Assembly: GCA_018650445.1 (NCBI GenBank)
Contig: JABIFX010000208.1
Coordinates: 124,001 to 188,000 of the forward strand
DNA length: 64,000 nt
Reading direction: 5' to 3'
DNA from: Fidelibacterota bacterium
Lineage (GTDB): Bacteria; Fidelibacterota; UBA8477; JABMPR01
Shown here: in pieces, positions 1-64,000 of the stretch
How the letters are laid out: the number at the start of each line of letters is the position of its first letter
Position numbering within the stretch: position 1 is the first letter of the stretch
Notes under the pieces: model-generated
Seen by the model: the letters and a program-made list of their open reading frames with translations, nothing else
The model's database searches: none
Told to the model about the DNA's origin: nothing
Translations under genes and position numbers: made by a program

Positions 1-103
1 TGAACTGAGGGCTTCTTTTTGTATCCAACATTCCTTATCCGTTGTTCAGCACTTATATTTCTAGATAAAATTCTTATAAAATATTCAGCAAAGGGAATCC
101 ACC

Positions 104-2272
104 ATGAAACACTGGCTCCTCATCGCAATAACAGCCCTCATTGTAAGAGGGGAGTGGTCCAATGATCCAGGTAGCCCTATCAGCCTGGGAACCGGTATTC
201 AACCTCAAATTGTCAGTACCTCTGATGGTGGAGCGTTCGTGGCCTGGTTGACAAGTAGTAATTTTCATATTTATCTGCAACGACTTGATGTCAATGGTGA
301 TCCCCAGTGGAACCCTGGCGGTGTGCTGGTAAGCGACGCCCCCAATAGCAGTTGGATCGCGGTTTATCATATGAACCTGGCTGTTGATGCGGCGGACAAT
401 GCCATTATTTCAAGCGTGGATACCCGCACGGGTAACTGGGAAGTTCATGTTTACAAAATTGATACAGAAGGTAGCCATGTCTGGAATGAAGACGGCTTGG
501 CACTTTCGGCCAATGGCAGACCCAATATTTCACCACGCTTGCTGGTAGAACCATCAGATAATTCTATTGTTGTGACATGGTGTGATGACTACGCCTCTCT
601 CCGCCTGCAAAGAATCAGTTCAAATGGTCAGCTGTTGTGGGGTACCAATGGGATCGGTGTCTCCACCTTTAATGGAAGCCTGGTTAGTCCACAACCAGCG
701 CTGAGCTCAGATGGCCATATTTTGGTGCAAGCCATCAAACAAACCGGAATAATTCCAGCCCTGAGTAGTCAGGTCATTTTACAGAAATATGCCCTTGACG
801 GTACGACGCAATGGGCCTCCTGGATTCCCCTGGCCAGTAGTATCAGTTTTCCCATGGGCAATTGGCTACAGCATCTCCAGCCCGATCTTGATGGGGGGGC
901 CTTCTCATCCTGGACCGAAATGACCACCCAAAATCAAACCGGTAAGATTCAATCGGTCAGCGCTGATGGCAGTCTTGAATGGACCAGTGCCGTGGAAGCC
1001 TCGACATCAGTCAATAATTTCAGGATAAGTCCCAGGCTGGCGCTGGCTAACGACAGTTCCGGTGTATATGTGGTCTGGGGTGAATCTGATGCTGCCCAGA
1101 TCAACCGGGGTATCCTGGCCCAAAAAATTGATCATACAGGAGCCCGCCTATGGGGCGATGGCGGTCTGTCTGTGGAGCCGATGGGTTCTTCATCTTTCCT
1201 GGATATTCATGCCAACGAGTGGGATAACGATCTGTTATTGGGCTATATCAAACAAAACAATTTTGGAACGATGGACATCTTTGCCAGCAAGCTGGATTCA
1301 GTGGGATCATTTGTCTGGGAACTAGAGAGGGTTCCCGTAACAAATTCAGCAGCTCAAAAATCTGATTTGTATGTAGCCAAAGGATTGGACTGTTCCTTTT
1401 TGACCTGGTCTGAGGCTGGTAGCATCAAAGCACACTGTTTGTTGGATGATGGAACGCTGGGAATTCCCGGAGAAACACATCAGGATACACTGAATTACTT
1501 CCCCATGGAAGTAGGGAAGCGATGGTCATATGCCAGTAATATTGACTCCATCTTTATTACCGTAGTGGATTCGCATCTAATAGGTGAGGAGCCATACTAT
1601 GAGTTTGATAACTGGTATCCTTTCGAAAATATCAACGCCTTTAGATATGATGTTGATCGAGTAATGGTTAATTCAGGTGCTGCTGATCAGCTGCTCTATG
1701 ATTTTGGGGCAGAATTAAATGATACCTGGAATTTTCAATTTCCTGGAACAGATAATTCAGAAATCACATTGATAAGTATAGGAGATACCATCATAACAGA
1801 GCTGGGCACCTATACTGATTGTATTGGATTCCACCGCTTTATTGGAGCTGATTATGAGTATTATGACTGGTTTGCACCTGATATTGGTCTGGTCCAGAGA
1901 GATGTTGTGACTATTGCAGGACCCCGCCGCTATATCCTTTTCGATATCGAGCATCAGGTTGTCAGTGTTGACGAAAGAGACCAGAACATTCCAGAGGCAT
2001 TTGTTCTACGTCAGAATTATCCCAATCCATTTAATCCCAGCACACAGATTCAATATGAATTACCTGAACGCTCCTATATGTTGGCAATTATATATGATGT
2101 GACCGGAACTCAGGTTTCAGAACTTCAAAACGGAGTCCAGGAAGCTGGGAATTATGCACTGGAATGGCGTGGTATAAATGATTCAGGAATGACTGTTCCA
2201 TCTGGTCTCTATTTCTGTCGCCTCACGGGAGCAGATTTTGTACAAACCATAAAAATGGTGTATTTGAAGTAG
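104..2272 (+). CDS. Secreted repeat protein with T9SS type-A-like C-terminal sorting domain
   Basis: A 722-residue predicted exported protein. A short hydrophobic N-terminus (residues 3-14) looks like a signal peptide. Residues 58-406 carry seven imperfect copies of a motif of the form (Q/S)-K/R-(L/I/Y/V)-x3-G-x3-W, near residues 59, 117, 169, 227, 282, 340 and 395. The spacing suggests a beta-propeller-like fold. The last ~70 residues contain NYPNPFNPST and end in SGLYFCRL...IKMVYLK, the hallmark of the FlgD-like/Por-secretion type-A sorting domain used by FCB bacteria to send proteins to the surface. The ATG is preceded by AAAGGGA. No catalytic motif was recognised, so the function is unknown. 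The sorting-domain call is firm; the propeller is inference. Confidence 0.85.
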   Translation: MKHWLLIAITALIVRGEWSNDPGSPISLGTGIQPQIVSTSDGGAFVAWLTSSNFHIYLQRLDVNGDPQWNPGGVLVSDAPNSSWIAVYHMNLAVDAADNAIISSVDTRTGNWEVHVYKIDTEGSHVWNEDGLALSANGRPNISPRLLVEPSDNSIVVTWCDDYASLRLQRISSNGQLLWGTNGIGVSTFNGSLVSPQPALSSDGHILVQAIKQTGIIPALSSQVILQKYALDGTTQWASWIPLASSISFPMGNWLQHLQPDLDGGAFSSWTEMTTQNQTGKIQSVSADGSLEWTSAVEASTSVNNFRISPRLALANDSSGVYVVWGESDAAQINRGILAQKIDHTGARLWGDGGLSVEPMGSSSFLDIHANEWDNDLLLGYIKQNNFGTMDIFASKLDSVGSFVWELERVPVTNSAAQKSDLYVAKGLDCSFLTWSEAGSIKAHCLLDDGTLGIPGETHQDTLNYFPMEVGKRWSYASNIDSIFITVVDSHLIGEEPYYEFDNWYPFENINAFRYDVDRVMVNSGAADQLLYDFGAELNDTWNFQFPGTDNSEITLISIGDTIITELGTYTDCIGFHRFIGADYEYYDWFAPDIGLVQRDVVTIAGPRRYILFDIEHQVVSVDERDQNIPEAFVLRQNYPNPFNPSTQIQYELPERSYMLAIIYDVTGTQVSELQNGVQEAGNYALEWRGINDSGMTVPSGLYFCRLTGADFVQTIKMVYLK

Positions 2273-2306
2273 CTGGATCGGGTATATTGCAGGCACGGGG
2301 AAAGCT

Positions 2307-3254
2307 ATGATTTCGATCTCACATCTCACAAAAAACTTTGGTGATCTGGTTGCAGTAGATGACCTGTCTCTTACCATCAATCAGGGTGAGATTCTAGGCT
2401 TATTGGGTCCCAATGGTGCGGGAAAAACAACAACTATCCGCATGCTTTGCGCCTTGCTGGAATCTGATGCAGGAGAAATTCATTGGGAAACACCAATGGA
2501 TCTGTCAGAGCTTATAGGTTTCTGCTCCCAGGAGAATCTATACTGGCCGCGGCTTACCTGTCTTGAGCAGCTGGTCTTCCTGGGCAAGATGCACAAGATG
2601 TCTACTGAAGACGTTCAGGTACGTGCCCTTGAATTGTTAAATATTCTAGGTTTGTCAGGCAAGGCTGATGTGTATGCCTCTAAACTCTCTGGCGGGATGC
2701 AACGCCGGCTGAATATCGCCCTTGCTCTTATCCACGATCCACCTGTTCTCATATTGGATGAACCTGAGGCTGGCCTGGACCCACAGAGCCGCATCCTGGT
2801 ACGAGATCTCATTCGCTCTCTGGCGAAACAGAAAACTGTCATTATCACCACTCACAATATGGATGAAGCTGAACGTCTGTCTGATCGCGTTGCCATTATT
2901 GATCATGGCAAACTACTGGAAGTCGGTAGTATCGATTCGCTAAAGGAAATTTTGGGAACAGGGGATTGTTTGGAATGTCGACTAGAGACAGATTTAGAAT
3001 TCCTGTTGTTGGAAAAATCAGATCATGCGACTCAGTTCATCGCAGATGTTAGCAAAGCTCTAGGTCTGCCGTCTGAAAGCATCTCAGTTGTGCAGCATAA
3101 ATTGATTATCAGGTCCTTCCAGCATCTGGAAAAGCTATCAATCTTGACTGATTTGGCAAAAAAACATGGACTGGAAATTAGAGATATCCAACTCCGTAAA
3201 ACCACCCTGGAAGATGTCTTTATCCACCTTACGGGGAGGGCGTTGAGGGAATGA
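2307..3254 (+). CDS. ABC transporter ATP-binding protein (ABC-2 exporter type)
   Basis: A 315-residue cytoplasmic ATPase of an ABC-2 type exporter. Walker A GPNGAGKTT lies at residues 34-42, signature LSGGM at 127-131 and Walker B LILDEP at 148-153, followed by a D-loop (AGLDP) and an H-loop (TTHNMDEAERL). The C-terminal ~90 residues form the accessory domain usual in drug, antibiotic or Na+ exporter ATPases and end with the TTLEDVFIHLTGR motif. The gene overlaps the following permease by 4 nt, so the two should be translationally coupled and form one transporter. The substrate cannot be told from sequence. Confidence 0.95.
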   Translation: MISISHLTKNFGDLVAVDDLSLTINQGEILGLLGPNGAGKTTTIRMLCALLESDAGEIHWETPMDLSELIGFCSQENLYWPRLTCLEQLVFLGKMHKMSTEDVQVRALELLNILGLSGKADVYASKLSGGMQRRLNIALALIHDPPVLILDEPEAGLDPQSRILVRDLIRSLAKQKTVIITTHNMDEAERLSDRVAIIDHGKLLEVGSIDSLKEILGTGDCLECRLETDLEFLLLEKSDHATQFIADVSKALGLPSESISVVQHKLIIRSFQHLEKLSILTDLAKKHGLEIRDIQLRKTTLEDVFIHLTGRALRE

Positions 3255-4402
3255 TCTGGGCCATTTTTACAAAAAGCATAAAAGAACAGCTCCGAAATTT
3301 CTGGATACTTATCCTGACGGTGTCTATGGCACCCTTTTTTGTATTTGTCTATTTCCTGATCAATGAAGCCAGTCAGCCCCATTACCGGGCTCTCATTGTC
3401 AATCTTGATCAGGGGGTGGAAGCTGCCGGTAAGAACATAAATCTGGGAAATAACCTTGTACCTGATTTTCAGAAATTCATCGACAAGGTGGAAAATATAC
3501 CGCTGAGCTTACGTTCTGTAGCCTCACGTGATGCAGGCGTTAAGAAAATTGAGACTCGCAAGGCTGATATCCTTCTGGTGGTTCCATCCAACTTTACCCA
3601 GGCTCTTTTATCAGAATCGACAACCGTCCCAGAAATTGAAATTGTAGGGAACCTTACCAGCACGGGTTATTTGATTTCAGCCGTCTGGCTAGGGGAGATG
3701 CTCAATGAATTCATGGCACATCAAGCCAGTCAGGAACGACTTTATGTGGTGCAGGAAACCGCCTTGGGACTTTCTGGACAGATTGATGAGTTTGAGCTCT
3801 GGATGCCCGGTATGCTCATCCTCTCCATCATCATGCTCATGTTTTCAGCCACTATAGCTATAATTATTGAAGTAGATCAAGGTACCATCCTCAGGTTAAA
3901 ACTATCTGGTATGAAAGCCTGGCAGTTTTTGGTGGGCGTGGGTTCCAGCCAGGTGCTGGTGGGGATCATCGCCATTTTTCTAACCCTGGGAGCAGCAACA
4001 TCCCTGGGATTTGAGATGCGGGGAGCCTTCTCATCCTTTTTGCTGATCACCGTCCTCACCAGTATCAGCATGATTGCCTTTAGTTTGATTCTGGCTGCTG
4101 CCACCCGCTCAGTAACGGACGTTCTGGTAGTAGGTAACTTTCCCCTGTTTCTATTTATGTTTTTTTCCGGGGCAGCTTTTCCAATACCCACCAAAGCCTG
4201 GTTTTATCTGGGCGATTATGGCGTCAGCTGGCAAACCCTCATGTCAGCCGCACCGGCAATTTCAGCGCTTCAAAAAATCAGTATCATGGGTGTTGGACTC
4301 AGCGATGTCAGTGGAGAATTATTGGCATTGACCCTTATGACAGTCATCTACTTTGTGATTGGCTTATGGGGCTTTCAGCGACGACATCTTAGAACAAGCT
4401 AG
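3251..4402 (+). CDS. ABC-2 type transporter permease
   Basis: A 383-residue membrane protein and partner of the upstream ATPase, which it overlaps by 4 nt (ATGA). It has one transmembrane helix near residues 17-38, a soluble extracytoplasmic domain of ~130 residues (about 45-175), then five or six helices from ~185 to the C-terminus. This is the topology of the ABC2_membrane_3 family. The gene ends 5 nt from the end of the convergent oxidoreductase gene, with no room for a separate terminator. Exporter function is inferred from family; substrate unknown. Confidence 0.9.
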   Translation: MIWAIFTKSIKEQLRNFWILILTVSMAPFFVFVYFLINEASQPHYRALIVNLDQGVEAAGKNINLGNNLVPDFQKFIDKVENIPLSLRSVASRDAGVKKIETRKADILLVVPSNFTQALLSESTTVPEIEIVGNLTSTGYLISAVWLGEMLNEFMAHQASQERLYVVQETALGLSGQIDEFELWMPGMLILSIIMLMFSATIAIIIEVDQGTILRLKLSGMKAWQFLVGVGSSQVLVGIIAIFLTLGAATSLGFEMRGAFSSFLLITVLTSISMIAFSLILAAATRSVTDVLVVGNFPLFLFMFFSGAAFPIPTKAWFYLGDYGVSWQTLMSAAPAISALQKISIMGVGLSDVSGELLALTLMTVIYFVIGLWGFQRRHLRTS

Positions 4403-4406
4403 AGCG

Positions 4407-5087
4407 TTATGATGTGTGGGCCAGAGCCGAAGGTGTCTGACAACCCACGATAGCTGGCACCTCCTGAATCAAATCTTCTTTCACCAGGGCATCCACCATA
4501 AATAAGGCAAAGTCAATGCGACGGGTCTTATTGCTCTCCAGGATAGGATCTCCAATATGCTGGCTCCAGACCGGCAAACCCTGGCTTTCACCTTCTTCCA
4601 GATCACTGCCACGCACGACGGTCCACTTAGTATCACTTTCAAATATGCGTCGACAAGCCTCAACCTGATCCTCCAACTCAGCAGCACGAAAAAAGCGTCC
4701 GATTTTCGCAAAAACGCTGACCATAAGTTTAAATGATCTGGAGTAAACATCTTTATTGTCGCGAGTTATATGCCATCCACAGGAAAAGATGAGGCGTGCG
4801 TCAGGTTTAGCAAAATCCATGACAGCCTGGGCAGTTCCAGAGGAATACTGTTGAATACCCCAGGGTATCAGGACCGTGAGGACGCCATCACAACCTGCTA
4901 CCGCTTGTTTAATAAGCTCTCTATCGTTGGTTGCTCCAGGGAAGATGGTCATTTTATCCTTAAAGTCATCCAGCTTGCCCACACTTTTTTCACGGCAGAC
5001 GCCCACCACTTCATAGCCAAGATCCAGGGCGTGTTGAACCATATATCTTCCCAGTTTTCCTGAAGCACCTACGATACAGACCTTCAT
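4407..5087 (-). CDS. NmrA-like / SDR-family NAD(P)-binding protein
   Basis: A 226-residue atypical short-chain dehydrogenase-like protein. The N-terminus has the Rossmann motif VGASGKLGRYM, typical of NmrA/YwnB-type proteins that bind NAD(P)(H) and act either as oxidoreductases or redox sensors. I chose the ATG at 5087 rather than one 24 nt upstream because it is preceded by AGGAGA at good spacing and puts the beta-strand KVCIVGAS at the very N-terminus. No classical YxxxK catalytic pair is evident. Single-gene unit on the minus strand. Substrate unknown. Confidence 0.8.
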   Translation of the reverse strand: MKVCIVGASGKLGRYMVQHALDLGYEVVGVCREKSVGKLDDFKDKMTIFPGATNDRELIKQAVAGCDGVLTVLIPWGIQQYSSGTAQAVMDFAKPDARLIFSCGWHITRDNKDVYSRSFKLMVSVFAKIGRFFRAAELEDQVEACRRIFESDTKWTVVRGSDLEEGESQGLPVWSQHIGDPILESNKTRRIDFALFMVDALVKEDLIQEVPAIVGCQTPSALAHTS

Positions 5088-5317
5088 ATATTCTCCTACA
5101 AATAAGTGCATGAAAGCTAGGCGAATTCATGCAAATCAGAACATTAATTCAGAGGTTTAGATTTGTAATAAAATCATCTCTCGTGGGAAGGTTTCAAGTT
5201 TAGGGTGGGTTCCAGGGCGGGGAGCTGCGAATCCAGCCTGAGCACCAGCAATTTAAGTATAGCTATTTGTCTAGGCTAGGAGCTGGCCACTTTTAAACAT
5301 AGAAAACGTAATCTTTT

Positions 5318-6013
5318 TTATGTTATCTCTTGAGAAGATGTTTTTGCCAACTTGAATAAATCAAAGCTCAACATGGGATACCAGATCAAGTAGGCTACCA
5401 TTCCAAGGGATAAGTACTCAATGACCCCGGGTAGAAAAGGGGATAAGGTGTGTTGGATCAAATCGAAGCTATTTCCCACGATTCCAGCAACAGCTGTTGT
5501 TTTATGGAAATTACCTGAACTCAACATGGCCATGGATATCATGATTCCACCAGTTTGTAATAAAACACCAGTGACATAGGATCCAGTGCTGTTCCACCAC
5601 CCGCTGGCAAGAATAGATTCTCCTGCTGCTAGAAATCGTGATCGTTCCAGATCAGTGCTGGCATGGATAAATTTGTCACCGAGATGCAGCATTGCGAAGG
5701 TTGATTCACCGGCAAAGCTCAAAATGACCGCAATGACTGTAAAGCCAGAAGCAAAAGGACTTAACAGAGGTTTATGTTTCCACAAGTTCACCAGAAGAGC
5801 CGGAAAATTTCCAAGATACAGACCTACTAGAAGCATCATCATCAGATCAAGCCTCAGCAGGCTGGTCCAGAAGTTGGCCTGTTGAGCCAGAAAAAACGCT
5901 TCCGCGCTGGTCACTCTTGGTCCCAGGGTTAACGTGACAATCATGTATGCCACAATAAGGGTTAATTGCAGAGCAGAACAGATAGCGCCAATACGATATA
6001 ATTTTGAATGCAT
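5318..6013 (-). CDS. Multi-pass membrane protein, possibly DUF4386-like
   Basis: A 231-residue integral membrane protein with about six predicted helices (near residues 8-30, 50-75, 85-110, 140-165, 170-190 and 195-215) and short loops. The overall pattern resembles DUF4386-type proteins, but I cannot name a decisive motif. Translation probably starts at the ATG at 6013, preceded by AAAGGTAG. It lies alone on the minus strand, divergent from the J-domain gene across a 262-nt gap in which I see no clear promoter or stem-loop. Function unknown. Confidence 0.7.
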   Translation of the reverse strand: MHSKLYRIGAICSALQLTLIVAYMIVTLTLGPRVTSAEAFFLAQQANFWTSLLRLDLMMMLLVGLYLGNFPALLVNLWKHKPLLSPFASGFTVIAVILSFAGESTFAMLHLGDKFIHASTDLERSRFLAAGESILASGWWNSTGSYVTGVLLQTGGIMISMAMLSSGNFHKTTAVAGIVGNSFDLIQHTLSPFLPGVIEYLSLGMVAYLIWYPMLSFDLFKLAKTSSQEIT

Positions 6014-6275
6014 TTGTCATTCTACCTTTAATCTTGCCTGAGAAAGCTGTCGTTTGAATGAGACCCCGTTTAGGTTTTGGATCACAGGCAAATCTATCAA
6101 ATCGGGTTATGGATACAAGAAATCAGTTTATTATTGATACCAGGAAAGGCTGAGTATACCAGCTCATAAGTTCGGGAAAAAGCATAGATATGCTCTAGAT
6201 TATTGAGCCTCACCTGAATATCTTGTAGGCCGTATACGAAAGTTATTCAAGCGCTTGAAAGGGTAAAAGACATCC

Positions 6276-7358
6276 ATGGCCAGTAAAGGCATGAAAATAG
6301 CCGAAGCACTCAAACATCTTGGTCTTGAGAAAACTGCTGATGCCAACGAGGTCAAACAAGCCTATCGCGATCTGGCAAAAATCTGGCACCCCGACCGCTT
6401 TCAAAATGACGAACGTGTAGGAGCCAAGGCAGAAGCCCAGATTAAAATTATCAATGAGGCCAAAACCGTGGCGCTGGCCTATGTGGAGAAATACGGTCAC
6501 TTCCGTCACGTCAAAGACGAGAACGCCGGTGCAGGAATGGGTTTTGAACCCCCCAAGCCACCACCCAGATACCGGCAGGAGCAGGCCAGACCTCGACCAA
6601 GACCACGGCCTGAACCTGAACCACCACCGAAAAAAGAGCCTCCCAAGCCGCCACCCAAAAAGGAGCGACCTAAACCACCGCCCCGACCCAAAAAGAAACC
6701 TGAACCGGAACCAGACATTTTTGAAGAAAGTATGTCCATCGGTGATTATTTGCCAGGTTCCACAGCACTTTTTGTGGCTGCCATATTGATTGTTCTTGTG
6801 GGTTTCTTCTTTATGCTGGGATCGTCCCTCTTTGATTCACCTGTAGACCGCTATAAACAATTTACTGAGAAGACCAATCTTGAGACTACCGCCAGAATCG
6901 AAGCCCTTCAAAGAAAAGAGGCTGAACAAGCCAGAGCCAAAGCTGCAGCAAAAAAAGATAAGCCTGTAGCTGAAGTGGTCGTCCTCGACACCTTTTTTAC
7001 TCTGGGATCAGATAAGGAATGGGTTTCCATCGTTCAGGGGCCACCCCTGCAAATCAGGGGTCCGGAATGGCGTTATGGCTTTTCCACCGTTCAGTTTGAT
7101 GCCAATAAGGTGATTTCGTGGACAAACTCTGAATTGAATCCCCTGAAAGTCGGGATGATCCTGGATCCCAAACGCTTCTATTCCGAACGCTATTTCGGTG
7201 TGGGATCCAAACGGGATGAAGTGGCTGCCATTCAGGGCGCCCCGGATATCATCGAGCCCAATAAGTGGACCTATGGAGACGCCTGGGTGGAATTCGAAGA
7301 GGATTCTGTCGTTTCCTGGCAAAATGATGCCTCCATCCGTCTCGCTATTCGCTACTAA
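6276..7358 (+). CDS. Membrane-anchored J-domain protein with proline-rich linker and tandem C-terminal repeats
   Basis: A 360-residue protein in four parts. Residues 7-72 are a J-domain with an intact HPD at 38-40, which in this family stimulates Hsp70/DnaK ATPase. Residues 91-147 are a highly charged Pro/Lys/Arg/Glu linker. Residues 163-183 form a single transmembrane helix. A charged, coiled-coil-prone stretch (200-230) then leads to two related ~50-residue units (about 236-285 and 303-350). Each unit has a glycine-rich start resembling the SmpA/OmlA-type 'GSxxDEVxxxQGxP' element and ends with V(I/V)SW. With the J-domain in the cytoplasm, the repeats would lie in the periplasm. This is not a standard DnaJ, having no zinc finger. 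Client and role unknown. Confidence 0.85.
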   Translation: MASKGMKIAEALKHLGLEKTADANEVKQAYRDLAKIWHPDRFQNDERVGAKAEAQIKIINEAKTVALAYVEKYGHFRHVKDENAGAGMGFEPPKPPPRYRQEQARPRPRPRPEPEPPPKKEPPKPPPKKERPKPPPRPKKKPEPEPDIFEESMSIGDYLPGSTALFVAAILIVLVGFFFMLGSSLFDSPVDRYKQFTEKTNLETTARIEALQRKEAEQARAKAAAKKDKPVAEVVVLDTFFTLGSDKEWVSIVQGPPLQIRGPEWRYGFSTVQFDANKVISWTNSELNPLKVGMILDPKRFYSERYFGVGSKRDEVAAIQGAPDIIEPNKWTYGDAWVEFEEDSVVSWQNDASIRLAIRY

Positions 7359-7638
7359 ATTCTTTCAACATTAAAACTCTACTAGTCAACGGCTGGACCC
7401 TGCTCGCGAAGGAGACAATGATCAGCACAGTCTGGCAGAGAGAACTTAATGTCCGGATACACGGCAAACTCAAAAACTCAGACAGCTATTGGAGTTTCCC
7501 CTTACACCACCGTATCACAGCGTCTAAATTCATAGCTTGAAAATTTGGAGATATGCACGGGAAATCTACTGCAGCGTACTTTTGATATCTCTGCTCCCCT
7601 GGCGCTATCTATAGTTATAAATAAGGTTGATACACAGC

Positions 7639-10299
7639 ATGACACAAGAACTCAGCAAACGTTACGACGCCTCACTCATTGAGGACAAATGGTACCAGCA
7701 CTGGTTGGAACAAAACTACTTCCATTCAGAACCTGATGAGAATAAAGAACCCTACACCATTGTCATCCCGCCACCCAATGTGACGGGGATTCTGACTCTG
7801 GGCCACGTCCTCAACAACACCATGCAGGACATTCTCATGCGCTGGCGCCGTATGCAGGGTCGTGAAGCCTGCTGGATTCCCGGTACTGATCACGCCTCTA
7901 TTGCCACAGAAACCAAAGTGGTGAACATGCTCCGCGAAAAGGGCATTACCAAACACGAGATCGGCCGAGATGTTTTCCTGGAGCATGCCTGGGAATGGAA
8001 AGAGAAATATGGTGGCATTATCATCGAGCAGCTCAAAAAACTGGGTGCTTCGTGTGACTGGGAGCGGGAACGCTTCACCATGGATGATGACTACTACAAA
8101 GCCGTTCTCCACTCCTTTGTCGAACTTTATAACGCTGGCTACATCTATCGTGGAACACGCCTGGTAAACTGGTGTCCAAAAACCAAATCAGCCATCTCAG
8201 ATGAAGAAGTTATCTATCAGGAGCGCAACAGCCATCTCTGGCACATGCGTTATCCTATCAAAGATTCATCAGACTTCCTGGTTGTAGCCACAACCCGGCC
8301 TGAAACCATGTTAGGTGACAGTGGGGTCGCTGTCCATCCTGATGATGAACGCTATCAACATCTCATTGGAAAACATGTGGTTCTACCGTTGGTTGGACGT
8401 GAAATCCCCATTTTCGCTGATGAATATGTTGACAAAGATTTTGGAACGGGCTGTGTAAAAGTAACCCCTTCCCATGATCCCAATGATTGGGAAATGGGCA
8501 AGCGCCACGATCTGGAATTTATTAACATTTTTAATGAAGATGCCTCCCTGAATACCAATGTTCCCGGTAAGTTTATTGGCCTGGATCGTTTTGAAGCACG
8601 GGAAGTGGTCATCGAGCAGCTCAATGAGCTGAATCTCATGGAAAAAATTGAAGAGCATATTCACAAAGTGGGTTACTCCGAACGTGGAAAGGTGCCTATT
8701 GAACCCTACGAGTCCGAACAATGGTTCATGAATATGACCGAGCTGGTCAAACCAGCTCTTCAGGCAGTTCGTGAGGATAAAATAAAATTTTACCCTGCCC
8801 ATTGGACCAAGACCTATGAGCACTGGATGACCAATATCAAAGACTGGTGTATCAGTCGTCAGTTATGGTGGGGTCACCGCATTCCGGTCTATACCTGCCA
8901 GGATTGTAACGAGATCATGGTTCAGGTTGAAAGTCCCACGGTCTGTAGCAAATGTGGCTCGGACAAACTGCATCAGGATGAAGATGTCCTGGATACCTGG
9001 TCATCATCCTGGTTATGGCCTTTCGCTGTACATCAGTGGCCTGAAGACAGCAAGGATCTAGATTATTATTATCCCACCAATGATCTGGTGACCGGTCCCG
9101 ATATCATCTTTTTCTGGGTAGCTCGCATGATTATGGCAGGGTATCAGTTCAAGGGTGATATTCCTTTTGAGAATGTCTATTTCACCAGCATCATTCGGGA
9201 TGCCGATGGTCGTAAGATGTCCAAATCCCTGGGGAATTCACCTGATCCACTTGACCTGATTGCAAAATATGGAGCTGACGCCCTGCGTTTTGGTGTCATG
9301 CTCATCGCGCCCAAGGGGCAGGATATCCTATTTACTGAGGAACGTTTAGATGTGGCTCGTAATTTTATGAACAAGGTCTGGAATGCCAGTCGTTTTGTAC
9401 TCATGAACAAGGATTTTGAGCTCACGTCTGATCACCTCAATCCTGAGAAATGGCAGGATCTTGAGCTACCGGATCGTTGGATTCTCCACCGTCTCAATTT
9501 GACCATCTCAAAAGTTACCAAGCAACTCGAGAACTTCTCCTTTGATGAGACAGCCCGATCACTCTGGGACTTTATCTGGAATGATTTCTGTGACTGGTAC
9601 ATCGAGATGATCAAGATGCGTTTGTATGATGGGACAGAAGCTCAGAAGCAGACAGCCATGTCAGTAGCCATTTATGTGCTCAGGGATATCATGAAGATGC
9701 TCCATCCTTACGCTCCCTTCATGAGTGAGGAGATCTGGCAGCAAGTCAAACTGGCTGATGAGCCTGATCTCATCGTTGCAGAATGGCCCATGGTAATCAA
9801 AGCATTTAATGCTCCGGCTGAAGCCATTGAAACTGACTTTTTAAAGAAGGTGATTACGGCAGTACGCACCATTCGTTCTGAGATGAATGTACCGCCATCA
9901 CATGGTATCAAGCTGGTGGGGCGTGTGCATAGCCAGATTCAGCTGGACATCCTGACCAAAACCCGTGAGACTATTGCCAAGCTCACCCGCTGTGATGATA
10001 TCACACTGGGTCTCGATGTTGAAAAACCTGGTTTTTCTGCCTCTGCAATGGTTGAGAAAATGGAATTGTTTGTTCCCCTTGAAGGGATCATTGATCTGGA
10101 CAAGGAAATTGAGCGTCTCGAGAAGGAAATTGCCACCACGGAAGGCCTTTTAAATTCGGTCCAGGGCAAGCTGGCCAATAAAAATTTTGTAGATCGTGCT
10201 CCAGAAGCTGTTGTTACCAAGGAGCGCGATAAACTGGATCATTATGCTCAATCCCTGGAAAAGCTTAGAGAACACATTGAAACGATGAGGGCCTTGTAA
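7639..10299 (+). CDS. valS: Valine--tRNA ligase
   Basis: An 886-residue class I aminoacyl-tRNA synthetase that charges tRNA-Val. The N-terminal PPPNVTG element is followed by the HIGH-type motif GHVLN (56-60). The CP1 editing domain has TTRPETMLGD, and the KMSKS loop is intact near residue 526. The anticodon-binding domain ends in a C-terminal coiled-coil arm (last ~70 residues). Length matches the family. I prefer the ATG at 7639 over an in-frame TTG 12 nt upstream, because the AAGG at 7623-7626 directly abuts that TTG. The 280-nt leader (7359-7638) has no recognisable T-box or other riboswitch. Confidence 0.98.
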   Translation: MTQELSKRYDASLIEDKWYQHWLEQNYFHSEPDENKEPYTIVIPPPNVTGILTLGHVLNNTMQDILMRWRRMQGREACWIPGTDHASIATETKVVNMLREKGITKHEIGRDVFLEHAWEWKEKYGGIIIEQLKKLGASCDWERERFTMDDDYYKAVLHSFVELYNAGYIYRGTRLVNWCPKTKSAISDEEVIYQERNSHLWHMRYPIKDSSDFLVVATTRPETMLGDSGVAVHPDDERYQHLIGKHVVLPLVGREIPIFADEYVDKDFGTGCVKVTPSHDPNDWEMGKRHDLEFINIFNEDASLNTNVPGKFIGLDRFEAREVVIEQLNELNLMEKIEEHIHKVGYSERGKVPIEPYESEQWFMNMTELVKPALQAVREDKIKFYPAHWTKTYEHWMTNIKDWCISRQLWWGHRIPVYTCQDCNEIMVQVESPTVCSKCGSDKLHQDEDVLDTWSSSWLWPFAVHQWPEDSKDLDYYYPTNDLVTGPDIIFFWVARMIMAGYQFKGDIPFENVYFTSIIRDADGRKMSKSLGNSPDPLDLIAKYGADALRFGVMLIAPKGQDILFTEERLDVARNFMNKVWNASRFVLMNKDFELTSDHLNPEKWQDLELPDRWILHRLNLTISKVTKQLENFSFDETARSLWDFIWNDFCDWYIEMIKMRLYDGTEAQKQTAMSVAIYVLRDIMKMLHPYAPFMSEEIWQQVKLADEPDLIVAEWPMVIKAFNAPAEAIETDFLKKVITAVRTIRSEMNVPPSHGIKLVGRVHSQIQLDILTKTRETIAKLTRCDDITLGLDVEKPGFSASAMVEKMELFVPLEGIIDLDKEIERLEKEIATTEGLLNSVQGKLANKNFVDRAPEAVVTKERDKLDHYAQSLEKLREHIETMRAL

Positions 10300-10549
10300 G
10301 GCAACCGAAAATTAGATTCCGTAGCAGCCATGGATAGTACACCCACAATGGTGCTGTCCTCGGTGTAGAGCCCTTGAATAGAGTCGATGGAAAGAGCCTG
10401 TTATCTCTGTTGATTTCTGAGTAATCTTTCTATAAAACCAATTGGGTAGACACCGCTTGAAGGGCAGTCCACTGTGCCCTAAATCATTGTTATTACCAAG
10501 CAAGACCTTATATTCGAAATTATCTAGATATGGCATAGGGAGGTGAAGT

Positions 10550-11440
10550 ATGCGAGCACAAAAATATCGATTCCCAATAGCGGTGATCAAGTCGATTTGT
10601 TTACTGCTACTTCTCCAGCAATGTGCCTGGCTTTCTGGTGAAAAGGACCCGGTAGACCTTATTAAACCTCAGCCAGTAGGTGGTTATGAAACCCTGAGCG
10701 CACGCATTCACTATCCTCGAACCATCCGCGAGGCAGGTATTGAAGGGACGGTGATAATTAACGCCCTCATTTCAGTGGAGGGTCAGGTCAAACAGACCCG
10801 TGTGATAGAGCCTCTGTATCCTGAATTGGACCAGATCGTAACCAATGCCATCAAACGCACTCTCTTTGAGCCAGCCACGAGACAGGGTAAACCCGAAGAA
10901 GTCTGGATATCCATTCCCTTTATTTTTGCTTTTAATGAGTGGTCCTCAAAAAACACACCCTTCAGCTCTTTCAGTATGACCATTCGTCCTGATCCAGCTT
11001 ACAAGAATTTTGATGTTAAAATTGAGGGCCAGTTAAAGGATGGTCTGGAATGGCCCCTGCGTTTTGAGTGTTTACTGCCATTCAATGCCTCCAATCCCTG
11101 GGTAAAATCGGGTGCTGGCATGACGCTTCCTGCTGGCATCGTGGAAGATGATAAGGGGGAATGGTTGGTCTTTCAGATATCCAACAGCAATTTGGCCTTC
11201 GGATTCACCTATAAATCCATGGATAAAGTATTTGATCAGAAGTTTCTATATGAATTCACTATGAATCATGCTCTACCCGATTGGGAATTGAGGGTAGTTT
11301 ATGGTAGCCAGACTGTCAACTTTACTCAAGCGCCTGATCGGATGGTTACCCTGAATAACGGTGAAACCCAATTTGAATATGATTTTAAAGCACAGGATAC
11401 CTATGAGTCGAGGTATTTGGATATTGAACTCCAAAAGTAG
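10550..11440 (+). CDS. Lipoprotein with TonB-type C-terminal domain
   Basis: A 296-residue protein starting with a lipoprotein signal (hydrophobic run, then LLLQQC with the acylated Cys near residue 26). Residues ~43-125 match a TonB C-terminal fold: YP.TIREAGIEGTV followed by an (A/V)-x-I-S-x-x-G-x-V strand and the ...A.K.T.FEPA element. The remaining ~165 residues are beta-rich, with no family I can name. Classical TonB has an N-terminal membrane helix and a proline-rich spacer; both are missing here, so energy transduction to a receptor is doubtful. It may instead bind an envelope partner. A strong GGGAGGTGA precedes the ATG. It lies 158 nt upstream of the GldL-like gene. Confidence 0.8.
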   Translation: MRAQKYRFPIAVIKSICLLLLLQQCAWLSGEKDPVDLIKPQPVGGYETLSARIHYPRTIREAGIEGTVIINALISVEGQVKQTRVIEPLYPELDQIVTNAIKRTLFEPATRQGKPEEVWISIPFIFAFNEWSSKNTPFSSFSMTIRPDPAYKNFDVKIEGQLKDGLEWPLRFECLLPFNASNPWVKSGAGMTLPAGIVEDDKGEWLVFQISNSNLAFGFTYKSMDKVFDQKFLYEFTMNHALPDWELRVVYGSQTVNFTQAPDRMVTLNNGETQFEYDFKAQDTYESRYLDIELQK

Positions 11441-11541
11441 AATACAGCAGGTAAAGATGACAAGAATCCTCCTTGACAAAGCAAGCCTGCTAAGCAACAT
11501 TTAAAGACTTATTTAAAACAGGCAATAATTTGTGTGTATTG

Positions 11542-11547
11542 TATAAT
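11542..11547 (+). promoter_or_regulatory. Possible -10 element upstream of the GldLM-like operon
   Basis: A perfect TATAAT lies 52 nt before the ATG of the GldL-like gene, inside an AT-rich stretch. No good TTGACA-like hexamer sits 16-18 nt upstream, so the promoter assignment is tentative. Confidence 0.3.
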
Positions 11548-11598
11548 AGTTGCTGCTAGTGTCGTCATTTATAACTGAATAAAACGGAAGAAAAAGCT

Positions 11599-12135
11599 AT
11601 GGCAAAAGTACAGGGATATACCAGAAAAAAGACAATTATGGAGCAATACCCAAGTCGACAGGCTCTGGTGTATTCTGGAGCAGCTTTTCTGATTTTAGTC
11701 ACGGGGTTGAGAACCGTTCTCTCTGTAGCAGAAGAAGGCTTTGGATTTATTGAGTTTGTTACCATTGGCGCCCTGGCTGTGGAGTTTAGTCTCCTGCTAT
11801 TATATGCTTTGACTATTTATCAGGCAGGAAAAGAAACCTTTCTGATGACCCTTGAAGAAGAGGCCTCTGAAATGGAGGGTGGCGGTGAATCCGCAGACGG
11901 CAGTCCAGCTCCAGCGAAAGAGTTTGCTGTGAAGTCAGCTGATGTCCCCGAGGTTGCCATAGAAATCAACAAATTTACCAAACAGGCCAGTGTCCTCATT
12001 GATAAACTGGCAAAAAATGCCGAACAAAGCGAGAACTTGAATCAGCATTTAAAAGAGCTGGCTGATGAGCAGATAAATATCCGAGTGCGCAATGAGATTC
12101 AACGATTGTTAAGCGCTAATATGAGTGCCAAATAA
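11599..12135 (+). CDS. gldL: GldL/PorL-like inner-membrane motor protein
   Basis: A 178-residue protein with two transmembrane helices (about 22-42 and 51-74) and a cytoplasmic tail of ~100 residues containing an acidic, Gly-rich segment and an amphipathic helical end. The layout matches GldL/PorL, the proton-driven stator of the type IX secretion motor. TM1 has YSGAAFLILVTG with a basic residue (R38). TM2 has a buried glutamate (E62 in GALAVEFSLLLL), the position expected for the functional Glu of GldL. It is shorter than Bacteroidota GldL (~215-270). It is followed 18 nt later by a GldM-like gene, the usual order. The alternative is another two-helix stator of the ExbB/MotA superclass. Assignment is by motif and synteny, not by search. 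Confidence 0.65.
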   Translation: MAKVQGYTRKKTIMEQYPSRQALVYSGAAFLILVTGLRTVLSVAEEGFGFIEFVTIGALAVEFSLLLLYALTIYQAGKETFLMTLEEEASEMEGGGESADGSPAPAKEFAVKSADVPEVAIEINKFTKQASVLIDKLAKNAEQSENLNQHLKELADEQINIRVRNEIQRLLSANMSAK

Positions 12136-12153
12136 ACCGACAGGAGTAGCCGC

Positions 12154-13566
12154 ATGGCTCGCAAGAAAAAGTTCCAAGCTCGTGTCGAAGTTTATTTTAT
12201 CATTTATATTGCCACGATTGTCAGCTTCTTTGCCATCGAAGGTGAAGTAAAACATTTCAAAGACAACCAGAAGAAAATCCTTCTGGAGGTTTCTAAAGAT
12301 AAAATCCAGAATCTTGTAACGATCCGGAATGCCACGGATATCCATGGCAAGGACACCATCAATTTGAAAGTCTCTCTTGAGGGTGCTTTTTCGAAAGATT
12401 CGTTTGAGGGAACCGTTCATCTTAATCCCATTGATGCACCGGAAAACCTGGGGCTTCAGGAATTATCATATGATCTTGCTCCCAAAAACCAAGATCCGGA
12501 CAACAAGACCTTCATTGCCATCATCCCTAAATCAGATTTTGACCTAAAGTCTGAGATTCTATATCGTATGTCGGCAGATATTAGCGTGATGCCTGATGAA
12601 CAGCTTGTTCAAGCTGAACTGGAGAAATCATATACAGACAAAACCATCGTCCACAAAATCATGGATGCCATGACGGATGTAGGCGAAATATCCCTGGAAA
12701 AACAATTCCAGAACACACTGGATCCGGCCGGTGGTGCCATCCAGGCACCATTCACTATTACAGTGGACCGACCAAAGGTCAGTATCGTCGAAGGTCTACC
12801 CTGGGAAGTTCGGGTGATCATCGGAGGTATTGTTGATGCAGATGATCTGGAGCTGACGGCCACCAAGGGAGCCAATCTGGTAGGCACCCTGGAAACAGGC
12901 ACGCCAGTTACTGTGGTTTCAGGTAGAGGTCGCAAGGATGGGCGAATTATCCTCAAGGGAACCAGACTCTCGGACGAGGAAACGTCCCTGGTAGAATTCC
13001 AGCTCCAGGTAAGACCTCCTCTCTGGCAAAAGGTTCCTTCAATCACCGAAGCCTATGTGGGTGATCCCTTTATCTTTGAAGGTGCTTTACGAGACATACC
13101 ATCCTCAGAAACTTCTATTAGGGTCGGTGGAACTGCAGTGCGTGGTGGTATAGTGCCAGGCACCATTGCCCAATTACCAGATCTTGTCGAAGAAGGCAAT
13201 ATTACCTTCCAGGTATTGGTGGATGGACGTGAAGTCAAGGGGATGAGCCATTCCCTCACTGTGGTCAAGCCACCGGCGCCCAAGGTTTCAATCAATCCAG
13301 TAGGCCGAGATGGGAATTATCTGACATTTGAGATCACTACTTATGGTAAGAACAATAGTATCCGTCGCTTCAGAAAGAAGGGTGGTATTGGATCAAATCG
13401 CCAGATGGGAGAAGCTCAGGTTCTGGGTAGTCGCAAGGTTTACCGCTGGGAAGTTGAGTTGGAGGAACCTTTCGACAATGTTGAATCTCAGGAAATTAAA
13501 TTTAGAGTAGATGATCAGAACAAAAGTGCTACTTCATATCGCAAAATTTTTATCTATAATTACTAA
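12154..13566 (+). CDS. gldM: GldM/PorM-like single-pass periplasmic motor protein
   Basis: A 470-residue protein with one N-terminal transmembrane helix (about 12-28) preceded by a basic stretch and Arg10. The long periplasmic part (30-470) is almost entirely beta-rich with repeated Ig-like features. GldM of T9SS has exactly this design: an N-terminal helix with a conserved Arg near residue 9, then several periplasmic beta domains that transmit torque. Length is close to GldM (~515). A good AGGAG precedes the start. Position directly after the GldL-like gene supports the call. Overall similarity is clearly divergent, and no GldK or GldN homologue was seen nearby. Confidence 0.65.
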   Translation: MARKKKFQARVEVYFIIYIATIVSFFAIEGEVKHFKDNQKKILLEVSKDKIQNLVTIRNATDIHGKDTINLKVSLEGAFSKDSFEGTVHLNPIDAPENLGLQELSYDLAPKNQDPDNKTFIAIIPKSDFDLKSEILYRMSADISVMPDEQLVQAELEKSYTDKTIVHKIMDAMTDVGEISLEKQFQNTLDPAGGAIQAPFTITVDRPKVSIVEGLPWEVRVIIGGIVDADDLELTATKGANLVGTLETGTPVTVVSGRGRKDGRIILKGTRLSDEETSLVEFQLQVRPPLWQKVPSITEAYVGDPFIFEGALRDIPSSETSIRVGGTAVRGGIVPGTIAQLPDLVEEGNITFQVLVDGREVKGMSHSLTVVKPPAPKVSINPVGRDGNYLTFEITTYGKNNSIRRFRKKGGIGSNRQMGEAQVLGSRKVYRWEVELEEPFDNVESQEIKFRVDDQNKSATSYRKIFIYNY

Positions 13567-13616
13567 ACGAAAGAAGTACAATAAAATATGTTTGAAATGA
13601 TTAGAAGGAGGGACCA

Positions 13617-14915
13617 GTGAGAATACGAAACCTCATAACTTCATTTATTATGCTTGTCTTTGTATCCACCATGTGGGCACAGGGATTTCAGGAAACTGGC
13701 AAGCTGGAATGGGTTGTTAAAGATCGTGAATTCAGCCGCAGCTTCATGGAAGCCTATATCGATACCCTCATGGAAATTGATGATATGGTCGAATTGGAAG
13801 TGCAGGAAACCGATGAATTACGTGTGATTGTGGGCATCGATGTGGAAGGCAATGCCAGCCTGGAAAGCATTTATGCCAAAGGCCGTAGCGGCGTCTTAAA
13901 TAAGCTGGTCAATACTGTTTTAGATAGTATGGATGTGGAAATGGTTAGCCGTATTCAAAGTCGCAAATACAACTGGGATTACCTCGCTGCTGTTGACGTT
14001 GGTGGTGGTCGTGGTGATGTGGTCAATGTTTTTGAAGAGCGCAGCAACAAACAGGTGCGTGATGCCTTCTGGTGGACTCATCGGCGTGTTGATATTTCCG
14101 TCTTTCCTCGGATTTTTATTCGTGTGAATCCCAATTTTGCCTTTGCTACCGAGTTTGGTAGACAGGATCTGGGTTTTCCCGCTGCCGCATCAAGGACACT
14201 AAATATGGGACTGGCGACAGAGGTCCTGAAATTTTATGTCACACTGCCTGCATCCTATATGAATCTGATGAAGAATAGTAATTCTCCTCTTGAAGGAACT
14301 TTTGGTGGTGTGCTAAAATTTGACTCCCCTAATTTTGGTGGCAGCCTGTCTTTTCAGGATATGAACTTTCTGGGCAATACGGATACGACCTCATTTTTGA
14401 ACCCTTCAAATGTGGTCTATAACCCATCTTCAGGTCAATTCTACTATAGCTTTACCAGTCGTATTGGTAGCACGTCTGACCAACCAGGCTTTGTGCCTTT
14501 GGGGTCATTGCGGCTTCAAATAGGTTTTAGCTATATGCAATTTGCCTATGGTAATGTCCTGGACACTGAAGCAGGTGTTTCAGATGGTATTGGTGCTTTT
14601 GGATTGCTGGACAAGAGCGATCCCTTGGAATCTGTGTTTGGTTTGTTCAGGGCAGAATACGCCTCGGATATGAACAATCGCTTTTTTAATAGAATCAAAA
14701 TGGCTGCTCAGTTAAACATTGGTTTGAATGGCTTTGGCGGTTTTGACTTTACCACGGCCTATACCATCACGGAATGGCTGGGAGTCAATTTGAATATGAC
14801 CTATTTCTGGAGTCCAATGACCTTCAATTATGTTGAACCCGGTTCAACCACATCTCTTGAATATGAATGGGAGCCAGGTTTCTATATTGTCCCATCCGTA
14901 GCAGTGTACTTCTAG
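13617..14915 (+). CDS. Outer-membrane beta-barrel candidate of the motor operon (paralogue 1)
   Basis: A 432-residue exported protein. The signal peptide (residues 1-21) ends in MWAQ. Residues ~25-125 form a soluble alpha/beta region whose VIVGIDVEGNASLESI stretch is reminiscent of a TonB-C-type strand. From FWWTHRRVDI (about 142) onward the sequence has alternating hydrophobic strands with Gly/aromatic girdles and ends in ...PSVAVYF. A terminal aromatic residue is typical of BAM-inserted barrels. Translation starts at a GTG with an excellent AAGGAGG in front. The following gene is a paralogue. It may be the outer-membrane partner of the GldLM-like motor (PorP/SprF-like role), but this is inference from position only. 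Confidence 0.65.
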   Translation: MRIRNLITSFIMLVFVSTMWAQGFQETGKLEWVVKDREFSRSFMEAYIDTLMEIDDMVELEVQETDELRVIVGIDVEGNASLESIYAKGRSGVLNKLVNTVLDSMDVEMVSRIQSRKYNWDYLAAVDVGGGRGDVVNVFEERSNKQVRDAFWWTHRRVDISVFPRIFIRVNPNFAFATEFGRQDLGFPAAASRTLNMGLATEVLKFYVTLPASYMNLMKNSNSPLEGTFGGVLKFDSPNFGGSLSFQDMNFLGNTDTTSFLNPSNVVYNPSSGQFYYSFTSRIGSTSDQPGFVPLGSLRLQIGFSYMQFAYGNVLDTEAGVSDGIGAFGLLDKSDPLESVFGLFRAEYASDMNNRFFNRIKMAAQLNIGLNGFGGFDFTTAYTITEWLGVNLNMTYFWSPMTFNYVEPGSTTSLEYEWEPGFYIVPSVAVYF

Positions 14916-14927
14916 GAGGATTTGAAA

Positions 14928-16196
14928 ATGACTACATCAATTCGCAAAACGCTCCTGATATCACTTACTCTGCTTATCTCACTCTCCACGGTTTGGGCAC
15001 AGCCTAAGGCCCCGCCAATGCTGGATCCCCGCCGTTTTGACGCCTGGACTGTTGAGTATGAACCCTTCCGTCTTCTCATTGAGAATGCCGTGGAAGAGTA
15101 TATTACTCTCAACGAAACTGAATTGCCCCCCATTGCGTCAACAGATAATGTGATTGCTGTTAGATCCAAATCGGGTCAGAGACAGCTTTATCAAATTCGC
15201 TATGGAACCATCTCCGAAGGTTACAATGTCATCGATAATATGGAGGTGAAATGGGTGTTGGGCAGCACTTTGGCTCAGACCATTTCAGAGAAAGAAACCT
15301 ATTATCATCTGGATACTTCTGAACCCTATGAATCAACCAAACATCGGCCAGAAATTGATTATCTGGAAGTCGAATCATTTTGGACCCATACTGATTTACA
15401 GATTGGTACGGATCGTCTGGTTTATCTCTTTGGAAAATCTGGTGGAATCACCGTTGAATGGGGCAATGAGCTTTTTGGTCGTCCCTATGGTGAAGCCGGC
15501 TTTGCCCGCTTTGGCGTGATTACACCCATCTTCAAGATGGGAATTCAGGTTCCATCACCATCCATTCCTCTGGGTTTCCGAGCAGGTACCGATGATGCTG
15601 ATGATCACCTCACCGGCGGTATTGGTGGCTTTGGAGCCTTTAAATACAAAGTTCTATATGGGGAGTTGTTTTTCCAATCCCTGGAGGCAGCCCTGGCCAG
15701 TGGTACACATATCAATAGCTACGATCTGGGTGGTTTGATGAATCTCAGTTTTAACACCACTATTTCAGGTATCCCTATAGGTAAAGAGAAGCGTCTTTTT
15801 GCTGGGGCCCTGCAGATCCGCCTCGGTGCGGTAATAGCTCGGGTTGACCACAGTCAGATAATTGATGATCGGGTCAGCTTCCAGAACGAGAAGCGTAGCT
15901 ATAATGTGGCATCTGGTGATACAACAGAGGAATTTAGGAACGGAGACGCCGCCTCACTGGATGAATCAGGTCTTTTCTTCCGCCTCGATTATGCTTCTCC
16001 CCTCATCGAGAAACGATATCCACGCCATGAGGCTGTTTTCCAGGTTTCGGGTCCCAGTATCATGACCAAATATACATATAATGTCAACAAGACCCTGGGC
16101 TTACCGCTCAGCTTGATTGTATACACCAAGGACAATGAGTGGTCACCTAGTGCCGCCATCCTGGTAGGCTTTAAATTGAGGCTTGATCAAAATTAA
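14928..16196 (+). CDS. Outer-membrane beta-barrel candidate of the motor operon (paralogue 2)
   Basis: A 422-residue exported protein with a signal peptide ending in VWAQ. The ATG at 14928 is chosen because AGGAGGA ends 7 nt before it; an in-frame TTG 6 nt upstream is too close. It shares its plan with the previous gene: an N-terminal ~120-residue soluble part, then FWTHTDLQI (matching FWWTHRRVDI in the neighbour) and a long beta-strand-rich region with Gly/aromatic alternation. The gene pair looks like an old tandem duplication. It is the last gene of the operon, followed by a terminator 23 nt after the stop. Function unknown; an outer-membrane location is inferred. Confidence 0.65.
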   Translation: MTTSIRKTLLISLTLLISLSTVWAQPKAPPMLDPRRFDAWTVEYEPFRLLIENAVEEYITLNETELPPIASTDNVIAVRSKSGQRQLYQIRYGTISEGYNVIDNMEVKWVLGSTLAQTISEKETYYHLDTSEPYESTKHRPEIDYLEVESFWTHTDLQIGTDRLVYLFGKSGGITVEWGNELFGRPYGEAGFARFGVITPIFKMGIQVPSPSIPLGFRAGTDDADDHLTGGIGGFGAFKYKVLYGELFFQSLEAALASGTHINSYDLGGLMNLSFNTTISGIPIGKEKRLFAGALQIRLGAVIARVDHSQIIDDRVSFQNEKRSYNVASGDTTEEFRNGDAASLDESGLFFRLDYASPLIEKRYPRHEAVFQVSGPSIMTKYTYNVNKTLGLPLSLIVYTKDNEWSPSAAILVGFKLRLDQN

Positions 16197-16219
16197 CTGG
16201 TCTCATATTTAGCATGAAA

Positions 16220-16249
16220 AAGGGTAGGCTTTTGCCTGCCCTTTTTTTA
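16220..16249 (+). terminator. Rho-independent terminator of the GldLM-like operon
   Basis: Stem GGGTAGGC / GCCTGCCC (8 bp with one G-U pair), a 4-nt T loop and an immediate run of seven T's. It lies just after the last gene of the operon. Confidence 0.9.
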
Positions 16250-16519
16250 TGTGCTGAAGCCTCGCGTTGTGGTATTTAGACACAAATTTCACGAGCTGGA
16301 CGAACACGCGAAAACGTAGAAAGGGGGTAGGCAGCTTATCCGTTTATAACCATTCGTATCCAGGGAAAATCCACCTCACATTCAGGCCTTTCTTGTTCAA
16401 ACATCACTATTTGCATGGCATTTGAGATGTTCATTGTTACTTTGTGCTGAAGCCATGCTAAATAGATCGACATATTTTATTCAAAAACATAAATATCCGT
16501 TTGCGGAAACGAGGGCAAG
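16250..16519 (+). other. Intergenic region between motor operon and cbb3 locus
   Basis: About 270 nt with no supported gene. The 11-mer GTGCTGAAGCC occurs twice (16251-16261 and 16444-16454), probably by chance. The 3' end carries a small inverted repeat next to the Rrf2 start. A promoter for the Rrf2-cco operon should lie here, but I cannot pick a convincing -35/-10 pair, and I see no FNR-type TTGAT-N4-ATCAA box. Confidence 0.5.
16498..16511 (+). promoter_or_regulatory. Small inverted repeat at the Rrf2 gene start (possible operator)
   Basis: CGTTT-gcgg-AAACG, 5-bp arms with a 4-nt spacer, ending at the ribosome-binding purines in front of the TTG start codon. Rrf2 regulators often bind short palindromes in their own promoters, so autoregulation is conceivable. 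The arms are too short to be sure. Confidence 0.25.
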
Positions 16520-17023
16520 TTGCCTTTCCGTTTAACCAATGAAGGCGAATATGCCGTTCGGCTAATGGTCTATCTGGCAGGACGGGATCGTGGACAACTT
16601 GTTTCTGCTCGTGAAATAGCAGAAAATCAAAACATCCCACAGCGGTTTCTCAGGACTATTGTTTCACAATTTGCCAAAAAGGGATTTATCAATTCCTTTC
16701 AAGGCAACGGTGGTGGCGTTCGCCTTGCTGAAGGTGCCGAGAATAAAACTTTACTGGAAATCATAGAGGCCGTTGAAGGTCCTATATATTTAAACGTCTG
16801 TATGCAGGGTGAAGTGGCCTGTCAATTTTCCAATCACTGTGCAGTTCATCTGGTCTGGCATGAAGCCCAGGAAGCAATCCAGAATATTTTAGGGGGTAAA
16901 AAAATCAAAGAGCTGGCCCAGGTCAATTTTGATCTGGCTGGCAGTGGTTTTGGTGATGGTTCTGATGCCATGTGTGGCATTCCGCTAAAACCCGAAGATA
17001 CCGAGGTCCCAAGTGGCAATTAA
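16520..17023 (+). CDS. Rrf2-family transcriptional regulator with Cys3 Fe-S site
   Basis: A 167-residue DNA-binding protein. The N-terminal winged helix begins with the Rrf2 signature RLTNEGEYAVRLMVYLA, with the wing at NGGGVRLA. Cys94, Cys101 and Cys107 form the cluster-binding loop found in NsrR/IscR-type members, so it likely senses NO, oxygen or Fe-S status. It starts at TTG (16520), preceded by GAGGG; this start places RLTNEG at residues 4-9, as in the family. It overlaps the ccoI start by 11 nt and is therefore co-transcribed with the cbb3 oxidase genes, which it probably controls. The specific ligand is unknown. Confidence 0.9.
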   Translation: MPFRLTNEGEYAVRLMVYLAGRDRGQLVSAREIAENQNIPQRFLRTIVSQFAKKGFINSFQGNGGGVRLAEGAENKTLLEIIEAVEGPIYLNVCMQGEVACQFSNHCAVHLVWHEAQEAIQNILGGKKIKELAQVNFDLAGSGFGDGSDAMCGIPLKPEDTEVPSGN

Positions 17024-19460
17024 ATTCGGTAAATACACAACTGGTCCTACGCCGGCACATCAGGAAGAATCTCTGAGTTGCTTCCATTGTGGTGAACCTT
17101 GCCCGGACAACTCCATATCAATTGGGGACAAGAGTTTTTGCTGCCTTGGCTGCAAAACTGTATTTGAAATTCTCAATGCCAATGAGATGTGTGATTATTA
17201 TGCTATTGAAGACACACCTGGAATTACCCCCAAACAGGATTTGATCTCCGACCGTTTCGAATATCTCGATGATGAAACTGTTAAACCTCAGATTATTGAT
17301 TTCTCAGATGGAAAAACCGAAAAAGTTACCTTCCATACGCCTACCATGCACTGCGCATCATGTATCTGGCTCTTAGAAAAACTCCATGATATGGATCCAC
17401 GAATTTATAGTTCGATTGTAAATTTTCCCCGCAAGCAGGTGACCATAACCTATAACCGGGAGGAAATGAAACTCAGTGAAACCGCTGCACTCATTTCATC
17501 CCTTGGTTATGAACCCCTGGTCAGCCTGGATACGGTGGGTAAGCGGGAGCAGTCCTCAGCAGAGAAGAAATTATATCTGAAGATTGGGCTGGCAGGCTTT
17601 GCTTTTGGAAATGTCATGATTCTTAGTTTCCCTGAATACCTCTCACGAGTCGGTTCAGTTGATCCTACCTTCAAATTAGTGTTCGGCTATCTCAGCCTGG
17701 TGTTGTCTATACCCGTACTGCTCTTTGCTACAAAAGATTATTATCTATCTGCCTGGGCTGGCATCAAGAGCCGTACTGTCAATATTGATGTTCCCATCAC
17801 CCTGGGTATCGGGATGCTCTTTTTCAGATCAGCCTGGGAAATTCTTACCCAAACCGGCGTGGGTTATCTTGACTCTTTCACCGGCCTGGTCTTCTTTTTA
17901 CTGGTTGGTCGTCTCTTCCAACAAAAAACCTACGAAGTCCTTTCTTTTGAAAGAGATTATAAGTCATTTTTCCCCCTGTCTGTTACCCGGAAGATCAACA
18001 ATGTGGAAGCTGTGGTTCCCGTTTCAAAGCTGAAACCAGGTGATCGTATCGTGGTGCGAAACCAGGAGTTGATTCCGGCTGATTCTGTTCTGCTCAAAAC
18101 GGAGGCTTACATTGATTATAGTTTTGTCAGCGGAGAGTCCACCCCTGTGACAAAAAAAGCCGGTGATTTTATCTATGCAGGTGGTCGCCAGGCTGGAACG
18201 ACCATTGAGCTAGAGGTCATCAAGGAACCCTCACAGAGCTATCTTACCCAACTTTGGAACAATGATGTCTTCAACAAGCCGCGTTTTTCTCGTCTGAATG
18301 TCCTGGTGAATCAGGTGAGCCATTACTTCACCTTTGGCGTTTTAGCCATTGCCATAATCGCCTCCCTGTACTGGCTTCAAATTGATACGGCTACAGGTAT
18401 AAAAGTATTTACAGCTGTCTTGATTGTGGCTTGCCCCTGTGCTCTCGCATTGTCCTCGCCTTTTGCCCTGGGAACTGCCATGCGTATTTTTGGTCGCAAA
18501 GGATTCTATGTGAAAAATACCGACACGGTTGAAGCACTTTCCAAAATCAATACCATCATCATGGACAAAACCGGCACTTTAACAGAGTCCCGACAGGAAA
18601 CCATTGAGTTTTCAGGGGACAAACTTTCTCAGGAAGACCAGGGAATTGTTAAATCTCTCGTTCAGCATTCAACCCATCCCCTGAGCCAGAAAATTTTCCA
18701 GGCTCTAGATGTTCATGCTGGCCACTCTGTGGAAAATTTTGAAGAAATATCCGGAAAAGGTATTCAGGGCTTTATTGAAGGTCGCAGCATCAAACTCGGT
18801 TCTGCGAAATGGTTGGGGCTTCAGGAAGATGCAAGTGATGCGGAAGATATGAAAACCCGGGTCTTCCTCAGCATGAATGATGAAGTTATGGGCTCATTTC
18901 TGATTGCCAATGTATTTCGCAAGGGGTTACGACCACTCCTCTCCGATTTGAAAAAACAATTCAGCCTGTATCTATTGTCTGGTGACACTGAACGGGAAAA
19001 AGCCACCCTGGTTAATCTCTTTGGAAGCGAGGAAAACCTGCAGTTTCGTCAAACACCGGAAAACAAATTGGATTTTGTGTCCAAAGTTCAGGGAGAAGGT
19101 GCCCATGTTCTTATGGTAGGTGATGGTCTTAATGATGCAGGTGCCTTGAGAGCCAGTGAAGTAGGCATTGCCATCACGGATGATGTATCAGCCTTTTCGC
19201 CTGCCAGTGATGGAATTCTCGCGGGCAAGAACCTGCATTTGTTAGGAACTTTTATCAAGATGTCCAAGGCGACCACCTCAGTCATTGTGGCCAGTTTTGT
19301 GATTTCTATTATATATAATGTGGTTGGAGTTAGTTTTGCAGTGGCGGGAAAATTATCCCCTCTGGTTTCGGCTATTCTCATGCCTGCCAGTTCAATTTCT
19401 GTCGTGGTTTTTACTACATTTACTACGAGCTTGCGAGCTCGTATGATGAAATTAAATTGA
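17013..19460 (+). CDS. ccoI: Cu+-translocating P1B-type ATPase for cbb3 oxidase assembly
   Basis: An 815-residue copper-transporting P-type ATPase. The N-terminal Cys-rich metal-binding region has C23xxC26 and C43-C44-xx-C47. An HMA domain follows with MHCASC (C114, C117). The membrane CPC motif is at 474-476, the phosphorylation site DKTGT starts at D518 and the hinge GDGLND is present. The extra N-terminal Cys domain and the position beside ccoS/ccoN identify CcoI (FixI/CopA2), which exports Cu for insertion into cbb3 oxidase. It starts at GTG inside the end of the Rrf2 gene. Confidence 0.95.
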   Translation: MAIKFGKYTTGPTPAHQEESLSCFHCGEPCPDNSISIGDKSFCCLGCKTVFEILNANEMCDYYAIEDTPGITPKQDLISDRFEYLDDETVKPQIIDFSDGKTEKVTFHTPTMHCASCIWLLEKLHDMDPRIYSSIVNFPRKQVTITYNREEMKLSETAALISSLGYEPLVSLDTVGKREQSSAEKKLYLKIGLAGFAFGNVMILSFPEYLSRVGSVDPTFKLVFGYLSLVLSIPVLLFATKDYYLSAWAGIKSRTVNIDVPITLGIGMLFFRSAWEILTQTGVGYLDSFTGLVFFLLVGRLFQQKTYEVLSFERDYKSFFPLSVTRKINNVEAVVPVSKLKPGDRIVVRNQELIPADSVLLKTEAYIDYSFVSGESTPVTKKAGDFIYAGGRQAGTTIELEVIKEPSQSYLTQLWNNDVFNKPRFSRLNVLVNQVSHYFTFGVLAIAIIASLYWLQIDTATGIKVFTAVLIVACPCALALSSPFALGTAMRIFGRKGFYVKNTDTVEALSKINTIIMDKTGTLTESRQETIEFSGDKLSQEDQGIVKSLVQHSTHPLSQKIFQALDVHAGHSVENFEEISGKGIQGFIEGRSIKLGSAKWLGLQEDASDAEDMKTRVFLSMNDEVMGSFLIANVFRKGLRPLLSDLKKQFSLYLLSGDTEREKATLVNLFGSEENLQFRQTPENKLDFVSKVQGEGAHVLMVGDGLNDAGALRASEVGIAITDDVSAFSPASDGILAGKNLHLLGTFIKMSKATTSVIVASFVISIIYNVVGVSFAVAGKLSPLVSAILMPASSISVVVFTTFTTSLRARMMKLN

Positions 19461-19479
19461 TGAAACGTGAGTATCTAAT

Positions 19480-19680
19480 TTGTATGTAATGTTTATCCTG
19501 ATGGCTTTTAGCTTGACGGTCTCTTTGATTTTTTTGGGTGCCTATATCTGGTCAGTTAAATCTGGTCAGTTTGACGACAAATACACCCCTTCAGTACGTA
19601 TGTTATTTGAAGATAAAAAAACATCAAAGAAAACAGAACCCGGTCTTAACTCGGGAAAAATAAACGAGGAGAATAAATAA
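19480..19680 (+). CDS. ccoS: cbb3-type oxidase assembly protein CcoS
   Basis: A 66-residue protein with one transmembrane helix (about 3-25) ending in the family motif WSVKSGQFDD, then a charged tail. CcoS is needed for cofactor insertion into cbb3 oxidase. I use the TTG at 19480, giving the family-like N-terminus MYVMF; an ATG 9 nt downstream is possible. Its stop overlaps the ccoNO start by 1 nt. Confidence 0.9.
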   Translation: MYVMFILMAFSLTVSLIFLGAYIWSVKSGQFDDKYTPSVRMLFEDKKTSKKTEPGLNSGKINEENK

Positions 19681-21797
19681 TGGAGATGGAAAAATTTCAG
19701 TACGATAATAAAATCGTGCGAATGTTTTTCTGGGCCACCGTTGTATGGGGCGTGACAGCCTTTTTGGTTGGACTCACTATTGCGCTTCAATTACCAGCGC
19801 CGGTCTTTAATTTTGGCACCTCATGGTTGACCTTTGGTCGCTTACGTCCCCTGCACACCAACGCTGCAATTTTTGCATTTGTTGGCAATGGCATATTCAT
19901 GGGATATTACTACTCAGCACAAAGATTGCTCAAAGCCCGAAATTTTTCCGATGTACTTAGTAAAGTGCATTTCTGGGGGTGGCAGGGTATCATCGTCTCA
20001 GCTGCATTAACACTACCGGCCGGTCTTACTTCAGCCAAAGAATACGCAGAGCTGGAATGGCCCATTGATATCGCCATCGCTCTGATCTGGGTTGCCTGGG
20101 GTGTGAACATGATGGGGACCATTCTTAAACGTCGTGAAAAACATCTTTATGTAGCGATTTGGTTTTACATCGCCACCTTTGTCACAGTTGCCATGCTCCA
20201 TATTGTGAATTCTCTTGCAATACCTGTAAGCTTTTGGAAAAGCTATTCACTTTATGCTGGGGTACAGGATGCCTTGGTTCAATGGTGGTATGGTCACAAC
20301 GCTGTCGCCTTCTTCCTGACCACGCCCTATCTGGGTCTGATGTACTACTTCATGCCGAAAGCTGCTCAGAGACCCGTTTATTCTTACCGACTGTCGATTA
20401 TTCATTTCTGGGCTCTCATCTTTCTGTATATCTGGGCAGGTCCTCACCACCTGCTCTATACGTCAACACCTGACTGGGCGCAAACACTGGGAACCGTGTT
20501 CTCTATTATGCTGATAGCTCCTTCATGGGGAGGCATGCTTAACGGTCTCCTCACTCTGCGTGGTGCCTGGGATCGAGTACGACAGGACCCCATCCTCAAG
20601 TTCATGGTTGTGGCTGTTTCTGCCTATGGAATGTCCACCTTTGAAGGTCCCATGATGTCATTGAAAAATTATAACGCCATCACACACTTCACCGATTACA
20701 CCATTGCCCACGTCCACATTGGCGCGTTGGGCTGGAACGGTTTATTGACTTTTGGTATGTTGTATTGGCTGGCTCCTCGTTTATGGAATACCAAACTATA
20801 TTCAGTCAAACTAGCTAATGTTCACTTCTGGCTAGCCACGCTTGGAATCATTTTCTATGTCATTCCCATGTACTGGACTGGTATTACCCAGGCTTTGATC
20901 TGGAAACAATTCACACCTGAGGGTTTGCTGGTCTATCCAAACTTTTTGGAAACCGTATTACAGCTGGTGCCCATGTACTGGACACGAGCCTTTGGTGGTA
21001 CGCTTTTTCTGACGGGTTCCTTGATCATGGTTTATAACCTGGTCAAAACTGCCCGTTCCGGAGCTCCAATTCCTGACCAGGAAATGGAAGCCGCCCCCTT
21101 GAAGCCCATCGTGTCTGTAGCTGGTGAGCATAAGCACCGTTGGCTGGAAGCCCGACCCATGTACTTCCTGGCCCTGGCCCTGGTTGCTGTGGCTATTGGT
21201 GGTATTGTGGAATTTGTGCCCATGTTTGTTGTGAAATCAAATATTCCCACCATTTCAACAGTCACACCTTACTCACCTCTAGAGCTTGAGGGTCGTGACA
21301 TATACATCAAGGAAGGCTGTTTTAACTGTCATTCCCAGATGATTCGTCCTTTCAGGAGTGAAACCGAACGCTATGGTGAGTACTCCAAGGCAGGTGAATT
21401 TGTCTATGATCATCCCTTTTTGTGGGGTTCCAAACGGACCGGACCGGATCTCCATCGTGAAGGTGTTGGCAAGTTGAAAAAACCTGATGCCTGGCATTAC
21501 AATCACATGGACAATCCTCGCTCAATGAGTCCCGGTTCGATTATGCCAGTCTATCCCTGGTTATTAGAAAGATCCAATGATTATGCTGATCTTCACAAGA
21601 AGATTCGCGCCATGAGAACGCTGGGTGTTCCTTATGCAGACGGATATGAGGATATAGCTCTGGATGATCTTAAGAAACAGGCAGACGGAATCGTTGCCAA
21701 TCTTAAAGAATCAGGCATTGAAACATCCTGGGATAAAGAGATTATCGCTCTTATCGCATATCTTCAGAAACTTGGAACAGGAATTCTTCCCAAATAG
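19680..21797 (+). CDS. ccoNO: cbb3-type cytochrome c oxidase, fused subunits I and II (CcoN-CcoO)
   Basis: A 705-residue fusion. Residues 1-~460 are CcoN: multi-helix haem-copper core with H59, H206 in WYGHNAVAF, H256-H257 and H344/H346 in AHVHIGALGWNG as haem and CuB ligands. After a ~30-residue linker, residues ~490-705 are CcoO: a membrane anchor and a c-type haem site C547-xx-C550-H551 in GCFNCHSQMIRP, with the axial Met in SIMPVYPWL (M622). The fusion is known from some FCB lineages. It forms the catalytic site reducing O2 to water at low oxygen, with proton pumping. GAGGAG lies 8 nt before the ATG. Confidence 0.97.
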   Translation: MEMEKFQYDNKIVRMFFWATVVWGVTAFLVGLTIALQLPAPVFNFGTSWLTFGRLRPLHTNAAIFAFVGNGIFMGYYYSAQRLLKARNFSDVLSKVHFWGWQGIIVSAALTLPAGLTSAKEYAELEWPIDIAIALIWVAWGVNMMGTILKRREKHLYVAIWFYIATFVTVAMLHIVNSLAIPVSFWKSYSLYAGVQDALVQWWYGHNAVAFFLTTPYLGLMYYFMPKAAQRPVYSYRLSIIHFWALIFLYIWAGPHHLLYTSTPDWAQTLGTVFSIMLIAPSWGGMLNGLLTLRGAWDRVRQDPILKFMVVAVSAYGMSTFEGPMMSLKNYNAITHFTDYTIAHVHIGALGWNGLLTFGMLYWLAPRLWNTKLYSVKLANVHFWLATLGIIFYVIPMYWTGITQALIWKQFTPEGLLVYPNFLETVLQLVPMYWTRAFGGTLFLTGSLIMVYNLVKTARSGAPIPDQEMEAAPLKPIVSVAGEHKHRWLEARPMYFLALALVAVAIGGIVEFVPMFVVKSNIPTISTVTPYSPLELEGRDIYIKEGCFNCHSQMIRPFRSETERYGEYSKAGEFVYDHPFLWGSKRTGPDLHREGVGKLKKPDAWHYNHMDNPRSMSPGSIMPVYPWLLERSNDYADLHKKIRAMRTLGVPYADGYEDIALDDLKKQADGIVANLKESGIETSWDKEIIALIAYLQKLGTGILPK

Positions 21798-21813
21798 GGA
21801 AGAATAAAATCGT

Positions 21814-22002
21814 ATGTTAAGTCGCATTTATCAAGGAGCAGAAGGCCTGCAGTTCTTTCAAGGACTTTCGCTGGTCCTGTTTTTTCTCGTCTTTGTGGGC
21901 GCGATCGTTATGATCGTCACCATGCAGAGGGGACACATTGATAAAATGAGCAAGATGCCCCTCGAGAGCGGGGATGATAAAAACAATGGAGGCCTTAAAT
22001 AA
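21814..22002 (+). CDS. ccoQ: CcoQ-like small cbb3 oxidase subunit
   Basis: A 62-residue protein with one transmembrane helix (about 16-38) followed by a charged tail. It sits between ccoNO and ccoP, and its stop overlaps the ccoP ATG by 1 nt. Size, topology and position fit CcoQ, which stabilises the oxidase complex. CcoQ sequences are poorly conserved, so the call rests mainly on context. Confidence 0.8.
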   Translation: MLSRIYQGAEGLQFFQGLSLVLFFLVFVGAIVMIVTMQRGHIDKMSKMPLESGDDKNNGGLK

Positions 22003-22787
22003 TGGGCAAAGTTACAAACGAACTCATTGATCACGATTATGATGGAATTCAAGAATATGACAACGACCTTCCGGGTTGGTGGAAAGCTCTATTCATAATC
22101 ACAATCATCATAGCAATTATATATGTACCTTATTATCATTTCTTTGGTGATTTACAGGAAGCAGAATATCAAAAGGAAATGGGTACTTATGTGGAAGCTG
22201 GCGCAGATCGTGGAGCTTTTACAGCCTATTCCTCTCCCTGGGCCAGTAATGGAGAAATCACACCCGCTTTACGGGCTGAGATGGCTAAAATACTTGATGC
22301 TCCCTTTGATGAACAATTGATGCGGACTATGGCTAAAGCAGATGCTGACCAATTGGCCAAGCTGAAAGCTGCCTTCCCAGATGTTATTGCTGACTATGGG
22401 AGCGGTACTTCAGCACCACCAGTGCCTGTTGAGAAAGAAGAGGCCGTCACGGAAGCTCCTGCCATAGAAATGGCTGCTCTCACAGATGAGGCTAGCCTGG
22501 CAGCAGGGAAAAAGATCTGGGATACCCAGTGTTTTACCTGTCACCTGAACGACGGCGGTGGAAGCATTGGTCCAAATATGACTGATGATTACTGGATTCA
22601 TGGTGGGGATATGGCTTCGATTGTCAACATCATTAAAGTGGGTGTGCCCACCAAGGGCATGATCCCCTGGGAAACCACACTATCAGCCGATCAGATCCTG
22701 CAAGTTTCCAGTTTCATCAAAGTAAAGCTGGTTGGAACAACTCCGGCTGCTCCCAAAGCACCACAGGGAGACCTGTTTGAGGGTTAG
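22002..22787 (+). CDS. ccoP: cbb3-type oxidase subunit III (CcoP), mono-haem
   Basis: A 261-residue membrane-anchored cytochrome c. The N-terminal DHDYDGIQEYDNDLPGWW motif is diagnostic of CcoP and precedes one transmembrane helix (27-45). The periplasmic part contains a single haem-binding site C177-xx-C180-H181 with likely axial Met220 (KGMIPW). Proteobacterial CcoP has two haems; this one has a single C-terminal haem domain and an Ala/Pro/Glu-rich spacer (~135-160), as in several FCB bacteria. It passes electrons to CcoO/CcoN. A strong terminator follows. Confidence 0.95.
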   Translation: MGKVTNELIDHDYDGIQEYDNDLPGWWKALFIITIIIAIIYVPYYHFFGDLQEAEYQKEMGTYVEAGADRGAFTAYSSPWASNGEITPALRAEMAKILDAPFDEQLMRTMAKADADQLAKLKAAFPDVIADYGSGTSAPPVPVEKEEAVTEAPAIEMAALTDEASLAAGKKIWDTQCFTCHLNDGGGSIGPNMTDDYWIHGGDMASIVNIIKVGVPTKGMIPWETTLSADQILQVSSFIKVKLVGTTPAAPKAPQGDLFEG

Positions 22788-22812
22788 TTTAAGAAATAGA
22801 TAATATCTGGGA

Positions 22813-22843
22813 AAGGAACTCACGCTGGTCGTGAGTTCCTTTT
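22813..22843 (+). terminator. Rho-independent terminator after ccoP
   Basis: A perfect 12-bp stem AAGGAACTCACG / CGTGAGTTCCTT around a 5-nt loop, ending in a short T run. It separates the structural oxidase genes from ccoG-ccoH, which may therefore be read at a lower level or from their own promoter. Confidence 0.85.
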
Positions 22844-22888
22844 GCCATATTAATATATAGAAATCAAATGCTTGGGGATAGCAAGTAA

Positions 22889-24304
22889 ATGGGTCAGCCA
22901 GCCAGAAATCTTACCAACATAGATGCCCCATCAGCATATAGAGATAGAATTGCTTCCATGGGTGATGATGGAAAGCGAAAATGGATATTCCCCCGTAAAC
23001 CTTCTGGTCGTTTCTACAATGCCAGAACCTGGTTCTCGTATCTCCTCCTCCTCATCATGTTCAGTGTACCGTTTGTAACGATTAACGGTCGCCCTTTTCT
23101 CCTCCTCAATATTATTGAGGGGAAATTTATCATTCTTGGTATGGCTTTCTGGCCCCAGGATAGTTTCATTTTTGTCTTGGCTACCCTGGCCTTTGTGGTG
23201 GGCATTCTCCTCTTTACGGTCATTTTCGGGCGACTTTTTTGTGGGTGGGCCTGTCCACAAACCATCTTTATGGAAATGGTCTTTCGCAAAATCGAATATC
23301 TCATTGATGGCAATGCCAACAAACAGCGAAAACTCAAGGCCCAGGATTGGAATGCCGCAAAGATTTTCAAGCGGGTCCTGAAACACGGTATTTTCTGGAT
23401 TCTATCCTTCATTATTGGTAACACGTTTCTGGCTTACATCATTGGCAAGGATGAACTATTCCAGATCATTACCTCGCCGGTTTCAGAGCATGTTGGCGGT
23501 TTTTCCATCATGGTTATTTTTACCACCATTTTCTACTACATCTACGCCTTTTTCCGGGAACAGATTTGCACCCAGATTTGCCCTTATGGACGCTTGCAGT
23601 CAGTGCTTCTCGATGATAAATCAATCGTTGTAGCCTATGATTTTACCCGGGGTGAAAAACGTGGTAGACCTCAAAAAAATAGCGAAGAAGATCTGGGTGA
23701 TTGTATTGATTGTAATCAGTGTGTCGAAATTTGTCCCACAGGGATTGATATTCGTAATGGCACTCAGTTGGAATGCGTCAATTGTACAGCCTGTATTGAT
23801 GCTTGCGATACCGTAATGGACAGGGTTAAGAAGCCGCGCGGTTTGATTCGCTATGATTCATTTAATGGGATTCGTACCAGGGAAACGCCTGGTATGAATT
23901 TCCGCAATATTGGCTATTCTGTCGTTTTAGTTGCTCTTGTGATTTTCTTTTTCATTGTGCTTGTAACCCGTTCCGATGTTGAATCAACCATCCTGCGTTC
24001 ATATGGTACCATGTATCAGGAAGTGGAGAATAATCACTTTACAAATTTGTATACGATTAAAGTGCTGAACAAAACCTTTGATGATTTACCTATCCGACTT
24101 GAATTACTTGAGCCTGAAGGAACTTTGACCATGGTAGGTGCCGATTTAAAAATCAATGGTCAGGACAAAACAGAGGGCGCCTTTTGGGTTGACTTATCAG
24201 GAGATTTACTGGATGGTACAGAAGCTAAATTAAAGATTGCAGTGTTTAGTAATGACCGTTTGTTGGAAATAGTAAAAACCTCATTTATGGGACCGAGGAA
24301 GTAA
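22889..24304 (+). CDS. ccoG: cbb3 oxidase accessory ferredoxin-like protein CcoG (RdxA/FixG)
   Basis: A 471-residue membrane protein with about five helices. The Cys-rich RLFCGWACPQ and ICTQICPYGR elements are followed by two 4Fe-4S ferredoxin motifs (CIDCNQCVEICP and CVNCTACIDACD). A C-terminal Ig-like IG domain (~365-471) completes the CcoG/FixG architecture. CcoG reduces Cu(II) to Cu(I) for delivery to the cbb3 oxidase. Its stop overlaps the start of the FixH-like gene by 1 nt. Confidence 0.95.
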   Translation: MGQPARNLTNIDAPSAYRDRIASMGDDGKRKWIFPRKPSGRFYNARTWFSYLLLLIMFSVPFVTINGRPFLLLNIIEGKFIILGMAFWPQDSFIFVLATLAFVVGILLFTVIFGRLFCGWACPQTIFMEMVFRKIEYLIDGNANKQRKLKAQDWNAAKIFKRVLKHGIFWILSFIIGNTFLAYIIGKDELFQIITSPVSEHVGGFSIMVIFTTIFYYIYAFFREQICTQICPYGRLQSVLLDDKSIVVAYDFTRGEKRGRPQKNSEEDLGDCIDCNQCVEICPTGIDIRNGTQLECVNCTACIDACDTVMDRVKKPRGLIRYDSFNGIRTRETPGMNFRNIGYSVVLVALVIFFFIVLVTRSDVESTILRSYGTMYQEVENNHFTNLYTIKVLNKTFDDLPIRLELLEPEGTLTMVGADLKINGQDKTEGAFWVDLSGDLLDGTEAKLKIAVFSNDRLLEIVKTSFMGPRK

Positions 24305-24771
24305 TGGCGGACCAGGAGAAAGCTGGTAGACTCTGGATGTGGGGTCTCACAGCGACAATAGTGATCTTTATTGCATTTTTTGTAGGATTTGCCATCTGGA
24401 CTTTTCAAGATGATGTTGAGCTGGTTTATGATAACTACTACGAGAAGGATGTGGTTTTTGAACAACAGATTAGGCGGGTAGCCAGAACGCAAGCCCTCCC
24501 TTTCAAACCCATTCTTACTTACCATCAAACCACTCAAATTCTGGATTTGAAATTTCCCCTGGCTCTGGGGCATACACCCACAGAAGGGGAGGTGCTGCTC
24601 TTTCGTCCGGCTGATCTACATAAGGATCGGTTGTCTCACCTGATATTGGTAGGTGACAGTCTTCAGACCATTGGACTTCCGGATCTGGATCCTGGACTAT
24701 GGCGAATTAAGCTGAATTGGACCAGCGGTGGGGAAGAGTATTATTTGGAACAATCTCTGATGGTGAATTGA
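24304..24771 (+). CDS. ccoH: FixH/CcoH family protein
   Basis: A 155-residue protein with an N-terminal transmembrane helix (about 12-34) followed by the YYEKD segment typical of FixH and a periplasmic beta domain. CcoH/FixH aids stable assembly of cbb3 oxidase together with CcoG. It overlaps ccoG by 1 nt and is the last gene of the locus. Family assignment is by motif and position. Confidence 0.88.
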   Translation: MADQEKAGRLWMWGLTATIVIFIAFFVGFAIWTFQDDVELVYDNYYEKDVVFEQQIRRVARTQALPFKPILTYHQTTQILDLKFPLALGHTPTEGEVLLFRPADLHKDRLSHLILVGDSLQTIGLPDLDPGLWRIKLNWTSGGEEYYLEQSLMVN

Positions 24772-24903
24772 TGAATACCAGATGGACCAATTAAAGATCA
24801 CAGTACTTGTTAGCGAAGCCCGACAATGAATGTCTTCAACAAATAACCCTTGCTGAACATGTAGCTCAAGTTAATTTTTTCCAATTGGTTTAGGAGAGAC
24901 ACT

Positions 24904-25956
24904 ATGAGGCTGAAACGCGGGCTCATTCTTACAATTCTTGGTATGTTTATTCTAACTGCATGCAGTGCAGATCCTGATGTACTCTACTCAAAAGCTGAAA
25001 CTGAGGCAGCGCTGGGCTCACGTCAAAAAGCCCTGAACTATCTCCTGGAAATTCAACAATCCAGTCCCGAGTACACGGAAGCATATTTATTTGCCGCCCG
25101 TCTGTTCTTTGAGGACAACAATCTTACTGATGCGGTGAATCAGTGTAAACGTGGTTTGGATGCACAGGCTGACTCAGCTCAAATATTGAGATATATTGGA
25201 GAAATCTATCATCAGAGTGGTAGCATGGAAAATGCTTACCAATATTACCGTATGGCTGTTCAGGCCAATGGTGATGATGTTGATGCCCAGATCAGCATGG
25301 GATACATTCTTAACGATAAAGATCTATATGAACAGGCCCTGACTCACTTTGATAAGGCACTTGAGCTTGATTCAGCCAACTATCAAGCCACTGTTGGCAA
25401 GGCCAGGACACTGAAAAATTCTGGAAAGACGGCTGCCTCAATTGAACTGCTGGAAGAAGCAGTTAAGAGTGAACCCATGGAAGGTGCTGCCTATGGTGCT
25501 CTTGCAATGGCCCAGGAAAAAACTGCCACCGAAGATAAAGATATTCTAGAAAATTATGCTCTGGCTGTCAAGCTGTCCTCCAAGGATAAATCTGTATGGG
25601 ATGCCTATGTCGAATTCATGATGAAGGACCAGGATCAGAAAGAGGCTGTCAAAGTACTGCAAAACTATCTCTATCATTTCCCCCAGGTCATTGAGGGAAG
25701 ACACCACCTGGCTGAATTATATATTGATCTGGCTAGATCTGAAAGCCTCTCCTGGTTGGATGCTGCAAGACAACAGTGTGATCAGGCATTAATCACGGAC
25801 CAGAATGATCATTACAGTCATGCCCTGCTGGCAAAAATTTACCTGCTTCAGAAAAAACCAAGGCTGGCAATTCTAGAAGCGCAATTAGCATTTGAAATTA
25901 ATCCAAATACTGAATACCGGGAATTAGTGGATCAAGCCAAATTTTTCACGAACTGA
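24904..25956 (+). CDS. TPR-repeat lipoprotein
   Basis: A 350-residue protein with a lipoprotein signal peptide (LTAC, Cys at residue 20) and about eight tetratricopeptide repeats from residue ~28 to the end, for example YLFAARLFF..NNLTDAV and YEQALTHFDKALELDSAN. It probably serves as an envelope scaffold for protein complexes. TAGGAGA precedes the ATG. It stands alone between the cbb3 locus and the amino-acid catabolism genes. No specific partner can be named. Confidence 0.85.
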   Translation: MRLKRGLILTILGMFILTACSADPDVLYSKAETEAALGSRQKALNYLLEIQQSSPEYTEAYLFAARLFFEDNNLTDAVNQCKRGLDAQADSAQILRYIGEIYHQSGSMENAYQYYRMAVQANGDDVDAQISMGYILNDKDLYEQALTHFDKALELDSANYQATVGKARTLKNSGKTAASIELLEEAVKSEPMEGAAYGALAMAQEKTATEDKDILENYALAVKLSSKDKSVWDAYVEFMMKDQDQKEAVKVLQNYLYHFPQVIEGRHHLAELYIDLARSESLSWLDAARQQCDQALITDQNDHYSHALLAKIYLLQKKPRLAILEAQLAFEINPNTEYRELVDQAKFFTN

Positions 25957-26098
25957 TTTTGCTTCCATAAAAGCTTTCCCTTGTCTAACCAGACGTTTGG
26001 ATACTCATTCCAAAGTCATCTAGTCCTATATGTTTCGGATGGCTAAATAATTCCCGATCGTGGCACAAGCCGGGGTAAAAAAAAGCAGGATTTTAGAC

Positions 26099-27232
26099 AT
26101 GCGCAAAAAAGTTGTCGTATTAGGTGCAGGCATGGTTGGACGGGCCATGGCTATAGATTTGAGTCAGCAAAATGATGTCCTTTCAGTTGATCGAGACCAA
26201 CAGGCGCTTGCCCTGCTGGGAAACCATTCAAATTTAACAACAACCCAAGCTGATCTGGGAGACGCTTCCGCCGTTACCCATGTGATAGCTGATGCGGATA
26301 TCGTTGTTGGAGCTGTCCCCGGATTTATGGGCTTCAGAACCCTTGAAACTGTTATCAGAGCAGGTAAGAACATTGTTGATATTTCCTTTTTCTCAGAGGA
26401 TCCTTTTGAATTGGATGCTCTGGCAAAAGCTAAAGGCGTGATTGCTGTAATGGATGCTGGGGTAGCGCCTGGCATGAGCAATATTATTTTAGGCTCCTAC
26501 CATAAAGAGATGAACGTCAGGGATTACACCTGTTATGTAGGTGGATTACCAAGGGAGCGAAGCTGGCCCTACGAATACAAGGCGCCTTTTTCACCCATTG
26601 ATGTTATTGCAGAATACACCAGACCTTCCCGTATCGTTGAAAATGGTGAGTTGGTTGAAAGAGTGGCTCTATCTGAACCTGAGCTGATTGATTTCCCGGG
26701 CGTGGGAACACTGGAAGCCTTCAACACCGATGGCTTGAGAAGTTTGGTGCGGACCATGAAAATTCCCAATATGATTGAAAAGACCCTGCGTTATCCAGGA
26801 CACATCGCACTCATGCGCGTACTCCGTGAAACCGGATTTTTTGGGGAGAAGCATATGCAAATTGGTGATCAAAGTATCCGACCGCTCGATTTAACAACGG
26901 CACTACTTTTTCCAAAATGGAAGCTTGGAGAAGAGGAAGAGGAATTCACCATCATGAATGTCATTGTTGAGGGTCTGGATAATGGCAAGGCATTCAGGCA
27001 TAAATACGAATTACTAGATCGCTATGATCCCGCGACCAAAACATCATCCATGGCCAGAACCACAGGGTATACCTGTACGGCTGTCACCCAGCTTGTCTTG
27101 GATGGCCAATATGACCGGGTTGGGATTAGTCCACCTGAGTTTGTTGGTGAAACATCGGGCTGTTTGGAGACCGTTTTTAATTATCTCAAAGATAGAGGCG
27201 TCGTCTATAAGAAAAATTCACAAGAGGGTTAA
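26099..27232 (+). CDS. Saccharopine dehydrogenase-family oxidoreductase
   Basis: A 377-residue NAD(P)-dependent enzyme. The N-terminal Rossmann motif VVVLGAGMVGRAMA is followed by a saccharopine-dehydrogenase catalytic domain containing VAPGMSNIILG and YTCYVGGLPRE. The closest functional types are lysine 6-dehydrogenase and related amino-acid dehydrogenases. I start at the ATG at 26099 (AGGA 8 nt upstream) and not at an in-frame GTG 39 nt earlier, because the Rossmann strand then begins at residue 4. It is followed 8 nt later by an amino-acid permease, supporting an amino-acid catabolic role; lysine is the likely substrate but not proven. Confidence 0.85.
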   Translation: MRKKVVVLGAGMVGRAMAIDLSQQNDVLSVDRDQQALALLGNHSNLTTTQADLGDASAVTHVIADADIVVGAVPGFMGFRTLETVIRAGKNIVDISFFSEDPFELDALAKAKGVIAVMDAGVAPGMSNIILGSYHKEMNVRDYTCYVGGLPRERSWPYEYKAPFSPIDVIAEYTRPSRIVENGELVERVALSEPELIDFPGVGTLEAFNTDGLRSLVRTMKIPNMIEKTLRYPGHIALMRVLRETGFFGEKHMQIGDQSIRPLDLTTALLFPKWKLGEEEEEFTIMNVIVEGLDNGKAFRHKYELLDRYDPATKTSSMARTTGYTCTAVTQLVLDGQYDRVGISPPEFVGETSGCLETVFNYLKDRGVVYKKNSQEG

Positions 27233-27240
27233 GCATCAGT

Positions 27241-28662
27241 TTGAAACTGTCTAAAACCACAAAAGGACTTTCTCTCTGGACACTGGTCATGTTGATCTTT
27301 GTCCCGACCTTTGGTTTTAATAACATCACAACCAATGGCGTCGCCCTTGGACCAGCAGCTATCCCTTCCTGGGTAATAGTCTGTATATTTTATTTTTTAC
27401 CTCTTACAGCCATCATTGCCGAACTGGCCTCGGTTAACGAAAATAAGCGTGGTGGAATTTACAGTTGGATTGCGTTCAGTCTGGGCCATCGTTGGGCCTT
27501 TTTTGGTACCTGGTCATATTTTATTTCGAATTTATTCTATCTACAGTTTGTCTTTGCCCGCATCCCTGTCATGGCCTCATGGGCCCTGTTTGGAGAAAAT
27601 CGTTTTACAGATGCCAATGTGAGCCTGCTTCCTTACTATTCCATCTTATTGTGTCTCATACTGACCTGGATCGCCAGTTGGGGAGTCAAATCGTTTTCCA
27701 AATTGAGCAATCTGGGTGGAAAGTTGACCCTTACCGTGACGGGTGGCTTTATTGTTTTTGCTTTTCTGGCCTATTTAAAAGGTACACCCTCAGCAACAGA
27801 GTTTTCCATGGAAAGCATGATGCCGGATTTTTCAACCAGCTACTTTGCCACCTTCTCCTGGTTGCTCCTGGCGGTTTCTGGAGCCGAAGTAGCAGGTACC
27901 TACATTGATAAGGTTGATAATCCCGTGCGAAATTTCCCCAGGGGCGTTATCATGGCGACCATGCTGGTGGGTGGGGCTTATATCCTGGGATCCTTTGCGG
28001 TGAGCCTGGTGGCTTCTCCAGCAGAATTGTCTGAAGCCGGCTTAAAAGACGCTATTTTTGTGGTCCACAAACTGCTGGCTGAGAGCTTGGGTATCAATGG
28101 AGAGCTGGTGGTACGTTTGTTCGCGATGATTTTCCTGGTAACCTCTGTGGCGGCTTATGTCGTCTGGATAGAATCGCCTTTGCGAGCCATGTTTTCAGAG
28201 GTTCCGGAAGGAACATTCCCGGAGATATTAACCCGAAAAAACACTGATGGTGGGCTGAGTCATGCCCTATGGATCCAGGCAGGTGTGGTGATTGTTCTCA
28301 TCGCAATCCCCTTGATCGGTTTAGAATCTATAGATGCCTTTTTCCGGCTGATTACCGACTTGACTGCTCTGAGCCTGGTGATTCCATATATGATTTTGGC
28401 AGCGGCATATCTGGTTTTTAGAATGAACAATAATCCTGGCCCCTTTACCATGATGCGCTCGAATAAACTGGCTCATTCAGTAGCCATTGGTACGCTAATA
28501 ATCAGTGTTGCCGCATTTTTCGGAGCAGGTATAGACTATTATGTGGATGCTGAAACGGGCTGGCAAGCCGCAAAAGCCATACTGATGACCTATGGCGGTC
28601 CCATATTCCTCATTGCACTTGGATATGGACTCACCCATTTTCACAAGCAATCCACTAACTAG
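27241..28662 (+). CDS. APC-superfamily amino acid transporter
   Basis: A 473-residue permease with about 12 transmembrane helices. The first helix has the APC-type unwound region (FGFNNITTNG) and the sequence ASVNENKRGGIYSWI matches the consensus after TM2. It resembles the glutamate/GABA antiporter-like branch (GadC/YjeM type). It starts at TTG (27241) with GAGGG upstream, 8 nt after the dehydrogenase stop, so the two genes form an uptake-plus-oxidation unit. The transported amino acid cannot be read from the sequence. Confidence 0.88.
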   Translation: MKLSKTTKGLSLWTLVMLIFVPTFGFNNITTNGVALGPAAIPSWVIVCIFYFLPLTAIIAELASVNENKRGGIYSWIAFSLGHRWAFFGTWSYFISNLFYLQFVFARIPVMASWALFGENRFTDANVSLLPYYSILLCLILTWIASWGVKSFSKLSNLGGKLTLTVTGGFIVFAFLAYLKGTPSATEFSMESMMPDFSTSYFATFSWLLLAVSGAEVAGTYIDKVDNPVRNFPRGVIMATMLVGGAYILGSFAVSLVASPAELSEAGLKDAIFVVHKLLAESLGINGELVVRLFAMIFLVTSVAAYVVWIESPLRAMFSEVPEGTFPEILTRKNTDGGLSHALWIQAGVVIVLIAIPLIGLESIDAFFRLITDLTALSLVIPYMILAAAYLVFRMNNNPGPFTMMRSNKLAHSVAIGTLIISVAAFFGAGIDYYVDAETGWQAAKAILMTYGGPIFLIALGYGLTHFHKQSTN

Positions 28663-28704
28663 AGCGGCACAATAATTCAGGGGGAATCTGATGAAGGAGT
28701 TTGT

Positions 28705-29649
28705 ATGAAAAACATGGTATTTGGAACCGGTCCCCTGGCTTGGTGGGTCATGCAGACCTTGCTGGAAAAAGGTGACACTGTTGCTCTGGCCAGTCGCAGT
28801 GGCAAAATTAATAAAGCCTTACCAGACAAAGTTAAAATTCATGCCTGCGATGCTACCGAACCTGATGAAGTGGCCAAAGTCTGTAAGGACATGGATGCAG
28901 TCTATTTTTGTGCCATGCCACCCTATACCAATTGGCCCGACCTTTTTCCACCTCTGGCAATTGGCTTTCTCAAAGGGGTTGCCAGAACAGAGGCAAAGGT
29001 GATTTTTGGTGACAATCTATATTTATATGGATCTACACAGGGAACACGCATTAGCGAAATAGTGGCCCATGATGCAACGGGTCACAAAGGTCGCACCAGG
29101 GAGTTTGTAGCACGTCAGTTTATGGCTGCTCATGAGCGGGAGGATAATCTGGTTACCATCGGACGGGCTGCCGATTTCTACGGCCCTCACACGTTGAATG
29201 CCGTTCTGGGTGAGATGTTTTTTAAGCCAGCTTTTGCAAGCAAAACTGCCAATCTCCTGGGAGATATTGACCTGCCACACACCTTCAGCTATATCAAGGA
29301 TTTTGCAAAAGGACTGGTAACTCTAGGCAGTAATGATTCAGCTTTTGGCGAAGCCTGGCACACACCAAATGCCCCTACAGTTTCTACCCGGGACATGCTC
29401 AAACTGGTTGAAGCAGAACTGGATGAAAAAGTCAAGATTCGCGTAGCCGGTAATACGATGATCTCCATACTTGGATTTTTCAGCCCCATGATCAAAGAAA
29501 CCAAAGAAATGATGTATACCTGGGAAGAGGCTTATGTCGTTGACCACTCAAAATTTGAAGCTGCTTTTGGAGCTGAGGTTACCAGTCACGAGGTGGCCAT
29601 CAAAGAAACTGTAGCTTGGTTTAAAGATTATTTGGAAGTCAAAAAGTGA
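28705..29649 (+). CDS. NAD-dependent epimerase/dehydratase-like protein
   Basis: A 314-residue extended-SDR protein with an N-terminal dinucleotide-binding element (VFGTGPLAWWVMQ, a variant of GxxGxxG) and a YGPHTLN segment typical of epimerase-like members. The usual YxxxK catalytic tetrad is not evident, so it may act as a reductase of unknown substrate or a regulator. GAAGGAG lies upstream of the ATG. It overlaps the next gene by 4 nt. Confidence 0.8.
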   Translation: MKNMVFGTGPLAWWVMQTLLEKGDTVALASRSGKINKALPDKVKIHACDATEPDEVAKVCKDMDAVYFCAMPPYTNWPDLFPPLAIGFLKGVARTEAKVIFGDNLYLYGSTQGTRISEIVAHDATGHKGRTREFVARQFMAAHEREDNLVTIGRAADFYGPHTLNAVLGEMFFKPAFASKTANLLGDIDLPHTFSYIKDFAKGLVTLGSNDSAFGEAWHTPNAPTVSTRDMLKLVEAELDEKVKIRVAGNTMISILGFFSPMIKETKEMMYTWEEAYVVDHSKFEAAFGAEVTSHEVAIKETVAWFKDYLEVKK

Positions 29650-30059
29650 AAAAGCTGAGCCAGGATCAAATCCTGAAATTTCTCCTTTATGCCGGGGCTC
29701 TATATTTTTTGGGGGTGGCAATAGCCCACGCACTTGGAAGCAAAATTCCAGGTCTTTTTGTTTATTATAACGTACCCTCCTATCCATACCAGGATCGGAT
29801 TATTTCATTTCTAACTTTTGGGTGGGCAGGGCTCTTTTTTCTGACTGCCAGGAAAATGGAGCCAGACCTCATCAAACTCATTCTGATTATTGGTTTGGTT
29901 GCAGTCATCGCCTTGGTTGTAAACACCAACATCACAGATTTCAAACAACTGGATCCTTCCATTAGTAGCTCTGATTTCAACTGGAATATCGGTGTCCTGA
30001 TTTTTTACTGGCTGGGTCTGGTGATGCATTCCCGGCAGCACTTTATCAAAAATAAATAA
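29646..30059 (+). CDS. Small four-helix membrane protein
   Basis: A 137-residue protein with four predicted transmembrane segments (about 10-30, 50-66, 75-93 and 112-128). It starts at GTG overlapping the stop of the epimerase-like gene by 4 nt, so it is co-translated with it. I recognise no family motif. Function unknown. Confidence 0.75.
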   Translation: MKKLSQDQILKFLLYAGALYFLGVAIAHALGSKIPGLFVYYNVPSYPYQDRIISFLTFGWAGLFFLTARKMEPDLIKLILIIGLVAVIALVVNTNITDFKQLDPSISSSDFNWNIGVLIFYWLGLVMHSRQHFIKNK

Positions 30060-30116
30060 TGGTTTCAAGTTGACAGGCCACTTACTCTGGATATCGATGA
30101 TTTCGGTGAACTCACA

Positions 30117-30629
30117 ATGAAAATAAGACGTAGCGCCCGTACTATACTTGTAACCCTGTTGATTTTGTCTGTATTTACATTTATAACTGTATGGCATAAT
30201 AAAGCACCTGGAACTCTCTCGGAGCAGGACAAACAGGCATTAATCAAAGATCTCGCACAGAAAAACCCCGGGTTGTCACTCTTTTTGGAAAACATGATGC
30301 AGGGGAACGATATCACCAGCTTTTATGCTGTGGGAAAATCCTCCACGCACCCCTGGCCTGAGAGCATATCCAGGGCTTCCTATTCTGACCCCCTGGCCCG
30401 ACAAGCTCAGTCCTCCGGAACGGAGATTCTCATCAGATATCGCAGCTCTGAGGATTTTCTGTTTATCCTCCAGGAGGCAGAAAAGCGTACACCAGGAACT
30501 CTGGCTGCCTTGAATTATGATGACTATCAAGCGATTCCAGAACCAGCCCTGACGATCTCTTTTCGTTTACTTGTTTCACTGCTTGTCGGTGTTTCCGGAT
30601 TAATTCTCATCAGGTATTTTAATAGGTAG
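30117..30629 (+). CDS. Hypothetical protein with N- and C-terminal membrane helices
   Basis: A 170-residue protein with a hydrophobic helix at ~8-26 and another at ~147-167. About 120 mostly polar residues lie between them, probably outside the cytoplasm. No motif was recognised. A GGTGA precedes the ATG. It may be read with the preceding two genes (58-nt gap). I see no gene in the 188 nt that follow. Confidence 0.65.
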   Translation: MKIRRSARTILVTLLILSVFTFITVWHNKAPGTLSEQDKQALIKDLAQKNPGLSLFLENMMQGNDITSFYAVGKSSTHPWPESISRASYSDPLARQAQSSGTEILIRYRSSEDFLFILQEAEKRTPGTLAALNYDDYQAIPEPALTISFRLLVSLLVGVSGLILIRYFNR

Positions 30630-30817
30630 TTCTAAATATCCATTTAGGCTTGTCAGTAAACACAAGGAGCTCTTCTTGTGGCCTGGATGTTGTTATGAAA
30701 ACGCAAGAAAACTTCATATCAAAGGGTAGCGAAAATGACATAATAAATGTATGTTGGATGCTCAAATGAGTAGCAATAAACATCTAGTAAATATCAAACA
30801 TAAATGAAGGTGTTCAC

Positions 30818-32737
30818 ATGAAACGTAATCAGATTTTTGTTCTGTTAATTCTCGCTGTTTCCCTTGTGTTTTGGTCATGTGGTGGTGGCGATAAACAAGC
30901 GGCAGAGACTGCAGGAAATGACAACAGTGCCAGCGTAAAAGATATGGCCACACTTGCTGAAGCAGGTGGTTATGGATTTGAAAAACTGGCAGATGAATTA
31001 GGCTACTCTACTTATGAAATGAAACCCGAAGAACAAATTTTCTTTGGTGATCCTCGTGCCAAAAAAGGCGGACTCTTTCGTCATATCACCACGCGCTTCC
31101 CTGCAACCATGCGCACAGAAGGTCAAAACGCCAATTATGTTGAAAACAGCACGATTGCTGGTCTCTGTTACGAAAGTTTGGTCGGCACACACCCCTTAAC
31201 CCTCGAGTTTATCCCTGCTCTGGCAACACACTGGAAGATCTCAGATGACAAAATGAAATTCTGGTTTCGCATCAATCCAGATGCACGCTGGTCAGATGGT
31301 CGTGAGGTTATTGCTGAAGATATTGTGGCTACCTGGGATCTTCATATGGACGAAACGATTTTGTCACCTTCTGACCAGTTGGTCTTCGGGAAATTTGAAC
31401 GTCCAGTTGTGGAAGGGAAATATATTGTTTCTGTTGTGGCGAAAGAATTAAGCTGGAGAAATTTTCTCTATTTTGGTGGCATGTCCATTCTTCCTTCATA
31501 TTATCTGAATCAGGTAGACGGTACAGAGTATCTTAAAGAATACCAATTTAAAATGTTACCCGGTACTGGACCTTATGAGATCAAGGAAAAAGATATTATT
31601 AATCAGGAATCCTTTACTCTAACACGTCGTACTGACTATTGGGGCATGGAAGATCCCGCCAATAAATACACCTCCAACTTTGACAAAATAAAGTTCATTG
31701 TTGTTAAGGATAACAATCCACTCATATTTGAAAAATTTAAAAAGGGTGAAGCTGATTTTTACACGGTGGCAGCTGCACGTGAATGGATTGAAGAAACTGA
31801 TTTTGAATCCATTCAAAAAGGTTGGATTCAGAAACATAAAATTTATTCAGAAAGACCAACGGGAACCTCAGGTTACGCGTTTAATATGCGTAAATGGCCC
31901 TTTGATGATAAGCGGGTTCGCATGGCGTTTACCTATCTCTACAATCGTGAAAAGATGAATGAAGAGATGTATTACAGTGAATACTCTATGATGAACTCAA
32001 TGTATTCAGGTTCCGTTTATGAAAATCCCAATAACGAAAAAGTAGTTTATTCCCCGGAAAAGGCTGTCGAGTTATTGAAAGCGGCCGGATATACTTCCCG
32101 CAACGACGAGGGTTGGTTGGTTCATGAAGATGGTCGGATTCTACGCTTTGAGATCGCCATCATGAAGGGTGTGGATTACATGGTTACTCCCGTCCAGCAG
32201 ATGATGAAAGAGTATGGCATCGATATGCAGATCAAATACATCGATGGCAATGCCAATTGGAAAAATCTCATGGAACGTAATTTCACACTTTTCATGCAGA
32301 ACTGGACAGGTCTGGTATTTCCAAACCCAGAAACGTCACTGCATTCTTCCCTGGCTGACCAGAACAACAATAACAACATTGGTGGGTTTAAAAACGCTCG
32401 GGTTGACGAATTGCTTGAAGAATATGATGTCACCTTTGACCAGGCTCGTCGTGTAGAAATCATTCGCGAAATTGATGGGATATACTCTGGTATACATCCA
32501 GCTGCCTGGGGTATCGCCAGAAACTATCAGCGCGTGCTCTTCTGGGATAAATTCGGTTATCCAGAATATATGGTTGGTCGTTATACAGGCGATTATCGCA
32601 CGGTATTCACACACTGGTGGTTTGAAGATGATAAAGGAAAAGCACTTGAAGAGGCGATGGCCAACGGAAGTGACTTATCCAAGGGTGAGATTGATGTCAT
32701 GTACTGGCCTGAGTATTTAAAAGCTAACGCAAATTAA
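30818..32737 (+). CDS. Peptide ABC transporter substrate-binding lipoprotein (YejA-like)
   Basis: A 639-residue family-5 solute-binding protein. The signal peptide ends at a lipobox (LVFWSC, Cys at residue 21), so it is anchored as a lipoprotein. Family landmarks are a FIPALATHWKIS..K..F.IN segment, then WSDGREVIAEDIVATW, GTGPYEI and the TDYWGMEDPANKYTSNFDKI region resembling YejA. It should capture peptides in the periplasm and deliver them to the permeases downstream. A REP-like repeat lies in the 132-nt gap before the permease gene. Confidence 0.92.
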   Translation: MKRNQIFVLLILAVSLVFWSCGGGDKQAAETAGNDNSASVKDMATLAEAGGYGFEKLADELGYSTYEMKPEEQIFFGDPRAKKGGLFRHITTRFPATMRTEGQNANYVENSTIAGLCYESLVGTHPLTLEFIPALATHWKISDDKMKFWFRINPDARWSDGREVIAEDIVATWDLHMDETILSPSDQLVFGKFERPVVEGKYIVSVVAKELSWRNFLYFGGMSILPSYYLNQVDGTEYLKEYQFKMLPGTGPYEIKEKDIINQESFTLTRRTDYWGMEDPANKYTSNFDKIKFIVVKDNNPLIFEKFKKGEADFYTVAAAREWIEETDFESIQKGWIQKHKIYSERPTGTSGYAFNMRKWPFDDKRVRMAFTYLYNREKMNEEMYYSEYSMMNSMYSGSVYENPNNEKVVYSPEKAVELLKAAGYTSRNDEGWLVHEDGRILRFEIAIMKGVDYMVTPVQQMMKEYGIDMQIKYIDGNANWKNLMERNFTLFMQNWTGLVFPNPETSLHSSLADQNNNNNIGGFKNARVDELLEEYDVTFDQARRVEIIREIDGIYSGIHPAAWGIARNYQRVLFWDKFGYPEYMVGRYTGDYRTVFTHWWFEDDKGKALEEAMANGSDLSKGEIDVMYWPEYLKANAN

Positions 32738-32754
32738 TATAAAAATAACTAACT

Positions 32755-32835
32755 GTCATCGCGACCCCGTCATTGCTGACGGGGGTGGCGATCTCGGATG
32801 TGAGATTGCTACACCGCTTACCTCCTCGCTATGAC
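32755..32835. repeat. REP/MITE-like palindromic element
   Basis: An 81-nt element bounded by near-perfect inverted ends GTCATCGCGA / TCGCTATGAC (one mismatch). Inside are two stem-loops: CCCCGTC-attgct-GACGGGG, and GCGATCTC paired with GAGATTGC (one G-U). The end sequences resemble the widely dispersed GTCATTGCGA...CTCGCAATGAC palindromic repeats of many bacterial genomes. It is the only copy in the window. Its place between the binding-protein gene and the permeases suits a transcript-stabilising or attenuating role. Confidence 0.8.
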
Positions 32836-32869
32836 CTAATTTGATCCATATGTATCGGTTACTTATCTC

Positions 32870-34147
32870 ATGACGACATACTTTATACGCCGTATTTTAC
32901 TGATGATCCCCACCTTTCTGGGGTCAACCATACTCATCTTTGTCATCCTGCAGATGGCACCTGGTGGCCCCCTGGAGCGGACTATCCAGCAATTGCAGGC
33001 AGGCGCCATGCAACAAGGAGAATCTGTAGGAAGCGTGGGTGATATTATGAGTGGTGGGAGTTCCGTGCTCCCTGAGTCTGCACTTCGAGAATTAAGACGT
33101 TTCTATGGATTTGACAAACCGGTTTATCAGAGATATCTGATCTGGCTGGGTGTCTGGCCCCGTGAGATCAAACATCGTGAAGTAAAATTTAGCGGGGATG
33201 TAAAAGAAGTGAGTAAAAACGTCGGCCGTGGGACCTATATGACTCTGCGTCTTGAAGGAGAGCAGGTCGGTGTTTATGATAAGGCCGGAATTACCAGTGA
33301 TATATGGAAAGGGGCTATAGACAAAGAAGCCTCCAAAGATGACAACGTGGTCGCCACCATCTTTCAAACAGAGTTCTCAGGTATTCTCACAGGAAACCTG
33401 GGTACATCCTATACCTATGATCAACCTGTTTCTGAAGTAATGGCCCCTCGCTTTAAAGTTTCCATGTTTTTTGGGCTTACCGGATTATTCTTGTCCTATA
33501 TAGTCTGTATTCCGCTGGGAATTCGGAAGGCCCTCAATCATGGGTCAGCCTTTGATTTTCTTTCCAGCGTGGTTGTTTTTGCAGCCTATTCCATTCCAGG
33601 ATATGCTTTGGGTATGGTTTTGCTGGTATTATTGGGTGGAGGCTCGTTCTGGGATATTTTTCCCCTGGGAGGATTTCGATCACCGACAGAAATTTGGGAG
33701 ACTTTGTCACTCTGGGGGAAGATAAAAGATCAACTCTGGCATATGGTCTTACCTATTATCGCCTGGTCAATCAGTAGTTTTGCTGGTTTGACCATTCTTA
33801 TGAAAAACAGTCTCCTCGAGAATATTTCACAGGATTATATCCGTACAGCTTTTGCCAAAGGGCTACAGGAAAAAAGGGTGATTTGGGTTCACGCTATTCG
33901 TAACTCGATCATTCCAATAGCCTCTGGTATCGGTGGAGTTATTGGAGTGGTTATCGCCGGATCCTACCTCATCGAAAAAGTCTTCAATATTGATGGTTTT
34001 GGAAAAATGGGATTCCAGGCCATTCTTGATCGAGATTACCCCATCACTCTGGGCTTTTTGGTGATTGTGGTGGTGATCCGACTTGTGTCCAATATCCTGT
34101 CTGATATTGCACTGGCAACCGTTGACCCAAGAATCAGATTTAAATAG
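32870..34147 (+). CDS. yejB: Peptide ABC transporter permease (YejB-like) with periplasmic insertion
   Basis: A 425-residue membrane protein of the DppB/OppB permease class. The N-terminal helix (8-29) ends in QMAPGGPLERTIQQ as in YejB. The LRRFYGFDKPVYQRYL and LTGNLGTSYTYDQPV elements are conserved but separated by ~73 extra residues (98-170) rich in charged beta-prone sequence. Five more helices follow from ~185, with the EAA-type loop (AFAKGLQEKRVIWVHAIRNS). E. coli YejB is ~364 residues, so the extra length is the insertion. No clear ribosome-binding site precedes the ATG. Confidence 0.9.
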   Translation: MTTYFIRRILLMIPTFLGSTILIFVILQMAPGGPLERTIQQLQAGAMQQGESVGSVGDIMSGGSSVLPESALRELRRFYGFDKPVYQRYLIWLGVWPREIKHREVKFSGDVKEVSKNVGRGTYMTLRLEGEQVGVYDKAGITSDIWKGAIDKEASKDDNVVATIFQTEFSGILTGNLGTSYTYDQPVSEVMAPRFKVSMFFGLTGLFLSYIVCIPLGIRKALNHGSAFDFLSSVVVFAAYSIPGYALGMVLLVLLGGGSFWDIFPLGGFRSPTEIWETLSLWGKIKDQLWHMVLPIIAWSISSFAGLTILMKNSLLENISQDYIRTAFAKGLQEKRVIWVHAIRNSIIPIASGIGGVIGVVIAGSYLIEKVFNIDGFGKMGFQAILDRDYPITLGFLVIVVVIRLVSNILSDIALATVDPRIRFK

Positions 34148-34149
34148 AG

Positions 34150-35217
34150 ATGGAAAGTAAGAAAATGCCTGAACAACAAGAAATATCCCTTTCCATTCTA
34201 AAGAAGCGTTGGCTTAAATTCAAAACCTTGAAAAGGGGATACTATTCATTCGTCCTCTTGGTTATCCTGTATATCCTATCGTGGTTTTTACCCCTGCTTG
34301 TTAATAATCGCGCCCTGGTACTCAGCTATGAGGACGAGATGTATTTTCCAATTATCTCAGGATACTATGCTGGTTCAGAATTTGGGCAAGACGTCCCCGG
34401 TGAGACCATTTATAGAGAACTCCAGGCTACATGGGAATCTGAAAACAGTGAAAACTGGGTAATTATGCCCATCTATCCATACAGCCCATTCGAAGACATA
34501 ACGGTTGCTGGAAATAAAATGTATGACCCCCCTTCCAATACACATTGGCTGGGTACTGACAACACAGGACGAGATGTCTTTGCCAGGCTATGTTATGCCT
34601 TCAACATCTCCATCTCATTTGCCCTGGTTCTCACCATCCTGAACTACATCATCGGTGTAATTATTGGCGGGAGTATGGGCTACTTTGGCGGGAGGTTTGA
34701 CCTCTTCTTTCAACGAATAATCGAAATCTGGTCCAGTCTGCCCATGTTGTTTGTAATCATTATTATCAGCTCCATCATTCGTCCTTCCTTCTTCTTGTTG
34801 ATTTTCATCTACACCATCGTCAACTGGATTGGCATGACCTATCTCATGCGGGCAGAATTTTACCGCGAAAAATCCAAGGATTATGTTGCGGCAGCCCTGT
34901 CCATGGGACAGACAAACTTCAAAGTGATGTTTAAGCACATTCTTCCCAATGCCATGGTACCGATCATCACCTTTTTCCCTTTTGCTATTGTTGGTGGAAT
35001 CTCAGCATTGGTGAGTCTTGACTATCTCGGGTTTGGAATGCCACCACCGACGCCCAGCTGGGGCCAGATGTTAGATGTTGGCCTTCAAAACATTACTAAA
35101 GCCTGGATGGTCTTTGCCCCAATTTCGGCTCTCTTTTCAACATTGATAATGGTTGTCTTTATCGGGGAGGCTGTACGCGAAGCTTTTGACCCCAAAGTAT
35201 ATTCGAGGTTACGATGA
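34150..35217 (+). CDS. yejE: Peptide ABC transporter permease (YejE-like)
   Basis: A 355-residue partner permease. After the first helix (~30-48) comes the YejE-type periplasmic stretch (YEDEMYFPIISGYY..., FGQDVPGETIYRE, and YPYSPFEDITV). Then HWLGTDNTGRDVFARL leads into five helices with the EAA loop (AALSMGQTNFKVMFKHILPN). It starts 2 nt after the YejB-like stop and overlaps the next ATPase gene by 4 nt. It forms the second half of the translocation channel. Confidence 0.92.
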   Translation: MESKKMPEQQEISLSILKKRWLKFKTLKRGYYSFVLLVILYILSWFLPLLVNNRALVLSYEDEMYFPIISGYYAGSEFGQDVPGETIYRELQATWESENSENWVIMPIYPYSPFEDITVAGNKMYDPPSNTHWLGTDNTGRDVFARLCYAFNISISFALVLTILNYIIGVIIGGSMGYFGGRFDLFFQRIIEIWSSLPMLFVIIIISSIIRPSFFLLIFIYTIVNWIGMTYLMRAEFYREKSKDYVAAALSMGQTNFKVMFKHILPNAMVPIITFFPFAIVGGISALVSLDYLGFGMPPPTPSWGQMLDVGLQNITKAWMVFAPISALFSTLIMVVFIGEAVREAFDPKVYSRLR

Positions 35218-36692
35218 GTCGGGAAAAACTGGTAGAAGTCAAAGGGCTTAAAACCCGATTCAAAGTTGGTGGAGAATGGGCCAAAGCAGTCGATGGTGTC
35301 AGTTTTGATATCTACGAAGGTGAGACACTGGGCATCGTAGGAGAATCAGGTTCAGGTAAATCGGTTTCCGTGCTCTCCTTGATTCAACTCATACCCAATC
35401 CTCCAGGAGAAGTTTCAGACGGCGAGATTATTTTTAAAGGGCAGAAGATTTTTGATGCTGATGATCTGGCCCGCGTAAGAGAAGTTGCCAAGTACAAATA
35501 CTTCCCGAAACTGCCTGAAGAGAAACGTAACACCGCTGCTGGCATCTTCTTTTGTGTCTGGATGCTCATCCACATTCTTTTGCCAATAAGTGGGTTGGCC
35601 TGGGGCATTTTGTCACTTGTCATAGATCTGTCTGTTATGGTCCATCTTTTTTACAACTCACCCAGGAATGTTGCCATGGCAGAGTTCAGACAAAACATCT
35701 ATAGTCGCATGTGGGATATTCGCGGGTCTGAAATCGCCATGATTTTCCAGGAACCCATGACATCCTTAAATCCAGTTTTCAATATTGGTATGCAAACGAT
35801 GGAAGCCATTAGGCCCACTAGCTTGAGAGACTCCCTGAAAGCCTGGTTTGTGAGTCGGGCCAAGAACTTGAAAAGCTATTCTGTTAAAGGTCGGGCACAA
35901 GTATCTGGCATTTTTGCAGTGGTTGTTCTCTTCTTTTCGCAACTGGCTGCCGGGTGGAGTTTTGACCCGCTTGCAATGTTGATTAGTTTTATTGTCGGTG
36001 CACTGGTACCAACAGGGATTGCTTATTTGATAATCGGCATAGAAAAGTTGATTAGCGATGAGTTTAAAACGCGCCACCAGGATCTTTTTAATGCTGCTGT
36101 TAAGCTATTGGACACTGTCGGTATCCCCGATGCAGAGCGACGGATAGGTGACTATCCCCACCAGTTTTCAGGAGGTATGCGCCAGCGCGTCATGATCGCC
36201 ATGGCATTGGCAAAAAATCCTTCTTTGCTGATTGCTGACGAACCAACCACAGCTCTTGACGTAACCATTCAGGCCCAAATCCTGGATTTGATGTTGGACC
36301 TTAAGAAAAACAATACTGAAGCTGCTGTGGTTTTAATCACTCATGATCTGGCTGTTGTAGCTGAGACCTGTGAACGGGTTATTGTGATGTATGGCGGGGT
36401 TATTCAGGAGGTAGCTGAGGTAAATGACCTGTTTAGTAAGCCACTGCACCCCTATACGCATGGATTGCTGGGTTCAATACCCAGGCCAGACAAGAATTCT
36501 AAACGGGAGCGCCTGGAAACGATTCCCGGTATGGTTCCCAATATTCTTAATTTACCCATTGGGTGTAAATATTGTACGCGTTGTACCGTAAAATTAGATA
36601 AATGTGATACAGAAGAACCACCACTTCAGGAGATAACCTCAGGTCATTTTGTGCGCTGTTTTGTGACCCAGGAAGAGCAGGTGTCAGCATGA
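35214..36692 (+). CDS. Peptide ABC transporter ATPase (DppD-like) with two membrane-hairpin insertions
   Basis: A 492-residue ATPase; relatives are ~330. All catalytic motifs are present: Walker A GESGSGKS (43-50), Q-loop [11 protein letters not shown] (177-187), signature FSGGMRQR (318-325), Walker B LLIADEP (338-344) and H-loop THDLA (376-380). Two insertions break the domain. The first (~85-165, between Walker A and the Q-loop) has a hydrophobic hairpin at 109-147. The second (~200-290, between Q-loop and signature) has hydrophobic runs at 230-247 and 252-277. Both have even helix numbers, so the catalytic parts can stay cytoplasmic. The C-terminal peptide-transporter domain has Cys 451, 454, 457, 464 and 482, a possible Fe-S site as known for DppD. 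It overlaps both neighbours by 4 nt. Confidence 0.93.
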
Positions 36693-37693
36693 GCAAGAAC
36701 ACTCTGGTAGACGTAAAAAATCTGTCCGTCCACTTTCCAGTACATGGCGGTATCTTTTCAAAGCGAGTAGCTACAGTCAAGGCCGTGGATGGAATTAACT
36801 TTTCAATTGATCGCAAACAGATTGTCGGCATGGTTGGTGAATCAGGTTGTGGTAAAACCACGGTTGGCAGAGCCATGATAAACATTCTGCGCCATGTGGC
36901 ACCAGATGTTGAAATCGGTGGCAGCATTGAATATCACTTTGGTGATGAGGTGGTGGATTTTGCCAGATTAAGCTCCAGTGAAGTGAGGAAATATCGCTCA
37001 AGGGTTCAAATGATTTTTCAAGATCCCTACGCCTCATTGAATCCACGTATGACGGTAGCCCAAATCATCAGCGAGCCCCTTCAGCTCCATACCAATATGA
37101 CGAATAAGGAACAAACCGAACGTGTTGGGTGGTTGTTGGACAAAGTTGGACTACAACCAGAGCAGGCCCGACGTTATCCTCATGAGTTTTCTGGCGGTCA
37201 ACGACAGCGTGTGGGAATTGCTCGCGCCCTGGCCACAAATCCAGATCTGATTATCTGTGATGAGCCGGTCTCAGCACTGGATGTTTCGATTCAAGCCCAG
37301 GTTATCAATTTGATGATGGATCTTCAGGATGAATTTGATGTATCCTACCTGTTTATTGCCCACGATCTCTCTGTCGTAGAACATATTTCTGATAAAATTG
37401 CTGTAATGTATCTGGGAGATATGGCCGAATATGGAAATGCCCAGGATGTATATCATCAACCCCGACATCCTTATAGCAAAGCACTGCTATCAGCGGTTCC
37501 ATTACCTGACCCCAGTCGCAAAAACCGTAAAAGAATTGTGCTGGAAGGCGATGTTCCAACCCCTCTGAATAAACCGAGTGGCTGTGCCTTCAGGACACGC
37601 TGCCCTATTGCTCAACCTGCTTGTGCAGAATCAAAACCAGAGTTTAAAGAGCAGGCAAAGGATCATTTTGTGGCCTGTCCTATAGTGGAGTAA
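36689..37693 (+). CDS. Peptide ABC transporter ATPase (DppF/OppF-like)
   Basis: A 334-residue ATPase of normal length for the family, without the insertions seen in the preceding gene. Walker A GESGCGKTT, Q-loop IFQDPYASLNP, signature FSGGQRQR, Walker B IICDEP and H-loop AHDLS are all intact. The C-terminal GCAFRTRCP...C segment of oligopeptide/dipeptide transporters is present. It overlaps the DppD-like gene by 4 nt and ends the five-gene importer operon. It should form the ATPase heterodimer with that protein. Confidence 0.95.
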   Translation: MSKNTLVDVKNLSVHFPVHGGIFSKRVATVKAVDGINFSIDRKQIVGMVGESGCGKTTVGRAMINILRHVAPDVEIGGSIEYHFGDEVVDFARLSSSEVRKYRSRVQMIFQDPYASLNPRMTVAQIISEPLQLHTNMTNKEQTERVGWLLDKVGLQPEQARRYPHEFSGGQRQRVGIARALATNPDLIICDEPVSALDVSIQAQVINLMMDLQDEFDVSYLFIAHDLSVVEHISDKIAVMYLGDMAEYGNAQDVYHQPRHPYSKALLSAVPLPDPSRKNRKRIVLEGDVPTPLNKPSGCAFRTRCPIAQPACAESKPEFKEQAKDHFVACPIVE

Positions 37694-37735
37694 ACTTTTC
37701 AGGATTTAACAATCTGAGTATAAAACCTTGACTGT

Positions 37736-38197
37736 CTATTTCGTTCGGCGCTTCCCGGATGATTGGATTTGCTTCACATGTTCCACAAAAGCTGAGAGAG
37801 ACAAAGAGGCGATTGTCCTCCCAATCAAATCCAGCGGCAGATCATCCAGTTTTCGGAATCTAACACAAGACTTTCCAATATCCATTCGCTTGCCGGTTTC
37901 TTTATATGCCTCATGAAAAGCCTTTTGCTTGCTTTCAAACATGTATATCCCAGAAAGATATATCGCCATGTGATTTTTTTGAGATGCCAGGGCAGCGTAC
38001 ATGAGCGGTTGCTTGTTATATGTGTCTAGATAAATACTGAGGGGTACCTGATAGGTGATCATACCCCAATTGATGACTTCCTCATAACCATCAGGCAGGT
38101 TGTCAAGGATGGTCCTTCTTACCTGGGTGATTTGTGCTGCTCTATCACCGGGTAAACCGTTTATATATTCCTCTATTGTTTTGGCTACCGATTTCAT
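37736..38197 (-). CDS. DUF1801-domain protein
   Basis: A 153-residue soluble protein matching the DUF1801/YdhG-like fold: an N-terminal helix with YINGLPGDRAAQITQVRRTI, then EVINWGMITYQVP and a CxRFRKLDDLP segment. Proteins of this family are small, often linked to stress, and lack a firm biochemical role. GAAGGATA precedes the ATG. It is the only minus-strand gene between the peptide importer and the transglutaminase gene. Confidence 0.85.
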   Translation of the reverse strand: MKSVAKTIEEYINGLPGDRAAQITQVRRTILDNLPDGYEEVINWGMITYQVPLSIYLDTYNKQPLMYAALASQKNHMAIYLSGIYMFESKQKAFHEAYKETGKRMDIGKSCVRFRKLDDLPLDLIGRTIASLSLSAFVEHVKQIQSSGKRRTK

Positions 38198-38399
38198 GCG
38201 GTATCCTTCTCAAGGGTACTTTAAAGTTCTTAAGGGGGTCTCGGTCTTCATGAATTGTTTAGAACCTTTGGAGACGAAAACCTTCCAATATTTAGATTCA
38301 CGCCTAAATTTGTGCCCAATATGCCAGGAGAAAACAAATATTTCTCTATCAGATCAAGTTTGATACGCTATGAATGAAAGGCCACTTTAGAAGGTTTCA

Positions 38400-39857
38400 A
38401 TGAAGAAAAGAATTTATCTCATCTCACTTGCCATGGTCTGGCTTTTTCTGTTTGGCCGACTTTTCTATATGACTTACTTCGATGGAGGTTCTGGCTCCTA
38501 TCTCTCCCTGGCCTCAGGGCTGCGCGAACTTCCCAGCGAGTCGGAGTGGATGAATATTTATCTCGATGGCAAAAAAATGGGACATACCGTTTATTCTATA
38601 GAAAACCAGGGAGCCAATGGCTACACCATCAAAAGTTCAAGTAACTTGAATGTGGTGTTTGGTGGCCTGGAGTCAGAAATTCACCTTGAAAACACAGCCG
38701 TTATGGACACATCCTTCAGGCTGGAAGCTTTCAGTTTCTGGATGCTGTCTGATCAGTATTCCACCCATGTTCAGGGGCAGAAGTACGGCACGACCATGGA
38801 GTTAGAATTCATTCAAGGTGGGGATACCAACCGAACTGAAATCACGGTGCCCAAAGACCTCTATACTTATAGTGCCATTCAGCCCATGGTCGCCAGCAAG
38901 GGCATCTTAGAGGGTCAAACCATCAGAGTGCCAGCCTATGACGCCATGTCCAATGAAATGGCCGATGTGATGATCACCCATGAGGGTAAAGAGATCATTA
39001 GCGTTGCTGGTGAGAAACATTTGCTTAACAAGCTGCGGATTGAGTTTAAGAGCATACCCTCCATCATGTGGCTAGATGACAATGGTATTACTTACAAGGA
39101 AGAAACCATCATGGGGATGATGATGGAGAGAACCACTCCGGAATTGGCTTTGGCAAAATCAGAGGCAGGTCAGGTTGATTTATTAAATGGTTTTGCTGTC
39201 ATACCGAGCTATCCCATCTCCAAATCAAAGAAATTAAAGGAGTTAAAAATTGGCCTCTCTGGCGTCACGTCAGACGTTTTGGCAGGTTTATCATCGGAAA
39301 GGCAGAAAATTATAAGCGTAGATCCTTTAGTGGTATCTTTGAGTCAAGCTACCACCCCTTTGAACCCAAACGAAATAGAGCTCAATCTAAGAGCCTCCGA
39401 TATGGTCCAGAGTGATCATGAGCAAATTCGTGAAAAGGCGAATCTGATTTTGGCTGGTGAGAGTCAAGCCATCGCCATTAGTCACACCCTGACCCAATGG
39501 GTCTACAACTATCTGGATAAAAAGCCAGTAGCAAGTATCTCTGGAGCCGTGGACATTCTAAATAAAGGTGTTGGTGACTGTACTGAACATACCACGCTCT
39601 TTACGGCCCTTAGTCGTGCTGCAGGTGTTCCTACAAAGATTCATATTGGATTGGTTTATCTCCAGGGACGCTTCCTGTTCCACGCCTGGCCGGTAGTAGC
39701 CATAGACGGTGAGTGGGTAGATGTGGACCCCAGCCTGAATCAATTTCCTGCTGATGCCACACACATCGCATTGGTTGAAGGTGATTTTGAGAATCTGACG
39801 AATCTCATTCCTGTCCTGGGTAATGTTGAAATAGAGATTCTTGAACAGGTCTATTAA
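38400..39857 (+). CDS. Membrane-anchored transglutaminase-like protein
   Basis: A 485-residue protein with an N-terminal signal-anchor helix (~5-26), a long beta-rich extracytoplasmic region (~40-330) and a C-terminal transglutaminase-like cysteine protease fold. The catalytic triad is visible as Cys394 (GDCTEH), His428 (FHAWP) and Asp443 (VDVDPS). Bacterial members act as proteases or peptide-modifying enzymes. It precedes an ATP-grasp gene by 55 nt on the same strand, which suggests a joint role in peptide or cell-wall chemistry. Substrate unknown. Confidence 0.88.
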   Translation: MKKRIYLISLAMVWLFLFGRLFYMTYFDGGSGSYLSLASGLRELPSESEWMNIYLDGKKMGHTVYSIENQGANGYTIKSSSNLNVVFGGLESEIHLENTAVMDTSFRLEAFSFWMLSDQYSTHVQGQKYGTTMELEFIQGGDTNRTEITVPKDLYTYSAIQPMVASKGILEGQTIRVPAYDAMSNEMADVMITHEGKEIISVAGEKHLLNKLRIEFKSIPSIMWLDDNGITYKEETIMGMMMERTTPELALAKSEAGQVDLLNGFAVIPSYPISKSKKLKELKIGLSGVTSDVLAGLSSERQKIISVDPLVVSLSQATTPLNPNEIELNLRASDMVQSDHEQIREKANLILAGESQAIAISHTLTQWVYNYLDKKPVASISGAVDILNKGVGDCTEHTTLFTALSRAAGVPTKIHIGLVYLQGRFLFHAWPVVAIDGEWVDVDPSLNQFPADATHIALVEGDFENLTNLIPVLGNVEIEILEQVY

Positions 39858-39912
39858 AGTCCCAACAGTAGCTACAGCCAAATTCATTAATATATCATCA
39901 AGACCATTCCCC

Positions 39913-41082
39913 ATGTTTTTAATCGATGCGCCCTTTGTTTCTCAATACCTGAAAAAAACACTTCAAGATCTTAATATTACAGTTATCCAAACCGCTTATG
40001 CTGAAAAGGTGTTAGCTGGATATAAAATAAATTATATCTCTGAGCTTGAGGCTATAAACGCCTTTAGCACTGATAGGACGATTCAGTTTTTTACAAATTC
40101 AGAAAATGCTCTGGATTGGATTCTAACACAATTTCCATCAAGCCAGCTCGCACTTACCATAGGGCAAGTGAAGGATAAGGTGCGCTTCCGGAATGTTTTG
40201 GCTCAGATTCATCCAACCTATTACTTTAGGGGATGCCCGTATCAAGAGTTGCCAAGTATCAATTCAACATCGCTTCCATTTCCAGTGATCCTGAAACCAT
40301 CAATTGGTTTTTTTAGTTTGGGTGTGCAAAGAATAGATAATCAGTTTCAGTGGGTGGACACCCTTTCAAAGTTGGATTTGATGATCTCAAGCTATGATGG
40401 TATTTATCCTTCGGGTGTTCTGGACAACTCCACGTTCATTATAGAAGAAGTGATTCCCGGGGAAGAGTTTGCGGTGGATTGCTATTTTGATGAGCAGGGA
40501 CAGGTTGTTGTTTTAAATATGATGAAACATCTGTTTGCCTCGGGAGATGATGTAAACGACCGAGTTTATATCACCTCATCATCCATCATGGAGCAATATC
40601 TGGAACCAGTTCAGAATTACCTGAATAATCTGGGCACCCTTTTTAAGCTCAGAAATTTCCAGGCGCATATCGAAATAAGAATCGCCGCTGAGGAGATTAC
40701 AGCTATAGAAATAAACCCACTGCGATTTGGGGGCTGGTGTTCTACAGCAGATTTAGCCCAATATGCTTGGAAGATGAATCTTTATGAGGCGGTGGTCAGG
40801 GGGAATAAGCCAGACTGGGATCACCTGAAGAGACTTGATCCGGACCATGTATATGCCCTGGTTGTATTAAACAATAGTACGGGAGTAGTGGGGAAAGAAA
40901 TTGCCAGTTTTGATTATGACGCCCTATTGACAATGGTCCATGATCCACTGGAATTAAGGAAGACAGACTTTCAAAAATTTCCGCTGTTCGGATTTCTTAT
41001 GTGCAAGGTACCAGAGAATGATATGAGCGACTTGCATAAGTTGCTCCATTCAGATCTCAGGGAATTTATCTCAAGCAATTAA
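39913..41082 (+). CDS. ATP-grasp domain protein
   Basis: A 389-residue ligase-type protein. The ATP-grasp core shows FPVILKPSIGFFSLGV (nucleotide-binding Lys and glycine-rich loop), EEVIPGEEFAVDCYFD and the metal-binding AIEINPLRFGG. Such enzymes join a carboxylate to an amine or thiol with ATP. I chose the ATG at 39913, since the N-terminal strand MFLIDAPF then starts the protein; an in-frame TTG 72 nt earlier inside the preceding gene is unlikely. There is no good ribosome-binding site. Its stop overlaps that of the convergent amidase gene. Substrate unknown. Confidence 0.82.
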   Translation: MFLIDAPFVSQYLKKTLQDLNITVIQTAYAEKVLAGYKINYISELEAINAFSTDRTIQFFTNSENALDWILTQFPSSQLALTIGQVKDKVRFRNVLAQIHPTYYFRGCPYQELPSINSTSLPFPVILKPSIGFFSLGVQRIDNQFQWVDTLSKLDLMISSYDGIYPSGVLDNSTFIIEEVIPGEEFAVDCYFDEQGQVVVLNMMKHLFASGDDVNDRVYITSSSIMEQYLEPVQNYLNNLGTLFKLRNFQAHIEIRIAAEEITAIEINPLRFGGWCSTADLAQYAWKMNLYEAVVRGNKPDWDHLKRLDPDHVYALVVLNNSTGVVGKEIASFDYDALLTMVHDPLELRKTDFQKFPLFGFLMCKVPENDMSDLHKLLHSDLREFISSN

Positions 41083-42332
41083 TTGGGATAGTATTCCCTT
41101 ATCCGAGACTGCTGAGCTTTAACCTTATCACTCAGATCATCTTCAATCAAAACCTGCTTCATCATAAGCAGCTCAAGAATTTTTTCTTCAGCAATCCGGG
41201 CCTTGGGATGAGCTATCTGAAGTTCCAGGCTTAATTGATAAAGATGTAAGGCTGAATCAAGGATGTCTACTTCATTGTTTTGAACCGCCTGGGAGAAAAG
41301 GAATTCAGCCTCATTAAAGGCTGTAGACCACGTCTCGTGGGAATACCACTCATAGCCTGCTTTAGTCAAAAAAGTGAAGGGGATGGGATGTATGGCATTT
41401 CCCTGTAGGTTTCGAGCAAAGACCTGAAAGGAAACACTCTTTTCAAGGGAACTGTTCGGTGTCGCCGTGAGAATTCCAGAATTCGAATCCCAACGGGATT
41501 GAATTTGCACCCCTCCCTGCAAAACCTTGAAGCTGTTTTCTATAAAAAAGGTGTTACCAAAACCATCATCCAGCTCGAATTCAATTGATCGGAGTAGATC
41601 AACATATTTAAGCGAGTCGGGCAATAAGCAGATGGCCGATGGTGTTCCTCGATCAAAATACTCCAGGATGGCTTTATAATAGATTTCGGCTTCCAGCTTA
41701 TTATAGGCCTTTGATTTAAGTCGTCCTTCCCCTGAAGGATTAGTGAAAAACCCACCTTCCCCAATGACACCAGGCATGTCATCAATAGTGTTTCTTAACA
41801 CCGAGGTTCCAGAACTGTAAATCAGATGGTCACTATAAACAGCACCAGCCTGCTGCTGTTGAAAGGCCATCTCAGCTCGCATGCTGTCGATGAGGATCTT
41901 AGCAAAATCTACAGAGGCAGGATTCATGTCGCCGGAACCATAAAAGTAGACGATGGGAAGATCTATGGAGGGGTCATTGGCGGAGCTATTGTGGTGGATG
42001 GAAACAAACAGATCGCTGTGATGGCGTATCGCCATGGAAGCGCGTCCACCCAGACTGACATCCCTGTCCTTGGTGCGCGTCATAAGAACGTTAGCGCCGG
42101 CCAGGGAAAGTTTTCTGCTTAGTATTTTGGCAACCCTGAGATTGATCCACTCTTCACGCTCTCCAGTTTGACCAATTCGAGATGAATCGTAGGCCTGGGT
42201 AGCTCCATGACCAGGATCAATCGTGATGTTGATCCCCTTTAGGGGCTGATCTTCAACAAGCATGGACTGAGTTCCCACACAGGCTGATAACACCAGCATG
42301 ACGAGGAGGATAAGTGCAAATTTTTGGATCAT
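41079..42332 (-). CDS. N-acetylmuramoyl-L-alanine amidase (Amidase_3), lipoprotein
   Basis: A 417-residue cell-wall hydrolase. The signal peptide has a lipobox (LVLSAC, Cys18). The Amidase_3 domain (~30-230) shows zinc ligands in IDPGHG, EREEWIN and SIHHNS and the catalytic Glu in GEGGFFTN. It cleaves the amide between muramic acid and the stem peptide. The C-terminal ~180 residues include a beta domain and a helical tail. The ATG at 42332 is preferred over one 60 nt upstream because AGAGGT lies 5 nt before it and the signal peptide then starts correctly. Confidence 0.92.
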   Translation of the reverse strand: MIQKFALILLVMLVLSACVGTQSMLVEDQPLKGINITIDPGHGATQAYDSSRIGQTGEREEWINLRVAKILSRKLSLAGANVLMTRTKDRDVSLGGRASMAIRHHSDLFVSIHHNSSANDPSIDLPIVYFYGSGDMNPASVDFAKILIDSMRAEMAFQQQQAGAVYSDHLIYSSGTSVLRNTIDDMPGVIGEGGFFTNPSGEGRLKSKAYNKLEAEIYYKAILEYFDRGTPSAICLLPDSLKYVDLLRSIEFELDDGFGNTFFIENSFKVLQGGVQIQSRWDSNSGILTATPNSSLEKSVSFQVFARNLQGNAIHPIPFTFLTKAGYEWYSHETWSTAFNEAEFLFSQAVQNNEVDILDSALHLYQLSLELQIAHPKARIAEEKILELLMMKQVLIEDDLSDKVKAQQSRIREYYPN

Positions 42333-42404
42333 GGTGACCTCTATAACTGTGTGTGATATTCTTGTTTTGTCATGAGCGTATAATATGGTCATGAAACATG
42401 AAGC

Positions 42405-42443
42405 CCTAAAAAGAAAATCCCCGCTGAATTATCAACGGGGATT
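42405..42443 (-). terminator. Rho-independent terminator of the Lrp-hom-trans-sulfuration operon
   Basis: A perfect 8-bp stem AATCCCCG / CGGGGATT with a 12-nt loop. On the minus strand it is followed by TTTTCTTTTTA. It lies 25 nt beyond the stop of the trans-sulfuration gene. Confidence 0.9.
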
Positions 42444-42468
42444 CATATAGTTGTGCTAAGATTGGATA

Positions 42469-43659
42469 TTAAATCAATGCTAAGGCTTCTTCAAGATCAG
42501 CCTGCAAATCCTCAACATCTTCAGTTCCAACAGCCAGGCGAACCAGACCGTCGGTTATGCCAGCATCCAAACGTTCATCTTCCGGGATGTTGGCGTGGGT
42601 CATTGAGGCAGGGTGTTGGATGAGAGATTCATAGCCACCTAGTGAAACTGCCAGTTGCGGAATTTTCACGTTGTTTAAGAGTGTTTTTCCATTTTCCAGA
42701 CCGCCTTTAACTTCAAAACTGATCATAGAGCCAAAGCCCTTCATCTGACGTTTGGCCAGATCATGCTGAGGATGGGATTTTGAGCCTGGATAACGAACCC
42801 ACTCGATCTTGGGATGGGCTTCCAGATAATCAGCGAGTTTGTGGGCGTTTTCTTCACCACGTTGAACTCTCAGAGACAAGGTTCGCATACCTCTTAAAAC
42901 CAACCAGCTTTGATGGGGATCCATGGTGCCGCCGATAGAGTTTATCACAGATTTTAAACGACTAAAATCTTCTTCGGTTTTGGTAATAATCACACCACCG
43001 ACGACATCTGTGTGTCCGTTGATATATTTTGTGATGCTATGGAGGACCACGTCAGCCCCTAGATCCAGGGGATTCTGAAGAATAGGACTCATAAAGGTAT
43101 TATCCACAACCAGAACGGCGCCATGTTCATGGGCTATTTCTGCACAAGCCTCAATATCTGCGAGCTTAATCGTGGGGTTGGCGGGTGTTTCTATGTAAAG
43201 CAACTTGGTATTGGGTTTCATGGAGCGTCGAATCAGATCCAGGTCTGCAGTATCAACAAAAGAGCTCTCGACACCAAAACGACTAAAGTCATTTTCAATA
43301 ACCATCCTCGATGAACCATATACCGCATCTGTTCCAACCATATGGGCACCTGCTCCCAGGTAAGCCATATAGACACTGCTTACTGCGGCCATTCCAGAGG
43401 CAGTAGCAATTCCACCATAGCCATGTTCAAGCAGAGCGACAGCTTCTTCAAATGTATTGGTCGTTGGATTGCCAATTCGGGTATAGATATAGCCCTTTTC
43501 TTCTCCTCCAAACAGACGAGCGCCATGATCGGCGTCTTGAAACTTGAATGTTGATGTCTGGTAAATAGGAACTCCAACACTACCATGAACCGTGTCGGGA
43601 TTTTCACCAGCATGGGTAACCCGGGTATTAATACCTTTGTTTTTTAGATTTAGACTCAT
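42469..43659 (-). CDS. PLP-dependent trans-sulfuration enzyme (cystathionine gamma-synthase / methionine gamma-lyase family)
   Basis: A 396-residue Cys/Met-metabolism PLP enzyme. The PLP lysine is K211 in HSITKYINGH, D186 in VVDNTF contacts the pyridine nitrogen, and the GYIYTRIGNPT and ETPANPT motifs are present. Members act as cystathionine gamma-synthase, O-acetylhomoserine sulfhydrylase or methionine gamma-lyase; sequence alone does not decide. Overlap by 4 nt with homoserine dehydrogenase favours a biosynthetic role that turns a homoserine ester into cystathionine or homocysteine. Last gene of an Lrp-regulated operon. Confidence 0.9.
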   Translation of the reverse strand: MSLNLKNKGINTRVTHAGENPDTVHGSVGVPIYQTSTFKFQDADHGARLFGGEEKGYIYTRIGNPTTNTFEEAVALLEHGYGGIATASGMAAVSSVYMAYLGAGAHMVGTDAVYGSSRMVIENDFSRFGVESSFVDTADLDLIRRSMKPNTKLLYIETPANPTIKLADIEACAEIAHEHGAVLVVDNTFMSPILQNPLDLGADVVLHSITKYINGHTDVVGGVIITKTEEDFSRLKSVINSIGGTMDPHQSWLVLRGMRTLSLRVQRGEENAHKLADYLEAHPKIEWVRYPGSKSHPQHDLAKRQMKGFGSMISFEVKGGLENGKTLLNNVKIPQLAVSLGGYESLIQHPASMTHANIPEDERLDAGITDGLVRLAVGTEDVEDLQADLEEALALI

Positions 43660-44711
43660 GAATACACTCCAGTGTTTAATGTTAAAAGATCGGATAACAC
43701 GGCATAACCGGTTTCATTTCCACCGGCTCCGGGCCCCGTAATAGTTACATCTCCAAGTAGATCAGTTGAAAAGGTGATGGCATTCATACTTCCATTCACC
43801 TGGGTAAGAGGGTCAGAAAGAGCTAGCTTTTCTGGCATGACTTGAGCGACTGTTTTGTCCCCTCCCGTGGAAAGTGTGGCAACCAGTTTCCAGCGCTTGC
43901 CTTCACGACGAGCATCTTCAATGTGCACCTGAGTGATGGCTGAAATTCCCTCTCGACTGATATCTGCGAGATCAATGGTCAAGTCAAAGAGTTCGTTAGC
44001 CAGGATGGCCAGCTTGGCCTGGGTGTCTGTACCGTTTACATCAGCGGTCTTGTCTGCTTCGAGATACCCCATTTTTTCGGCTTGCTGAATTGCCTCGTCA
44101 TAGCCTGAGCCAGACTCCATTTCGCTGAGAATAAAATTAGTGGCCCCATTCAAAATGCCTCTAACACCTGAAACAAGATTACCCTTCAGAGAGTTTCTAA
44201 AGAAACTGATGGCGGGCGTGCCGCTCAACACGGTGGCCTCATTTAAAAAAGCGCAACCCCGTTTCCTGGCAAGCGTTTTCATCTCTGAATAAGCCAGCGC
44301 TGCAGGACCCTTGTTTGCAGAAATGATGTGCTTCCCTGTTTTGAAGGCTGTGCGACAGTGAGTCAGTGCTGGCTCAGCATCAACCAGATTAGAGTGGGCA
44401 AGCTCAATCACCACAGTGGCGTTCGACTCACGGATCATGTCCTCAGCATCCCAGTCTTTCACGTTTTCCACAAAAGGGGTTACGTTTTGAGTGAGATAAT
44501 TGAGATAGGAAAGAGACAGGCCTGCTGGATGGAACATGGTTCCACGGCTGCGGGTACTCACAGCGACAATTTCAAACTCAAATTGGTGTTCCCGTTTGAG
44601 AAGGTCACGTTTTTCCAGGAGAATCTTACAAAGACCGTGGGCGACATGACCGAATCCTACCAGGGCAATGAGATGTTTTCGGGCTGAACCCTTGGGGGCA
44701 CTCATGTTCAT
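43656..44711 (-). CDS. hom: Homoserine dehydrogenase
   Basis: A 351-residue oxidoreductase converting aspartate semialdehyde to homoserine. The N-terminal Rossmann motif (ALVGFGHVAHGL), the HIISANKGP element and the catalytic-domain stretch GILNGATNFILSEME with DVNGTDTQAKLAILA are all typical. It is the short form, lacking the C-terminal ACT domain used for threonine feedback. The ATG overlaps the stop of the Lrp/AsnC gene by 4 nt (ATGA), and the 3' end overlaps the trans-sulfuration gene by 4 nt, so the three are tightly coupled. Confidence 0.93.
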   Translation of the reverse strand: MNMSAPKGSARKHLIALVGFGHVAHGLCKILLEKRDLLKREHQFEFEIVAVSTRSRGTMFHPAGLSLSYLNYLTQNVTPFVENVKDWDAEDMIRESNATVVIELAHSNLVDAEPALTHCRTAFKTGKHIISANKGPAALAYSEMKTLARKRGCAFLNEATVLSGTPAISFFRNSLKGNLVSGVRGILNGATNFILSEMESGSGYDEAIQQAEKMGYLEADKTADVNGTDTQAKLAILANELFDLTIDLADISREGISAITQVHIEDARREGKRWKLVATLSTGGDKTVAQVMPEKLALSDPLTQVNGSMNAITFSTDLLGDVTITGPGAGGNETGYAVLSDLLTLNTGVYS

Positions 44712-45190
44712 TTAGATTCCGGGTCACATAAGTCAGTTGGCATTTTGGTTTCGTGTTTTAGTGTTGAAAGGACCACCATGGTTTTCAGGTGCTGGACCTC
44801 TGGTAAAGCAGTCAATTTATGGAGTACGAAATTCTCGTAATCCGGAATATTCTGGCTGGCTACTTTAAGCAGAAAGTCAGCGCCACCGGTAATGTGATGA
44901 CATTCCATCACTTCATCCAGAGAGGTGATGGATTTCATAAATCGCTCAACACCTTCACGACCATGACGAACCAGGGTGACTTCAACATAAGTAAAGCAAT
45001 TCAGGCCAAGCTTGGCTGGGTTGGTGAGTGCCACATAATTTTCTATAACCCCATTACGCTCAAGTTTTTTTACCCGCTCCAATGTGGGTGGAGGGGACAT
45101 ATTTATACGCCGGGCTAGCTCAGCATTAGAGATTCTACCATTTTCTTGCAGAATTTCTAATATTTGCCTGTCAATTTTATCTAAACCCAT
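44708..45190 (-). CDS. Lrp/AsnC-family transcriptional regulator
   Basis: A 160-residue regulator with an N-terminal helix-turn-helix (LDKIDRQILEILQENGRISNAELAR, residues ~2-60, broken here only for reading) and a C-terminal RAM/ligand domain (~70-150) with ECHHITGGADFLLKV. It probably senses an amino acid and controls the downstream hom and trans-sulfuration genes with which it overlaps. The ATG at 45190 is preferred to a GTG at 45196 because AGGTG lies directly upstream of it. Confidence 0.93.
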   Translation of the reverse strand: MGLDKIDRQILEILQENGRISNAELARRINMSPPPTLERVKKLERNGVIENYVALTNPAKLGLNCFTYVEVTLVRHGREGVERFMKSITSLDEVMECHHITGGADFLLKVASQNIPDYENFVLHKLTALPEVQHLKTMVVLSTLKHETKMPTDLCDPESK

Positions 45191-45400
45191 AATCACCTAA
45201 TAATAGTTATGTTATTAATGTAAATATATGCTGAATATAATGTAATATCCATTAAGTACAATCGTTATGGTCTATTAGCGGGTTGATTATTAATGAAATG
45301 GAAGAATTAGAATGGATGTGTTTGTGGGATAGCTTGGTCTTTATTCTGTTGAAAAATGGGCTAAATTGCTGTTATTAAATTTTGAATAGAAGGGGTTGGG
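45191..45400. promoter_or_regulatory. Divergent AT-rich intergenic region
   Basis: About 210 nt between the leftward Lrp operon and a rightward gene. It must hold both promoters. The strongest candidate on the plus strand is TTGAAA (45349-45354), 18 nt, then TATTAA (45373-45378). The half next to the Lrp gene is very AT-rich, as Lrp-type operators often are, but no clear palindrome was found. Confidence 0.3.
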
Positions 45401-45868
45401 ATGATTAAAAAATGTAGTTCAATCAGCATGATTATTTTAATGGGTTTAATGGTCTCTCTACTGAGTGGGCAGGTTGCCACCCAGGAATATGCAAGAGGTA
45501 AAGTTTTCTTATCAAATGGTATGACGCTTGAAGGCAAAGATTTGCGCATGACTATGGAATCTGTCATCCTTGATATCGGAGGACAGGACCAGACATTCAT
45601 GCTCTCTGAGGTCGTTCAGGTCATGGCAAAGTCCGGAAAGGCTAAAAAGTTTGGCCAAAACTGTGCAGGAGCCTGTGTTGGTTTGAATCTCGGTACCTGG
45701 TTAGCATCTGGTGGTACCACTACTGACCTGGATGGAAACGAAGTTGATATTAACCCGGGCCAACAGTTGCTTAGCATTGCCCTTTGGGGTGGTATTTCAT
45801 ATGGCATAGGTTATTTGGCGGGCAAAATGAGTGATGACTGGCAGGTTGTCTATTTGAACAGAGGTTGA
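45401..45868 (+). CDS. Hypothetical exported protein
   Basis: A 155-residue protein with a signal peptide (~1-24, cleavage likely after LLSGQ). A small beta-rich region (GKVFLSNGMTLEGKDLRM...) follows, then two Gly-rich hydrophobic segments (~88-107 and ~125-143) that could insert into a membrane. No family recognised. AAGGGG precedes the ATG. It lies 12 nt upstream of the arsenate reductase gene and may be co-transcribed with it. Confidence 0.7.
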   Translation: MIKKCSSISMIILMGLMVSLLSGQVATQEYARGKVFLSNGMTLEGKDLRMTMESVILDIGGQDQTFMLSEVVQVMAKSGKAKKFGQNCAGACVGLNLGTWLASGGTTTDLDGNEVDINPGQQLLSIALWGGISYGIGYLAGKMSDDWQVVYLNRG

Positions 45869-45880
45869 GAAACAAAAGAC

Positions 45881-46297
45881 ATGAAGCAAAAAATTCTCTT
45901 TTTATGTACGGGAAATTCCTGTCGCTCCCAAATTGGTGAAGGACTTATGCGACACCTGGCTGGCGATAAGTACGAAGTCTTTTCAGCGGGCGTCGAACCC
46001 AGTCGACTCCATCCCATGTCCATATTGGTCATGCAGGAAATCGGGGTCGATATTGGTCATCAAACATCTGATGATGTAAATGATTATCTGGATTCAGGGA
46101 TCAATATTATCATCTCAGTATGTGACCACGCTGCCCAAACCTGTCCCACCTTCCCAGGGGATGTTCAACGGGTTCATTGGAGTCTTAAAGATCCCTTTCA
46201 TGGCTGGGATGTTGATGAGTCAAAGCTTCCTGATTACCGCAAGACGCGGGACGACTTAAAACAGCGGATTCAGGGCTTTTTGTCAAACCAGGCTTAA
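45881..46297 (+). CDS. arsC: Arsenate reductase, thioredoxin-coupled type
   Basis: A 138-residue enzyme of the low-molecular-weight phosphatase fold. The P-loop CTGNSCRS carries Cys9. The two further redox cysteines are Cys81 (SVCDHAAQTCP) and Cys88, matching the Cys10-Cys82-Cys89 relay of the S. aureus pI258-type ArsC. It reduces arsenate to arsenite using thioredoxin. No arsR or arsB gene lies beside it. A plain protein-tyrosine-phosphatase role is less likely because the full Cys triad is present. Confidence 0.92.
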   Translation: MKQKILFLCTGNSCRSQIGEGLMRHLAGDKYEVFSAGVEPSRLHPMSILVMQEIGVDIGHQTSDDVNDYLDSGINIIISVCDHAAQTCPTFPGDVQRVHWSLKDPFHGWDVDESKLPDYRKTRDDLKQRIQGFLSNQA

Positions 46298-46306
46298 AGC
46301 CTCCCA

Positions 46307-46825
46307 ATGATTATTTACTACACTGCAGTGGATTCTCCACTGGGGCGTCTTTATCTAGCTCATTATAAGCATGGTCTGTGCAGTTTGAACCTGGGTGAGG
46401 GAGCTAAAGACAAACTCTTTGCCTATATCAAGAAAACCTTCCCCGCCGCTGAACTCAAAGCTTCTAAACCCGATTTAGAAGAAACAATACGGCAACTCTC
46501 TGAGTATTTCGCTGGAGAGCGTACCGATTTTGACTTGAAAATATTTTTGTCTGGAACGGATTTTCAAAAGCAGGTATGGAATGGTCTTGTGGAGATTCCC
46601 TACGGTAAAACTATTTCATATGGAGAACTTGCCACCAGGCTCAACTCACCAGGCGGCATGCGGGCAGTCGGAGCAGCCAATGGTCAAAACCCTATCCCCA
46701 TCATCATTCCCTGCCACCGGGTTATTGCGGCAGATGGTTCTCTGGGTGGCTATACCGGTGGATTGCCAATCAAAAGAAAACTCTTGGATCTGGAGCAGCA
46801 AAAGTTCACCCCCACCTTATTCTGA
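46307..46825 (+). CDS. ogt: Methylated-DNA--protein-cysteine methyltransferase
   Basis: A 172-residue DNA repair protein that removes alkyl groups from O6-alkylguanine by transferring them to its own cysteine. The acceptor is Cys136 in IIIPCHRV, and the helix-turn-helix stretch RAVGAANGQNP precedes it. It starts 9 nt after the arsC stop, so the two are probably one transcript. The C-terminus (LLDLEQQ) is standard. Length is typical. Confidence 0.95.
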   Translation: MIIYYTAVDSPLGRLYLAHYKHGLCSLNLGEGAKDKLFAYIKKTFPAAELKASKPDLEETIRQLSEYFAGERTDFDLKIFLSGTDFQKQVWNGLVEIPYGKTISYGELATRLNSPGGMRAVGAANGQNPIPIIIPCHRVIAADGSLGGYTGGLPIKRKLLDLEQQKFTPTLF

Positions 46826-46830
46826 TATAC

Positions 46831-46861
46831 AAAAACAGGCTGGAATAAGAATCCCAGCCTG
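46831..46861 (-). terminator. Rho-independent terminator of the PhoH-AraC unit
   Basis: Stem CAGGCTGG / CCAGCCTG (8 bp), followed on the minus strand by TTTTTG. It lies 27 nt beyond the stop of the AraC-type gene. No T run follows on the plus strand, so it acts mainly leftward. Confidence 0.8.
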
Positions 46862-46888
46862 AATGATAACACTTCTGATTAAATTTAC

Positions 46889-47893
46889 TTAAAGTGGTTT
46901 TACAGGTATACAGATATCTACGACATGTTTGTTCTCAGGATGTTTGCTGGGATCATTGAGATTAATCTCAAAACAGGTTCTATCATCGGGTTGATAACCA
47001 CTCTGTGGAAGCCACCCTCCCATGAGATGATTCCAGGCCTCAGTATACTCATCCTCATTTATCTCAAAGTGACCAACAGCATAGTCGCCAGGGTCTAGAG
47101 CCATTTTCCCAATTTCTCCATCAACAGCCATATCTGCCGGGATAGTAACACAAGCACTGGTGCGCAACTTGTCTTCATCCGTTACATTGGGATCATCATG
47201 ATAAACCGTTAGTGCTAAAGTTTCTGGATTACTCATCAAACCACGTGGTCCCGCCCAACGCATCAGTTTACCAAACAGATTTTGAAATAAGGCAGTATCA
47301 CCCGCATAGGGACCAATATGACGTATATAAGCTACGGTCATCTCAGGAAATTTTTTAATCTCTACGGTTACTTCTTTCATGTTTGTCATTTTCTTGCTCC
47401 AATTTAGGTTTCGGGTTGTCGGATCCATCTCCATCAACCAATCACCCATAGAGTACTCGGATTGCATGTTGAAAGATTTCCAATGATTGCCAAGTTGTTG
47501 ATGTTCATTGCCAATCACTTTACCATCCTTGCTTTTTTTTGCTATGTCAAGATCTCGCCATTCACTGGCGCTCATATTAAAACGTTGTTTGAATGCTCTG
47601 GCAAAGGCAGCTGAACTTGAAAAGCCAAAATCCAGAGCAATAGATGTGATAGGTTTATTGTGAGCTTCGCTGAGCTGTGAAGCGGCCTTTTCTAGGCGAA
47701 TCCGTTGAATAAATTGATTTAAGGATTCTCCCACCATTGCACTAAATATTCGATGAAAGTGAAATCTTGAAAAATTGGCTACTTTAGCCAATTCCTCGAG
47801 CGGTAAATCATGGTTTAAATTTCGATCGATATGATCCATAACTCGATTGATACGAGCCGTATACTCAGATCGTTGATTTCCTTGATTGCCCAT
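46889..47893 (-). CDS. AraC-family regulator with GyrI-like effector domain
   Basis: A 334-residue transcription factor. The N-terminal ~105 residues hold the double helix-turn-helix of the AraC family (LEELAKVANFSRFHFHRIF and DFGFSSSAAFARAFKQRF). Residues ~170-332 form a GyrI/BmrR-like ligand domain (VTVEIKKFPEMTVAYIRHIGPY), as in Rob and drug-sensing relatives. It likely responds to small hydrophobic ligands. Its ATG overlaps the stop of the PhoH gene by 1 nt. A good terminator follows. Confidence 0.93.
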   Translation of the reverse strand: MGNQGNQRSEYTARINRVMDHIDRNLNHDLPLEELAKVANFSRFHFHRIFSAMVGESLNQFIQRIRLEKAASQLSEAHNKPITSIALDFGFSSSAAFARAFKQRFNMSASEWRDLDIAKKSKDGKVIGNEHQQLGNHWKSFNMQSEYSMGDWLMEMDPTTRNLNWSKKMTNMKEVTVEIKKFPEMTVAYIRHIGPYAGDTALFQNLFGKLMRWAGPRGLMSNPETLALTVYHDDPNVTDEDKLRTSACVTIPADMAVDGEIGKMALDPGDYAVGHFEINEDEYTEAWNHLMGGWLPQSGYQPDDRTCFEINLNDPSKHPENKHVVDICIPVKPL

Positions 47894-49206
47894 TACAATA
47901 AATTGGATGCCAACTCAGCTAAGGCGGAACGCTCACCCTTTTCCAAATTCATATGAGCATACAATCGTTGTCCCTTAAAGCGATCAATGAGATAGGACAG
48001 ACCATTGGATTGACTGTCCAGGAAGGGATGATCAATCTGGAAGACATCCCCGGTAAACACAACCTTGGTGCCTTCGCCAGCACGGGTAATGATGGTTTTA
48101 ATTTCATGGGGAGTGAGATTCTGAGCTTCATCAACTATAAAGAATATTTTCTGTAAGCTGCGACCACGGATATAGGTGAGGGGCGCAATGACAATCTTCT
48201 CATCTTCAACCAACTTGTTGATTTTCTCAAACTCAGAATTGTCATTCAAATACTGATTTTGAATCACCTTCAGATTGTCCCAAAGTGGTTGTAAATAGGG
48301 ATCAATCTTGGATTTGATATCACCGGGCAAATACCCAATATCCTTATTGCTAAGGGGAACAATGGGACGGGCAATATAGATTTGCCGGTATGATCGTTTC
48401 TTCTCCATGGCAGCAGCTAGTGCTAGTAAAGTCTTACCAGTTCCCGCTTTACCAGTGATAGAAACCAGAGGTATATCGTCATTGGTCAGTACATTGAGAG
48501 CAAACAATTGCTCTGCGTTACGGGGGATGATACCATGAGCTGCACGCTTATCCAGGCGTTGCATGAGATCCTGATTTGGATTGTACACAGCCAGAGCTGA
48601 CTTCTGAGCATTTTTTAGGATATAGTGGTGCCAGGGTGCTGGTGTTTCATCAATTCCCATTTGATCAAAGGGTATTTCAAAAGGCGTTTTATAAAGGGTG
48701 TCTATCACTTCGGAATCCACATGCTCCTGGATTGATTTGCCTGTGTAGAGCTCATCAACACTGGCCACCTTGTCTGTAAAGTAGTCCTGGGCTTCCAATC
48801 CCAGAGCCTTGGCTTTCATGCGTAGATTGACATCCTTGCTCACCAATACGACCCGTTGCTTTTGGGCCTTGGAGAGTTCGTAAGCAGTATAGAGAATACG
48901 ATGATCAGTAATATCTTCAGAGAATACCCCCACCAACTCTTCACTGGTTGAATTTATTTCTACTCTGAAAACGCCCTGCTTAGCTCCCAGCTTGACCCCT
49001 TTTTCAAACATCTTCTCAGTAGATAGCTTATCAATGGCACGCACAAAGGCTCGGGCATGATAATTCAACACGTCATTGCCCTTCTTAAAATGATCCAGCT
49101 CTTCCAATACGGCCATGGGCAACACAATATCGTTGTCTTCAAAATGGTAGATACAGTCACTGTCATGGAGAATGACATTTGTGTCCAGAACGAGCGTCTT
49201 TTTCAT
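47893..49206 (-). CDS. PIN domain-PhoH ATPase fusion protein (PhoH2-like)
   Basis: A 437-residue protein. The N-terminal PIN domain (~1-130; LVLDTNVILHD and a DHRILYTA acidic site) is a metal-dependent RNase fold. The C-terminal PhoH domain has Walker A GKAGTGKT near residue 250 and Walker B FFIVDEAQN near 352, an RNA helicase-like ATPase. The pair resembles PhoH2, which unwinds and cleaves RNA. The ATG at 49206 has AGGAG in front; the open frame extends 150 nt further upstream but lacks a start signal there. It is co-transcribed with the AraC-type gene. Confidence 0.92.
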   Translation of the reverse strand: MKKTLVLDTNVILHDSDCIYHFEDNDIVLPMAVLEELDHFKKGNDVLNYHARAFVRAIDKLSTEKMFEKGVKLGAKQGVFRVEINSTSEELVGVFSEDITDHRILYTAYELSKAQKQRVVLVSKDVNLRMKAKALGLEAQDYFTDKVASVDELYTGKSIQEHVDSEVIDTLYKTPFEIPFDQMGIDETPAPWHHYILKNAQKSALAVYNPNQDLMQRLDKRAAHGIIPRNAEQLFALNVLTNDDIPLVSITGKAGTGKTLLALAAAMEKKRSYRQIYIARPIVPLSNKDIGYLPGDIKSKIDPYLQPLWDNLKVIQNQYLNDNSEFEKINKLVEDEKIVIAPLTYIRGRSLQKIFFIVDEAQNLTPHEIKTIITRAGEGTKVVFTGDVFQIDHPFLDSQSNGLSYLIDRFKGQRLYAHMNLEKGERSALAELASNLL

Positions 49207-49405
49207 GAGTGCTCCTTTCGAAAATGATTGGAAATAATCTAATATTTGCAAATGAATAATACATGTACGTTTTTTGCCAGAGATGGTAGAAACAAAAAAA
49301 ATCAGAATTATGAATTGTTGGCGCCCAATTGAAAAAAGAGACCTATTTACCATCACTCCGGTTATTTTAGCACTCTAGAAGCATTAAAAACCCGGAGATT
49401 CCTAC

Positions 49406-51103
49406 ATGAGTAAGAAAGCCTATATAAATCGTTCTGAAGTGAAAAAGTATCTCGCTTCCGCAGATCCTACTGTTTTGAATTACATCGAACAATGTGAAGT
49501 ACAGATTGATAAGCTGGCTGAAATCGGATTCCAACTCTCAGCAGAACGCGACCTCCCCACATTGCTCAATCTTATTATTGAAGAAGGGATGCGCATCACC
49601 AACTCTGACGGTGGAACCCTCTATTTGCGAACAGAAGATGATCGTCTTGCTTTTGAAATTATGAAGACTAAAACTCTTGGTACCGACTGGGGCGGTGTGA
49701 GTGGAACTCCCATTCCTGATTTTATCTATCCCGTAAAACTTTACATGCAGGATGGTGAACCAAATGACCATATGATTTCTGCCCATGTGGGATTATCAGG
49801 AGAAACGCTGAATATTCCTGATGCTTATGAGAATGAGGTTTATGATTTCTCAGGCACCAAGGCTTTTGACTCAAAAAGCAATTATCGCTCTAAATCTTTT
49901 CTCTGTATTGCCATGAAAAATCATGAGAGCGATATTATTGGTGTCCTACAACTCATCAATGCTGCCGATCCAATTACTGGTGAGATTATTCCTTTCTCAG
50001 AAGACATGCAAAAACTGATAGAGTCATTGGCCGGACAGGCAGCCGTGGCCATCACTACAGTGCGCCTTATTGAAGGTCTTGAGAGCCTGTTAGAATCGTT
50101 TATCCAATTGATTGCTGATGCTATTGATGAAAAATCACCTTATACGGGTGGACACTGTTCACGCGTTCCTGCTCTGGCTGTCATGCTGGCTGAAAAAGTC
50201 AATCAGACAAAGGAAGGTGTTTTTGCTGATATTCAATTCTCACGTGAGGATATGGATGAACTAAGAATTGCGGCATGGTTGCATGATGTTGGCAAAATCA
50301 CCACACCTGAGTATGTGGTTGATAAGTCGACCAAGCTTGAAACCATATATGATCGTGTTCATGAAATGAATACCCGTTTTGAGGTAATCAAGCGCGATGC
50401 TGAAATCAGTTATTTGAATGCTGTTTTGGAGAGCCCTGATAAGCAAGCTGAACTGGAAGCTGAGAAATTGGCTGAACTTGCTCAGATTGAAGATGACCAG
50501 CAATTCCTCAATGAGTGCAATACTGGTGGCGAATTTATGGCTGATGACAAAAAGGAACGCGTCATCAACATATCTAAGCGCCAGATTATGCTCAATGGTG
50601 AAAAGCAGAACCTCCTGAGTGATAACTGGGTTCTGAATTTGAATATTTCCCGTGGTACCCTGAATAATGATGAGCGAGACAAAATCAATGATCACATCGT
50701 GGTTACCATCGACATGCTGGAGAAACTTCCCTTTCCCAAGCATCTCAAACGGGTTCCTGAATTTGCCGGTGGTCATCATGAGACCATGATTGGAACTGGA
50801 TATCCAAAAGGCTTAAGCAAGTCGGATATGTCAGTTCAGGCACGCATTATGGGTATTGCTGACATATTTGAAGCACTGACTGCCAGTGACCGTCCCTATA
50901 AAAAGGGCAAAACGCTTTCAGAAGCCATGCGGATTATGGGCTTTTTCAAAGCAGATCATCACATCGATGCCGACCTCTTTGATGTCTTCCTCTCAGAAGG
51001 CGTCTTTCAAGACTATGCCGATCAATTTCTTGATGCTAAATATATCGATGAAGTGAATGTTCAACAGTACCTGGAGATCCAACCTAAGGCTTTGAACAAT
51101 TAA
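49406..51103 (+). CDS. GAF-HD-GYP phosphodiesterase
   Basis: A 565-residue signalling protein. A GAF sensor domain spans ~35-215. The HD-GYP domain follows with H250 (GHCSRVP), H293-D294 (LHDVGK), HHE at 457-459 and GTGYP at 463-467. This family hydrolyses cyclic di-GMP. Between the HD half and the GYP half lies an extra ~100-residue charged helical segment (~315-420), a feature of one HD-GYP subfamily. It is followed 24 nt later by a PH-domain membrane protein. The ligand of GAF is unknown. Confidence 0.92.
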   Translation: MSKKAYINRSEVKKYLASADPTVLNYIEQCEVQIDKLAEIGFQLSAERDLPTLLNLIIEEGMRITNSDGGTLYLRTEDDRLAFEIMKTKTLGTDWGGVSGTPIPDFIYPVKLYMQDGEPNDHMISAHVGLSGETLNIPDAYENEVYDFSGTKAFDSKSNYRSKSFLCIAMKNHESDIIGVLQLINAADPITGEIIPFSEDMQKLIESLAGQAAVAITTVRLIEGLESLLESFIQLIADAIDEKSPYTGGHCSRVPALAVMLAEKVNQTKEGVFADIQFSREDMDELRIAAWLHDVGKITTPEYVVDKSTKLETIYDRVHEMNTRFEVIKRDAEISYLNAVLESPDKQAELEAEKLAELAQIEDDQQFLNECNTGGEFMADDKKERVINISKRQIMLNGEKQNLLSDNWVLNLNISRGTLNNDERDKINDHIVVTIDMLEKLPFPKHLKRVPEFAGGHHETMIGTGYPKGLSKSDMSVQARIMGIADIFEALTASDRPYKKGKTLSEAMRIMGFFKADHHIDADLFDVFLSEGVFQDYADQFLDAKYIDEVNVQQYLEIQPKALNN

Positions 51104-51127
51104 GAAATATCAAAGGGGAGGATTATC

Positions 51128-51724
51128 ATGGAGATAAAACCTGATCTTGGACGCCTGATGCGGCGGGAGATTTATACGTTTTTAACCATCACGGCAGTTG
51201 TCGTGATCTGCACTCTGATTATTCAAGCACTTGTCGTAAATCTTGATCCTGAAGTGACCAATGATGAGTTTGTCAAATATGTCTGGTCCTGGGTGGCTGG
51301 GCTTCTCATCGCAATTTGGGTTATAGTACCCTGGTTTCAATATCTCTGGATCATCAACCTGCGGTACTCTATTGCTGATGAGCGGCTGGTGATCAATAAA
51401 GGCATCATCACTAAAAAAAGTGTGAGTATTCCTTATTCCGCTGTGACTGATTTTACACTAAGTCGATCACTTTATGAACGCTGGTTAGAAATCGGTACGA
51501 TCATGATCCAAACGGCTGGACAAAGTGTTCAAGCCAGTGGTTATGAAGGCAAGCTGGAAGGTCTCATCGAATTTGAATCTTTGCATGAAACATTGAGAGC
51601 CAAGGTTAAAGCCTATCGGGGAAGTCATATTGCAGAAGCACCAGCACCACCAATTGAGGCTGATGAGGCTGTCTTGAATTCCATTTTGGATGAAATAAAA
51701 AAGATTAATCGAAAACTGGAATAA
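51128..51724 (+). CDS. Bacterial PH-domain membrane protein (bPH2/YdbS-like)
   Basis: A 198-residue protein with two transmembrane helices (~17-38 and ~55-77) followed by a bPH2 domain (LRYSIADERLVINKGIITKK..., then SIPYSAVTDFTLSRS), as in YdbS/YdbT-like proteins. AGGGGAGGA lies upstream of the ATG. It is downstream of the HD-GYP gene in the same direction. Its stop codon abuts the stop of the convergent exporter permease gene with no gap. Function in membrane or stress biology is unknown. Confidence 0.85.
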   Translation: MEIKPDLGRLMRREIYTFLTITAVVVICTLIIQALVVNLDPEVTNDEFVKYVWSWVAGLLIAIWVIVPWFQYLWIINLRYSIADERLVINKGIITKKSVSIPYSAVTDFTLSRSLYERWLEIGTIMIQTAGQSVQASGYEGKLEGLIEFESLHETLRAKVKAYRGSHIAEAPAPPIEADEAVLNSILDEIKKINRKLE

Positions 51725-52468
51725 TTACTGCCGTCTCAAAAAAGTCCTGAGAAAGTACAGCAGGACCGCGAGATGCACTGCTGTCCCAAAAAATAAATCA
51801 CCCCAGATCCAGATAGATCCTGTTTGACTATGTATAAATGCTTTGGCTATCCAGAATGGTGGCAAAAAAGCAGACAACCAGTGCCACTCAGAGTTCCAGA
51901 AAAACACCATGGGGATAGCCAGATACATTATCCCCATCACCTTGCTAAAAGCCAGACCCTCAACCTTATTCTCTGAAAAGGCGACCAGGAACAGTGTCCC
52001 GATAGCCGCCTCAAGAGCAACCATACTTGCAATACCAATTGCATGAATAGGATTGAGTTGAATCAGAGCAGTTGCATATATGATCAGAAGAAAAAAGCCT
52101 GCACTGAGTAGCATGGGCATGATGAGTTTATAGGTCAAATAGCCCTCTTTCCTCAAGGGTGTGATGCTGATAAAATCAATCACAGCTTCATCGCGTTCAT
52201 CCAGAATAATAAAGCCATATATCATCGCGAAGAGCATTCCGGGAATTAAGCTGAGGAAGCTTACAATAAATAGACGGTAAGGGGCGGTGTCAAAACTGAG
52301 CCTGCTCTGGATAAGCATTTCAATCGCAGGAAGGAACCAAAGCAAGAGCGTAATGGCCAGGGGTCCAAAGAGAGCCAACACCAACGTGGAGTCACGAACA
52401 ACGTGCTTTAAGTCTCCCCGGGCCAGGACAGCAATAGGTGTCTTCATATTAAGCGGGGTGCCTGACAT
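51725..52468 (-). CDS. ABC exporter permease subunit B
   Basis: A 247-residue membrane protein with six predicted helices, the third component of an ABC-2 type exporter made of one ATPase and two separate permeases. This arrangement resembles the fluoroquinolone-type exporters of Actinobacteria. The start codon is uncertain: the ATG at 52468 overlaps the previous permease by 20 nt, while a second ATG at 52447 would avoid overlap. It lies last in a leftward operon. Substrate unknown. Confidence 0.8.
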   Translation of the reverse strand: MSGTPLNMKTPIAVLARGDLKHVVRDSTLVLALFGPLAITLLLWFLPAIEMLIQSRLSFDTAPYRLFIVSFLSLIPGMLFAMIYGFIILDERDEAVIDFISITPLRKEGYLTYKLIMPMLLSAGFFLLIIYATALIQLNPIHAIGIASMVALEAAIGTLFLVAFSENKVEGLAFSKVMGIMYLAIPMVFFWNSEWHWLSAFLPPFWIAKAFIHSQTGSIWIWGDLFFGTAVHLAVLLYFLRTFLRRQ

Positions 52469-53141
52469 ATTTATTAAAGCGTTGATATACCCAGCTACCG
52501 AGGATCAAGAACCATATCAACAAGCTGGCTACTGAAAATAATTTCTCGGATAGGGCATAATCAGTGCCTAAGACATCCAACAATATCAGGGTTGCCCGCG
52601 TGGGGAAAATATAGAATAGTGGCGTGTCAAAAAGACGTATATAGGCAAGTATTGGAAGACTAATCAGAAGCCCCGCCCCCAGGGATTTTACAAAGTAATC
52701 ATTTACGTGGCGTGCTCTTGCCGCGAAGATGAGCCCGAAAAGGGTGTAAATAAGAGCACTGAAAACAGCTCCAAAGACAAACCACATCAAATCCTGTCCC
52801 CCAATGGATGCGCCTAACATGATTAGAAGTGCAGAGAGGGTTGCCAGGAATAGAAAGGATAAGATTTTAGCCAGGAGGTATTCACGGAGTCTCAAGGGAG
52901 TGACAAATAGACTTTCTGTTAAATTTTGTCCTCGCTCCAACAGAACGATAGCTCCGATAAAGAAAAATCCCAGGGCACAGATATCGCTAAAAAGAATCAG
53001 GGTTAGCGCCGGGTATACCATGGTATCGGGTAATAGTCTTAAAACAATGATGTAAAGTATGGTAAGGACTGCATAGGCATAATAGAACCCATGTCTGAAC
53101 TGAAATCGAATGTCCTGACCCATAGCTGCCAGAAGTCTCAT
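52449..53141 (-). CDS. ABC exporter permease subunit A
   Basis: A 230-residue membrane protein with about six helices. The N-terminus (MRLLAAMGQDIRFQFRHGFYY) matches the first subunit of two-permease exporters of the fluoroquinolone-export type. It overlaps the upstream ATPase gene by 4 nt and the downstream permease, so the three subunits are coupled. Drug export is an analogy and not shown. Confidence 0.82.
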   Translation of the reverse strand: MRLLAAMGQDIRFQFRHGFYYAYAVLTILYIIVLRLLPDTMVYPALTLILFSDICALGFFFIGAIVLLERGQNLTESLFVTPLRLREYLLAKILSFLFLATLSALLIMLGASIGGQDLMWFVFGAVFSALIYTLFGLIFAARARHVNDYFVKSLGAGLLISLPILAYIRLFDTPLFYIFPTRATLILLDVLGTDYALSEKLFSVASLLIWFLILGSWVYQRFNKYVRHPA

Positions 53142-53992
53142 TGTAATGATCTCCCGGTGGTCTTGACAAAAACGTCCTCGAGGCTGGCCTCTCTGCTGTG
53201 GATGGTTTCGATGAAATAATTGTTTAAAATGTTTTGGAATGTCTTGTTGCTACCAAGATTGTCCATGGGAATGGAAATGGTTTCTAGCTTATCACCATCC
53301 CGATATTCAAGTTCCAGAAATCTTTGACCATGTTGGAGTTTGAGTTTTCTGGGAGCATCAATTAGACTGATCTCTCCATCGACAATAAAGGCAACACGAT
53401 CACACAATGTATCAGCGACATGCATGTCGTGGGTGGTGATGCAAATGGTGTTACCGCGAGCCTTTTCCTCTAAAATCAACGACTCCATCTTTCGCAAATT
53501 GACTGGGTCCAGGCCAGCAGTGGGTTCATCGAGAAAGATCAGCCTGGGATTGTTCAGCAGGCTTCGACAGAAGTTCAACCGAACCTTCATCCCCTTCGAG
53601 TAATCACTCACACGGGTTCTCGCAGCTTCTTCCAGTCCTACCGCAGCCAGCAGTTCCATTGGATTCCTGGTCATGCCGGTATAAAATTGCGCAAAGAACT
53701 CCAGGTTTTCAAGAGCAGTGAACTTGGTATATAAATTGGGCGTTTCAAAGGCAACGCCAATGGACTCATAAAATTCAGAGTTTAGTTTTTGAAGATCAAG
53801 ACCATTGACTGAGACTGAACCCCTGAAGTTTTTCAAAATACCGATGAGGATTTTTTGAGTTGTGCTTTTTCCCGCGCCGCTGGGACCAAGAAAGCCAAAG
53901 ATTTCTCCATCATTAATATGAAAATTTAGACCTCGGAGTGTGTCCTGAGTATTTGAGCCATAAGCGAAGTGAAGATCATTTACCTGAATCAT
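53138..53992 (-). CDS. ABC exporter ATP-binding protein
   Basis: A 284-residue ATPase of the ABC-2 exporter class. Walker A GPSGAGKST (36-44), Walker B LIFLDEP and H-loop TTHDM are present. The signature is the variant YSKGM rather than LSGGQ, as in several exporters of this group. The C-terminal accessory segment ends with the SLEDVFVKTTGR motif. It starts 22 nt after the cvfB stop and overlaps the first permease by 4 nt. Confidence 0.93.
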   Translation of the reverse strand: MIQVNDLHFAYGSNTQDTLRGLNFHINDGEIFGFLGPSGAGKSTTQKILIGILKNFRGSVSVNGLDLQKLNSEFYESIGVAFETPNLYTKFTALENLEFFAQFYTGMTRNPMELLAAVGLEEAARTRVSDYSKGMKVRLNFCRSLLNNPRLIFLDEPTAGLDPVNLRKMESLILEEKARGNTICITTHDMHVADTLCDRVAFIVDGEISLIDAPRKLKLQHGQRFLELEYRDGDKLETISIPMDNLGSNKTFQNILNNYFIETIHSREASLEDVFVKTTGRSLQ

Positions 53993-54014
53993 GAGGATTG
54001 CCTCATTCTGGATG

Positions 54015-54854
54015 TCAATTATTGTCTAGTAGTTGAATCCCACGTGGTTCCAGCTTGATCAGGCGTTTTTTGTACAACGCACCAATTGAACGTTTAAACA
54101 CTTTTTTACTCAACCCAAATTCACGATAAATAACATCGGGTGGTGTCTTGTCATTAAAGGGCAGAAAGCCATCATGCTCTTTAAGCAAATCCAGAATCTT
54201 TTGACTCGCGGCATCCATGTGCTGTATGCCGGGTTCCTGGAGAGTTAGATCAATCTTGCCATCCTCACGAATATTTTTGATGTAACCCTCAAGCTGTTGA
54301 CCCTGTTGCAACGGTTGAAATACTTCATCTTTGAAAAGCAGTCCCCAATACCCATTCTCGATAATGGCTTTATATCCCAGATCGGTGCGATTTACGATAA
54401 ACAGATCAACTTTCTCACCTACAGTAAAACTTGGGTTCTCATCGCTTAAAAATTTATCAAGTTTTGTGCTGGCAGCGATGCGATTACTGACAATGTCAAG
54501 ATAGGTGTGTACCACATAATGTCGACCTTCGAGAAGTTTATGACTCTGCTCGCGAAAGGGAACCAACAGGTCTTTGGGTAGGCCCCAATCCAGAAAGGCA
54601 CCCATTTCGTTATTATCAATGACCTTCAGGCTGGCAAACTCACCCACCATGGTTTTGGGTTTCATGGTAGAGGCGATAATGGTGTCGGTGGAATCAAAGT
54701 AGACAAATACCTCAAGCATGTCGTCAACTTTGGTACCGGCGGGGACTTCACGTTTTGGTAAAAGAATATCACCTAGTTCTTCACCATCCAGATAGATCCC
54801 AAAGTCTACTTCTCGCATAACGTAGAGCGTATTCATTCTTCCTATTTGAGACAT
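54015..54854 (-). CDS. cvfB: CvfB-family S1 RNA-binding protein
   Basis: A 279-residue protein with three S1-like beta-barrels (~5-65, ~70-135 and ~145-215) and a C-terminal winged helix (~220-275; FGLSKKVFKRSIGALYKKRLI). This is the CvfB/YitL architecture, which binds RNA and affects virulence-type gene expression in firmicutes. AAAGGG precedes the ATG. It lies between dtd (98 nt upstream) and the exporter ATPase (22 nt downstream) in the same direction. Its role in FCB bacteria is not established here. Confidence 0.9.
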   Translation of the reverse strand: MSQIGRMNTLYVMREVDFGIYLDGEELGDILLPKREVPAGTKVDDMLEVFVYFDSTDTIIASTMKPKTMVGEFASLKVIDNNEMGAFLDWGLPKDLLVPFREQSHKLLEGRHYVVHTYLDIVSNRIAASTKLDKFLSDENPSFTVGEKVDLFIVNRTDLGYKAIIENGYWGLLFKDEVFQPLQQGQQLEGYIKNIREDGKIDLTLQEPGIQHMDAASQKILDLLKEHDGFLPFNDKTPPDVIYREFGLSKKVFKRSIGALYKKRLIKLEPRGIQLLDNN

Positions 54855-54952
54855 AGAACCCTTTCTTAGTTTGTGGATGAAGTTAAGGATGGGGTAATGG
54901 GATGAAACTGGAAACTGGAAATTTGGTGCGATGGCCGCTCAATGTCCGGATT

Positions 54953-55408
54953 TTACCGGGGATATTTTACCTTGCTGTCCATAACCAGGGTTACAGGTCC
55001 TTCATTCATGATATGAACCTGCATTTCGGTCCCAAACTCGCCCTTTTCAACTTCAATCCCCTGATGCCAAAGCTGGTCCATAAAGTGTTCATAGAGTGGG
55101 ATTGCTTTTTCAGGGCGGGCAGCTTTGGTAAAGCCAGGCCTTCGACCCCGCTTGTAATCAGCTAAAAGCGTAAATTGGGATATAACGAGAGCTTTCCCCT
55201 CAACCTCTTTGATGGACAAATTCATCTTTTCGTTTTCATCTTCGAAGATGCGTAAGCCAACGATTTTATCTGCCAGCCAGTCAGCATCCTGCTGCGAATC
55301 ATCCTCTGCAACCCCTAAAAAAATGACATAACCGATGTCAATTTTCCCTCGGGATCGACCAGATATTTTGACTTCACCGCTACCGACTCGTTGAATAACT
55401 GCAATCAT
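54953..55408 (-). CDS. dtd: D-aminoacyl-tRNA deacylase
   Basis: A 151-residue enzyme that hydrolyses D-amino acids wrongly attached to tRNA. Both family motifs are intact: SQFTLLAD and NEGPVTLV (the NxGPVT motif). It starts 4 nt after the dnaE stop, so it is co-transcribed with it. The length is typical for DTD. Confidence 0.97.
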   Translation of the reverse strand: MIAVIQRVGSGEVKISGRSRGKIDIGYVIFLGVAEDDSQQDADWLADKIVGLRIFEDENEKMNLSIKEVEGKALVISQFTLLADYKRGRRPGFTKAARPEKAIPLYEHFMDQLWHQGIEVEKGEFGTEMQVHIMNEGPVTLVMDSKVKYPR

Positions 55409-55412
55409 GGAG

Positions 55413-58400
55413 CTATTTCAACCAGACGTTTTCATCGCCAAAAGATTCACGTAAAGTTCTAATAAAGCCTCGGTTTGCAGAAACCCGGGCACTTCTCGCC
55501 ATCATGATTCTCTCCCGCTTATTACCTTCCCGCAGGTGGAAAATCAGAGTGCATGCACCAGAATAGCGTCTGGCCAGAACCTGGGTTTCATCCAAAACAT
55601 TTCCAGCCAGAAGAGCGGGGTCAAAAGCGATATGAACTTCACGGGCGTATTCATTTTGACCCTCTTCCAGGGGGATCACCTTGTTCACCAGCACCTTTAA
55701 GTCGTCATCACTTCTTTTTGAAACCCGACCTTCCATATAGACCCTGGAATCATTGGCTATATATTCTTTATACTTTGTAAAGGCATCTGAAAAAGCCAGG
55801 GCTTCTATGGATCCGTCAAGACCATTCAGAGTAAAAAATGCCATCTGGTTATTGCGTTTATCGTAGTGAATTTTCATCCCTGAGATAATACCGCCAATGC
55901 GTACGTCTTGTTCATCCCGAGTTGCAGTCAGATCAATGAGATCCATATTGGAGAACGCATTGATTTCACTTTCAAAACCATGCAGGGGATGCCCGGTAAG
56001 ATAGAATCCAATGTACTCACGCTCACGATTGAGCATATCCATGTTGTTCCAGGCCGGTGCGTCTCCGAGTTCAGGTTCACGGATCATGGCTGAATCACCG
56101 CCACCACCAAAGAGATCCGTCTGGTTGGTGTTTTTAAGGGTTTGAACGCGTTGGCCATGGTAAACCGCATCTTCAACACTGAGGAATTTTTCCCAACGTG
56201 TTCCCGGGAGTGAATCCATAGCACCACTACCTACAAGGGCTTCGACCACACCTTTGTTGGTGCTTTGAGAATCTACACGAGAACAAAAATCAAAGATGGA
56301 TTCAAAGGGACCATTGTCCAGGCGTTCCTGCATGATGACTTCAGCAGCTCTGGAGCCGACCTTCTTGATAGCGTTCAGTCCGTAAATAATACTTTTATCA
56401 TCACCTGGGGCAAAATGAACCATACTGGCATTAACATCAGGTGGAATCGTTTTGATACCCAGTTTGCGACATTCGGCCAGAAGCATCTGAATCTTTTCAG
56501 TATTATCCTTTTCAGAACTCATGTTAGCAGCCAGGAATTCCACTGGATAGTGGGTCTTCAGGTAAGCTGTCTGGTAAGCAATGACCGAATACGCCGCTGA
56601 GTGACTCTTGTTAAAGCCGTATTCTGCAAACTTTTCAATCAAATCCCAGATTTTGCTGGCCAGCTTCTCATTGATATCGTTTTTGCGGGCACCAGAAATG
56701 AATTCTTCCTTCATCTCATCCATGAGAGACTTGATTTTCTTACCCATGGCTCGGCGCATTAAATCAGCTTTTGAGAGAGAGAAGCCAGCGATTACCGAAC
56801 CCAGTTGCATAACCTGTTCCTGGTAGACAATAATTCCGTAAGTTTCCTTTAGAATCTCTTCCATCAAGGGATGCAGCGATGTGACTTTCTGCTCACCATG
56901 TTTACGAGCGATAAAGTCATTGATGTTGCCCATGGGACCCGGACGATACAGGGCATTCATGGCAAATAAATCTTCAAGGACAGTTGGCTTGAGCTTTTTG
57001 AGATATTCTCGCATACCGGTGGATTCAAACTGGAACAGACCAATGGTAAGACCGTCTGAAAAGAGTTTATAAACGGCAGGGTCATCCATGGGAATGGTGG
57101 CGATATCAATTTCCACACCATGAAACTTCTTAATGAGTTCAACTGCCTCCTGGATCACGGTCAAAGTTCTAAGACCGAGGAAGTCAAACTTGATAAGCCC
57201 GACATCTTCCAGTGCTTTCATGTCGTACTGGCTGGTTACAGAGCCGTCCTTGGCAGATTTGTAAAGTGGAATGTAATCTGTGAGTTTTCCTGGAGCGATA
57301 ACCAGACCAGCAGCATGCTTACCGGCATTACGGTTCATACCCTCTAATACTTCGGAGTATTCAAATAACTGGGAGTGGACTTCATCCAGTTCGGAAGCCT
57401 GTTTCAGCTCTGGGCTTTTCTTCAGGGCCTGGGGCAGTTTAATGCCGAGCTCCTCAGGAACCAGTTTTGCAATTCGGTCCGTCTCCTTGATAGGAACTTC
57501 CAGGACTCGACCTACATCCCGAATAACTGCACGTGCCTTAAGCTTATTAAAGGTAATGATCTGGGTAACTGAATCATGCCCAAAGCGGTCACGCATGTAA
57601 TCAATAACCTCTTCGCGTCTATAATAGCAAAAATCGATATCTATATCAGGCATGCTCACACGATCAGGATTCAGAAAGCGCTCAAACAGTAAGTCATATT
57701 GAAGGGGATCAAGATCAGTAATACCCAGTGAATAGGCTACCAGACTCCCGGCTGCTGAACCACGTCCTGGTCCAACCGGGATGCCTTCTTTTTTGGCATA
57801 ATTCACAAAGTCATGGGTAATGAGAAAGTATCCAGGGAAACCCATCTTCTTAATGACATCAAGCTCATAATCCAGGCGTTCCTTGTAGCGGGTATCGATT
57901 TGCTTGACCCGACGTTCCATACCCTCCCAGGTGATTGCATCAAGGTGATCATTCAGAGAACGACCTTCTGGAATGGGAAATTCAGGCATGTGGTTTACAC
58001 CGGTTTCCAGCTTGAACTGGCACATTTCATCAATACGTAGTGTGTTCTCAATGGCTTCTGGAACATCTTTGAAGAGTTCAACCATTTGCTCAGCACTTTT
58101 AATGTAAATGTCCTTGGTGTCGTATTTCATGCGATTGGTATCGCTGACATATTTACCCCGACCAATACAGATCAAGGCATCATGAGCTTTGTGATGTTCA
58201 GCGCTGACATAATGAGCATCATTGGTTGCGACGAGAGGAATCCCTGTATCTTTTGAGACCTTCTGGATGACTTCCCGGGCAATAGCCTCACGTTCAAATT
58301 CACGACCCTCGAGGGTGAAGTGTCTTTGCATTTCCAGGAAGAAATTTCCCCGGCCAAAAATTTCATCATATTCGATGGCCTGCTCTTTAGCTCGGTCATA

Positions 58401-58856
58401 ATCTCCGCGACTAGCGTGATATGTGACCTGTCCACTGAGGCAGGCTGATGTGGCCACCAAACCTTCCGAGTATTTTCTCAAGAGATCTTTATCAACCCTG
58501 GGAACGAAGTAAAAACCATCCTGATAAGCCATGGAGGTCAACTTCATGAGGTTCCGATAACCTGTATTGTTTTTGGCCAGCAGAACCAGGTGGTAAGCCC
58601 TCTTTCCTTCAGTGGGTAAACGCTTTTCAGTATGGGGTCCTGGTGAGACATAAGCTTCCATACCGATAATGGGCTTAATATTTGCTTTTTTGGCTGCCTT
58701 GTAGAATTCTACTGCACCAAACATGTTACCATGATCGGTCAGGGCGAAGCTTTTCATCTCCAGTTCGGAGACCTTAGAAATAATTTGATCTATACGAGCA
58801 GCGCCGTCCAGCAGCGAGTAATGGGAGTGATTGTGAAGGTGAACGAATTCGGCCAC
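55413..58856 (-). CDS. dnaE: DNA polymerase III subunit alpha
   Basis: An 1147-residue replicative polymerase of the DnaE1 type. The N-terminal PHP domain has intact metal-ligand motifs (HNHSHYSLLDG, DHGNMFG). The palm catalytic acids are in MPDIDIDF near residue 402. The thumb, finger and tandem helix-hairpin-helix region follow, with a C-terminal OB-fold (~995-1075). The PHP site retains histidines that are lost in E. coli DnaE, so proofreading or pyrophosphatase activity is possible. It lies 38 nt downstream of the prenyltransferase gene and is followed directly by dtd. Confidence 0.98.
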   Translation of the reverse strand: MAEFVHLHNHSHYSLLDGAARIDQIISKVSELEMKSFALTDHGNMFGAVEFYKAAKKANIKPIIGMEAYVSPGPHTEKRLPTEGKRAYHLVLLAKNNTGYRNLMKLTSMAYQDGFYFVPRVDKDLLRKYSEGLVATSACLSGQVTYHASRGDYDRAKEQAIEYDEIFGRGNFFLEMQRHFTLEGREFEREAIAREVIQKVSKDTGIPLVATNDAHYVSAEHHKAHDALICIGRGKYVSDTNRMKYDTKDIYIKSAEQMVELFKDVPEAIENTLRIDEMCQFKLETGVNHMPEFPIPEGRSLNDHLDAITWEGMERRVKQIDTRYKERLDYELDVIKKMGFPGYFLITHDFVNYAKKEGIPVGPGRGSAAGSLVAYSLGITDLDPLQYDLLFERFLNPDRVSMPDIDIDFCYYRREEVIDYMRDRFGHDSVTQIITFNKLKARAVIRDVGRVLEVPIKETDRIAKLVPEELGIKLPQALKKSPELKQASELDEVHSQLFEYSEVLEGMNRNAGKHAAGLVIAPGKLTDYIPLYKSAKDGSVTSQYDMKALEDVGLIKFDFLGLRTLTVIQEAVELIKKFHGVEIDIATIPMDDPAVYKLFSDGLTIGLFQFESTGMREYLKKLKPTVLEDLFAMNALYRPGPMGNINDFIARKHGEQKVTSLHPLMEEILKETYGIIVYQEQVMQLGSVIAGFSLSKADLMRRAMGKKIKSLMDEMKEEFISGARKNDINEKLASKIWDLIEKFAEYGFNKSHSAAYSVIAYQTAYLKTHYPVEFLAANMSSEKDNTEKIQMLLAECRKLGIKTIPPDVNASMVHFAPGDDKSIIYGLNAIKKVGSRAAEVIMQERLDNGPFESIFDFCSRVDSQSTNKGVVEALVGSGAMDSLPGTRWEKFLSVEDAVYHGQRVQTLKNTNQTDLFGGGGDSAMIREPELGDAPAWNNMDMLNREREYIGFYLTGHPLHGFESEINAFSNMDLIDLTATRDEQDVRIGGIISGMKIHYDKRNNQMAFFTLNGLDGSIEALAFSDAFTKYKEYIANDSRVYMEGRVSKRSDDDLKVLVNKVIPLEEGQNEYAREVHIAFDPALLAGNVLDETQVLARRYSGACTLIFHLREGNKRERIMMARSARVSANRGFIRTLRESFGDENVWLK

Positions 58857-58894
58857 GGTGTATCCTTATTGTGATTCCCCTAAGGGAAAAGCAG

Positions 58895-59728
58895 TTAAAA
58901 AGTCTGGCCGAAATATAGAGCGGCGAGACCCACAAAAATATCGAGTTTTAAGAACAATTGTACTCTGGAGTAATTTTTTTTAATGGGTTTTTTCCACAGA
59001 ATAAAAGCGAAAACCAGCAGAGGTAGATTTATCCCCAATAGGACTATCCAAAGATAGATAATGTTGTAGACACCCAGAGCATAAGGCAAGAGATCAATAA
59101 CGATGAAAGCAACCATAAGAAAAAGGACCAGATTCAAAGTTTTGATCTCTCCCCAGACCAGGGGCAGAGTTCGTGCTTTATCCTGGGCATCACCCTCCAT
59201 ATCTTCCAAATCCTTGACTATTTCACGGATGAGTGTGAACCCAAACGCCAGAGCTGCCATGACCAGGGTGGCCTGAACATTGCTAAAAGCCGTACCGACA
59301 TAGATGAAGGCCAGTCCCAGCATAAATGAAACGGTCAGATTGCCAATAAGGGGCTGACGTTTAAAGCAGGCGCTATAGGCAATGAGCGTTGGTATGGAAA
59401 TGGGACCAGCAATTATGAAGGTCTCTATTGATATAAGCCATGAGAATAGCATGCCGGCTGCAAAAAGAAAAATGAGGTAAATGCGAGCTTGACCCGCACT
59501 CATGACGCCAGAAGGTAGAGGTCGCTCTGGTCTATTTATACGGTCAATTTCCAGGTCATAAATATCATTAATTATGTTTCCTCCGGCATTAATAGCGATC
59601 ACCGATAAAATCAAAAACAGAAGATTGCGTGACTGCTCCAATTCACCCAAAAAAGCTGTGGTTAGAACAACTGCCAGAGTGGCTTGAAGCAGATTCAGAG
59701 GTCGGAGAATAGTGATCCAGGGAAGCAT
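58895..59728 (-). CDS. UbiA-family prenyltransferase
   Basis: A 277-residue membrane enzyme with about eight helices and the two Asp-rich Mg2+/diphosphate sites NDIYDLEIDRINRP and DLEDMEGD. UbiA enzymes join an isoprenoid chain to an acceptor. The closest type by motif is geranylgeranylglycerol-phosphate geranylgeranyltransferase-like, which is known also in FCB bacteria, but a quinone or other acceptor is possible. It starts the leftward run that includes dnaE. Its promoter must lie in the 157-nt divergent gap to the enolase-superfamily gene. Confidence 0.9.
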   Translation of the reverse strand: MLPWITILRPLNLLQATLAVVLTTAFLGELEQSRNLLFLILSVIAINAGGNIINDIYDLEIDRINRPERPLPSGVMSAGQARIYLIFLFAAGMLFSWLISIETFIIAGPISIPTLIAYSACFKRQPLIGNLTVSFMLGLAFIYVGTAFSNVQATLVMAALAFGFTLIREIVKDLEDMEGDAQDKARTLPLVWGEIKTLNLVLFLMVAFIVIDLLPYALGVYNIIYLWIVLLGINLPLLVFAFILWKKPIKKNYSRVQLFLKLDIFVGLAALYFGQTF

Positions 59729-59885
59729 GTCTGAAACTACACCAGAAGCAGACGGGAGGAAGTGAAAAGGCTTGGGCTGAGAAGTGATTCATAGAAGCTG
59801 CTTGCGAAAATCAGCCCTAATCATAATTTCGAGCACACTAGTATTAAATTCAAATCGTTGACGTTCACAAGCGGGGTGAAAAATT

Positions 59886-61235
59886 ATGAAGATTGATCGC
59901 ATTGAACTTTATTATGTCAAAATACCTCTAGAAGCAAGTAAGCCGGGTTTTTTTGCTCAACCGGCCTATTTCAAGCCCAGTTGGATACCTGGGTTTCGGC
60001 AATCGGAAGTCAGATTTTATTTGCTAAAACTGGGTACGGACACAGGTCTTGAAGGTGTTGCGGCAACTGTGGGTATGGGGCCAGAACGAAGTGGTCTGGG
60101 ATCGATATTAGGGAACTATCTCATGGGACTTAATCCTCTTGATATTCGCCTGATGAATCAACGAATTCAGGAATTTTCATATATAGGCATGCGTAATGGC
60201 TGGATTGATGGCGCTATTTGGGATATTATCGGAAAAAGTCGCAATGAGCCACTCTGGAAAGTGTTGGGCGGAAGTGGTGGCCATGTGTCTCCCTATATGT
60301 CCACGGGGGCAAACCATGACCATAATCAGGCTAAGAGTCGCGAACTCAGCTCCTGGGCCCAGAATCAAGGCTACAAAGGCATCAAACTGAGGGTGAAGAG
60401 TCTTGATGTAAATGAGATGGTCGATTATGTAGGAGCTGCCCGTGATCAGGTGGGTCCAGAGATGAAGATCATGGTGGATGCTAACCAGGGGTGGCCAGTG
60501 GATCTCATTGATGAAACACCTAAATGGGATCTGGCAATGGCGCTAGATTTTGCCAAGAGACTTGAACCCCATGAGGTCTACTGGCTGGAAGAGCCCTTAA
60601 ACCGTGGTAATTTTGAAGGCCTGGCAGAACTCCGGAAAAACACTGCGACTCCCATCGCCGGCGGTGAGTTGAATTCTACCTGGCGAGATTATAAAGCCAT
60701 GTTGGATCAGGGAAGTTTGGATATATATCAACCAGATGCCGTCATGGCAGGTGGCACTTATGCAGGTGGTATAAGCAATGTCTATTGGTTGATTAGAGAG
60801 ATTCAGAAGCGTAATCATGCAAACCAGACAGATAAAGTTAAGTTTAGCCCCCACACCTGGACAACAGGTCTGGGTTTCGCCGTGGCGTTACAGTTGGTTG
60901 GTGTGATTCCCGAGGAAGAGCGTAGTCTTTTGGAATATCCTCTGGAGGGAAACTGGACTGCTGATGCCTGGGCTCGCTTTATAAAAGGAGGTTTCCCCAG
61001 GGATGATGTTGGTAGAATTAAAATTCCAGATAGCCCTGGTCTGGGAATAGAAATTGACTGGGATGTGATCCGACGTTTTGGGAAAAGAATCTATAAAGGG
61101 ACACCTGCCACGGTAGGAATAAGCGCTTTAAGAGATCGTGGATTCAAGCAGGCGATGTACTTAAAAAAGAAGAAGCGTGATCAATTCAAGCGATCGGGTA
61201 AGGCTGAATTTAGCTTGCCCGAAGCACCCTTTTAA
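59886..61235 (+). CDS. Mandelate racemase / enolase-superfamily enzyme
   Basis: A 449-residue enzyme. The N-terminal capping domain (~1-130) is followed by the (beta/alpha)7-beta barrel. Metal ligands are D198 (MVDANQGW), E235 (YWLEEPL) and E261 (AGGELNS). K167 in GIKLRVK and H323 in FSPHTW with D284 (QPDAV) are candidates for the two catalytic bases of the mandelate-racemase subgroup. It likely racemises or dehydrates a sugar acid or similar carboxylate. It is longer than many members (~370-400) because of a basic C-terminal tail. Substrate unknown. Confidence 0.88.
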   Translation: MKIDRIELYYVKIPLEASKPGFFAQPAYFKPSWIPGFRQSEVRFYLLKLGTDTGLEGVAATVGMGPERSGLGSILGNYLMGLNPLDIRLMNQRIQEFSYIGMRNGWIDGAIWDIIGKSRNEPLWKVLGGSGGHVSPYMSTGANHDHNQAKSRELSSWAQNQGYKGIKLRVKSLDVNEMVDYVGAARDQVGPEMKIMVDANQGWPVDLIDETPKWDLAMALDFAKRLEPHEVYWLEEPLNRGNFEGLAELRKNTATPIAGGELNSTWRDYKAMLDQGSLDIYQPDAVMAGGTYAGGISNVYWLIREIQKRNHANQTDKVKFSPHTWTTGLGFAVALQLVGVIPEEERSLLEYPLEGNWTADAWARFIKGGFPRDDVGRIKIPDSPGLGIEIDWDVIRRFGKRIYKGTPATVGISALRDRGFKQAMYLKKKKRDQFKRSGKAEFSLPEAPF

Positions 61236-61265
61236 CGATATAGAAAAGGAATCAGGTAATCATCA

Positions 61266-62069
61266 ATGAGTGATTTTAAAAAATATACACAAGCCAATCG
61301 GGAAGCCTGGAATGAGGCTATGCCCCATCACCAGAAATCCAATGCCGACAAATGGGATAACGCCTTTGCTACCCAGGGTTTCTCTGTGATTACCGAGCCG
61401 GAACTATCTTTAATTAAGGCTTTGAATATTGAAGGACAGAAGATTGCCCATGTTTGTTGCAATAATGGAATTGAACTTATGTCCCTAAAAAATATGGGTG
61501 CCGGAGAATGTGTAGGGTTTGACATCTCTGATGAAGCTATCCAGGAGGCTCAAGGGAGAGCCGCAAAATTTGACATAGCATGTAAGTTTGTTCAAACCGA
61601 TATCTATGATATCCCAGAGAAGTATCACGATGAGTTTGATATCGTATATATCAGTATCGGATGCCTTGGATGGATGCCAGGTATTCAGCGCTTCTTTGGT
61701 AAGATTGCCTCACTACTCAATGAATCAGGAGAGCTGTTTATTCATGAATCTCATCCCTTCTCCGAGATGCTTCCCTCAGACGATCTGGAAAACGTGGATC
61801 CGATGAAAATTATTGAGCCTTATTTTAAAAAGGATCCCTACATCGATAATGATGGGATCGACTATATTGGAAATACGAGTTATCAATCTAAAACCATGTA
61901 TTGGTTTGTATGGACTATATCAGACATCATCATGGGTATTATTGATAATGGATTAAAAGTGCGACATTTTTCTGAATACCCAGATGATATTTCAACACTA
62001 CATGGCAAGAATCAAGATGCTGGGCCAGACATCCCGCTCAGCTATATTTTGATCGCCGAAAAAGAATAA
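61266..62069 (+). CDS. Class I SAM-dependent methyltransferase
   Basis: A 267-residue methyltransferase with the SAM-binding motif IAHVCCNNGIELMSL (variant of the usual VLDxGCGxG), VGFDISDEAI and a QTDIYDIP acidic site. The motif-I CCNNG is unusual but recurs in some uncharacterised methyltransferases. It starts 30 nt after the enolase-superfamily gene with AAAAGGAAT upstream. The following gene is a second, membrane-bound methyltransferase. Substrate unknown. Confidence 0.88.
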   Translation: MSDFKKYTQANREAWNEAMPHHQKSNADKWDNAFATQGFSVITEPELSLIKALNIEGQKIAHVCCNNGIELMSLKNMGAGECVGFDISDEAIQEAQGRAAKFDIACKFVQTDIYDIPEKYHDEFDIVYISIGCLGWMPGIQRFFGKIASLLNESGELFIHESHPFSEMLPSDDLENVDPMKIIEPYFKKDPYIDNDGIDYIGNTSYQSKTMYWFVWTISDIIMGIIDNGLKVRHFSEYPDDISTLHGKNQDAGPDIPLSYILIAEKE

Positions 62070-62081
62070 GAAGACACTACA

Positions 62082-62789
62082 TTGTCAGACATGATTAATT
62101 CAATCCATAGATTGATCCATCACATGAGTCATGATTTGTTTGGAGGACCTCGGGTGCTTGGCTTTAACTGGGTTATCAATTTCCAGAAAGGCATGACCCT
62201 TTTCTGGGTGCTTGGCCTGATGCTATTCTACGACAATTATTCTATCCAGGCCTGGGTATATCTGGCGTTACATGGTAGTTATGGTATCATATGGGTTCTC
62301 AAGGATGTCATTTTTCCTGATATTAAATGGCAAACAAAGATCACTTTTGGTGCAGGACTTATTGCCTTCTTAATGGTGCTGGGACCCTATTGGATAGCGC
62401 CCTATCTCCTGATATCACCCGTGCTGGGTGAAACCCATGTTGGTGCGAACTGGATTTGGACAGGCGCTGCGATTTTTATTTATGCAATCGGCCTGGCTCT
62501 CATGCTTACAGCAGATGCCCAAAAATTCTACACGTTAAAGCTTGAAAAGGGTCTCATCACCACCGGGATGTTTCGCTATATCCGACATCCCAACTATCTC
62601 GGTGAGATGATGATTTACGGGTCTTTTGCACTCCTGACATGGCACTGGATACCCTGGGCGATCTTAGCCTGGGTTTGGTTGGGCTATTTTTCCATTAATA
62701 TCATCATGAAGGAACGATCCATGTCACGCTATGAAGAATGGGACCAGTACAAAAAGCGGTCGTGGTATTTGATTCCTTTTATCTTTTAA
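62082..62789 (+). CDS. Isoprenylcysteine methyltransferase-like membrane protein
   Basis: A 235-residue multi-helix membrane protein whose C-terminal part carries GMFRYIRHPNYLGEM and the KERSMSRYEEWDQYKKR element of the ICMT/DUF1295/phospholipid methyltransferase group. These enzymes methylate lipids or small hydrophobic acceptors using SAM. It starts at TTG 62082 or the ATG at 62091; neither has a strong ribosome-binding site. It lies 12 nt after the soluble methyltransferase gene. Acceptor unknown. Confidence 0.82.
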   Translation: MSDMINSIHRLIHHMSHDLFGGPRVLGFNWVINFQKGMTLFWVLGLMLFYDNYSIQAWVYLALHGSYGIIWVLKDVIFPDIKWQTKITFGAGLIAFLMVLGPYWIAPYLLISPVLGETHVGANWIWTGAAIFIYAIGLALMLTADAQKFYTLKLEKGLITTGMFRYIRHPNYLGEMMIYGSFALLTWHWIPWAILAWVWLGYFSINIIMKERSMSRYEEWDQYKKRSWYLIPFIF

Positions 62790-62869
62790 AACCAATAGTG
62801 ATTGTGGCCAGTGATTTTCGTTTAGCCACCTGGTCACTGCCTTTGGCAGCTTGATTTGAAGTGTATTGT

Positions 62870-63322
62870 TTAAATGTTTTGTTGTCTTGAAAATGAAAAC
62901 ACACCCTGTTCCCAGAAGACCTTACTGCTAATCAGCAAGGCTGTACCAATGCTGATGTCCAGAGTCGCAACAGCGACGAGAAAGGTATGATTTCCTTGAG
63001 AAACTCTTGAAAGTACTGAGCCAAGCACAATCATTAAAGCAAGGGCGATAAAGAATTGAAATCGGTAAAATTGCCACAGTTTGGGTGAGGTGAGCGCATC
63101 AATGCGAGTCATGTTTTTCCGGCAACTTTTAAGGAAAATGTAACGGGTTTTGACCAATCCAACGGCGATACCAGCAGTCCAGCTAAATAGACGACCCCAG
63201 CCTTGTGGCTCCAGGTTATAGGCCTCTGTTGCTAGCTCAGCACCCTTGTTCAAAAGGATAATGGGACCCATATACCATATCAGAGCAGCCAGCAGCTTTA
63301 GTGTTTTGTGTGAGACATTCAT
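62870..63322 (-). CDS. Hypothetical membrane protein
   Basis: A 150-residue protein with about four hydrophobic segments (~10-27, ~42-60, ~86-104 and ~113-133) and a basic loop (SCRKNMTR). No family recognised. It stands alone on the minus strand, convergent with the methyltransferase gene across an 80-nt gap that holds an imperfect stem (CAGTGA/TCACTG) without a clear T run. Confidence 0.65.
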   Translation of the reverse strand: MNVSHKTLKLLAALIWYMGPIILLNKGAELATEAYNLEPQGWGRLFSWTAGIAVGLVKTRYIFLKSCRKNMTRIDALTSPKLWQFYRFQFFIALALMIVLGSVLSRVSQGNHTFLVAVATLDISIGTALLISSKVFWEQGVFSFSRQQNI

Positions 63323-63467
63323 CCTGCCTCAAAGTAAGCACATTATCTCGCGAGTAAAGAGAATCCGGATTTAGTGATTAATTAGGCTAAACATAGAATA
63401 GACAGATTTTTATAGGCGCTTTGAATAAGATAGGTTAACCTCCAGTGATAAAGGATGATTTACAGTC

Positions 63468-64000
63468 ATGAAATCAATCAAATATAGTTTAATTCCATTG
63501 ATGATATGCTTTGTGCTGCACGCTTGTTCAAAGGAAAGCAATACACCTGACTCAAACTCTCCAGACCTGACCATCCTCTATACAAATGATGAACATGGCT
63601 GGATCTCAGAAACAAGCGATGCAGAGGGTGCTGCAAAACTGTTGGGTGTTTGGAAAGAGGATGAAGGTTATACCCCCAATAGCTCCTATCTCATTCTGAG
63701 TGGGGGCGATAATTGGACAGGTCCGGCTATATCAACCTGGTTCCAGGGTGAGTCCACCGTAGCTACTATGAATGCCATGGGATATAACGCCGCCGCCATT
63801 GGTAATCACGAATTTGATTTTCAAGTGAGTGGTTTGAGGGAAAGAGTATCTCAGGCGGATTTTCCATATCTTTCGGCAAATATTCGCCTTAATTCCAATG
63901 ACCAAATTCCTGATTTTGCTCAAGCGTATGTTATCCAAGAAGTGAATGATATTCTGGTAGGGATCGTTGGTTTGACAACAACCAGCACAAGCTATAGCAC
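63468..64000 (+). CDS. 5'-nucleotidase/metallophosphatase-type lipoprotein (3' end beyond the window)
   Basis: The first 177 residues of a longer protein; no stop occurs before the window ends. The signal peptide has a lipobox (VLHAC, Cys20). The metallophosphoesterase core begins with TILYTNDEHGWI and continues with LSGGDNWTGP and AAAIGNHEFDF, the D-x-H, GGDxxxG and GNHEFD motifs of UshA-type 5'-nucleotidases. It probably hydrolyses nucleotides or 2',3'-cyclic nucleotides in the periplasm. AAGGA lies 12 nt before the ATG. Confidence 0.9.
   Translation, partial: MKSIKYSLIPLMICFVLHACSKESNTPDSNSPDLTILYTNDEHGWISETSDAEGAAKLLGVWKEDEGYTPNSSYLILSGGDNWTGPAISTWFQGESTVATMNAMGYNAAAIGNHEFDFQVSGLRERVSQADFPYLSANIRLNSNDQIPDFAQAYVIQEVNDILVGIVGLTTTSTSYS

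Follow-up and report, generated by a model that had tools for sequence, protein, structure and literature searches.

To our knowledge, the ATPases of ABC importers are peripheral proteins held mainly by coupling helices. The E. coli-type ATPases DppD and OppD have no membrane segments, and their solved chains (8z1v, 8z21) comprise 323 to 327 residues. Excerpts of a study of E. coli DppBCDF describe a salt bridge between Lys243 of DppB and Glu114 of DppD at the coupling-helix contact, and show that, when the inward- and outward-facing states are compared, the helical lobe is rotated some 20 degrees relative to the RecA-like lobe (PMC12136057). In the same excerpts, C284, C290, C297 and C315 of DppD are given as [4Fe-4S] ligands, Cys-to-Ser changes disrupt the complex, and the cluster is reported to be indispensable (PMC12136057).

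The window analysed here, i.e. the whole stretch of 64,000 nucleotides, contains five co-directional genes that form an operon of a peptide-type ABC importer, encoding a substrate-binding protein, permeases B and C, and the ATPases D and F (Table 1). The D gene shares an ATGA overlap with the permease C gene at its 5' end and with the F gene at its 3' end, and carries two in-frame inserts within the nucleotide-binding domain (NBD). As stated in the original prediction, which had been made from the sequence alone, the catalytic motifs are intact: Walker A, Q-loop, signature, Walker B and H-loop (His377) are all present in D and are invariant in the 42 inserted proteins aligned; the D-loop of D is formed by residues 346-349. 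The Pfam oligo_HPY match of D is intact (69.9 bits against a curated cut-off of 27.1) and its ABC_tran match is broken into two stretches. The partner F, described from the outset as normal, has no insert and a single unbroken ABC_tran stretch (34-194). The motifs, C-terminal region, operon make-up and four cysteines of D are those of the oligo_HPY group, and judging from the motifs, the operon and the Cys site D is an ATPase of the peptide/opine/nickel-type ABC importers. By analogy with DppB-DppD, it is most likely the ATPase on the permease B side.

Table 1. Features of the importer operon and of ATPase D, with positions in the window.
Feature	Positions	Strand	Remarks
Substrate-binding protein (SBP_bac_5, family 5), 639 aa	30818..32737	+	
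Permease B (YejB/DppB-like), 425 aa	32870..34147	+	
Permease C (microcin C permease/DppC-like), 355 aa	34150..35217	+	
D, OppD/DppD-type ABC ATPase, 492 aa, two inserts	35214..36692	+	open reading frame; Pfam/NCBIfam
Walker A GESGSGKS, residues 43-50	35340..35363	+	invariant in 42 inserted proteins
Insert 1, residues 84-162, 79 aa, Walker A/Q-loop interval	35463..35699	+	helices 102-122 and 128-147, predicted hairpin; then polar helix 150-169
Q-loop Gln179	35748..35750	+	
Glu197	35802..35804	+	counterpart of E114 in E. coli DppD by alignment; insert 2 starts 7 residues further on
Insert 2, residues 204-284, 81 aa, Q-loop/signature interval	35823..36065	+	polar helix 204-221; predicted hairpin 224-245 and 252-279
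ABC signature FSGGM, residues 318-322	36165..36179	+	
Walker B LLIADEP, residues 338-344	36225..36245	+	
Predicted [4Fe-4S] ligands C451, C457, C464, C482	36564..36659	+	alignment with E. coli DppD
F, partner ATPase without inserts (OppF/DppF-like), 334 aa	36689..37693	+	

Comparison of D with known ATPases

D shares with E. coli DppD and OppD the NBD fold, the motifs, the C-terminal [4Fe-4S] ligands and the coupling glutamate. Its core superposes on OppD with a TM-score of 0.86 by target; over both proteins the scores are 0.83-0.86 with an rmsd of 5.0-9.1, the alignments bridging the inserts. The E. coli chains lack the inserts, and D differs from these peripheral proteins by two hairpins that are predicted to be membrane-embedded. 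D scores below the NCBIfam cut-offs for E. coli-type DppD/OppD (319.8 against 575 and 308.6 against 541), as does a plain relative without inserts, L012 (364.1 against 541 and 351.2 against 575). The best-scoring solved sequences by profile are those of M. tuberculosis OppD Rv1281c/DppD (8j5q, 8wd9), which are peptide importer ATPases like D but have two ABC domains per chain (548-612 aa) and, as seen when a plain D was aligned to them, no matching inserts.

The mollicute OppD family (NCBIfam NF043079, 561 positions) bears about 220 extra profile positions within ten residues of the insert 1 site. When the plain D of L012 was aligned to this profile, its residues 10-78 fell on positions 2-69 and 88-128 on 298-338, and the alignment was gapless from 339. 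The insert 1 site therefore tolerates insertion in a distant lineage. Nothing is found in this family at the insert 2 site, and its insertion is nearly three times longer. D was rejected as a member of the mollicute type, since it has two inserts (79 and 81 aa) rather than one long insertion and reaches 309.5 bits against a cut-off of 740. Large extra stretches within the NBD are seen in both NF043079 and NF043078 (mollicute OppD and OppF). A search with the mollicute OppD family matched 11 non-mollicute genomes among the 14 used as controls.

Large insertions in an ABC ATPase domain are also present in CFTR (the regulatory insertion), in ABC-F proteins (the arm) and in Rad50/SMC proteins (the coiled coil), but these are soluble and lie at other positions and in other systems, whereas those of D are predicted membrane hairpins. 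ABC exporters and ABCG-type half transporters carry membrane helices on the same chain as an NBD, as is predicted for D. Their membrane domain is attached to one end of the NBD and itself makes up the pathway, whereas in D the putative helices lie inside the NBD and separate permeases provide the pathway. In searches of open-access PMC literature, no report of membrane hairpins within an ABC importer ATPase was found. The hairpin-bearing D is a variant of a known transporter type, rather than a new system.

Position and conservation of the inserts

The bounds of the inserts were set by an alignment of 97 D proteins, 42 with inserts and 55 without, and the two hydrophobic inserts anticipated between Walker A and Q-loop and between Q-loop and signature were found at residues 84-162 and 204-284 relative to the 55 plain homologues. 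All 42 full-length inserted homologues have an insert 1 of exactly 79 aa and an insert 2 of exactly 81 aa, though the sequences vary, and the stretch corresponding to residues 1-480 of D measures 478 to 480 residues overall in these proteins. Trp248 and Phe250 are invariant, and Gln243, Gly262 and Pro266 are kept in at least 90% of the 42. The G+C content of insert 1 (0.460) and insert 2 (0.444) is nearly equal to that of the remaining D gene (0.458), which was counted against chance or artefact. No Pfam family reached its cut-off in the inserts (six pieces from three proteins). An origin of one insert by duplication of the other was rejected (hhalign probability 0.3% between the two profiles).

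Median dN/dS was compared among 16 proteins of the window's genus group. The core gave 0.032, dS being usable in 28 of 120 pairs, whereas insert 1 gave 0.158 (38 pairs) and insert 2 gave 0.193 (34 pairs); these values are rough because dS is near saturation. The ratios of the inserts are five to six times that of the core, yet well below 1, and on this measure the inserts are under purifying selection that is weaker than on the core.

Distribution and origin

When 245 Neomarinimicrobiota genomes were searched with a profile of each insert alone, inserts were found in 44, of which 43 had both complete and one had them split at contig ends; the search for homologues with the same insertions thus yielded 43 further genomes of the phylum. 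The insert 2 profile matched all 44 (E 4.5e-16 or better) and the insert 1 profile matched 43 strongly (E 1.4e-34 or better). At E<=0.01 the latter reached 49 genomes, i.e. these 43, a contig-edge piece in G178 and five weak matches (G047, G050, G052, G103, G163). In G178, D and the piece of insert 1 lie at the edges of two different contigs; in G240, the gene is divided between two contigs, the break being 3' of both inserts. Every carrier has both inserts in one copy each, and a single insert alone occurs in none of the 44 (for G178, as judged from the contig-edge pieces). The carriers span 12 family groups (f1-f5, f7, f8, f19, f21, f22, f24, f25), and the full-length inserted relatives are 57-92% identical to the D of the window. 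We regard this insert pair as real, conserved and spread widely across the phylum.

In a tree of D from which the insert columns were omitted, the 42 inserted proteins fell on one side of a branch (support 100/99) and 40 plain ones on the other. According to this grouping, the insert pair arose once. Outside the phylum, no match to the insert 1 profile was seen in 19 genomes with other close plain homologues (E<=0.01), in 200 genomes from the phylum of L021 or, at E<=1e-4, in 294 genomes from the class of L012, a set that overlaps the sample of the L012 phylum. Weak matches (E 3e-4 to 3e-3) occurred in 4 of 395 genomes from the phylum of L012 and 1 of 199 from that of L014, and none of these five places had an ABC-ATPase-like frame of more than 250 aa. 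No ABC ATPase with an insert 1 match was therefore present in the evenly drawn samples of these three other phyla. Among the 80 loci listed from a wider contig scan, the three with inserts were all from Neomarinimicrobiota, and the other 77 matched neither insert profile.

Predicted structure and membrane features

AlphaFold2 modelling of the window's D alone (65 sequences) gave a mean pLDDT of 84 and a pTM of 0.72, with 83-93 in the insert blocks and 87-93 in the hairpin blocks. Both inserts, which the original prediction had held to be of hairpin size, were modelled as helical hairpins with the helices given in Table 1, the turn being 5 residues long in insert 1 and 6 in insert 2; the second hairpin is followed by a helix at 282-301. 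A model of L116, a 60%-identical D of another family (42 sequences), showed the same helices shifted by one residue, with the exception of a longer helix (149-171), at lower confidence (mean 76.3, pTM 0.67).

Over the 42 proteins, the best 18-residue windows of hairpin helices 1 to 4 had mean Eisenberg hydrophobicities of 0.49, 0.71, 0.60 and 0.81, with moments of 0.10-0.22. On the same scale, the helices of both permeases gave 0.67-0.86; helices 2 and 4 are within this range, helix 3 is slightly below it and helix 1 is marginal (0.30-0.63). The helices flanking the hairpins are polar and amphipathic (-0.39 to -0.07, moments 0.31-0.37). The top windows of F and of four plain D proteins (0.43-0.61) overlap with helices 1 and 3, so that hydrophobicity alone cannot decide for those two. 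Apparent insertion energies, calculated with a segment threshold of 2, had medians of 0.7-1.0 for the hairpin helices, single proteins ranging from -1.5 to 3.3 with maxima of 2.8 for helix 1 and 3.3 for helix 3, and were below 0 in just 6-9 of the 42 proteins per helix. The permease helices gave values in an overlapping range (-1.1 to 1.5). A free scan of the window's D found three segments rather than four, one of them across the turn of insert 1. The same scan found four segments each in L116 and L112, and none below the threshold in F and the four plain D proteins tested.

The hairpin turns hardly contain any Lys or Arg (mean 0.05 over 42 proteins), and the four flanks contain on average 4.2, 6.8, 3.9 and 2.9, with net charges of +2.2, +4.5, +2.8 and +0.3. 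This pattern fits a cytoplasmic location of both ends of each hairpin, with the flank after helix 4 giving the least clear signal. On the basis of these predictions, the inserts are best read as membrane hairpins, and we have considerable confidence in this reading. Taken together, the helical hairpin models, the largely permease-like hydrophobicity and the positive flanks point to D being, most probably, a membrane-integral ATPase with its anchor next to the permease, and the self-anchored ATPase originally put forward is, by prediction, the likeliest reading.

Apparent replacement of D and F by a plain pair

Nine operons of the phylum have plain D proteins (L139, L140, L141, L145, L147, L148 and L177 in f19; L149 and L150 in f22) together with permeases near those of the window (69-75% for permease C and 64-68% for permease B; L140, permease C only). 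In the permease trees, eight of the nine nest among the hairpin operons. Forcing the hairpin operons together was rejected (p-AU 1.8e-4 for permease C and 3e-6 for permease B; 33 proteins each, the constrained group having been named after the trees were seen). In the D and F trees, the hairpin operons are on one side of a branch. From this difference between the trees, D and F appear to have been swapped jointly for a plain pair in at least two places. Since two lineages have a plain pair under closely related permeases, the hairpins seem to be dispensable for transport as such.

All four cysteines of the [4Fe-4S] site are present in all 42 inserted D proteins, and in 38 of 40 of their F partners; the remaining two (L109, L121) are truncated by contig ends. 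Among the plain pairs, D lacks two of the four ligands in 9 of 9 cases, and F is short in 8 of 9 (frames of 294-305 aa), ends before the cluster region and has none of the four cysteines; that of L145 is cut by a contig end. As Cys-to-Ser changes break the E. coli complex, the plain pair must be held together otherwise.

A second, divergent operon type is found in the phylum (L138, L142, L144, L146, L176), with permease C at 41-47% to that of the window; L143 and L175 are of the same type, with permease C in two frames. This type likewise has a cluster-free F, and its D is without the second cysteine. It is a likely source of the swapped pair.

At 191 conserved positions of permease B, 13 changes were counted in the G154/G156 group and 39 in the f19 group, 18 of the latter stemming solely from one shortened frame (L147), against 2-10 in eight control clades. 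At 167 conserved positions of permease C, the swapped groups had 9 and 11 changes and the controls 1-14. Asp244 of permease C, in the coupling-helix region, was changed in 6 of 6 f19 members and in neither of the two members of the second group, F having been replaced as well. As far as these sequences tell, permease positions did not clearly co-vary with the presence of the hairpins. In L168 (4766-7195, G025), permease B and apparently permease C share one frame of 810 aa, a possible B-C fusion, and in L161 (2244-4190, G180) the gene of the substrate-binding protein is in two frames of 496 and 152 aa.

Proposed arrangement and role of the hairpins

Glu197 of D corresponds by alignment to Glu114 of E. 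coli DppD and is invariant in 65 proteins (alignment A2). With this residue at the coupling-helix contact and insert 2 beginning at 204, insert 2 most likely emerges on that side of the helical lobe which faces the permease. Insert 1 precedes the Q-loop strand in the RecA-like lobe and we infer that it also faces the membrane. As the lobes rotate against each other in the E. coli structures, a membrane domain shared by both inserts would bridge parts that move relative to one another.

Both inserts would run from the cytoplasm to the periplasm and back, giving D four extra membrane helices. Hairpin 1 would leave the RecA-like lobe just ahead of the Q-loop strand, and hairpin 2 the helical lobe just past the helix that touches the coupling helix of permease B; the hairpins may pack on each other and against permease B. 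They would then serve as a permanent membrane tether of the ATPase and, by spanning both lobes, which rotate by about 20 degrees in E. coli Dpp, could act as a clamp embedded in the bilayer that stabilises the assembly and tunes the power stroke. Such a tether and clamp role is plausible. For the account as a whole, i.e. a D with membrane hairpins that pairs with permease B and is tethered and clamped by them, we estimate a probability of about 0.6.

Alternative explanations

An artefact of assembly or binning is refuted to near certainty. Most of the assemblies are fragmented into tens to hundreds of contigs, but the same inserts recur in 44 of 245 genomes, including G003, which was assembled as a single contig. 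The 43 further genomes remove this objection, against which the original prediction had cited the reading frame and the overlaps on both sides. The hairpins might also not cross the membrane, lying on its surface or resting, without spanning, against the cytoplasmic ends of the permeases. The marginal helix 1 (mean 0.49), median insertion energies (0.7-1.0) that are not clearly negative and the short turns would suit such an arrangement, but helices of 20-28 residues with low moment, near-chargeless turns and positive flanks fit spanning, and helices 2 and 4 are in the permease range with helix 3 slightly below; we consider it unlikely.

The remaining alternatives concern function. As a module that docks with or senses another membrane protein or lipids, the hairpins would regulate the ATPase rather than anchor it, and the conserved Trp248, Phe250, Gln243, Gly262 and Pro266 at the turn and in the helices, as well as the rise of the hairpins from two lobes that move against each other in E. 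coli Dpp (PMC12136057), could be explained in this way. Five genes suffice for the importer, and such a role is doubtful. The hairpins could otherwise be functionless passengers at surface loops that tolerate insertion, given the relaxed dN/dS of 0.16-0.19 against 0.03 in the core, the insertion at the insert 1 site in the mollicute OppD model and the takeover by plain pairs in two lineages. This neutral elaboration is improbable: the inserts are free of indels in all 42 proteins, none of the 44 carriers in 12 family groups has lost just one hairpin, and passengers do not behave in this way.

Significance

A membrane-tethered D that pairs with permease B is thus retained as the main reading. 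It would raise, tentatively, the prospect of a class of integral-membrane importer ATPases, in which a four-helix intramembrane domain built from both moving lobes lets the bilayer tether the ATPase and mechanically couple to its motion. As closely related permeases occur with hairpin-bearing or with plain ATPase pairs, nature seems already to have carried out the deletion experiment. With membrane helices of its own in both lobes, such an ATPase would offer a natural test of how firmly an NBD can be held in place while still working.
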